Positions 1-29,547 of a DNA stretch of 29,547 bases are shown piece by piece (position 1 is the first letter of the stretch; every line of letters starts with the position of its first letter). The notes beneath the pieces are model-generated. The model saw nothing but the letters and a program-made list of their open reading frames with translations, ran no database searches and had not been told where the DNA came from. Source of the DNA: a virus. A program made the translations under genes and the position numbers. The stretch is taken from positions 1-29,547 of the IMG/VR virus record IMGVR_UViG_3300022865_000022; one strand, 5' to 3'.

Positions 1-24
1 TAATTGCAAAAATAAGGAGTTGAT

Positions 25-663
25 ATGCCATTAGTTCTAACGGGTGCTACAAGTGGAAGCACTACCTTACAATCTACAGATGCTGTTACTAATACATTAA
101 CTTTACCTGCAAGTACAGGGACACTACATGATGAGAATAGCACATTACTTTCGTCTAAATTAAGTGGAGCTTTACCAGCAATAGATGGTAGTGCTTTAAC
201 AGGGATTAGTGGTGGTAAGGTGTTGCAGATAGTTAAGTTCCAGACTGGTGCTGTGGCTACTGGTACGACTGTTACACCGAATGACGATACTATCCCTCAA
301 ATAACGGAGGGGAATGAGTATATGAGTTTGGCAATTACCCCAACAGACGCAACAAGCATACTCTTAATATCTGTGGTGGTTATGTACACAACTAGTGCAC
401 CGCAACATACTGCGATTGCTCTTTTCAAGGACGCAGGAGCTAATGCTATCGCATCGATGCTTCAATCACCCTCTGCGGGAGCTCTATCTCAACACGCTGG
501 GATTGTACATAATCAAACCGCTGGAGACACAGCAGTGCAGACTTTTACGGTTCGCATAGGGTGTGTAGACGCAGGCACAACAACCTTTAATGGTCGTGGT
601 GGCACACGATTCCATGGTGGAGTATTAGCATCATCCATAACAATTACGGAGTACACAGCATGA
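25..663 (+). CDS. Tail fibre / receptor-binding-type protein
   Basis: A 212-aa protein with an aggAGTTGAT-type ribosome site (AAGGAG at 13-18) 6 nt before ATG. Residues 1-65 are Thr/Ser/Leu/Gly-rich with fibre-like phrases (LPASTGTL, SSKLSGALP, LTGISG) that recur in the gene at 960. The remaining ~145 residues look like a compact beta-rich tip ending in SITITEYTA, a style common at fibre C-termini. No enzymatic motif is seen. It probably forms the distal part of a fibre or an accessory tip, bound through the shared N-terminal module. The second half is noticeably richer in G+C than neighbouring genes, suggesting the tip was exchanged. The protein family itself was not identified. Confidence 0.6.
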   Translation: MPLVLTGATSGSTTLQSTDAVTNTLTLPASTGTLHDENSTLLSSKLSGALPAIDGSALTGISGGKVLQIVKFQTGAVATGTTVTPNDDTIPQITEGNEYMSLAITPTDATSILLISVVVMYTTSAPQHTAIALFKDAGANAIASMLQSPSAGALSQHAGIVHNQTAGDTAVQTFTVRIGCVDAGTTTFNGRGGTRFHGGVLASSITITEYTA

Positions 664-959
664 GTAACATAGGAGCAGTAATAGGTTGGAAATTCAACAA
701 CCAAGCTGGTATGTCAACAAGTGATGGAGTTATAACAGACTTCCCTAATGGTATACCTACACAAGCTGACCAAGACATATGGACTGCTGAATATAATACC
801 TTTGTAACTTCACAAGCCTACGTTGCTAAAAGAGTATCTGAATACCCTCCAATGACAGATTACCTAGATGGTATTGTGAAAGGCGACCAAGTTCAAATAG
901 ATAAATACATAGCTGACTGCCAAGCAGTAAAAGCAAAGTATCCAAAGGGGGTAGTATAA
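660..959 (+). CDS. Small conserved phage protein, tail-fibre associated
   Basis: A 99-aa protein whose ATG overlaps the TGA of the fibre gene before it (ATGA), implying coupled translation. The C-terminal half has the pattern R-x-x-x-YPP-x-x-D-x-LD-G-I-x-KGD ... I-x-x-C-x-AVKAKYPKG. This pattern is frequent in small proteins next to tail fibres in marine and enteric phages, some of which are called tail-fibre assembly or hinge proteins. The N-terminal part contains GWKFNNQAGM. It may be a fibre chaperone or a minor fibre component. Family membership is from memory and the function is inferred from position. Confidence 0.5.
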   Translation: MSNIGAVIGWKFNNQAGMSTSDGVITDFPNGIPTQADQDIWTAEYNTFVTSQAYVAKRVSEYPPMTDYLDGIVKGDQVQIDKYIADCQAVKAKYPKGVV

Positions 960-1634
960 ATGTCAGTTAATATAAATGGAACAACTGGAGTAAGCCTAGT
1001 ACAAGATGGAGTTATTGTTACTGCTGATATGGCAGATGATGCTGTTACCACAGCTAAAATATTAGATGCTAATGTAACTGATGCAAAAATTGCCACTATG
1101 TCTTCTAGCAAACTTACAGGTGCTGTTCCCGTTTCTATTGGTGGTACAGGAATAACTACAGGTCTTACTACAGCAAGTAATGTACAATTTAATTCTATTG
1201 GCGTAGGGGTGGCAGCCTCTGCGACTGCTGGAGAGATTAGAAGCTGCAATTACAGCAAGTGTGGATGTTGTAGCACTTATAGAGGTGATGGGAACCCAGT
1301 CATGGACCGCCTAACTAAAACACTGTTAGCAGTATCTCTAATCTTTGCCTTTAGTTACACACAGGTATCAGCAGAAACAGACCTTCCTGATATTATGGTC
1401 ATGACAACGGATGTAGGCACAGTAACACTAACAGAGAAGCCTTGCTCATTCCCAGTACTACTTAACATGCCCTATGAAGTGATTGCTACAGAGAATGGTA
1501 ATACGCATACAGGTTGCTGGAATACTAAATTAGGGGATACTCATATATATGTAGCCTTTCCTGATGATGTTCAGAACCAAGTGATTCCTATGCCAAAGAA
1601 ATGGTTTATTGGTGTAGATGTGGAATCTTTATAA
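960..1634 (+). CDS. Tail-fibre-like ORF, open in frame into a secreted-protein gene
   Basis: As sequenced, one 224-aa frame runs through two unrelated parts. Residues 1-94 are clearly fibre-like: NINGTTGVSLVQDG, AKILDANVTDAKIATMSSSK, SIGGTGITTG, FNSIGVG, AASATAGEIR. After AGEIR the frame becomes a Cys-rich linker that looks like out-of-frame translation. From residue 115 it is a separate protein with its own start and signal peptide (entry 1302-1634). The +1 frame carries a better fibre-like C-terminus that stops at 1314 (entry 1207-1314). Either the fibre gene carries a +1 frameshift near 1207-1242, or it was truncated and fused. A real 224-aa fusion is the less likely reading but cannot be excluded. 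Confidence 0.5.
   Translation: MSVNINGTTGVSLVQDGVIVTADMADDAVTTAKILDANVTDAKIATMSSSKLTGAVPVSIGGTGITTGLTTASNVQFNSIGVGVAASATAGEIRSCNYSKCGCCSTYRGDGNPVMDRLTKTLLAVSLIFAFSYTQVSAETDLPDIMVMTTDVGTVTLTEKPCSFPVLLNMPYEVIATENGNTHTGCWNTKLGDTHIYVAFPDDVQNQVIPMPKKWFIGVDVESL
1207..1314 (+). other. Alternative-frame C-terminus of the fibre gene (putative frameshift)
   Basis: The +1 frame relative to the ATG at 960 is open from 1207 to the TAA at 1312-1314. It encodes a peptide containing LLERLEAAITASVDVVALI and ending EVMGTQSWTA. This is a helical, well-formed C-terminus, unlike the Cys/Ser/Tyr-rich in-frame alternative (CNYSKCGCCSTY). A single-base insertion or a +1 slip between about 1225 and 1242 would join AGEIR to it. 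A sequencing error, a natural truncation or programmed frameshifting would all give this pattern. Confidence 0.45.
1302..1634 (+). CDS. Small secreted/periplasmic protein with signal peptide
   Basis: A 110-aa protein starting at an internal ATG with GAGGTGATGGG upstream (1282-1292) as ribosome site. It begins MDRLTK, then a hydrophobic stretch (LLAVSLIFAFSYTQ) and a type-I signal-peptidase site, VSA|ET, near residue 25. The mature ~85-residue part has two cysteines (in EKPC and GCWN) that could form one disulfide, and a pattern of TVTLTEKPC ... GCW ... YVAFPDD. Similar small secreted proteins with LT-x-x-PC ... GCW occur in many phages and proteobacteria and are uncharacterised, as far as I recall. 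Its place between fibre and lysis genes would suit a lysis, envelope or superinfection role (inference). It overlaps the alternative-frame end of the fibre gene by 13 nt. Confidence 0.6.
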   Translation: MDRLTKTLLAVSLIFAFSYTQVSAETDLPDIMVMTTDVGTVTLTEKPCSFPVLLNMPYEVIATENGNTHTGCWNTKLGDTHIYVAFPDDVQNQVIPMPKKWFIGVDVESL

Positions 1635-1711
1635 TGACAATCAAAGAGGGAGTGACTATGTGTAAATGTAAAGAATGTAAATGCAAAGAGTGTCAATGTA
1701 AGGGATGCTAA
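1634..1711 (+). CDS. Cysteine-rich micro-ORF (17 or 25 aa)
   Basis: A tiny ORF with six or seven regularly spaced residues of Cys: MCKCKECKCKECQCKGC from the ATG at 1658. An in-frame ATG at 1634 would add MTIKEGVT, and it overlaps the preceding stop (TAATG). AGAGGGAG at 1644-1651 lies at normal distance from the ATG at 1658, which I favour as the start. The pattern alternates CxC and CxxC with lysine, so it could bind metal (metallothionein-like) or be a disulfide- or thiol-rich peptide. It resembles no family I know. The repetitive codons (tgt aaa / tgc aaa) could also come from slippage. Confidence 0.45.
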   Translation: MTIKEGVTMCKCKECKCKECQCKGC

Positions 1712-1713
1712 AC

Positions 1714-1875
1714 ATGACTCCAGAGGAACATAAGAAAGCTATTAAAGAAGGCTTAAGTGAATGGCTTAATGAAAAGTTTGCTGAGTTTGGTAAACTATCA
1801 GTTAGGGGAATACTTGCTATGGCTTTAGTTGCTTTAGTTTATCTGTGGTCTGTATCACATGGATGGAAAATATGA
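1714..1875 (+). CDS. Small single-TM membrane protein, lysis cluster
   Basis: A 53-aa protein starting MTPEEHKKAIKEGLSEWLNE. The N-terminal ~30 residues are charged and helical. They are followed by one membrane segment (about GILAMALVALVYLWSV) and a short HGWKI tail, so N-in/C-out is likely. Its TGA overlaps the next gene's ATG (ATGA). Similar small proteins precede holin genes in marine podoviruses, from memory. It may be a holin accessory, antiholin or spanin-like factor, but no function is demonstrated. Confidence 0.6.
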   Translation: MTPEEHKKAIKEGLSEWLNEKFAEFGKLSVRGILAMALVALVYLWSVSHGWKI

Positions 1876-1985
1876 GTTACCTAGCTAGACTATTAGGAAA
1901 ACCAGTTGTCTGGTCTTTAGCATTACTAGTAGCATTACCTATTACTCCTATTATTGCTTGTCTATTATATGGATGGTCTTACTAA
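1872..1985 (+). CDS. 37-aa membrane microprotein
   Basis: Overlaps the previous gene by 4 nt (ATGA) and ends immediately before the holin start. It begins MSYLARLLGKPVVW and then has a hydrophobic stretch LALLVALPITPIIACLLYGW, a single membrane span making up most of the protein. No lipobox is in a convincing position. Its location directly before the three-TM holin suggests a lysis-timing or antiholin role, inferred from context only. Confidence 0.5.
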   Translation: MSYLARLLGKPVVWSLALLVALPITPIIACLLYGWSY

Positions 1986-2381
1986 ATGCTAAACATACTA
2001 TTACCACTAATCTCCACTGTGATTGATAGAGTCATCCCAGACAAGAATGGTGCAAGTAAAGCAAAACAAGCTATAGAGGCAGAGCTTATTGCTAATGCAA
2101 CACAACTCAACCTAGCACAGGCAGATACTAATAAAATAGAAGCAGCTCATAGAACCGTATGGGTAGCAGGATGGCGACCATTCATAGGATGGGTATGTGG
2201 AGTAGCAATGGCTTGGCACTTTGTTGGTGTACCCCTCATTATGTTTTTAGCTGCTTGGTCAGGAACAGTAATACCAGAGCTACCTGTCTTTGATATGAGT
2301 AGTTTAATGACGGTACTAATGGGTTTATTAGGATTAGGTTCTATGAGAACATTCGAGAAAATGAAAGGATTAACTAAATAA
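1986..2381 (+). CDS. Three-TM holin (GTA holin-like)
   Basis: A 131-aa protein. Residues 1-18 are a hydrophobic/amphipathic N-terminus (MLNILLPLISTVIDRVIP). Residues 20-55 are a soluble helical linker, and the conserved-looking WRPFIGWVCGVAMAW lies at 63-77. Membrane spans lie at about 64-91 and 104-121, followed by a basic tail (EKMKGLTK). This matches the 'holin of 3TMs, for gene-transfer release' type (GTA_holin_3TM) that I know from alphaproteobacterial phages and gene transfer agents. It would open the inner membrane at the end of infection. No canonical endolysin lies beside it; the lysozyme-like protein at 27363-28235 is the only cell-wall enzyme candidate in the window. The start directly follows the stop of the 37-aa gene. 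Confidence 0.75.
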   Translation: MLNILLPLISTVIDRVIPDKNGASKAKQAIEAELIANATQLNLAQADTNKIEAAHRTVWVAGWRPFIGWVCGVAMAWHFVGVPLIMFLAAWSGTVIPELPVFDMSSLMTVLMGLLGLGSMRTFEKMKGLTK

Positions 2382-2638
2382 TGCCATACATGACTAAGGG
2401 TAAGAGAGATTACGATAAAGAACTCGCTTGGGAAAAGAAGAATAAGAAGAAGAGAGTTAAGCAACGAGCATCACGTAATGCAGCAAGAACTAAACTAGGA
2501 CTTAAGACAGGTGATTCAAGACAAGCTTCACACAAGAATGATAATGCAATGGACAACAGAATGAGTAACTTAAAGAAACAATCAGCTAGTGCTAACTTAA
2601 AGAAAGAATCAGATAAGAAAAAAAGGAAAACTACATGA
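2381..2638 (+). CDS. Basic protein with degenerate HNH-like motif
   Basis: An 85-aa, strongly Lys/Arg-rich protein whose ATG overlaps the holin stop (TAATG). The sequence RASRNAARTKLGLKTGDSRQ followed by ASHKNDNAMDNRMSNLK has the layout of the small phage HNH-type proteins (D-H-K-x-G-N-x-x-x-N-x-x-x-N-L). The first catalytic-type 'DVDHK' has become QASHK, so nuclease activity is doubtful. It could be a DNA-binding structural or packaging protein. ATG codons at 2381 and 2390 are both possible starts; the first is chosen for coupling. Confidence 0.55.
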   Translation: MPYMTKGKRDYDKELAWEKKNKKKRVKQRASRNAARTKLGLKTGDSRQASHKNDNAMDNRMSNLKKQSASANLKKESDKKKRKTT

Positions 2639-2799
2639 AATTACCACATATGATGTATAGTAAAGCAGGAAAAGGAGTAATGGTAACTACTAAGAAAAGA
2701 CATCTTGAGTTAAAAGCAAAAGGGTATAGTCATACTAAAAGTAAAAGCAAAGCTAAAGTTAAAAAGGTAGCTAAAAAAAGTATGAGCCTGGGTTATTAA
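2635..2799 (+). CDS. Small Lys-rich phage protein
   Basis: A 54-aa ORF. It begins MKLPHMMYSKAGKGVMVTTK, has a repetitive KSKSKAKVKKVAKK stretch and ends MSLGY. The start overlaps the previous stop by 4 nt (ATGA), and the stop overlaps the next ATG (TAATG), so it is embedded in a coupled series. The charge pattern suggests nucleic-acid binding. No family identified. Confidence 0.6.
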   Translation: MKLPHMMYSKAGKGVMVTTKKRHLELKAKGYSHTKSKSKAKVKKVAKKSMSLGY

Positions 2800-3074
2800 T
2801 GAGTATAGATTATAGAGGTGAAACATTTGCAGGTTATAATAAACCTAAAAGATCTACTAAAGGTAAAAAGTCTCATGTAGTTCTTATTAAAGATGGTGGC
2901 AAAGATAGAATGATTAGATTTGGAGAGGCAGGAGCTTCTACTGCAGGTGCTCCTAAATCAGGAGAATCAGATAAAATGAAAGCTAAACGTAAATCATTTA
3001 AAGCAAGACACCGTAAAAATATAGCAAAAGGAAAGACAAGTGCTGCTTACTGGGCAGATAAAGTTAAATGGTAA
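2799..3074 (+). CDS. Conserved small basic phage protein (DUF6321/DUF5872-like)
   Basis: A 91-aa protein with a layout known in many podoviruses and siphoviruses: G-Y-N-K-P-K-R ... KSHVVLIKDGGKDRMIRFG, a variable Ala/Gly-rich loop, then KSFKARHRKNIAKG and SAAYWADKVKW at the C-terminus. These 'KSFKARH...SAAYWA' proteins are of unknown function and often lie among head/tail genes. The assignment to a DUF is from memory of the pattern. The translation start overlaps the previous stop. Confidence 0.6.
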   Translation: MSIDYRGETFAGYNKPKRSTKGKKSHVVLIKDGGKDRMIRFGEAGASTAGAPKSGESDKMKAKRKSFKARHRKNIAKGKTSAAYWADKVKW

Positions 3075-3087
3075 CTAAGGATAAACA

Positions 3088-3732
3088 ATGACATATCTTG
3101 AAATAGTAAACAAAGTATTAGTTAGACTCAGAGAAGAGCAGGTATCTTCTCTAGCTGAGAATGAGTACTCATCCTTAATTTCTGATCTTGTTAATGTAAC
3201 TAAGAATGAAATAGAAAACTCATGGAACTGGAAAGTTCTAAGATATACTTATACTGTAACTACTGTAGATGGTCTGTTTAACTGGGCACTTACTGGTTCT
3301 GGCACACGCTTTAGAGTTCTTGATGCTTATAATGCTTCAACAAAGTCATGGATGTTTCTAAGACCTACTGAATGGATGGATGAAGCCTTTGGTTTCTCTG
3401 AAGTAACAACAAAAGGTGCACCACAGTACTATGCTTTTAACGGAGTAGACTCTGCTGGTGACTCTCAAGTTGATCTTTACCCTATACCTGATAAGGAATA
3501 TACCATTAGGATTAATGTGGTATTACCTCAAGAGGACTTACTATTACCTGATGAATCATCATTAGTTCCTGCTCAGTTAATTATAGAAGGAACAATCGCT
3601 AGGGCTATTAGTGAAAGAGGGGAAGACGGGGGAATGCAGGACCAAGAGATGAGGTATCAAAGACTTCTTTCTGATTACATTGCTATTGAAGCAGGTCAGA
3701 AACCTTATGAAACTATCTGGCAGGCTGTATAG
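3088..3732 (+). CDS. Tail adaptor (T7 gp11-like tail tubular protein A)
   Basis: A 214-aa protein, near the 196 aa of T7 gp11. It starts MTYLEIVNKVLVRLREE with helices typical of the adaptor that docks under the portal (L-x-x-VN-x-x-L-x-x-L-x-E). Further on come the aromatic 'NSWNWKVLRY' segment, a beta region (FRVLDAYNASTKSWMFLRP) and a late helix ALISERGEDG-type segment (IEGTIARAISERGED). AAGGA lies before ATG. It would form the ring joining portal to nozzle. The next gene overlaps its stop, consistent with stoichiometric expression of adaptor and nozzle. Confidence 0.7.
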   Translation: MTYLEIVNKVLVRLREEQVSSLAENEYSSLISDLVNVTKNEIENSWNWKVLRYTYTVTTVDGLFNWALTGSGTRFRVLDAYNASTKSWMFLRPTEWMDEAFGFSEVTTKGAPQYYAFNGVDSAGDSQVDLYPIPDKEYTIRINVVLPQEDLLLPDESSLVPAQLIIEGTIARAISERGEDGGMQDQEMRYQRLLSDYIAIEAGQKPYETIWQAV

Positions 3733-5360
3733 TGGCAGGACAATTACAGCCGATTAGCTTACTCTCTCCAGGATTCCTTGGTTTAAATACTCAGGATGCT
3801 AAGGTAGGATTAGATAGTGGCTATGCTAGTAAAGCTAACAACTGTATTATTGATCAATATGGTAGACTAGGAAGTAGACAAGGATATAATCTACTTACTA
3901 CAGTACCAGGAGACTTAACTTCTACTAATAATATAGAATCTCTTTATGAGTTTAGAACTACTGCAGGTGGTATTGTTGAATTTTCAGCAGGTAACTTAAA
4001 GTTATATACAGGGACTACAACATTAACAACATCTCTTTTCTATATAGCTGACCAGGAGACACCAGTAACATTAACCTTTACAGCTAATAGATGGCAGTTT
4101 GTATCAGCATCAGAAGGACTAGGTGGACTAGGAGTCATTAATGGTTTTGCTGTGCAGAAGTCTCATAGAGCAATGGTTTATAGAAAGGCTACCTCAGGAG
4201 CATTAGCTAGTACATATATATGGCAACGTATTGGAACTGACGGGTATGGAACTATACCTGCAGGAGTAACTACCTTTGATCCTGATACTATGTTATCATC
4301 TTATGGTAGAACATGGGTAGCAGGATTATCAGAAAATAAACATACTATCTTCTGGTCTGACTTACTGGACCCTGCTAACTTTACTACAGGTGATACAGGA
4401 GTCTTAGACATAAGTAGTGTCGTAGGTAACAGTGATGAGATAGTAGGATTAGCACAGCATAATGGATTCTTAATTATCTTCTGTAAAGAGAATATAGTAA
4501 TTTATTCAGGAGCTGGTACTCCCTCAACCATGGTATTAGCTGATACAATAGGTGGAGTAGGATGTGTGTCTAGGGACTCCATACAAGCCACTGGTACGGA
4601 TTTAATCTATTTATCGAAGTCTGGTATCAGATCGCTTAAAAGGACTGTACAAGAGAAGTCTATGCCTCTGAGAGAGCTATCTTTAAACATTAGAGAAACT
4701 CTTGTTGACTACATGACAGCTGAACCTAACTTTGATAACATTAAGTCAGTCTACTATGAGAAGGAAGCATTCTATTTATTAACCTTCCCTGCATCTAAGA
4801 TTATGGTCTACGTAGATTTAAGGACAGAATTACCTAATGGTGCTGCTAGAATAACTACTTGGTCTTTAGATAATGGAGATATGTTTACTGGCTTTGCAAC
4901 AACTGGAACAAGGAAGTTATACATAGGAGTACCTGGAGGTATAGGAGAGTATACTGGCTATAGAGATAATACTGCTACCTATCTACTTACTTATAAGTCT
5001 CCCTTCTCTGATGTAGGTGGTGGAGTATCTAAGAAGTTCTTAAAGAAGGCTAAGTTATTAGTTATTGGTTCTGGTACACAAGACTTTACCTTTGAGTATG
5101 GGTATGATTATACCCTTAACCCTAGAACAGTAGTATTATCACGAGACTTAGGTACAGGTGTCTATGCTAAATTTGCTTCTACTACATCATTATATGCAGT
5201 AAGTAGTTACTCCTCAGTAGGTCTTGGTGTACAAGAAGTTAGGGTTCCTTTAGGAGGACATGGTGAAACCTTTGCATTTGGAGTAAAAGCCACGATTGAC
5301 AACGAGAGTGTAAGTATTCAAAAGATAGATTTATTTTTAAAAATAGGGAAGAATTCATAA
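3732..5360 (+). CDS. Tail nozzle / stabilisation protein (TtpB or P22 gp10-like)
   Basis: A 542-aa protein starting at GTG, which overlaps the TAG of the adaptor gene. The N-terminus contains SPGFLGLNTQDAKVGLDSGY, ANNCIIDQYGRLGSRQGYN, typical of nozzle proteins that begin with a 'GGLN...ANN...' strand segment. The rest is beta-rich with WVAGLSENKHTIFWSDLLDP, characteristic of tail nozzle or stabilisation proteins. Its length lies between P22 gp10 (472 aa) and T7 gp12 (794 aa). It should form the distal ring of the tail tube below the adaptor. Distinguishing TtpB-type from gp10-type needs structure comparison. Confidence 0.65.
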   Translation: MAGQLQPISLLSPGFLGLNTQDAKVGLDSGYASKANNCIIDQYGRLGSRQGYNLLTTVPGDLTSTNNIESLYEFRTTAGGIVEFSAGNLKLYTGTTTLTTSLFYIADQETPVTLTFTANRWQFVSASEGLGGLGVINGFAVQKSHRAMVYRKATSGALASTYIWQRIGTDGYGTIPAGVTTFDPDTMLSSYGRTWVAGLSENKHTIFWSDLLDPANFTTGDTGVLDISSVVGNSDEIVGLAQHNGFLIIFCKENIVIYSGAGTPSTMVLADTIGGVGCVSRDSIQATGTDLIYLSKSGIRSLKRTVQEKSMPLRELSLNIRETLVDYMTAEPNFDNIKSVYYEKEAFYLLTFPASKIMVYVDLRTELPNGAARITTWSLDNGDMFTGFATTGTRKLYIGVPGGIGEYTGYRDNTATYLLTYKSPFSDVGGGVSKKFLKKAKLLVIGSGTQDFTFEYGYDYTLNPRTVVLSRDLGTGVYAKFASTTSLYAVSSYSSVGLGVQEVRVPLGGHGETFAFGVKATIDNESVSIQKIDLFLKIGKNS

Positions 5361-6043
5361 TGACTGATTATACAAAGACAACAAACTTTTTAGCAAAGGA
5401 TTCTTTACCAGATGCTGATACAGCTAAGATTATTAGAGGATCAGAGTTTGATACAGAATTTAATAGCTTAGTAACAGCTGTAGCAAGCAAGGCTAATACT
5501 TTATCACCAGTACTAACTGGTGTTCCTGCAGGACCTACAGCAACTGCTTTAACGAATACGACACAATTAGCAACAACATCTTTTGTAACAACAGCAGTGG
5601 CTGCTTCGTTTCCTGTAGGTGGTATTATCATATGGTCAGGTGCAGAGGCAGCTATCCCTTCAGGATGGATACTTTGTAATGGTTCAGGTGGATCACCAGA
5701 TTTAAGAGATAGATTTGTTATAGGTTCAGGTACTACTTACGCAGTTAATGCAACAGGTGGTAGTAAAGATGCAGTAGTTGTATCTCATACACATACTGCT
5801 TCTACAGCTATAGGGGGTAGTCACTCCCATACGGCACGCTCAAGTTCTGGTAAAACTAATGTAGACTGGGGAGATGGAGGAGGACAGGGTAGACCTTCTG
5901 GATCTGGAGCAACTTATGAGCCTATTGTTATAGGAACCCATGCTGGGCATACACATGGGGTTACTGTTAATGCAGACGGCGTCTCAGCAACTAATGCTAA
6001 CTTACCTCCATACTTTGCACTATGTTACATTTATAAAACTTAG
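5360..6043 (+). CDS. Tail fibre with phage tail-collar domain
   Basis: A 227-aa protein. The N-terminal ~85 residues (FLAKDSLPDADTAKIIRGSE, TNTTQLATTSFVTTAVAA) resemble attachment and shaft segments. From about residue 88 the sequence follows the tail-collar pattern: VGGIIIWSGAEAAIPSGWIL, CNGSGGSPDLRDRFVIGSG, HTHTA and HSHTA histidine clusters, and NLPPYFALCYIYKT at the end. In characterised collar proteins the HxH clusters bind metal along the trimer axis. The ATG overlaps the nozzle stop (TAATG). It is likely a short fibre or tip attached to the nozzle. Confidence 0.75.
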   Translation: MTDYTKTTNFLAKDSLPDADTAKIIRGSEFDTEFNSLVTAVASKANTLSPVLTGVPAGPTATALTNTTQLATTSFVTTAVAASFPVGGIIIWSGAEAAIPSGWILCNGSGGSPDLRDRFVIGSGTTYAVNATGGSKDAVVVSHTHTASTAIGGSHSHTARSSSGKTNVDWGDGGGQGRPSGSGATYEPIVIGTHAGHTHGVTVNADGVSATNANLPPYFALCYIYKT

Positions 6044-6046
6044 GAT

Positions 6047-6340
6047 ATGACACCAGAAGATTTAGCAAGATTTAAAGAGAAAGCTAATAGCGACTTTGAT
6101 GATACTAACTTAATAGATAATGAACATGGTTTCATGAGTTGGAAGGTAGACGGAGAACACTTTGTTTGTATTAACGTCTATGGTGATGGTGTATACTGGG
6201 ATAAGTATATGAATGAATTAGCAAAGCAGTTAGGATGTAAGAAGATATTAGGTGGTACAACCAGAAAGAGTTATAAGGCATATGTTAGGAAGTATAATTT
6301 TAAACTAGTAGGATACATTTTCGAAAAAGAGGTGATTTAA
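6047..6340 (+). CDS. Conserved hypothetical protein, possibly GNAT-like remnant
   Basis: A 97-aa protein starting MTPEDLARFKEKANSDFDD. The middle has a beta-type DGEHFVCINVYGDGVYWDKY, then LAKQLGCKKILGGTTRKSYK and KYNFKLVGYIFEKEV. The last element has the layout of the end of acetyltransferase-like (GNAT) phage proteins (K-x-x-GF-x-x-x-GY-x-x-x-K). The acetyl-CoA P-loop is not visible, so it is probably non-catalytic. It sits between the collar fibre and the ejection proteins. No function is known. Confidence 0.45.
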   Translation: MTPEDLARFKEKANSDFDDTNLIDNEHGFMSWKVDGEHFVCINVYGDGVYWDKYMNELAKQLGCKKILGGTTRKSYKAYVRKYNFKLVGYIFEKEVI

Positions 6341-6342
6341 AG

Positions 6343-7275
6343 ATGGGTAAATTAATAGGAAGTTTAACAGGAACAACAAGTGCAGCAAAGAAAGCGGATG
6401 CACGTTACCGTGAAGCTGCTGACAAAGCAGTGTTTGATCCCTGGTCTGTTAGTGGATCTTACTTTGGTGATGCCTCTTTTGATAAGGTAAACAAAACAGG
6501 TAGTTATAACTTATCTCCAGAGCTGATGAAGCTACGTGATATGTTTATGGGAGAGTCCTTTAATCTTGGTGAGGGAGCTGGAGCAGCACGAGCAGATGCT
6601 GATGCTATGAAGAGCTATGGTAGAGGTCTATTTGATGATGCTTCTGGTAGAGATATAGCAGGAACAGCAGGTAATTATTACAATGATATACAAAGTATCA
6701 TGGAACCTCAGAGAGCAAAAGATCAACAAAGTCTAGCTAATAACTTATATAGCTCAGGTAGATCAGGATTAGGTATCTCTGATAGTGCTGGTGGTTATCT
6801 TAATCCAGAAAGAACTGAATATCTAACTGGTGTTAATAGACAAAACCAACAGTTAGCTTATGATTCTTTAGATAGAGCTAGAGGTGAACAACGTGGTGAT
6901 ATTAACTTTGGACTAGGACTATATGGAATGTCTGATCAAATCAGAAGTAATCCATTTACTCAAGCTAATAACATGTTTGGTCTAGGTGCAGGTATAGAGA
7001 ACATGGGTATGCAACCATTTAATCAAGGTATTGCATTAGGTAGTGCTGCTACTCCAGGACAACAGATGCAACAACAAGGTTATAATGCTGGTACAGCAGG
7101 TAGATTTGGTGCTGATCAAGCTAATAGTGCTATGTTTACAAACTTATTAGCATCTGGTGCTGGAGCTTATACAGGAGGGTTTAGTAATCCTTTTGCTAGT
7201 GCTGGAGGCTACGGTATGCCAGGTACAGGAACACCTGCCTATGGTTCAACAGACTTTTGGAGAGGGAGTAGATAA
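6343..7275 (+). CDS. Ejection (internal virion) protein 1
   Basis: A 310-aa protein with GAGGTG ribosome site near 6330. The N-terminus MGKLIGSLTGTTSAAKKADA is a short hydrophobic/small-residue segment seen in podovirus DNA-ejection proteins. The rest is rich in Gly, Ala, Asn and Gln, with QQMQQQGYNAGTAG and a C-terminal SGAGAYTGGFSNPFASAGGY. It is the first of three co-directional genes between tail genes and the convergent boundary, the usual place of T7 gp14/gp15/gp16 or P22 gp7/gp20/gp16 equivalents. The role is inferred from composition and context. Confidence 0.55.
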   Translation: MGKLIGSLTGTTSAAKKADARYREAADKAVFDPWSVSGSYFGDASFDKVNKTGSYNLSPELMKLRDMFMGESFNLGEGAGAARADADAMKSYGRGLFDDASGRDIAGTAGNYYNDIQSIMEPQRAKDQQSLANNLYSSGRSGLGISDSAGGYLNPERTEYLTGVNRQNQQLAYDSLDRARGEQRGDINFGLGLYGMSDQIRSNPFTQANNMFGLGAGIENMGMQPFNQGIALGSAATPGQQMQQQGYNAGTAGRFGADQANSAMFTNLLASGAGAYTGGFSNPFASAGGYGMPGTGTPAYGSTDFWRGSR

Positions 7276-8105
7276 TGGCTATGACACTAGATAAACTATT
7301 TAACTTTGATGAGCAGACGCTAGCTCGTCAGGTTATGAATGAGAAAAGGTATGCTCAACAAGCTGCTAGTGATGCCTCAGGATGGGGTGGGACAGTAGCA
7401 GGGTTTAGTAGACTAACAGATAACGTAATAGGACCTGGTGGTATGCTAGGTGCTAAAGATCCTATTCTTGAAGAGAAGGCTTTAGTAGAGACTGCTTTTG
7501 CTAATGCTCAGAATAACTTAACTCCAGAAGAGTTAGCTGATCCGACTATACTATATACTAAGATGTTAGGAGAACTACAGAATGTAGGTGCTTCATCCAA
7601 GTATACTATGGGCTTATCCAAAATGATAGAAGAGCAAAAGAATGAGTTATTAACTGCAGAAGGTAATGCTGCTTATAAACAGTTGACAGTACAGAATGCA
7701 AAGGCACAGGCAACACAAACCCAAGATTTAAAAGAGAGAACCTTGTCAGCTAAGAAAGAGGCAGAATTTAATAAGTACTTTAACAAGGTAGGTCTAAGTG
7801 GTGATAGAGAGTTGACTCAGTATATTGAATCAGACTTCCCTGGTATTGGTGGTGATGCTAAAACTAGGTTATTTAATCAATTAAAAACAGAGGCTTCTGA
7901 AGAATATCGTAATGGTAATATGACAGCTCAAGAAGCTATTGCTAAAGTATCTAGTACTGCAAAAGAAAGGTTTGACTTTAAAGATGCTCCTTGGTATACA
8001 TTAGGTACAACTAGTGATACAATAACACCTAAAGTTCCTGAAAGCCCTACTAGTTCTAGTATGTCTAAAGATAAGTTAGATGAGTTGTTAAATCTATATA
8101 AATAA
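7275..8105 (+). CDS. Ejection (internal virion) protein 2
   Basis: A 276-aa protein starting MAMTLDKLFNFDEQTLARQV; the ATG overlaps the previous TAA by one base. It is mainly helical, with a long coiled-coil-like central part (KMIEEQKNELLTAEGNAAYK, AQATQTQDLKERTLSAKKE) and a flexible Ser/Thr/Pro tail. This fits the second internal virion protein of T7-like phages (gp15 position), which forms part of the trans-envelope channel. No enzymatic motif is seen. Confidence 0.5.
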   Translation: MAMTLDKLFNFDEQTLARQVMNEKRYAQQAASDASGWGGTVAGFSRLTDNVIGPGGMLGAKDPILEEKALVETAFANAQNNLTPEELADPTILYTKMLGELQNVGASSKYTMGLSKMIEEQKNELLTAEGNAAYKQLTVQNAKAQATQTQDLKERTLSAKKEAEFNKYFNKVGLSGDRELTQYIESDFPGIGGDAKTRLFNQLKTEASEEYRNGNMTAQEAIAKVSSTAKERFDFKDAPWYTLGTTSDTITPKVPESPTSSSMSKDKLDELLNLYK

Positions 8106-8115
8106 GGATTAATAA

Positions 8116-11100
8116 ATGGCAGTTAGTATTGAACAACTAACCAATATGTTAGGTAAAGCTCATACTGCTGGTAATGTAGAACATGCTACCTTACTTGCTA
8201 ATGAGATACGAAACTTCACTCCTCCTGGAATTACTCAAGAACAGAAGGATGAAGCTGGCGTTGAGAACCTAGACTATGTTGGATTACCTGCACGTATATT
8301 AGCACAGCCTCTCTATGAGGGTGGTGTTGTTGCTAATGTAATAGCTAATACTCCTGAGTTTATAGGTAGAGCAGAGACACAACTTTTCCATACTACTCAA
8401 TATTACCTAGAAGGTAATAATAAAGATGGTCTTGAAATGCAGTACTCTAAACAAGCTGCAGGTGGTCTAGCAGATAAGATTAGAAAGTTACAAGGAGAAG
8501 GTAAAGAGATTCCTGAAAGGCTAGTAAGTGATTTTAAACACTATGATGCTATTGCAAGAGAAGGAATATCTATAGCCCAAGCATCTGAAAGATCTAAGAT
8601 AACAACTGATGAGATAGTAGAAGAGTACTTAACAAAGGGAGCTATAGCTGACAACGTTGTTAATCTAGCTCTTGATACATTCTTACCAGAAGACTCCGAA
8701 ACAAAAGAAAAGGCTCTCGCCTCAATAGAATCTTTTAAACAATCCATAGCAGAAAATGATATTATTCCTTCAGAGAACACTTTAATGAGTGAATCAGGAC
8801 TAGGAAATGCCTTAAAAGCCTTTGGTAAGGTTATCGAACTTGGTTCAGAAGGACTACAATTAGTAGGTGTACCTAAGGATGATGCAGATCAGATAGCTGC
8901 ACTAGTCTCTCTTAAAGCTGCTCCTGCATTTACTAAGGTTGTAGCAGTTGCTAAGAGTAGAGTAGGATATACTGATGCTGTAAACAAAGTATATGGTGAT
9001 ATACTAAGAGTTCCATTACTTAAGTCAGATAAGAAGAAAGCAGAACAGGCAGTAGGGAAACTACAAACAGACCTTAATGCTTTTAAAGAAAGAAACAAGG
9101 ATGAGGCTAGGTTTAAGATGTTCCCTGATGCTTATAACCAAAGAGTAGGTGAAGCAAGTAAAGTTATTAAAGAAGCTACTGAAACATTTAATATGCAACA
9201 GTATAACTTCATGGGTGGACAGAAAGCAGGTAGTGCTCTTATGCCTGACTTTGCAGAAGCTACATTACTGGATTTATATGAATATCAAAAGGAATCAGCT
9301 ACAGGTATTGTCTCTAAAAAGGGTTCCATAAGGAAGCCATTACTTAGCTTAGAGAATACTAAAGAAGGTTTAGAAGGATTTAGAGAGATCACTGCTAAGG
9401 TAGCAGGTGGAGATAAGAAGGTTGACATGACTACTGGTGGTAATATCTTCATGAGAATGCAGAATCTCTTTGGTAAAGTTAATGGGTTTACTAAGTCAAG
9501 ACAGATGGTACAGAAGACAATAGATCAGTATAATCAAGTAGTTGACGTACTAGAAGGAACTGCTCCGAAGAATACTAAACTTACTAAAGAACAGACATTG
9601 TTAAAACAGTTCTTTGAAGAGATGCAAAAAGAAGATTTATACTTAACTAAGAAACTACAGAAAGAGGGTTTAATAGATCCTTTAATAAAGACAGAAACTA
9701 ACTTCTTTCCTAGGAAGTTTGTACAAGGTAAAAGAACTTGGCAAGAGAACATCTTTGGTGATAGATTTAGAATTAACTTAGGTGATAGAGCACCAAGAGA
9801 ACTTTCTCCTGTTGCTGATAGAGTACATTTCAAACTAGAGGGTAAGAATAAGAAGAGTCCTATCTTTATTACTTTATCTGAATCGAAACAAATTAACCCT
9901 AGGACAGGTCTTCCAGGTACTCCTATAGTTACTGTAAACTTTAGAACAGCTAGTGGTAAGAAAGGGTCAGTACTACCTAATAAGGATGGTACTATCTATG
10001 AGAAGATGGCTCATGAACTAACTGAAAGAGCTGCTAAACTAAATGATGGTAAAGGGTTACAAAGAACTGGAGAGATACTAGAAGGATTATCTCCTGAGTT
10101 ATCAACAATCACTAAGACATTCGGTAAATTAGAAATGAAGAATGTTAAACGAAAAGAGTTTGAACAAGTCTATACTAGAGAGTTAGTAACTGATCCATTA
10201 GTATCTCTAATTGAGTCTGTTAATATAAAGAGACAACTACTTAGGGAAAACATATATGCTAGAGACCTAGCTAAGAGTGCCTTTGGTGAAAGAAATGTAC
10301 AGATAGGAGATAAATTAGCAAAGGCTAATGATAAAGCATATGATCCTAGATACCCCGATAGGAACGTTGCTAAGTCCTCTAGTGAGTTTGATAGAAATCT
10401 AGGTAAGGATGTATCACCTAATCAATTAAGAGGCAGAGTAAACAATCCTGCATTGCCTGGACTAGATGGTAAGAGACTATCTAAACGAGCAGCAGATATT
10501 ATAGAAGATAACTTTAAAGAATATAAGAAAGGAGTATTATCTAAGATATCAGATGCTTTAGTTAAGAACATGATGCTAAACCCTATACCTCATATGCACA
10601 ATGAGTTAATTCATTACTACTCTACTAAGGGATTCCTTGGAGCTATGGGTAAGGATGGAGTTAAGAACTTTGCAGCAGACCAGAGGTGGGCGATGGAACA
10701 AGTCTTTAATAGAACTCCTGAGTATTTAGATATGTTAAGATCAGGTAGATCACAGATGAGCCTTAATGTTATTAATTCTAGGAATATAGATGCTGTACTA
10801 CAACAGTCTACTAGAACATTGATGGGTGATAAGGCTACTAAGAAGTGGTATGATGGAGTTAGTAAAGGGTTATATAGTGCTTCTAAAGGGTACTCACATA
10901 TCTCAGACTTTGCTCAGTACTCTATGTGGACTACTCGTGATATTGCTTATATGGCTCTTGTCAAGCAAAAGATGAGACAACAAGGGATTAATATATCAGA
11001 GGCATCTAAACAAGTAGAACTACACATGCCTACTTATAGACTACCAGAGACAGTAGGTCCAGAACAGATACTAGGTTATAAAGTAACAAGAGCAGTCTCT

Positions 11101-11871
11101 AAGTTCTTACAGAATCCAGAATTAGTTATCTTTGCTAGGTATAAACATGGTATGTTATCATCAGGAATGAATACTGCTAAGGATCTAGCATCAGGTCTTG
11201 ATCCTGTATTAAGTAGATTAGGTAAACCAGGAAGAGCAGTAGCCGAGGGCATTGGTTATAAGGATATTTCTGTAGGTAGGTCTAAACGTAAACAGTTTGC
11301 AGATGGACTAGATTCAGGGATGGCATTATCTTCTGCTTGGTTTGTTTTCTATCCTATGCTTGATTCACTGTATACAGAACTCTTTGATGGTGATGAGGTT
11401 AAGGCTAGAAGAGCAGGTATCTTACACATACTAGAGACAGCTAAAGGTGTTGCTCATCAAGAAAAAGAGATAGGTCAGTTAAGACAAGTACTATTAACTA
11501 TTAACCCTGCTTTCTTATTAATGTATGAACTAGCAATGAATGAGACTATGTATAATGGACAAGAGATTTATAACTTAAATGATGCCTTTGGTACAGGTTC
11601 ATTAGCAGAATTTGGTAAGGATGTAGGAACTAAAGTAGTTCAATCTATACCTCAAGTTAGCACACTAGGTAACTCTACTGATGACTATGATGAATTAGAT
11701 ATGCAGAAGTTCTTAGGTAGACAGATCGATGCTAAGTTGAAAACAAGAAAACAACTAGATAGTCAAGCACAACGAAAAGCTAGACAGGATACGATCAATC
11801 TAAATAAAGCCCTAGAAGGTGGTTACTTAGAAGAGTATATAGAAGAATACTACGAGAATAATGACTTTTAA
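8116..11871 (+). CDS. Giant ejection (internal virion) protein 3, gp16-like
   Basis: A 1251-aa protein, close to the 1318 aa of T7 gp16, with AAGGA before ATG. It begins SIEQLTNMLGKAHTAGNVEH, a helical repeat-like motif (L-x-x-A-x-x-A-G-N-x-x-x-A) common at the N-termini of phage internal proteins. Much of the rest is helical and charged. Near the C-terminus are more hydrophobic stretches (ALSSAWFVFYPMLDSLY, QVLLTINPAFLLMYELAM) that may insert in a membrane. I see no lysozyme motif in it; a lysozyme-like motif occurs instead in the 290-aa protein at 27363. It should be injected with the DNA and extend the tail across the envelope. Confidence 0.6.
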   Translation: MAVSIEQLTNMLGKAHTAGNVEHATLLANEIRNFTPPGITQEQKDEAGVENLDYVGLPARILAQPLYEGGVVANVIANTPEFIGRAETQLFHTTQYYLEGNNKDGLEMQYSKQAAGGLADKIRKLQGEGKEIPERLVSDFKHYDAIAREGISIAQASERSKITTDEIVEEYLTKGAIADNVVNLALDTFLPEDSETKEKALASIESFKQSIAENDIIPSENTLMSESGLGNALKAFGKVIELGSEGLQLVGVPKDDADQIAALVSLKAAPAFTKVVAVAKSRVGYTDAVNKVYGDILRVPLLKSDKKKAEQAVGKLQTDLNAFKERNKDEARFKMFPDAYNQRVGEASKVIKEATETFNMQQYNFMGGQKAGSALMPDFAEATLLDLYEYQKESATGIVSKKGSIRKPLLSLENTKEGLEGFREITAKVAGGDKKVDMTTGGNIFMRMQNLFGKVNGFTKSRQMVQKTIDQYNQVVDVLEGTAPKNTKLTKEQTLLKQFFEEMQKEDLYLTKKLQKEGLIDPLIKTETNFFPRKFVQGKRTWQENIFGDRFRINLGDRAPRELSPVADRVHFKLEGKNKKSPIFITLSESKQINPRTGLPGTPIVTVNFRTASGKKGSVLPNKDGTIYEKMAHELTERAAKLNDGKGLQRTGEILEGLSPELSTITKTFGKLEMKNVKRKEFEQVYTRELVTDPLVSLIESVNIKRQLLRENIYARDLAKSAFGERNVQIGDKLAKANDKAYDPRYPDRNVAKSSSEFDRNLGKDVSPNQLRGRVNNPALPGLDGKRLSKRAADIIEDNFKEYKKGVLSKISDALVKNMMLNPIPHMHNELIHYYSTKGFLGAMGKDGVKNFAADQRWAMEQVFNRTPEYLDMLRSGRSQMSLNVINSRNIDAVLQQSTRTLMGDKATKKWYDGVSKGLYSASKGYSHISDFAQYSMWTTRDIAYMALVKQKMRQQGINISEASKQVELHMPTYRLPETVGPEQILGYKVTRAVSKFLQNPELVIFARYKHGMLSSGMNTAKDLASGLDPVLSRLGKPGRAVAEGIGYKDISVGRSKRKQFADGLDSGMALSSAWFVFYPMLDSLYTELFDGDEVKARRAGILHILETAKGVAHQEKEIGQLRQVLLTINPAFLLMYELAMNETMYNGQEIYNLNDAFGTGSLAEFGKDVGTKVVQSIPQVSTLGNSTDDYDELDMQKFLGRQIDAKLKTRKQLDSQAQRKARQDTINLNKALEGGYLEEYIEEYYENNDF

Positions 11872-12039
11872 TTAAGAGCCTGAGAATTCAGGACCACCTA
11901 CATAGTATGTTGGTACTCTTTCTTTCTTAGGTTTCTTCTTCTCTCTTCTTTGTTTATCTTTACTACCCATATCTAGCTCCTTAAATTGGTTATTGTTAGG
12001 TTTAGAATTAAGTATACTATCCCACATGTTATCTATCAT
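11872..12039 (-). CDS. Small basic protein coupled to RNR
   Basis: A 55-aa ORF whose ATG (12037-12039) overlaps the RNR stop as ATGA. The N-terminal part is MIDNMWDSILNSKPNNNQFK. The C-terminal part is very basic (KDKQRREKKKPKKERVP) and ends YYVGGPEFSGS. AAGGAG lies inside the ORF, 6 nt before a second in-frame ATG at 11970. A 32-aa form starting MGSKDKQRREKK is therefore also possible and may be the main product. The stop codon directly abuts that of the converging late gene. Unknown function; not covered by longer-ORF searches. Confidence 0.5.
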   Translation of the reverse strand: MIDNMWDSILNSKPNNNQFKELDMGSKDKQRREKKKPKKERVPTYYVGGPEFSGS

Positions 12040-13895
12040 ATCTCACATCCTCCAGCAGTACACGCTAATGTCTGTGCACCTTCAGTGTTATCATCTTCCT
12101 CTAAGAATGTACTCCAATCAATGTTCTGTGGAGTTGTCTTCTTAAGAGAATCATATTCTTCTTTAGTACAGTCTTGGTATGGTGCTTGTACATAACTGTG
12201 ATCACTGTAAGGTAAGAAACTAATACCACTGATCTCATCAAAGTACTTCCATACCCATGCCCCTACATCCATCCATTCTGTATCTTTAACTGATATAGTA
12301 ACGGAAGGTTTATGTTCACACCAATGACGTTGGTATATTAACCAGTTCTCTAACTGCTCTAAGGCAGTCATGTCATTACGTGTTATAGCTCCTTTAGGTG
12401 CCTTGATAGGGAAACTAAATACTGCAGTACTATCAGGTCTGTACTGTTCATCCTCTACCTTAACACCTTGCTCTGTCAAGAATTTAGTAATAGGATCTTT
12501 CTTATCCATACGGATTGTTCTTATATAGTAGTTGTTATGACGAGCATGTATGCCGCTAGCACTATTAACAAGCTGAGACACAGTCCCAGAAGGTTTAACA
12601 CATGTAATACTTGCTGATCGTGGGATGTCAAGTTTGTCTGCGTATTTGTGATTGGTTCTTCTAGCATAATCTCGTAACTCCTCTAGTAGTTTAGGATCAG
12701 GATGAGCTGTTATCTCAGCATCCATGATACCTGTTAATGATACACCTAATAACCTTTCCTCTGATGTATTAGCTTTCCACTCTGCTGATAAGAATTTAAA
12801 GTCTGTTAGGTTACTCTGTAATGTACCCAGTATAGTAGCTAAACGTACTTTATTACTTAAACTTTCTACTGTATCTCCTTGTCTTACAACAACTTCTGTT
12901 AAGTTACAGAACTGTTTATCACGGAGGATAATCTCACTACAAGGGTTAGTACCATAGGATAATGTTTTATCTCTACCTTGTTTCGCTGCTTGAACTTGTG
13001 CAGCAACTCTATTAAAGATACCACGTTCACCTGATTTAGATTTAACTAGGGATATCCATTCTTCCATGAATGTTTCCATGTCTGGTTTTTCTGTATAAGC
13101 AACTGAGTTATTAGCTAATCCTCTGTATGCGAAATCATTGTACCAGGCACCCATTTTAGCCTCTCTCATGCGTTTATCTGTTAAGTTTGATAGAGAGATA
13201 AGGGCTGACCTTCTAACGCCTCCTACGACCACTATTTCACCTACCATACAGATGATATCATGTACCTCTAATGAGGTTAATTTACGTCCTTTAGCATGAC
13301 CAAAGGTTTCAATAACAAACTCAAACAATCTCTTAAGAGGTTCAGGTCCACTAGCTCTACCACCAAAGGTCTTAAGTCTAGCCCCTGCAGGACGTACGTT
13401 AGTATAGTCGACAGTAGGTATATCACCTTCCCACAGACTAGATAGCAACTTCTTAAAGGCTTTAGCCCATCCTAGTTTACTATCACCAACAACTATTACA
13501 TCATCACACTGTGTTAGCTCTTCTGGTATTCCAGGTAGTTTAGCAATCTCTTGACGTTCACATGAGAATCCTACCCCAGTACCATTCATTAGAATGTATA
13601 AGGTCTCACTGAATGCTCGTTTATTATTAATAGCTAGGTAACTACAGTTATAAGCAGCAATGTTATCTCTATCACAGGCTTCGCCTGCTGACATCATCAG
13701 TCTCATTGATGGCATAACCTCTAGGTTGACTACAGCTTCTCTAATCTCTGATAGTTCTTTGTCAATCCCTTTGTTCTTAGACTTAAGGTAAGTAACCATT
13801 CTATCAACAGTTTCTTCCCATGTCTCTCTTCTATTTAGTTCAGGTATATATCTTGCATAGCGTGATGATGCTATGACACTCTGGTACACGTCCAT
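12036..13895 (-). CDS. Adenosylcobalamin-dependent ribonucleoside-triphosphate reductase (class II RNR)
   Basis: A 619-aa protein that reduces ribonucleotides to deoxyribonucleotides using a B12-derived thiyl radical, supplying DNA precursors. Seen: YNCSY (C84), NPCSE at 317-321 (C319, radical-bearing position, and E321), FCNLTEV with C330 (the reducible partner of C84), PSGTVSQLVNSASG phosphate-binding region, and a C-terminal C612-x4-C617 pair as swinging thiols. This matches the Lactobacillus leichmannii RTPR layout (739 aa there), so it is a compact monomeric form. There is no NrdB-like partner and no activase, as expected for class II. The host must supply cobalamin and a thioredoxin-type reductant. 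AAGGA precedes ATG. It is the largest gene of the block, near its 3' end. Confidence 0.9.
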   Translation of the reverse strand: MDVYQSVIASSRYARYIPELNRRETWEETVDRMVTYLKSKNKGIDKELSEIREAVVNLEVMPSMRLMMSAGEACDRDNIAAYNCSYLAINNKRAFSETLYILMNGTGVGFSCERQEIAKLPGIPEELTQCDDVIVVGDSKLGWAKAFKKLLSSLWEGDIPTVDYTNVRPAGARLKTFGGRASGPEPLKRLFEFVIETFGHAKGRKLTSLEVHDIICMVGEIVVVGGVRRSALISLSNLTDKRMREAKMGAWYNDFAYRGLANNSVAYTEKPDMETFMEEWISLVKSKSGERGIFNRVAAQVQAAKQGRDKTLSYGTNPCSEIILRDKQFCNLTEVVVRQGDTVESLSNKVRLATILGTLQSNLTDFKFLSAEWKANTSEERLLGVSLTGIMDAEITAHPDPKLLEELRDYARRTNHKYADKLDIPRSASITCVKPSGTVSQLVNSASGIHARHNNYYIRTIRMDKKDPITKFLTEQGVKVEDEQYRPDSTAVFSFPIKAPKGAITRNDMTALEQLENWLIYQRHWCEHKPSVTISVKDTEWMDVGAWVWKYFDEISGISFLPYSDHSYVQAPYQDCTKEEYDSLKKTTPQNIDWSTFLEEDDNTEGAQTLACTAGGCEI

Positions 13896-13904
13896 AATTA
13901 TCCT

Positions 13905-14084
13905 TTAATTTATATCCGATTGCTTAGAATCATCTAAGTCAATGGAGAGTTCTTCTTGTTTATATTCTATCTTGTCTTGGAATTTATTAACAATATCTTC
14001 TGATGATATATCTAGCACTTCAAGTAGTGTTATCTCATCTAATTTAGTTAATTCTTCACACAGTTCGTTAAAAGTTAGTGCCAT
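13905..14084 (-). CDS. Conserved small acidic protein
   Basis: A 59-aa protein starting MALTFNELCEELTKLDEITL, continuing LEVLDISSEDIVNKFQDKI and ending in an acidic tail (DLDDSKQSDIN). The start at 14084 is chosen because GGAAGG precedes it and the upstream 29 codons overlap the previous gene. Small proteins of this type (TLLE-x-LDI-x-S-E-x-x-V-x-x-F-Q-D-x-I) recur in marine phages, from memory; their function is unknown. It lies just ahead of RNR. Confidence 0.6.
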   Translation of the reverse strand: MALTFNELCEELTKLDEITLLEVLDISSEDIVNKFQDKIEYKQEELSIDLDDSKQSDIN

Positions 14085-14085
14085 G

Positions 14086-14304
14086 TTATGACCGACCTTC
14101 CATGATAAGTTCCTTTTTAATTGTGTCTTCTGGAAGATTAGCATATTCTTCAAGTATACAACGTGATCCAACCATCTCTGAATGATGTAGTTTTACATAG
14201 GCATATGCCTGTTGGCATGATTGAAAGTGTCCAACGTACTGATAATAATCTACAGGAAAGTTGATGAATGTTATTGTCATTACAAATACAAAGGTTGTTA
14301 TCAT
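14086..14304 (-). CDS. Small putative secreted protein
   Basis: A 72-aa ORF starting MITTFVFVMTITFINFPVDY. The N-terminal hydrophobic stretch is short and lacks an early positive charge, so it may be a weak signal peptide or an anchor. The rest contains CQQAYAYVKLHHSEM and GSRCILEEYANLPED with two cysteines. The ATG overlaps the preceding stop (ATGA). Unknown function. Confidence 0.45.
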   Translation of the reverse strand: MITTFVFVMTITFINFPVDYYQYVGHFQSCQQAYAYVKLHHSEMVGSRCILEEYANLPEDTIKKELIMEGRS

Positions 14305-14447
14305 TCTTTCTTTTCCTTTACACAGATACCTACCATAGCATAGCTACCCATTGATGATTCTGTTCCACACCACCATTGTTTATTATGCCAGATCCTAGCA
14401 GGCTCACTACACTTGTTACAGACTCTTTCAGTTTTAAGTTTTATCAT
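14301..14447 (-). CDS. Small zinc-ribbon-like protein
   Basis: A 48-aa ORF. VCNKCSEPARIWHNKQWWCG contains CxxC plus a third Cys, and a fourth is in VGICVKEKKE, giving a possible four-Cys zinc site. Its start overlaps the end of the DUF3310 gene by 14 nt, and its TGA overlaps the next ATG, so coupling is likely. Unknown function. Confidence 0.5.
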   Translation of the reverse strand: MIKLKTERVCNKCSEPARIWHNKQWWCGTESSMGSYAMVGICVKEKKE

Positions 14448-14670
14448 TTTTAATATCTTTTAACAGTTCAAGATAATGTATTGCTTTGTCAAGATCCTGA
14501 ATCCCATTCTTATCTCTCCATCTTAGTACATACTTAATCACATTACCTTCAATGAATGGAATGTTATTCTTTGTTATGAACTCTATAGGTTCAATAGCAT
14601 ATTTCCTATAGTGATCACCACCTATTTGTTTATCTTTAGCTACTTTAGCTCTTATTATACTGTTCTTCAT
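14434..14670 (-). CDS. DUF3310 family protein
   Basis: A 78-aa protein with the DUF3310 signature: QIGGDHYRKYAIEPIEFI, then NVIKYVLRWRDKNGIQDLDK and AIHYLELLKD. Members occur in many phages; T7 gp1.7, a nucleotide-kinase activity, contains a related region, but whether this short form has that activity is not known. A promoter lies so close upstream that the predicted transcript start falls at or within a few bases of the ATG, and I see no Shine-Dalgarno sequence. It is the first gene of a promoter-proximal cluster leading to RNR, which supports a nucleotide-metabolism role (inference). Confidence 0.8.
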   Translation of the reverse strand: MKNSIIRAKVAKDKQIGGDHYRKYAIEPIEFITKNNIPFIEGNVIKYVLRWRDKNGIQDLDKAIHYLELLKDIKNDKT

Positions 14671-14676
14671 ATTAAT

Positions 14677-14705
14677 AGTATAGCATATTTTACAGAGAAA
14701 GTCAA
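14677..14705 (-). promoter_or_regulatory. Sigma70-type promoter before the DUF3310-RNR cluster
   Basis: On the minus strand, TTGACT (14705-14700) and TATACT (14682-14677) are separated by exactly 17 bases. TATGC directly before the -10 gives an extended-type TGn element. The predicted start is near 14670, i.e. at the ATG of the DUF3310 gene. The whole element is very similar, spacer included, to the promoter at 26173-26201. Confidence 0.75.
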
Positions 14706-14706
14706 G

Positions 14707-15474
14707 CTATTTACCATACTTTCTTTTCAAGTAGTGTAATGGTACTGCACATTCATCGAATGATCCATTCACTACGTTGTGTAACATATACAATCCTCTC
14801 CAGTGTTGGTTAGTCTGATGTGATAAGTAGTCTTCATCATGTATGTAACAGCTACCACTGATGATAGCAGTCATCTGATCACCTACTGCGTTCTGTCCAT
14901 AGGCGATTGAGTGCCCTTGTTGATGTCCTGCTACACAACTCATGTGTTTCTTAGTTAAGAGTGCGTTAGCAGAGGTTACAGGTCTACCCATGACACCACT
15001 AGCAAAGTAATGAGAGTAAGCAACACCATCTATCTCTGTAACTTCCAGGAAAGGTATAACATCCCATCCTGCTGCTTCATACTGTAAGTCATCAAATGAT
15101 ATAAGACCATCTAACTTCCTATCATACTCAATTGCTGTCTTGATACGCTGCTCATGGTTACCCATAGTCAGTACCATCTTAGGTTTATACTGTTTCTTCT
15201 TAGCCTTTAATAGCCTCTTGTTGAGAGCCCTCATTGGAGCTAACAATGTATCCATACCCTTAACTGCTGCACGTACATCTGCTTGGTATGTCCTTCCTTC
15301 GAATGACTTCTTTCCTATATCATAGCTTGATAAGCTAGGCATGTCAGCAAAGTCACCAATCATGATGATTACTTCAGGCTGCTTGTCTACTATGTATCTA
15401 CCTATCCATGACAGATAGGACAGGGATATCCCAGGCTTTACCTGAGTATCCCCAATCACTAAATGCTTTTTCAT
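14707..15474 (-). CDS. Calcineurin-like metallophosphoesterase
   Basis: A 255-aa protein with the full metallophosphoesterase motif set: GDTQ (D9), GDFAD (D41), GNHEQR (N106, H107), a metal-site histidine in YSHY (H155) and GHQQGH (H184, H188). The family hydrolyses phosphoester bonds using two metals. Phage members near DNA replication genes may act on nucleotides or nucleic acid ends, but the substrate here is unknown. AAGGAG precedes ATG. It follows endonuclease I by one base, so it belongs to the nuclease end of the replication operon. Confidence 0.85.
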   Translation of the reverse strand: MKKHLVIGDTQVKPGISLSYLSWIGRYIVDKQPEVIIMIGDFADMPSLSSYDIGKKSFEGRTYQADVRAAVKGMDTLLAPMRALNKRLLKAKKKQYKPKMVLTMGNHEQRIKTAIEYDRKLDGLISFDDLQYEAAGWDVIPFLEVTEIDGVAYSHYFASGVMGRPVTSANALLTKKHMSCVAGHQQGHSIAYGQNAVGDQMTAIISGSCYIHDEDYLSHQTNQHWRGLYMLHNVVNGSFDECAVPLHYLKRKYGK

Positions 15475-15475
15475 C

Positions 15476-15859
15476 TTAGTTCTCCTTGATCATATTCTTG
15501 TAAGCATCTATCCAGTTCTTCCTAAAGTCTAACCAAAGGAATCCTTCGTTAGTTGCCCATTGTCCATATGATGTTTTACTACGTTTAGTTATCTTATTAG
15601 ATGGATTCATGAATAAGAATATAATCAATACCTCTGGATTACATTCTTTAAACCATACCATCTTCTGTCTTGTTGCTAAGTCTAACTTACCCTTTGCTTC
15701 TATGTATACATTCTTTGCCATCTTAAAGTCAGGGTTATACTTCCTTCCCTTCTCTGGCTGTATGTATCCTATAACGTCAGGTTCATACGTTGTAGAGGGA
15801 AAGTTCTTCTTCAGTAGCTTCCATGCTGCCACTTCCAGTTTGCTTTTGAAGCGTATCAT
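15476..15859 (-). CDS. Endonuclease I (Holliday-junction resolvase, T7 gp3-like)
   Basis: A 127-aa protein (T7 gp3 is 149). It has the PD-(D/E)xK arrangement of endonuclease I: FKSKLE with E9, YNPDF with D44, and YIEAKG with E54 and K56, followed by a basic helix and WLDFRKNW. It should dimerise and cut branched DNA, debranching replication and recombination intermediates before packaging and degrading host DNA. The start at 15859 retains the essential E9, so the 77-nt overlap with the exonuclease gene in another frame is real coding overlap. Confidence 0.85.
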   Translation of the reverse strand: MIRFKSKLEVAAWKLLKKNFPSTTYEPDVIGYIQPEKGRKYNPDFKMAKNVYIEAKGKLDLATRQKMVWFKECNPEVLIIFLFMNPSNKITKRSKTSYGQWATNEGFLWLDFRKNWIDAYKNMIKEN

Positions 15860-16538
15860 ATCTGTCCTTCCAGTTGTCTTCGAGAAACCTCTTCATCCAA
15901 AGACATGAGCCATTACGAATAAACCTATCATTGTCAGAGTAAAGATCCTGAACAATGACGAACATCTCTTCAGCTGATTCGCAATTGGCTAACATCAATT
16001 TAGACTTCTTATCTCCCATACCCTTGATACCTATGATGTTATCAGACGTATCACCTTTAATGAATTGCTCATAGAATAACCTGATTCCTCCTAACTCTGT
16101 TTGAGTAAAGAACTTATCAGGTCTATTCCAATTCTTACCACTAATCTCCCATGAGAAATGTTTACCTGGGACTTGCAATAAATCCTTATCTAAAGATACA
16201 ATAATCGTATCATCAGTTTGATAGATTGCCATTTCATCGTCAGCCTCCAACCCTTGGCGAGCTTCCTCTGCACCCATCTTTTCTAGTGCGTACTCTCGTA
16301 ATGCTTTCAGGTGTCTAGGTTTTACCCTACCCTTCCTGTTAGCCTTGTAGCTAGGTAGTATATCTTTCCTAAAGTTAGTAGTGGATGAGATGAAGGCACG
16401 ATACTCAGTAGCCTTCGTCTTCTCCATTAAGTTATCTAATAACTGTTGAGCACGATATATAGCAATACCTAACTCATCATTCTCAGCACTTGCTGCACTA
16501 CGGAATATTACTAAGTCATGATCAATTAGTGCTAACAT
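15783..16538 (-). CDS. 5'-3' exonuclease (FEN / T7 gp6-like)
   Basis: A 251-aa protein with acidic clusters of the FEN/PIN nuclease family: LIDHD at the N-terminus, RKDILPSYKANRKGRVKP (helical arch), LEADDEM, VSLDKDLLQVPG, and KGDTSDNIIGIKGMGDK (the H3TH DNA-binding segment). It would remove RNA primers and degrade DNA 5'-3', working with the polymerase, which here has only a 3'-5' exonuclease. AAGGA precedes the ATG. Slightly shorter than T7 gp6 (300 aa). Confidence 0.85.
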   Translation of the reverse strand: MLALIDHDLVIFRSAASAENDELGIAIYRAQQLLDNLMEKTKATEYRAFISSTTNFRKDILPSYKANRKGRVKPRHLKALREYALEKMGAEEARQGLEADDEMAIYQTDDTIIVSLDKDLLQVPGKHFSWEISGKNWNRPDKFFTQTELGGIRLFYEQFIKGDTSDNIIGIKGMGDKKSKLMLANCESAEEMFVIVQDLYSDNDRFIRNGSCLWMKRFLEDNWKDRYDTLQKQTGSGSMEATEEELSLYNV

Positions 16539-16541
16539 AAG

Positions 16542-16856
16542 CTATCCTTGTAAAGGAGGTAGAGTTAGATGAGGTAGTTTATCTACTGATAGTACTGGAT
16601 CACCTGCTAATTCAGGTAAGTCAGCAATAAATAGTTCAGGTAGATCCTCTACTGCTGTTAAAGCAACACCCAGTATCTCTGGTAGTTCAGGTATAACCTC
16701 TAACTCAGGGACAATGCTTGTGGTAAACTCTGTAGCTATTGCAACTACTGGTGCTATAGTAGTAGGAATCTGTAGTTTATTATAGAACGCAATAAACAAT
16801 AGAATTACCACTATAGATCCTGCAGCGTAGTACTTTTCCTTTCTTTTGTTAGTCAT
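16542..16856 (-). CDS. Membrane-anchored Pro/Leu/Glu-repeat protein
   Basis: A 104-aa protein. A basic start (MTNKRKEKYY) is followed by one membrane span (AAGSIVVILLFIAFYN), so N-in/C-out is likely. The remaining ~75 residues are a low-complexity tail with repeated PEL units: IVPELEVIPELPEI, VEDLPELFIADLPELAG, then KLPHLTLPPL. GGAG lies before ATG. It sits between SSB and exonuclease in the replication operon, which is odd for an envelope protein. It could tether replication to the membrane or act in superinfection exclusion; both are speculation. Confidence 0.55.
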   Translation of the reverse strand: MTNKRKEKYYAAGSIVVILLFIAFYNKLQIPTTIAPVVAIATEFTTSIVPELEVIPELPEILGVALTAVEDLPELFIADLPELAGDPVLSVDKLPHLTLPPLQG

Positions 16857-16865
16857 TATAGTCTC

Positions 16866-17408
16866 CTAAAAAGGGATATCGGAAGCTAAGTCTTCCATGT
16901 CAGGTTCAGGACTAGATGATGTATTACCCAGTACAAATCCTTCATATAACTTAGCTAAACTAATTACATCATTAGCTGATGCTTTAGTAGCTGATAGTGC
17001 TAGGGTAGCTACTGCATTACTTAATGATGATTGACGGACTATCATTACTTGCCTAGCTTGTCTCTCATCAGTCGTCTCCCAATTACCACCAGACTTACCA
17101 ACAGGAGCTTTGGCTTGAGTAGCTACTGCAGTATTACCAGAATTAGTATCCTGTGTGTTATCTGCATTACCTACTGCTGTCCATTGCCAATATCCATTAG
17201 CGTCTTTCTCTGTGCTAACGTGTATTACATTTCCTTTCTCCCAACTTTGTGCTGCCTTAAATACGTCAGGGTTAGCAAAGGACATAAGCTTCTTACTCTG
17301 TGCTTGCCCTTGATCATTCTTATACATGATCTCTAATGACTGGTAATTTCTACCATTCTTAGCTTGATGAGTATTTAAACTCGATACGTCCACGACATTT
17401 ACTTGCAT
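16866..17408 (-). CDS. Single-stranded DNA-binding protein
   Basis: A 180-aa protein. Residues 1-80 are a beta-rich OB-type domain (MQVNVVDVSSLNTHQAKNGR, YQSLEIMYKND, VIHVSTEKDANGYWQWTAVG). A Thr/Ala/Gln linker follows, then a helical region (ERQARQVMIVRQSSLSNAV). The C-terminus is acidic and ends DLASDIPF, the classical SSB tip that recruits partner proteins. It protects single-stranded DNA at the fork and lies directly after the polymerase gene. Its layout with an extra helical domain is typical of phage SSBs rather than cellular ones. GGAG precedes ATG. Confidence 0.8.
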   Translation of the reverse strand: MQVNVVDVSSLNTHQAKNGRNYQSLEIMYKNDQGQAQSKKLMSFANPDVFKAAQSWEKGNVIHVSTEKDANGYWQWTAVGNADNTQDTNSGNTAVATQAKAPVGKSGGNWETTDERQARQVMIVRQSSLSNAVATLALSATKASANDVISLAKLYEGFVLGNTSSSPEPDMEDLASDIPF

Positions 17409-17417
17409 AACTTCTCC

Positions 17418-18128
17418 TTATATATCGTTTAAAGAACCCCATGAATTTCCTACTTGTATATCAACCCTCATGGGTAAGTTGAATTCTTTACCAAAGATCC
17501 TATTAAAGTTTGCAGGAACATTAGTAAAAGAATCTTTAACTATCTGTACTATACTATTAGTATAACATACTTCTGGATCATAGTCAACCATGATACTATC
17601 ATGTACAGTATTGATCAATGTTACACCTTCCATATCTTTTATCTTGTTGAATAAACTAACCCGTGCTAGTGTCATAAGGTCAGCTCCTAAGCCCTGTACT
17701 GGGTAGTTGAGTATCCTAGTACGTGGATACTTTACATTGCCCATACTGTTCGTCTCAGGTAGGTACTTATACGTTCTGCCTGTTGGCATCACTAGTTTAT
17801 TCGTCTGCTTAACATCAAACATTATCTTATCATGCCATGCTTTTAATCCCTTATACTTGAGATAGAATTGTTCAATGATGTTCTGCCAAAACTTCTCATC
17901 ACCTATATCTTTAAAGTTAGGATCATTAGCATAACTGAATGCACTACCACCATAGATTAATCTAAACACGAATGTCTTAGCAATCAATCTACTAGGTAAG
18001 CCAAACCTTTCTTGGTTATCTGTATGTTGATCTATCTCTGCTAGTATTTCTTTTATAGCTATCTCATCCTGTGATAGGTAGGTAGCACACACCCACTCGA
18101 GAGCCTTAGCATCTGCGTTAAGTATCAT
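17418..18128 (-). CDS. DNA polymerase, family A: C-terminal half (polymerase catalytic core)
   Basis: A 236-aa protein carrying all three polymerase motifs. Motif A is NADAKALEW with D6 and E11. Motif B is RLIAKTFVFRLIYGG (R47, K51, Y59, G60). Motif C is TVHDSIMVDY with H176 and D177, where Ser replaces the usual Glu of HDE. It lacks exonuclease and thumb, which are on the separate upstream gene at 18375-19547. AGGA lies 8 nt before its ATG, so it is translated as its own subunit. It begins immediately before motif A and must pair with the other half to work. N plus C halves total 626 aa, in the range of T7 DNA polymerase (704). Confidence 0.85.
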   Translation of the reverse strand: MILNADAKALEWVCATYLSQDEIAIKEILAEIDQHTDNQERFGLPSRLIAKTFVFRLIYGGSAFSYANDPNFKDIGDEKFWQNIIEQFYLKYKGLKAWHDKIMFDVKQTNKLVMPTGRTYKYLPETNSMGNVKYPRTRILNYPVQGLGADLMTLARVSLFNKIKDMEGVTLINTVHDSIMVDYDPEVCYTNSIVQIVKDSFTNVPANFNRIFGKEFNLPMRVDIQVGNSWGSLNDI

Positions 18129-18129
18129 A

Positions 18130-18375
18130 TTATAATCCTGCGTTAGCTTCTACACTACGTTTAACATACTGATGTAGTATAGTATCTGTTAGTTCAGTCC
18201 GTGCTTCTTTCTTCATAGCACCTAGTACTGAGGCGGGTCCTTCTATTAGGATTAAATCACTAAACTCTTGTATAACAAAATGTTTATGTGCTTCCTCTTG
18301 TGCTTGTTGTTTTTCTTTAGCTTCCCATGCTTCTTCTTCTTCTGCAGTGTATCCGTCTTGATTATTATATAACAT
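18130..18375 (-). CDS. 81-aa gene inserted between the two DNA polymerase halves
   Basis: MLYNNQDGYTAEEEEAWEAK is followed by a charged, Gln/Glu/Lys-rich helix, then HFVIQEFSDLILIEGPASV, LGAMKKEARTELTDTI and LHQYVKRSVEANAGL, i.e. two or three helices. No motif of homing endonucleases, inteins or polymerases is visible. It starts on the stop of the N-half (TAATG, GGAG 7 nt upstream) and ends one base before the C-half ATG. It lies exactly between the LFPSRYG segment and motif A. It may bridge the halves, or simply be a cargo gene; no function can be assigned. Confidence is in the gene being real. Confidence 0.7.
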   Translation of the reverse strand: MLYNNQDGYTAEEEEAWEAKEKQQAQEEAHKHFVIQEFSDLILIEGPASVLGAMKKEARTELTDTILHQYVKRSVEANAGL

Positions 18376-19547
18376 TATGTTTCTCCATATCGTGAAGGGA
18401 AGAGAGTTTTAATCTCTCCATCAAAGTTTTGTAAGTTAGGAGCAGAGCTACTTAACCTACCCGTCTTAGTCCTACATTGATTAAGCTGACCATGTATTAT
18501 ACCACCACTCCAGTTCATCTTGTCAATTAGTTCAGGCACACCATGATAGTATGTTGTCATACGTTTCTGTAGTGTAGACCTTGTTAGTATTATGTTTAGT
18601 ATATCTTTACCCTCGTTGGTACGAGGCTTAAGATTCTTAAGAGTATCTTCATTGATACTAAAGAAGCCTCCTTTCTTAAGCTCAGTCTTAGGTAAAGGTG
18701 CTACTCGTCTAGGGAATTCTTTGTCCTTTTCTTCCCACTTATATTTGACTTCGCCAATCCGTAAGCCAGATTTATAATGTCCAATGGGGCGTTGAAAACG
18801 CTCCTTAATGATCCCACCGTAAAGAAAAGCAGATAGATGCTCACCAGAACTGGGATTAAAATCAGGGTAAGCATGATGGTTAAGAAGCCTTGCGTTAAGT
18901 TTGTCGATCTGTTCATATAGTTCATCTCCTAATACTTTAGAATGTTCATAGTCATACTTCATCCCTTGATACTCAATCTCTTGTAGTACCAATAGGTCTT
19001 GGTTATGTAGCGACAGTAGTCGTTTCAAGTGTGGCTGCTTAAGTATTTCTACTTGCTGCATTATCATTACTTGTTCTGTTAGTTTAACATCTTGTACTAG
19101 GTAGTCAGTTAGTATCTCTTCAGGTACCTCAGTAGTATCTATCCCATTCTTCCAGTAATTCTCCTTAACTTCGTCTAACTTCGTACCTAGCTCATAGAAT
19201 TCAGCAGTACTATTCAATGAAGGATAGGCATTCTCTTGGTAAGAGAGTATGTACTGTGCTAACTGACAATCCCATATCCTTTTATGATTAAACTTTATAC
19301 CATATCTACGTAACCAATGCAAGTCAAACTTAATATTAAACCCTACAAGCACATCGCACTCATCCACGGCTATTTGGATGTTGTCTAGTGATTCCTTATA
19401 GGGGTCAACGGAGTATTCTATCTTGTGTGTGGTAACTGTATCAGTTTTGTACACCTTATAGCCTACCATAACTAACTTGTTAGTCTTATCAAAGGGATTA
19501 CCTTTGTTACTTATCGTTGTTTCTACGTCTATTGTTAGATACTTCAT
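18375..19547 (-). CDS. DNA polymerase, family A: N-terminal half (3'-5' exonuclease and thumb)
   Basis: A 390-aa protein. The start at 19547 (MKYLTIDVETT) is chosen because GAGGAG lies 6 nt upstream; an extension to 19577 adds ten residues without support. The exonuclease motifs are TIDVETT (D7, E9), VGFNIKFDLHW (D75) and DYLVQDVKLT (D153). The thumb/palm entry includes NPSSGEHLSAFLYGG and CRTKTGRLSSSAPNLQNF, the conserved segment just before motif A. The protein then ends at LFPSRYGET, where intact homologues continue into motif A. It thus contains proofreading and primer-binding parts but no catalytic aspartates for synthesis; these are on 17418-18128. Confidence 0.85.
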   Translation of the reverse strand: MKYLTIDVETTISNKGNPFDKTNKLVMVGYKVYKTDTVTTHKIEYSVDPYKESLDNIQIAVDECDVLVGFNIKFDLHWLRRYGIKFNHKRIWDCQLAQYILSYQENAYPSLNSTAEFYELGTKLDEVKENYWKNGIDTTEVPEEILTDYLVQDVKLTEQVMIMQQVEILKQPHLKRLLSLHNQDLLVLQEIEYQGMKYDYEHSKVLGDELYEQIDKLNARLLNHHAYPDFNPSSGEHLSAFLYGGIIKERFQRPIGHYKSGLRIGEVKYKWEEKDKEFPRRVAPLPKTELKKGGFFSINEDTLKNLKPRTNEGKDILNIILTRSTLQKRMTTYYHGVPELIDKMNWSGGIIHGQLNQCRTKTGRLSSSAPNLQNFDGEIKTLFPSRYGET

Positions 19548-19612
19548 ACGTTCTCCTCGAGTATGGGGATACCTCATTAGGGGGGCTAGTCAAATCCCTT
19601 GGTATCAGTGCG

Positions 19613-20848
19613 TTATAGTTCTTCATACCTAGCTATGTCAGGTTTAATCATGACTTGTTTGTTACCATGCCTAAGATCAGGCAGTGTATCATGGTCACCA
19701 AGTAGTTTATTCTTACTAATGTTTAAGTACCTCATGTTACTAGTGTTGTCTTGTTCCTTACCTATGCCTAGTATCCAGTCAGCTTCACCTTGCTTCGCAG
19801 TCTTGCTGCTGTCTACATCATCCATTGTTAGCCATACCTTACCTTCACCACTACCACCTGCTTGAGATACAGCAATGACTGGTGCATACTTCTTAGCTAT
19901 CTCTCTAGCCCATTGGTATATCTTCTTAAGCTCAAGGTCATACCTATCTGACTTGAATCCTTTTATCTTATCTATCTGATCAAAGATAATCAACGAAGGG
20001 TTAGTCTCTTTAATGATAGCCTCTACCCTTGAGGCACTACTACTATCTTCGTAATCATATATCTGTATTCTATTACCTACTATTTCTCTATACCTAGCAG
20101 CGTTCTCTTCTTTGTTATCAAACAAAGTCTTGTTAGTTACACCGAACAGTGCTTGAAAGCAACGTACTGCCACCTTTTTACCTTGTTCTTCGTTGTTGAA
20201 CCATAGTATGTCACCCTCTGTCTGTGTTACCATGTGTGTCATCTCACTAGCTAGGAAGGTAGTCTTACCTGTCTCTGGTCTAGCAAAGATAAAGCCAAAG
20301 TCTCCCTGTCTTAGTGATCCTAATGATTGGTTAAGCCAGTGTAGTCTCCACCTTAGTCCAGGTGTCTGTATCTGAGATTGATATAGGTCTAGTAAGTCCA
20401 TGTTCACAGGCTTAGCTTCTTCTATCTCTATCTGTTGGTGTTCAAACTCATTTACCTTATCAAGTAAGTCTTCTAACTTAGCAGTACCATCCTCAACATC
20501 TAGTGCTACCTTAGCTAACTCACCTGCTACACAACGTTTACGATGCTCATCCAGGTAGGTAACTACGTTACACACAGTAACCTCTAAGCCCATGATTCTG
20601 GTTACTAGTACAGTAAGTTCATCCCGTTCACTATCAGCTAGTAGGTAGCTACTATGGTATGCTAACTCTAATGCTGATTGGTCCATGCTATCACTAGTAC
20701 TGTTAAGATAGTAGTTATGTATTACCATAAATATCTTAAGATGTCCAGGGAAATTCTTTCTAATGTAAGATAGGTTAATATACTTATAGTACTTAGTATA
20801 GTATGTCCTATCCATACAGAATAACTTTATTATTAACTCTTCAACCAT
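19613..20848 (-). CDS. Replicative DNA helicase, DnaB/T7 gp4 type
   Basis: A 411-aa RecA-fold helicase. Residues 1-160 are a helical N-terminal domain. RQGDFGFIFARPETGKTTFL holds the Walker A (K195). ILWFNNEE is the H1a-type glutamate, LIIFDQID at 286-293 is Walker B (D290), and VIAVSQ at 324-329 is the sensor. GSGEGKVWLTMDDVDSSKTA with EADWILGIG resembles the H3/H4 region. It should form a hexamer unwinding DNA ahead of the polymerase. Unlike T7 gp4 it is not fused to the primase, which is the overlapping upstream gene (20833-21534). GGAG precedes the ATG. Confidence 0.85.
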   Translation of the reverse strand: MVEELIIKLFCMDRTYYTKYYKYINLSYIRKNFPGHLKIFMVIHNYYLNSTSDSMDQSALELAYHSSYLLADSERDELTVLVTRIMGLEVTVCNVVTYLDEHRKRCVAGELAKVALDVEDGTAKLEDLLDKVNEFEHQQIEIEEAKPVNMDLLDLYQSQIQTPGLRWRLHWLNQSLGSLRQGDFGFIFARPETGKTTFLASEMTHMVTQTEGDILWFNNEEQGKKVAVRCFQALFGVTNKTLFDNKEENAARYREIVGNRIQIYDYEDSSSASRVEAIIKETNPSLIIFDQIDKIKGFKSDRYDLELKKIYQWAREIAKKYAPVIAVSQAGGSGEGKVWLTMDDVDSSKTAKQGEADWILGIGKEQDNTSNMRYLNISKNKLLGDHDTLPDLRHGNKQVMIKPDIARYEEL

Positions 20849-21534
20849 TCTATTATCTCCGTTTTATTATATTCTTTAGGATCTAAGTCTGTTATGATAG
20901 CCTTACTAACAACACCTAATGAACGAAACTTATTCTTTATATCTACTGCCGACTTAGCCTTATCCCTATCTAACCATACATATATATGTTTATAGTCTTT
21001 AATTAATTGTGACATCGATTGCTTGCTTACTGAAGAGCCAAGCAAAGGAGTGGCACATAAGCCTGCACCTCTACATCTTGCTATCTTAATAGCAGACAGT
21101 ACATCCTCTACTAGTACTATCGTATCACCTTCTCCATATATAGTCAAGGGTTTAATACCTTGAGACATATACTTTATGCTGCCTAAGCCAAAGTTCCTAG
21201 CTTGCCAGTAGTTACTGTTCTGTATTAATACTAATAGTTTACGAGCAGGATTCCATTTGATTCCATACATCTTAATCTCCTCAAGTGTTATATTATATTT
21301 AAGTAACCATCTCATTGCTTGCTGCGGTATGTCTGTTACCGTATCAATCATTGCATCTGAATGGATGCTAGTCACAGTATCTTTCCTACGGATCCTGTCT
21401 CTTAAGGATTCAGTATCCTCTTTAGATTCATACTTACTACATCCAAAGCACCAGTACCCATTCTCATACTCAGCCCTATTGTCCTTACTACCACAGTGTG
21501 GACATGGTCCTAGTTTAATAAAGTTACTCATCAT
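20833..21534 (-). CDS. DNA primase (zinc finger + TOPRIM)
   Basis: A 233-aa protein. The N-terminal zinc-binding domain is GPCPHCGSK and YWCFGCSKY (C11, C14, C29, C32). A linker and RNAP-basic-like region precede the TOPRIM fold with TIVLVEDVLSAIKIA (E143, D144) and YVWLDRDKAK (D189, D191). It is the primase half of a T7 gp4-like pair, making short RNA primers for the lagging strand. The start overlaps the stop of the zinc-ribbon gene, and the end overlaps the helicase start by 16 nt, so both are translationally coupled. Confidence 0.85.
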   Translation of the reverse strand: MMSNFIKLGPCPHCGSKDNRAEYENGYWCFGCSKYESKEDTESLRDRIRRKDTVTSIHSDAMIDTVTDIPQQAMRWLLKYNITLEEIKMYGIKWNPARKLLVLIQNSNYWQARNFGLGSIKYMSQGIKPLTIYGEGDTIVLVEDVLSAIKIARCRGAGLCATPLLGSSVSKQSMSQLIKDYKHIYVWLDRDKAKSAVDIKNKFRSLGVVSKAIITDLDPKEYNKTEIIEWLKS

Positions 21535-21715
21535 TTATCCAATCAATATCATCGTCATCAGCATGACGTAAGTCATCTCGTTCCTCTGTTTGATCTATGT
21601 CTTGTTGAATAGAATGAAAACAATTATTACATAGGTCAACAAACTCATGAGTATCTATATGTTTCCTTGTTGATTCAAAGTCTGTTAAGTTCTGATCACA
21701 TGCTTGGCATCTCAT
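21524..21715 (-). CDS. Small zinc-ribbon protein before primase
   Basis: A 63-aa protein: MRCQACDQNL, then VDLCNNCFHS, forming a four-Cys zinc site, followed by an acidic C-terminal half (EERDDLRHADDDDIDWINDE). AAGGA lies upstream. This C-x-x-C / C-x-x-C small protein type recurs in phage replication operons, from memory, and has no known function. It is the first gene after the promoter at 21745-21773 and overlaps the primase. Confidence 0.65.
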   Translation of the reverse strand: MRCQACDQNLTDFESTRKHIDTHEFVDLCNNCFHSIQQDIDQTEERDDLRHADDDDIDWINDE

Positions 21716-21733
21716 ACAATTTCCTTTAGTTAA

Positions 21734-21752
21734 GTTATACTATAAGTATAAC
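21734..21752. promoter_or_regulatory. Inverted repeat over the replication promoter -10 (putative operator)
   Basis: Perfect 7-bp arms GTTATAC and GTATAAC flank a 5-bp TATAA centre. The repeat covers the -10 element (21745-21750) of the minus-strand promoter and the likely start site, a position suited to a repressor or to RNA-polymerase blocking. No regulator gene for it is recognised in the window. Confidence 0.5.
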
Positions 21753-21773
21753 ACAACATTAATAATTACTCAA
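21745..21773 (-). promoter_or_regulatory. Sigma70-type promoter of the replication module
   Basis: TTGAGT (21773-21768) and TATACT (21750-21745) are spaced by exactly 17 bases on the minus strand. The start would be near 21738, giving a ~20-nt leader with AAAGGAA before the zinc-ribbon gene. It drives zinc ribbon, primase, helicase, polymerase, SSB and nucleases. Confidence 0.65.
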
Positions 21774-21918
21774 CATGTTTTATTAATAATTCAATAAAAT
21801 TAACTAAGTTCTTTCGGTAGTTATCATGAAAGTTTTCACCAGGTTTTAGCTCTAGTTGTGTCCAAACATATACTCTATCTTCAATGTTTCTTATTAAGTC
21901 TCTTTCTTGATTAGTCAT
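21766..21918 (-). CDS. 50-aa hypothetical protein
   Basis: MTNQERDLIRNIEDRVYVWT ... ending in NFIELLIKHVE; a short helical, charged protein. Its ATG overlaps the end of the previous gene by 8 nt. The -35 of the replication promoter overlaps its last codons. Unknown function. Confidence 0.5.
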   Translation of the reverse strand: MTNQERDLIRNIEDRVYVWTQLELKPGENFHDNYRKNLVNFIELLIKHVE

Positions 21919-22042
21919 CACCAGGCTCCTTATTAAATTGGACTACTATTTTACCTTCGTCTGTAACAAGAAACTCCCAGTTAGTATGTCCAAAGGCTAG
22001 CTCACAAAACTCATCAAGTTTATCTGTATCAAATGTCATCAT
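21911..22042 (-). CDS. Small acidic hypothetical protein
   Basis: A 43-aa ORF: M-MTFDTDKLDEFCELAFGH, WEFLVTDEGKIVVQF, ending KEPGDD. Three consecutive ATG codons occur (22045, 22042, 22039). AAGGAG at 22055-22050 gives the best spacing (7 nt) to the one at 22042. Longer in-frame extension to 22105 has no ribosome site and would run through the terminator hairpin, so it is rejected. Unknown function. Confidence 0.5.
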   Translation of the reverse strand: MMTFDTDKLDEFCELAFGHTNWEFLVTDEGKIVVQFNKEPGDD

Positions 22043-22071
22043 CATCCTTCTCCTTATAGTTAAGTAATAAC

Positions 22072-22094
22072 AAAAAAGGGACTGACGCCCCCTT
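22072..22094 (-). terminator. Rho-independent terminator
   Basis: On the minus strand AAGGG (22094-22090) pairs with CCCTT (22080-22076) across a 9-base loop, followed by a run of T (22077-22072). It lies downstream of the 42-aa gene and upstream of the gene at 22042, marking the end of the first minus-strand cluster or an attenuator before the next. Confidence 0.5.
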
Positions 22095-22176
22095 AGTGTA
22101 GGCACTTTTAAAATATTATCTCTTTAAAACGGCTCAGGCTGTTTCCAAGCCACCGTACCGAATAGATAATAAGTCA

Positions 22177-22305
22177 TTACATAATAGAATCTTCTTTAGT
22201 TGGTTCATCATCGAAGCATGGTTCATCCTCAACATGTACCCTCAGATAAGTACTATGCTCTGATGGTATGTCATCACATGCTGTGTAATCATTTGTTTGT
22301 TTCAT
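22177..22305 (-). CDS. 42-aa acidic hypothetical protein
   Basis: MKQTNDYTACDDIPSEHSTY then VHVEDEPCFDDEPTKEDSIM, very acidic with two cysteines. The start overlaps the end of the previous gene by 17 nt. Very acidic small early phage proteins can act as DNA mimics or bind host factors; that is speculation here. Confidence 0.45.
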   Translation of the reverse strand: MKQTNDYTACDDIPSEHSTYLRVHVEDEPCFDDEPTKEDSIM

Positions 22306-22528
22306 CGTCATCATCATTCTCCCATTTAGTTGTACTTTTATTCCAGATACCTACATACTGATAGGTGTCCTCACTATAGTTACTAGGTAACTCTACCTTT
22401 TGTAGAAACTCCATGATTTTACTATTGGACATGCCATAAGGCATCTCATATTCAAGTTCAACTCTGATTACTCCTACCTTATGTTGATAGTATTCAGCAG
22501 AACGTACCTCTCTATGTCGCTTTATCAT
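22289..22528 (-). CDS. 79-aa hypothetical protein
   Basis: The start at 22528 (MIKRHREVRSAEYYQHKVGV) is chosen because GAGGAG lies 7 nt upstream. The middle has IRVELEYEMPYGMSNSK and FLQKVELP, and the C-terminus is acidic (NDDDDETNK). It overlaps the ArdC-like gene by 17 nt. A mixed alpha/beta small domain is likely. Family unknown. Confidence 0.5.
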   Translation of the reverse strand: MIKRHREVRSAEYYQHKVGVIRVELEYEMPYGMSNSKIMEFLQKVELPSNYSEDTYQYVGIWNKSTTKWENDDDDETNK

Positions 22529-23381
22529 ATACCTTCTCCTCATACTCAGGTGTCTTCATTATAAAGTCAAATGCTTTCTGTGCTAGTGATGCTGCCTTAA
22601 GTATGTGTCTGTTATCATTCGCTAGTACCTTAAGCCATCCTGCTATGTACTCTGTATGTTGTAGCCTACCTTCTATGCCGTTAGCATTACATAACATTGC
22701 AGCACCTAGCTCAGCTACTAGCTCTTCGAAAGCATAGGCTTCATTACCAAACTTACCTTCATTAAGCTTACGATCAAGGCGGGTATCAGCACCAGTCCAG
22801 TGTGTCATCTCATGTAACAGCGTAGCATAGTAGTCTTCAGAGGTATCAAAGTTTTTGAATGATGGCATGTGTATCTCATCCATTGATGGTATATAACAAG
22901 CGGACTCAAAGCCTTCTTTCATCTTAGCACCCGACTGTTTAATGATGTCATCTACATGATCCTTACGGAATCCTGTAGCTTCCCTAACAGGTAGTACTAT
23001 GTTACCCTCTAGTGCATCAAAGTTAAACACACGATAGACTTTCATTACCCTAGCATTAACATCATCACCTGATACCTTATCCTTACCTATGAAAGGTTTA
23101 TAAAAGAATACAGGTACAGATTTCATACCCTTTTTAATAGGATGATCAAGACCAGTGAAGGTCTTAGCTTGGTTATATGTACACCATTGAGTAGAAGCAC
23201 CTACATCTTTCTCATGAGCGTGCATGTTTAACCACATCCAGTTACCTCCAGTGTAAGCACGTTTAGTTACTAGATTCATAGGTCTATCAACAGTCCATGA
23301 CTTATACCATGCCTTAGGATCATCCTTCAATCCTTGAATAACTTTATCCGTTATCATCTTAGCTATTTCATTTGACTTCAT
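22512..23381 (-). CDS. ArdC-type antirestriction protein with metallopeptidase-like domain
   Basis: A 289-aa protein with the ArdC layout. The N-terminal ssDNA-binding-type domain contains WTVDRPMNLVTKRAYTGGN, NMHAHEK, QWCTYNQAK, GMKSVPVFFYKPF and VYRVFNF. The C-terminal zincin-like domain contains LLHEMTHWTG (H190, E191, H194 counting from MKSNE) and AFEELVAELGAAMLC (downstream Glu). ArdC proteins protect incoming plasmid or phage DNA from restriction, probably through ssDNA binding; catalytic use of the zinc site is uncertain. The start at 23381 fits AGGAG at 6 nt; an ATG two codons upstream is less well spaced. It is positioned among early genes, as expected for early anti-defence. Confidence 0.85.
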   Translation of the reverse strand: MKSNEIAKMITDKVIQGLKDDPKAWYKSWTVDRPMNLVTKRAYTGGNWMWLNMHAHEKDVGASTQWCTYNQAKTFTGLDHPIKKGMKSVPVFFYKPFIGKDKVSGDDVNARVMKVYRVFNFDALEGNIVLPVREATGFRKDHVDDIIKQSGAKMKEGFESACYIPSMDEIHMPSFKNFDTSEDYYATLLHEMTHWTGADTRLDRKLNEGKFGNEAYAFEELVAELGAAMLCNANGIEGRLQHTEYIAGWLKVLANDNRHILKAASLAQKAFDFIMKTPEYEEKVYDKAT

Positions 23382-23550
23382 TATCATCTCCTAATAGTTC
23401 TATTGAATCAATTTGAAAACCATATATATCTACTGGATCTAAGTTTTCAATTCTCCTCATAAAGATATTCTCTGCTGCATCTTTGTTAGGTGCTTCAATA
23501 TCAGCACCATATGAGGCTGATTCACTAGCTGTTATATAGTATCTAGGCAT
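23368..23550 (-). CDS. 60-aa hypothetical protein upstream of ardC-like gene
   Basis: MPRYYITASESASYGADIEA, PNKDAAENIFMRRIENLDP, ending IELLGDDNEVK; probably a small alpha/beta domain. AAAGGAG precedes the ATG, its start overlaps the previous stop (TAATG), and its end overlaps the ArdC-like start. Its family is unknown. Confidence 0.55.
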   Translation of the reverse strand: MPRYYITASESASYGADIEAPNKDAAENIFMRRIENLDPVDIYGFQIDSIELLGDDNEVK

Positions 23551-23705
23551 TAGGAATCTCCTTTACTATTTTCTAAGTCTTCATATGCTTTAGCTGTATA
23601 ATATTTTAACAGATGCTTAGTACGTTGTTTTTCAGGCATTTCTTTTATTTCATTATTGTCTCCAATAATGTTATCTAAATAATCTTCTAGGGCTTTACTA
23701 GGCAT
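23550..23705 (-). CDS. 51-aa hypothetical protein
   Basis: MPSKALEDYLDNIIGDNNEI, KEMPEKQRTKHLLKYYTAK, ending ENSKGDS; helical and charged. GGAGAA precedes the start, which overlaps the preceding stop (TAATG), as does its own stop with the next gene. Too short for standard gene calling but fits the coupled array. Confidence 0.55.
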   Translation of the reverse strand: MPSKALEDYLDNIIGDNNEIKEMPEKQRTKHLLKYYTAKAYEDLENSKGDS

Positions 23706-23908
23706 TAGTTATTCTCCATAAATTTAACTCGATAATCCCCTCTGTCAAGAGAGAATACTTTATTAGTACAGTCATCACTATGTACAAATGCTATATGATC
23801 ATCAAGATAATCACAAGCTGATGCAAATGATAGATGTCCTACTGATAGTACATGAGACCACATTGCTATGTTCTCACTCTTAGTACACATTTCTATTTGA
23901 TAAGCCAT
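23705..23908 (-). CDS. 67-aa hypothetical protein
   Basis: MAYQIEMCTKSENIAMWSHV, LSFASACDYLDDHIAFVHS, DRGDYRVKFMENN. GGAGAATC precedes the ATG inside the end of the neighbouring gene. The pattern of a short beta hairpin, helix and strand is plausible. No known family. Confidence 0.5.
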   Translation of the reverse strand: MAYQIEMCTKSENIAMWSHVLSVGHLSFASACDYLDDHIAFVHSDDCTNKVFSLDRGDYRVKFMENN

Positions 23909-24057
23909 TATTGATTCTCCATAAAACGTTCATCTACTAATCGACATGCTTCCATTACTAGAGCATGACCTCTTAATTCAGGTTGATCACATCTTAACTC
24001 TTCTAGTGCATCTTCATAAAGATCAAATCTAATATCTTCATTGGTAGTTAATGCCAT
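23908..24057 (-). CDS. 49-aa hypothetical protein
   Basis: MALTTNEDIRFDLYEDALEE, CDQPELRGHALVMEACRLV, ending RFMENQ; acidic and helical. GGAGAAC precedes the ATG, which overlaps the end of the previous gene. The stop forms TAATG with the next start. Unknown function. Confidence 0.5.
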   Translation of the reverse strand: MALTTNEDIRFDLYEDALEELRCDQPELRGHALVMEACRLVDERFMENQ

Positions 24058-24341
24058 AATGTTCTCCATGTCTTTTTGTTTTTAGATTCTTTCTCTATTA
24101 AGAAACGTTTGTGTTCTTCTTTAGCTACTACTACATCTGTCATTTCTTTCATTGTGTTATAAATAGTCAAGTCTTCCATACTTTCTAAACTAAATAGTTT
24201 TAGTTCTTTTGTTTTCTTTATATAGCAGAGACAATGAGTATCTAATCTTTCTATAATTTTACCATAGATAAAATAATTAGAGTAGTCATTGCAAAATCTA
24301 ATGCCAATAAAATATTTATTGACTAGCTTCTCTTTGTTCAT
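24048..24341 (-). CDS. 97-aa hypothetical protein
   Basis: MNKEKLVNKYFIGIRFCNDY and NYFIYGKIIERLDTHCLCYI, a beta-rich first half, followed by a helical basic C-terminus (KKTWRTLWH). AGGAG lies 8 nt before ATG. No motif recognised. Confidence 0.55.
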   Translation of the reverse strand: MNKEKLVNKYFIGIRFCNDYSNYFIYGKIIERLDTHCLCYIKKTKELKLFSLESMEDLTIYNTMKEMTDVVVAKEEHKRFLIEKESKNKKTWRTLWH

Positions 24342-24350
24342 AGTATTCTC

Positions 24351-24491
24351 CTAGTGTTTAGTCCATGGTATTAAGTCAAGTTCTAACCTCTCACATAAAG
24401 TAATGTATGTTAGTTTACCTATGTCAGACATTTTATCATATTCATTACCTAATTCTATTACTAAGTCTTGTATTACCTCTAGGTCATCCAT
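24351..24491 (-). CDS. 46-aa hypothetical protein
   Basis: MDDLEVIQDLVIELGNEYDK, MSDIGKLTYITLCERLELDL; helical and acidic. It starts on the preceding stop (TAATG) after GGAG, consistent with coupled translation. Unknown function. Confidence 0.5.
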   Translation of the reverse strand: MDDLEVIQDLVIELGNEYDKMSDIGKLTYITLCERLELDLIPWTKH

Positions 24492-24667
24492 TATTCTACT
24501 CCTAATGACATTAATTGTAGCATATTAATTCGTTTTAGTAAAGCAGTACGATCTAAGAATTCAGGTTTAGGGAACTCACTATATATTTTATAGAACTCTA
24601 TACAGAATCGTTCTTGCAATGTATCTGTTGATAGTACATTCATATCTAATTTAGTTACGTTTAACAT
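24491..24667 (-). CDS. 58-aa hypothetical protein
   Basis: MLNVTKLDMNVLSTDTLQER, FCIEFYKIYSEFPKPEFLDR, ending MLQLMSLGVE; helical. AAGGAG lies 6 nt before the ATG. It is the first gene after a ~160-nt structured non-coding stretch. Unknown function. Confidence 0.5.
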   Translation of the reverse strand: MLNVTKLDMNVLSTDTLQERFCIEFYKIYSEFPKPEFLDRTALLKRINMLQLMSLGVE

Positions 24668-24788
24668 AACATTCTCCTTAAGTTATATAATGCCCAGTAT
24701 GACCGTCCATCTAGGCGAGTGTAGCGAGACCGCCTTTGCACTGCTCTTCATCACATTTTGCCAAGCTTTTGTGTGAGCAAAAGCGTAG
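24668..24788 (-). other. Structured non-coding segment (leader or small RNA)
   Basis: No ORF fits here. On the minus strand it holds a perfect 7-bp hairpin (24765-24784, arms CAAAAGC/GCTTTTG, 6-base loop) and a GGCG/CGCC pairing (24714-24734) in a locally GC-rich patch. The unit GGACGGTCATA (24698-24708) recurs before the next upstream gap at 25368-25378. It is either the leader of the gene at 24667 or a small RNA. No clear promoter is seen inside it. Confidence 0.35.
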
Positions 24789-24813
24789 AAAAAAAGGAAC
24801 TCATAAGAGCTCC
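24789..24813 (-). terminator. Rho-independent terminator
   Basis: Minus-strand hairpin GGAGCTC (24813-24807), loop TTAT, GAGTTCC (24802-24796) with one G-T pair, followed by seven T (24795-24789). A textbook terminator directly after the stop of the 97-aa gene at 24827-25120. Confidence 0.75.
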
Positions 24814-24826
24814 CCTTTTCTTAAAC

Positions 24827-25120
24827 CTATGCTTCACCTGCACGAGCTTCAATCATTGCAGTAATTCTTTCTTGTTCAGCTGTCTTATAGTTCTTAATAG
24901 CGTTGATTAAACCATCTACCTTAGATAGTTCATCATATTGACGATACTGTACTAGACTTTCCTTACAATCATTAAGTAATGATATAACACCTGCTAACTT
25001 CATGTTAGGTGATGCTGGTTTACCTTCTTTAGAACCCCAAGCACGTAATTCACCAAACATTCTTTGTCCTTCTGCTTTCTGTTCTGCTGTATATACTGGT
25101 TTAGTTGTTGTTGTAGCCAT
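24827..25120 (-). CDS. 97-aa hypothetical early protein
   Basis: MATTTTKPVYTAEQKAEGQR, MFGELRAWGSKEGKPASPN, then helices (LNDCKESLVQYRQYDELSKV, ITAMIEARAGEA). The start at 25120 is chosen for its GGAG at 9 nt; in-frame extension to 25180 has no ribosome site and crosses the upstream hairpin. It is bracketed by strong hairpins (25167-25198 and 24789-24813), forming a discrete expression unit, which suggests an abundant product. The family is unknown. Confidence 0.6.
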   Translation of the reverse strand: MATTTTKPVYTAEQKAEGQRMFGELRAWGSKEGKPASPNMKLAGVISLLNDCKESLVQYRQYDELSKVDGLINAIKNYKTAEQERITAMIEARAGEA

Positions 25121-25163
25121 GATATTGTTACTCCATATAGTTAAGAATTTTATTACAAAGGGG

Positions 25164-25198
25164 AAAAATTTCCCTCTCACAAAGGGAGGAGGGAAATT
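25164..25198. terminator. Strong hairpin / terminator
   Basis: A perfect 10-bp stem: AATTTCCCTC (25167-25176) pairs with GAGGGAAATT (25189-25198), 12-base loop, followed by T residues on the minus strand. Lies between the 28-aa membrane ORF and the 97-aa gene, so it could end one transcript, attenuate it, or act as an RNase processing or mRNA-stabilising element. Confidence 0.65.
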
Positions 25199-25207
25199 CT
25201 TTACCTG

Positions 25208-25294
25208 TCATATTGTCACTGTTGATAAGTACATTATTGTTAGTATTGGAACTATAAAAGCTATAACTAGTAGAACTATATCTAATTTACTCAT
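25208..25294 (-). CDS. 28-aa membrane microprotein
   Basis: MSKLDIVLLVIAFIVPILTI then MYLSTVTI: nearly the whole peptide is one membrane span. GGAG lies 8 nt before the ATG (TGGAGTAAATGAA). It sits between two strong hairpins in the earliest part of the minus-strand block. An early membrane microprotein could modify the host envelope or block superinfection (speculative). Confidence 0.45.
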   Translation of the reverse strand: MSKLDIVLLVIAFIVPILTIMYLSTVTI

Positions 25295-25319
25295 TTCATT
25301 TACTCCATTTAATTAAAAG

Positions 25320-25355
25320 AAAACTTGGTCTCTCGTGATGACGAGACCTAGTTTT
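25320..25355. terminator. Long interrupted hairpin / terminator or processing site
   Basis: Arms 25320-25332 and 25343-25355 pair at 12 of 13 positions (one T-T mismatch) around a 10-base loop. On the minus strand it is followed by TTTTCTTTTAA. It lies 22 nt after the stop of the first early gene (25378-25641). T7-like early transcripts use RNase III sites of this style, but a terminator is equally possible. Confidence 0.6.
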
Positions 25356-25377
25356 AGTGTACTTAACTATGACCGTC

Positions 25378-25641
25378 CTAGTAGATTTCCAAAGCTTGTC
25401 TATATATTGGATCACTTGCAGAGTCCTTATCTTCTACCCAATAACATGGATCACTAGCAGATAACTCCATTGTCGCAAGTCTTTCCTCTTCAGCTATAGC
25501 ATCTAGTTCTAGTAGGTCTACCTCTCTATTTGGTACATATCGATTGAACCTATACCCTGTATCAAATAACGTATCAGATAACTCATCTACTATCTTCATA
25601 TGACCTGTCTCTTGATTCATTACTTCCATGTAATTAAACAT
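25378..25641 (-). CDS. 87-aa first gene of the minus-strand early block
   Basis: MFNYMEVMNQETGHMKIVDE, LSDTLFDTGYRFNRYVPNRE, then an acidic C-terminal half (LLELDAIAEEERLATMELS, YWVEDKDSASDP). AAGGAAA lies before the ATG. As the promoter-proximal gene it should be expressed first on infection and might act on the host. Its family is unknown. Confidence 0.6.
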   Translation of the reverse strand: MFNYMEVMNQETGHMKIVDELSDTLFDTGYRFNRYVPNREVDLLELDAIAEEERLATMELSASDPCYWVEDKDSASDPIYRQALEIY

Positions 25642-25668
25642 AATGTATTTCCTTATAGAGTTTATAAT

Positions 25669-25710
25669 ATACTACATATTCTGAGTAGCATGACAAAGGG
25701 TGACTGTCAA
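25669..25710 (-). promoter_or_regulatory. Early promoter region (minus strand)
   Basis: A consensus -35 TTGACA (25710-25705) is seen, but its 17-bp-spaced partner (TACTCA, preceded by TGC) is weak. A second pair, TTGTCA (25696-25691) with TAGTAT (25674-25669) at 16 bp, is also possible. Either would give a short leader before the gene at 25641. The region is certainly the place for the early promoter; the exact element is not settled. Confidence 0.5.
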
Positions 25711-25722
25711 CTTACAATGCGG

Positions 25723-25743
25723 TCAATCAGTTGTTTCGATTGA
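25723..25743. repeat. Inverted repeat upstream of the early promoter
   Basis: TCAATC and GATTGA (6-bp perfect arms, 9-base spacer) with extra partial pairing GGTC/GACC outside. The unit CGATTG is also directly repeated at 25737-25752. Possible protein-binding site. Confidence 0.35.
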
Positions 25744-25755
25744 GACCGATTGTTG

Positions 25756-25783
25756 TTTACAGTTACACGACTCATGGTATGAT
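25756..25783 (+). promoter_or_regulatory. Plus-strand promoter into the non-coding region
   Basis: TTTACA (25756-25761), 16-bp spacer, TATGAT (25778-25783) with TGG just before it (extended -10). The sequence after it, AATATTAGTATAGAATAA, closely resembles that around the main promoter at 26196. It would make a ~570-nt leader with no clear gene. Confidence 0.45.
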
Positions 25784-25924
25784 TAGAATATTAGTATAGA
25801 ATAACCACCACTTATTGGTTTGTTTTTATATGTTATATAATTATATATAATTAAGTTACAATAAATAAATAATGATAGGGAATTCTGGTATAAATAATTC
25901 ACATAAAAAGTAATTGATACAAAG

Positions 25925-25939
25925 ACTTATTGAATAAGT
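25925..25939. repeat. 15-bp palindrome
   Basis: ACTTATT-G-AATAAGT: perfect 7-bp arms around one base. It lies in the middle of the control region; a dimeric regulator or replication initiator could bind it. Confidence 0.4.
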
Positions 25940-26016
25940 TAGACTACACTGTTGCATATGGTTAGATTAGTCTATGTGTATCACATCATAGTCATTCATC
26001 ATTCCTAGTAATAATA

Positions 26017-26048
26017 CTATATAATTAGTAATAGGGGGGGTTATATAG
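26017..26048. repeat. Hairpin with G7 loop
   Basis: CTATATAA (26017-26024) and TTATATAG (26041-26048) form a perfect 8-bp stem; the 16-base loop ends in seven consecutive G (26034-26040). A G-run is striking in DNA this AT-rich and may mark an initiation or binding site. Confidence 0.5.
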
Positions 26049-26067
26049 AATAATATACTGTATTATT
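26049..26067. repeat. Inverted repeat next to the G7 hairpin
   Basis: AATAATA-TACTG-TATTATT: 7-bp perfect arms directly following the hairpin stem. Candidate operator. Confidence 0.4.
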
Positions 26068-26172
26068 ATAAGAACCACAATAATTATATCAAAGGGAATA
26101 TGGGGACTATCGTCCATTTAGCAAAGAGTAAACCAAAAATCAAACTAATTAGTAATTAGTACCATTTATCTC

Positions 26173-26201
26173 TTGACTTTCACTAAAAAGTATGGTATAA
26201 T
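26173..26201 (+). promoter_or_regulatory. Strong sigma70 promoter of the packaging operon
   Basis: TTGACT (26173-26178), 17-bp spacer, consensus TATAAT (26196-26201) with TGG as extended -10. The start is predicted near 26208, giving a ~155-nt leader before 26364. Shares most bases with the promoter at 14677-14705, including the spacer. A second extended -10 (TGTTATAAT at about 26285-26293) downstream lacks a -35. Confidence 0.8.
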
Positions 26202-26298
26202 ATTAGTATAATAAGAAGTAATCAATAACATGTAACTACTGATAAGTTAGTTAGTAGGTTTTAAAGGATTGTATCAGTGTATCATGTTATAATAGGAT

Positions 26299-26318
26299 AC
26301 TTAATTAATTAATTAAGT
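26299..26318. repeat. 20-bp perfect palindrome in the leader
   Basis: The sequence ACTTAATTAATTAATTAAGT reads the same on both strands, made of TTAA/AATT units. It lies in the untranslated leader between the main promoter and the first gene; a related short palindrome (CTTAATTTAAG) follows at about 26339-26349. It could form an RNA hairpin or bind a regulator. Confidence 0.5.
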
Positions 26319-26363
26319 TACCTAGAGATTACTTATAACTTAATTTAAGAGGGAACCTGAGTC

Positions 26364-26984
26364 ATGGCTGAGCCAAAGAAAGTAATTAAAAAGATAGCTA
26401 AGAAAATACCTTACGTAGGTACTGCTTTAACAGCAGCATCTATTGCTAAGAAAGTACATAAGATAGTTAAAGCTAAGAAAGCTATGGTACCTGCAAAGGG
26501 TAGTAAAGGATATAAAGATAGTACAGTTAATAAAGTGATTAAGGAAAAACGTGTTGCAGATAATAAGAGATTAGCTAAAGGAGAGCCTGCTAGAAAAGCA
26601 GCCTTCATGGCACGAGTTAGAAAAGAAGTATTAAATAAACCTAAGAAGTCATATAAAACATATGTTGAAAGTCAAGATGCTTATGGTGTACCTACGATTA
26701 AGCCTGTAGGAGGTAAAGCTAAGTCAGGAACTGCCTTTGTAAAGAAAGTAGAGAAGAAACTTGGTACTACTTTTAGCGTTGGTGAAAAAGGACTACAGAA
26801 GTCTGGTGCTATTAGAACTAAAGCTCCTTGGAAAGCTTCCCAACAAAGAAAGGTTAATGCTATAAAAGAGCTCAGAGCTGAGGTTAAAGAAGCAAATAGA
26901 GGAAGCCATCCTTCCGACAAAAAGTATGCCTTACCTAGATATAAAGCTACAAGACCTAAGATTGCTAAAACTAAGAAGAAATAA
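26364..26984 (+). CDS. Lys-rich basic protein, first gene of the packaging operon
   Basis: A 206-aa, strongly basic protein: MAEPKKVIKKIAKKIPYVGT, then TALTAASIAKKVHKIVKAKK, and a C-terminus of Lys/Arg clusters (KATRPKIAKTKKK). An early hydrophobic patch (YVGTALTAASIA) is the only non-basic segment. AGAGGGAACC lies upstream. Composition suggests DNA or RNA binding, perhaps a packaging or injected DNA-compacting protein. No known family is recognised. The ATG of the terminase small subunit overlaps its stop. Confidence 0.6.
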   Translation: MAEPKKVIKKIAKKIPYVGTALTAASIAKKVHKIVKAKKAMVPAKGSKGYKDSTVNKVIKEKRVADNKRLAKGEPARKAAFMARVRKEVLNKPKKSYKTYVESQDAYGVPTIKPVGGKAKSGTAFVKKVEKKLGTTFSVGEKGLQKSGAIRTKAPWKASQQRKVNAIKELRAEVKEANRGSHPSDKKYALPRYKATRPKIAKTKKK

Positions 26985-27376
26985 TGGGTAGACGAACGAT
27001 TGATGCAACTAATGAGATAAGAGCAGCTCAAGGGTTACCCCTCATTAAAAGAAAGACTAGGAGACCTCGAATACGTAAGAGCAATGCTATCTTGCCTGCT
27101 CATAAGAAAGCTCGTTCTCAAGAAGTACTTGCTACCATGCTTAACTCAAAAGGTAAGAGGGTAGTAGAAAAAGTCTTAATGAAAGCTCTGGATGATGACG
27201 ATGATGATCAGATGGCTTGTTTAAAGATTGTTATGGATAGAGTTCTTCCAACAGACTACATCAATAAAATGAAAGGTAATGGTAATCAGATACAGATACA
27301 CATATCAGGTGTAGAAGATCCTAAGATAAACGAGATAGACGTAATAGACATGGAGACAGTAGATGGCACGGAATAA
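26984..27376 (+). CDS. Terminase small subunit-like protein
   Basis: A 130-aa protein. A basic N-terminus (IKRKTRRPRIRKSN) precedes a helical core GKRVVEKVLMKALDDDDDDQ, MACLKIVMDRVLPTDYINK, then a beta segment IQIHISGVED. This layout (VVEK-x-L-x-x-ALDDD...Q-x-x-x-L-K-x-x-MDR-x-x-P) is that of marine-podovirus small terminases, recalled from pattern. It would recognise the packaging site and load TerL. It overlaps the neighbours on both sides. Confidence 0.65.
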   Translation: MGRRTIDATNEIRAAQGLPLIKRKTRRPRIRKSNAILPAHKKARSQEVLATMLNSKGKRVVEKVLMKALDDDDDDQMACLKIVMDRVLPTDYINKMKGNGNQIQIHISGVEDPKINEIDVIDMETVDGTE

Positions 27377-28235
27377 CTTAATTGATAATGCTTTTAGAAG
27401 TGCACAGAGACTCCTGGATCCGAGCTTTGAGCCTGTTACGACTATAACAAAACAAGATGCTTCTAAGCTTGCCTATGACATGAAACTAGATCAAGGTGTT
27501 ACTAATCTTGATGGTACCCCATTCAATACACAAATGAATCAAGGTTACGAAGCAGATACCTTTGGTCAAAGTCTGGATAATCAATCTTTGGAAGAAGAGA
27601 TATTACCTATAAAAAAAAGGGGATATATTCCGATAGTTCCTGATAGTGCTAATCCAGCACTGAGCCTAATAAGAAAAGCAATGGAAAGAGGAGTACCTGA
27701 TGCAGGTGCAGCAGAAGGATCACTAGGTCTGGATAGTGAAGCCTCCAACTTTGTAACTAACTGGGGTAAATACTATCAAACAGACGACAGTTTAATAAAG
27801 AATACACAGGCTAGATTTAGGTTAGCACAGAATTATACTGTACCTAATGAAGCTTTAGAATCTATAGATATTGCTGCTAGTATCTTTGATACAGATAAAG
27901 GGTACTCTGCAGTAGATATTACAGAGTTTCTATCTAAGATTGGTCAGATAGAATCTAAGTATGAAACAAAGGTACAAAAAGATGGCGGAGTTGCTAGATC
28001 ATACTGGCAAGTAGAACCTAAGACTGCTAGAGATTTAATGACAAATTCACGAGCATGGTTTGGAGAAAAGTTTGAAGAGACTTTTAAAGATGCCTCTTGG
28101 AATAAAGGAAATGCAAAAGATTCTTTAAAGGATCTTAGTTTAAAACAATGGTCTAACTTACTATTGGAGGACTCTGATCTAGCTGCAACATTAGCAGCAG
28201 GTAAGATAATAACTACATTCCCTAAAAAGGATTAA
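27363..28235 (+). CDS. Virion-associated protein with lysozyme/transglycosylase-like domain
   Basis: A 290-aa protein. Residues 1-180 are unlike known domains. Residues 185-230 read FLSKIGQIESKYETKV (E197 as candidate catalytic acid) and GGVARSYWQVEPKTARDLM, matching the soluble lytic transglycosylase order of E-S-x-x ... G-x-x-x-x-x-Q-x-x-P-x-T-A. It would cut peptidoglycan, either during DNA ejection or as endolysin for the holin at 1986. Location between TerS and TerL is unusual. The start overlaps the TerS stop by 14 nt. Confidence 0.55.
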   Translation: MARNNLIDNAFRSAQRLLDPSFEPVTTITKQDASKLAYDMKLDQGVTNLDGTPFNTQMNQGYEADTFGQSLDNQSLEEEILPIKKRGYIPIVPDSANPALSLIRKAMERGVPDAGAAEGSLGLDSEASNFVTNWGKYYQTDDSLIKNTQARFRLAQNYTVPNEALESIDIAASIFDTDKGYSAVDITEFLSKIGQIESKYETKVQKDGGVARSYWQVEPKTARDLMTNSRAWFGEKFEETFKDASWNKGNAKDSLKDLSLKQWSNLLLEDSDLAATLAAGKIITTFPKKD

Positions 28236-29492
28236 ATGACAGATTTAAATGTAAAGCTGCATGACAAGCAGCGAGAAGTATTTAACAGCACAGCAAGATT
28301 TAAGATTGTAGCAGCAGGAAGAAGGTTTGGTAAGTCTAGGCTTGCAGCCTGGATACTGTTGATAGAAGCATTACAATCTAAATCAAAAGATGTGTTTTAT
28401 GTTGCACCTACATACCAGCAAGCTAGGGATATTATGTGGGGAGTACTTAAAGAATTAGGGCATGAAGTAATTGCTTCAGCTCATGAGAATACGTCCGTCC
28501 TTACACTAGTGAATGGTCGTAAGATATATTTAAAAGGAGCAGATAGACCTGATACTCTACGTGGTGTTGGTCTAGCTTATGTAGTAATCGATGAGTATGC
28601 TGACATTAAACCAAACGTATGGGAACAGATCTTACGTCCATCCTTAGCGGATGTACAGGGTAAAGCTCTATTCATTGGAACTCCCAAGGGTCGTAACCAC
28701 TTTTATGAACTATGGAAGTATGCTGAAGATCAAAAGGATGATGACTGGGAGGCATTTCATTATTCTTCTTATGATAATCCATTAATACCTGCTAGTGAGA
28801 TAGAAGCAGCAAAGAGCTCGATGAGTAGTTTTGCATTTAGACAAGAGTTTATGGCTTCATTTGAAGCAGCATCACGAGACATATTTAAAGAGGATTGGGT
28901 ACATATAGATGATGAAGAACCTGAAGATGGTAATTATTTTATTGCAGTTGATTTGGCTGGATTCATTAAAGTGGATAAAGATGCAGGCAACAAGAATAGT
29001 AAACTGGATGAAACAGCCATTGCTATTGTTAAGGTCCATGAAGAGGGCTGGTGGGTTGCGGATATTAAACATGGTAGATGGGACATTAAGGAAACTTGTG
29101 AACAAATCTTCGCAGCTGTTAGAGAGTATGAACCAACAAAAATAGGAATAGAGAAAGGTAGTTTAAAGAATGCTGCACTTCCATACCTAATGGACCTAAT
29201 GCAAAAGAATGGATTGTTTTTTAGAATTGATGACTGTACTCATGGTAATCAAAAGAAAACAGAAAGAATAGTATGGGCACTACAAGGAAGGTTTGAACAT
29301 GGGAGAGTAACACTAAACTATGGTTCATGGAATAATCATTTCATTGATCAGTTAGTGAACTTCCCTAATAGTCAGTTACATGACGATTTGGTTGATGCTT
29401 TAGCTTATATTGATCAAGTACAAGTTGTAGATGTACACTTTGAAGATGTAGATGAGGATTACGAAGTACTAGACGTAGTTAGTGGATATTAA
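28236..29492 (+). CDS. Terminase large subunit
   Basis: A 418-aa packaging motor. Seen: Walker A AAGRRFGKS at 26-34 (K33), Walker B LAYVVIDEYAD (D119, E120), coupling motif FIGTPKG at 147-152, and RNase-H-like nuclease residues FIAVDLAG (D239), IGIEKGSLKN (E306) and HDDLVDALAY at 382-391 (D383/D384, D387). It cuts concatemers and pumps DNA into the prohead through the portal. Its start immediately follows the lysozyme-like gene's stop, giving tight coupling. Confidence 0.9.
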   Translation: MTDLNVKLHDKQREVFNSTARFKIVAAGRRFGKSRLAAWILLIEALQSKSKDVFYVAPTYQQARDIMWGVLKELGHEVIASAHENTSVLTLVNGRKIYLKGADRPDTLRGVGLAYVVIDEYADIKPNVWEQILRPSLADVQGKALFIGTPKGRNHFYELWKYAEDQKDDDWEAFHYSSYDNPLIPASEIEAAKSSMSSFAFRQEFMASFEAASRDIFKEDWVHIDDEEPEDGNYFIAVDLAGFIKVDKDAGNKNSKLDETAIAIVKVHEEGWWVADIKHGRWDIKETCEQIFAAVREYEPTKIGIEKGSLKNAALPYLMDLMQKNGLFFRIDDCTHGNQKKTERIVWALQGRFEHGRVTLNYGSWNNHFIDQLVNFPNSQLHDDLVDALAYIDQVQVVDVHFEDVDEDYEVLDVVSGY

Positions 29493-29507
29493 TTAATAGG
29501 ATATAAC

Positions 29508-29547
29508 ATGGCTGAATATAAAGCACCATCACAATTAGTTACTTGGG
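29508..29547 (+). CDS. Presumed portal protein, first codons only
   Basis: Partial at the window edge: 13 residues, MAEYKAPSQLVTW, with AATAGGATATAAC upstream. Portal genes usually follow TerL, so this is the likely identity, but no motif can be seen. Confidence 0.4.
   Translation, partial: MAEYKAPSQLVTW

Follow-up and report, generated by a model that had tools for sequence, protein, structure and literature searches.

A family A DNA polymerase encoded in two halves divided before motif A in a clade of aquatic phages

The whole of IMG/VR virus record IMGVR_UViG_3300022865_000022 (29,547 nucleotides; hereafter, the window) was analyzed. Its family A DNA polymerase is encoded in two halves that are divided immediately before motif A, with an ORF for an 81-aa protein between them. 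We consider it likely that the polymerase gene underwent one ancient fission, probably through the cut of a homing endonuclease, and that it has since encoded a two-polypeptide enzyme with a swappable passenger at the junction.

The polymerase halves together cover an intact homolog

A sequence-only reading of this DNA had proposed three ORFs with a break just before motif A, and had assigned a ribosome-binding site to each (GAGGAG, GGAG, and AGGA). Coordinates and sequences bore this out, and all three sites were located ahead of the ATG start codons. The features are as follows.

19553..19558, minus strand: GAGGAG, Shine-Dalgarno-like site of the N-half
18375..19547, minus strand: polymerase N-half, 390 aa (PF01612 and PF00476 positions 49-132)
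18383..18386, minus strand: GGAG, Shine-Dalgarno-like site of the 81-aa ORF, within the Y-G-E codons of the N-half
18373..18377, minus strand: TAATG, N-half stop overlapping the start of the 81-aa ORF, candidate translational coupling
18130..18375, minus strand: 81-aa ORF, acidic, predicted all-helical junction protein (AF2 pLDDT 86.6)
18136..18139, minus strand: AGGA, Shine-Dalgarno-like site of the C-half, within the final codons of the 81-aa ORF
17418..18128, minus strand: polymerase C-half, 236 aa, palm and fingers with motifs A, B, and C (PF00476 positions 154-380)
18093..18113, minus strand: motif A, DAKALEW, whose catalytic Asp is C-half residue 6, in the first predicted strand (E2-7)
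17952..17990, minus strand: motif B / O-helix, R47..K51..F55..Y59
17595..17603, minus strand: motif C HDS, H176-D177-S178

All three ORFs begin with ATG, and a Shine-Dalgarno-like site precedes each. The N-half comprises the 3'-5' exonuclease, the thumb, and the start of the palm up to TGRLSSSAPNLQN, and it ends in CRTKTGRLSSSAPNLQNFDGEIKTLFPSRYGET; the C-half begins with MILNADAKALEW. PF00476 together with PF01612, with motifs A, B, and C and the exonuclease collinear with Pol I, identifies a family A DNA polymerase. The two halves are separate ORFs with their own stop and start, and together they cover the intact homolog. The catalytic Asp is present in motifs A and C, and nothing is evidently missing from the polymerase sequence across both halves.

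When the C-half profile was compared with solved Pol I structures, the alignment began ~4 residues ahead of the motif A Asp. Modeled on its own with AF2, the C-half (pLDDT 93.1, pTM 0.88) has a predicted palm/fingers fold, and a structure search matched the model to Bacillus and Taq Pol I (TM ~0.8, E ~4e-13). Based on the Pfam coverage of the halves, the start of the Pol I alignment, and this model, the cut was placed at the turn into the motif A strand. Elsewhere in the window, positions 22512-23387 (minus strand) encode an ArdC-like antirestriction protein (ArdcN and MPTase-PolyVal).

The split defines a single clade

The window belongs to the lineage of MEP401 and MEP402 (phages of OM43 bacteria, Zobellviridae). 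Methylophilales phages MEP402 and MEP401 were the nearest isolates, with C-half identities of 85% and 84%, respectively, and both have the gene order of the window: N-half, small ORF, and C-half. IMG/VR also contains contigs that are identical or near-identical to the window. Chance or an assembly artifact was rejected as the source of this arrangement, since the same three genes occur in the independent contigs L001-L064 and in both isolates.

Relatives with C-half identities of at least about 38% were all split at the same residue, their N-halves ending in ...SRY(x)-stop and their C-halves beginning with M(I/L)(L/V)xxD, whereas relatives at ~30% identity (HMO-2011, HTVC033P, Percy, and many contigs) were intact at the window's break point. 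A few of the ~30% contigs encode the exonuclease as a separate ORF and have a whole polymerase domain. A scan of bacterial and archaeal genomes gave relatives at 25-31% identity only. In a C-half tree (95 sequences, built by a quick method with SH-aLRT as support), the 74 split rows formed one clade (SH-aLRT 99) with none of the 74 intact. The comparison of related polymerase loci that the sequence-only reading had called for thus found the arrangement to be conserved, and one ancient fission without re-fusion appears to be the simplest reading of these sequences.

That reading had also remarked on motif C, which reads HDS instead of HDE. The window does carry HDS, but the motif is found lineage-wide and is not tied to the split: it was invariant across an alignment of split and intact relatives alike. 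HDS is thus older than the split, and it was discarded as a special trait of the split enzymes.

Both halves are conserved across the clade (C-half dN/dS 0.05-0.22), and N-half distances track C-half distances (r = 0.93). This conservation, together with the intact exonuclease motifs and motifs A, B, and C of the window, argues against the halves being dead or decaying fragments in phages replicated by another enzyme. Stops or shifts in motif A of some relatives (see below) would fit such decay, which we nevertheless regard as extremely improbable.

The junction is variable in length and in content

Over 91 unique junctions, the gap between the halves ranged from -17 nt (an overlap) to 3.6 kb, with a median of 236 nt. 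The halves abut or overlap in 10 of the 91, and the gap is 1-99 nt in nine others. The earlier observation that the N- and C-halves share a reading frame holds for the window, where the 249 nt between them correspond to 83 codons, but the agreement is accidental. Gap lengths modulo 3 gave remainders 0, 1, and 2 in 38, 21, and 32 of the 91 junctions, and a common frame was therefore rejected as meaningful.

All 149 classified split rows have a C-half start codon (ATG in 145 and GTG in 4). Eleven more rows were excluded from this count, as the script saw no nearby start; they were mainly motif A-interrupted loci, contig edges, misclassified intact genes, and L084, in which a TTG just upstream of the C-half may act as the start. 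A Shine-Dalgarno-like motif lies within 16 nt of the C-half start at 51 of the 91 junctions, versus a background of 15% when every ATG of these loci is counted.

Junction contents include a 36-aa transmembrane (TM) ORF in L065, an unrelated 97-aa ORF in L072, TM proteins in L115 and L119, and, in MW202796, a cytosine methyltransferase with several other annotated genes. HNH endonucleases were identified by Pfam in the junctions of L122, L124, and L131, with related ORFs in L109, L123, L184, and L188. The window junction has no homing endonuclease gene.

Several other observations concern small genes around the polymerase. Junction cargo in L179 (598-777) and L181 (4632-4814) consists of 59-60-aa ORFs that appear glutaredoxin-like by eye (CPAC motif), and in L178 (4272-4814) of a 180-aa ORF that by eye is metallophosphoesterase-like, with no Pfam match at 0.01. 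Cargo can also stack at the junction: in L007, L009, and L013, where the gap is 463 nt, additional sequence with another small ORF separates the N-half from the usual small protein. In the window itself, a 104-aa TM, Leu/Pro-rich protein is encoded in the same operon at 16542-16856 (minus strand), after the gene downstream of the C-half. It weakly resembles the L115 junction ORF (BLASTP E 3e-4, a single pair), and small genes may thus shuttle around the polymerase operon.

The insert is very unlikely to be an intron and is not an intein

Yang et al. 2023 (PMC10580990) described the split in MEP401 and MEP402 and in most group I metagenomic genomes, suggested an intron, and left the matter open. 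Group I introns are frequent in phage polymerase genes, as cited there, and they also occur, by sub-threshold matches, inside the C-half of some relatives. With the agreement of the N and C frames in the window, these points would favor an insert that is, or contains, a mobile intron, spliced out to restore one polymerase mRNA.

Several results speak against splicing. The 246-nt ORF occupies the 249-nt insert and leaves no room for a ribozyme core. Rfam at the gathering threshold gave no match in the window, and a relaxed scan of 17900-18600 returned chance matches only (E >1), none of them an intron; the relaxed scan of MEP401 and MEP402 likewise gave no intron match. The same scan did detect RF00028 in the C-halves of L120, L196, and L201 (E 5e-5 to 4e-3), at motif B or the NYPVQG motif, and these matches serve as a built-in positive control. 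These putative C-half introns leave an exon 2 that mostly lacks a start, whereas the C-halves at junctions have ATG or GTG. Finally, the halves of other members abut or overlap with no insert. We therefore consider an intron very unlikely, and the earlier preference for three separate proteins over an intron stands. An intein was also rejected: the insert lies in a different frame from the halves and has its own start and stop, which excludes intein splicing.

The C-half interruptions at motif B or NYPVQG lie at ~2346-2577 in L120, 2431-3149 in L196, and 5917-6188 in L201, and the C-half is likewise interrupted there in L132, L133, L198-L200, and L206.

The 81-aa protein behaves as an exchangeable cassette

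The 81-aa ORF is in another frame than the halves. By profile, its family includes most of L001-L064 and also L066, L069, L070, L071, L083, L097, L098, L102-L104, L107, L121, and L124. A second set of junction proteins, of 60-65 aa, is found in the L125-type clade, and profile comparison of the two sets (hhalign E 4e-4, probability 36%) suggests common ancestry. One or the other set is represented in 66 of the 91 unique junctions and in 66 of the 72 junctions of at least 100 nt. The AF2 model, for which the alignment rows were the window and IMG/VR loci only, is all-helical (H11-45, H47-53, and H56-79). No significant match to the protein was found in Pfam, PHROGs, NCBIfam, PDB sequences or structures, or viral structures, and small ORFs beside intact or ICP2-type polymerases showed no resemblance to the family. 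A homing endonuclease was considered and rejected for this protein on the basis of the all-helical model and searches of Pfam, PHROG, and NCBIfam, which gave no HNH, GIY-YIG, or LAGLIDADG domain.

The sequence-only reading had suggested that the insert could bridge or regulate the halves. A dedicated third subunit of this kind would be consistent with the position of the gene between the halves with candidate coupled start codons, with its presence at 66 of the 91 junctions, with the long predicted helices, and with purifying selection on the insert (dN/dS 0.1-0.5). Sequence exchange at the junction points the other way. Between L018 and L026, the N-halves are 99% and the C-halves 93% identical, yet the inserts are only 32% identical. 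Compared with L036, the insert DNA of the window is 96% identical, most flanks are 71-81% identical, and the 3'-terminal 125 nt of the N-half 88% identical; compared with L004, the insert DNA is 68% identical and the adjacent polymerase DNA 92-96% identical. Insert distances track those of the C-half at r = 0.68, against 0.93 for the N-half. Swap boundaries lie near the polymerase stop and start codons. The insert is thus exchanged between phages as a cassette, independently of the polymerase halves.

The small protein can also lie off the junction or be missing. In L071/L073, the halves abut and a member of the 81-aa family is encoded ~2.2 kb upstream of the N-half. Neither profile found the small protein in the split genomes MW202697 and Alcaligenes phage QDWS535 or in the long contigs of L106, L110, L117, and L128, all of which are complete, near-complete, or long, although a very divergent copy could escape a profile search. 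Independent exchange, an off-junction location, and genomes without the insert sit poorly with an obligate, specific bridge, and the suggestion of a bridging factor was not upheld. We judge a dedicated third subunit unlikely. The insert could still be an optional factor that was co-opted, or a cassette directed at the host.

Our preferred explanation can be made more specific for the insert alone: the junction gene would encode an early phage protein that is rapidly exchanged, is directed against the host or its defenses, and occupies an insertion-tolerant spot. Cassette swapping whose edges fall close to the stop and start codons of the polymerase, an insert dN/dS above that of the polymerase (0.05-0.22) in most comparisons, and unrelated cargo at other junctions, such as the cytosine methyltransferase and the TM proteins, are in line with this proposal. 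The insert, however, has no family match to any known protein in the sequence and structure searches, and we put the proposal forward tentatively, as a possibility that falls short of probable.

Motif A is interrupted in some split relatives

Motif A is interrupted near Q-L/E-W by an insert of 1-10 nt, which mostly adds a stop directly behind DxxQL, in 15 of ~129 unique split loci. The raw script count was 134 loci with 20 flagged, of which 5 proved in-frame on inspection. The loci, insert positions, and, for some, inserted bases (in brackets within the motif) are as follows.

L109, ~970
L123, ~5001, CTT[TAGCTA]GAG
L179, ~867
L181, ~5001, CTT[T]GAG
L184, ~5001
L186, ~340, CTT[T]GAG
L188, ~5001, CTT[TAGCCC]GAA
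L191, ~4984, CTT[TA]GAG
L192 and L193, ~5001, 10 nt
L194, ~2114
L206, ~4185, CTT[TA]GAG
L258 and L273, ~3001
L302, ~3001, CTT[TA]GAG

The inserts occur at nearly the same codon position across loci. An HNH gene or remnant lies within 1.5 kb upstream in 7 of 14 interrupted loci versus 3 of 109 other loci (Fisher P = 5e-6, uncorrected for kinship). Frames downstream of the insert are conserved, with dN/dS of 0.11 for L191/L206 and 0.13 for L181/L186. L191 and L302 carry the same TA insert, although identity is just 56% over the 27 nt upstream and 62% over the 60 nt downstream. Some pairs, such as L192/L193, which share only the upstream side, are explained by recent co-conversion, so that persistence of the insert is not proven for all; the single-base inserts could be sequencing errors. 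At two loci (L131 at ~2954 and L192 at ~3858), the N-half ends early after GRLSSS(K/R)P and an HNH gene comes next (in L131, Pfam assigns it to HNH_3); this is another interruption, upstream of the usual junction.

In phage T4, a homing endonuclease split the topoisomerase gene, and ribosomes bypass the 50-nt insert of gene 60, where a UAG adjoins the take-off codon (PMC5009743). Some relatives of the window closely resemble T4 39/60 with mobA (PMC5009743, PMC2988022) in having a gene that an endonuclease probably split and, nearby, a short insert that breaks the coding sequence with a stop at what would be the take-off codon. Unlike T4, the window has no bypass-like insert, and recoding in the relatives is putative. 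The junction could be a homing-endonuclease battleground in which motif A inserts protect against cleavage and are crossed by recoding, and the window would then represent a calm state, with the helical cassette replacing the nuclease; we find this rather doubtful. The motif A inserts would, on that same doubtful footing, be an independent and recurrent counterpart of the T4 mobA/gene 60 bypass.

A model for the two-polypeptide enzyme

In the explanation that we favor, the polymerase gene would have been cut once, in the ancestor of the clade, at the turn that leads into the palm's motif A strand. Since then, the enzyme would have been made as an exonuclease/thumb polypeptide and a palm/fingers polypeptide that fold together. 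By analogy with known split enzymes, the halves would reassemble via the palm sheet and be active, in agreement with the view of the sequence-only reading that they must come together again. At the tightest junctions, the overlap of the N-half stop with the C-half start suggests termination-reinitiation, and overlapping stop and start codons may couple translation more generally. Neither half would need the junction itself, which would thus have come to tolerate cargo. The 81-aa acidic helical protein would be a passenger with its own function rather than an obligate bridge. A pure passenger model does not explain why the small protein is usually favored at junctions of at least 100 nt.

A homing endonuclease is the likeliest source of that first cut, judging from the HNH genes in the junctions of relatives and from the precedents of T4, Aeh1, and phage 25.

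Comparison with known split enzymes

The three genes of the window correspond to ORF13-ORF14-ORF15 of MEP401 and MEP402 (PMC10580990), which belong to the same lineage, and ORF14 is homologous to the window insert. The portions of that paper drawn on here are silent on the variability of the junction, the absence or swapping of the small gene, and a single ancient fission. The sequence-only reading had proposed a new polymerase architecture, should the arrangement prove conserved. This holds only in part: the split in this group was published in 2023, and split phage polymerases are known in family B.

The Aeromonas T4-like phages 25 and 44RR likewise have a two-polypeptide replicative polymerase, gp43A/43B (Petrov et al. 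2010, in PMC2988022), and the phage 25 gp43 halves are reported in that review to co-purify and to be active. gp43A/43B is a family B enzyme, whereas that of the window is a family A enzyme in which the cut at the motif A strand defines a clade. In Aeh1, as in the window, a gene splits an enzyme at a functionally critical site: NrdA in pieces, through mobE insertion (Friedrich et al. 2007, in PMC2988022, PMC10448857), is described as fully functional in PMC2988022. The Aeh1 insert is an HNH homing endonuclease, whereas the small helical protein of the window has no nuclease motif.

Vibrio phages ICP2 and VP41s3 (Zobellviridae) also encode a family A polymerase in two ORFs, with a gap that holds an HNH gene, a small ORF, or 9 nt only. 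Their break falls after NLQNISN, upstream of that of the window, and they are placed elsewhere in the tree, on long branches; the different break and the tree placement indicate that theirs is probably a second fission. Among these loci (L089, 3453-6021, NC_015158; L090; L092), the annotation of the ICP2 polymerase gives a CDS of two spliced exons that flank an HNH gene. In ICP2_2013_A_Haiti, however, only 9 nt separate the halves, and in VP41s3 another ORF lies between them; the splice annotation of ICP2 may be wrong.

Implications

The published remark "possibly an intron" can now be replaced by a testable proposal about a clade with a two-polypeptide family A polymerase. Surveys that rely on full-length PolA to mark phages may overlook or halve members of this clade, whose enzyme could serve as a natural split-polymerase scaffold. 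One site here brings together gene fission, the exchange of cargo, and homing endonucleases, and if the motif A inserts are recoded, they would be an independent natural case of bypassing besides T4. An entire clade of aquatic phages thus seems to replicate with a polymerase that is cut at the motif A strand.
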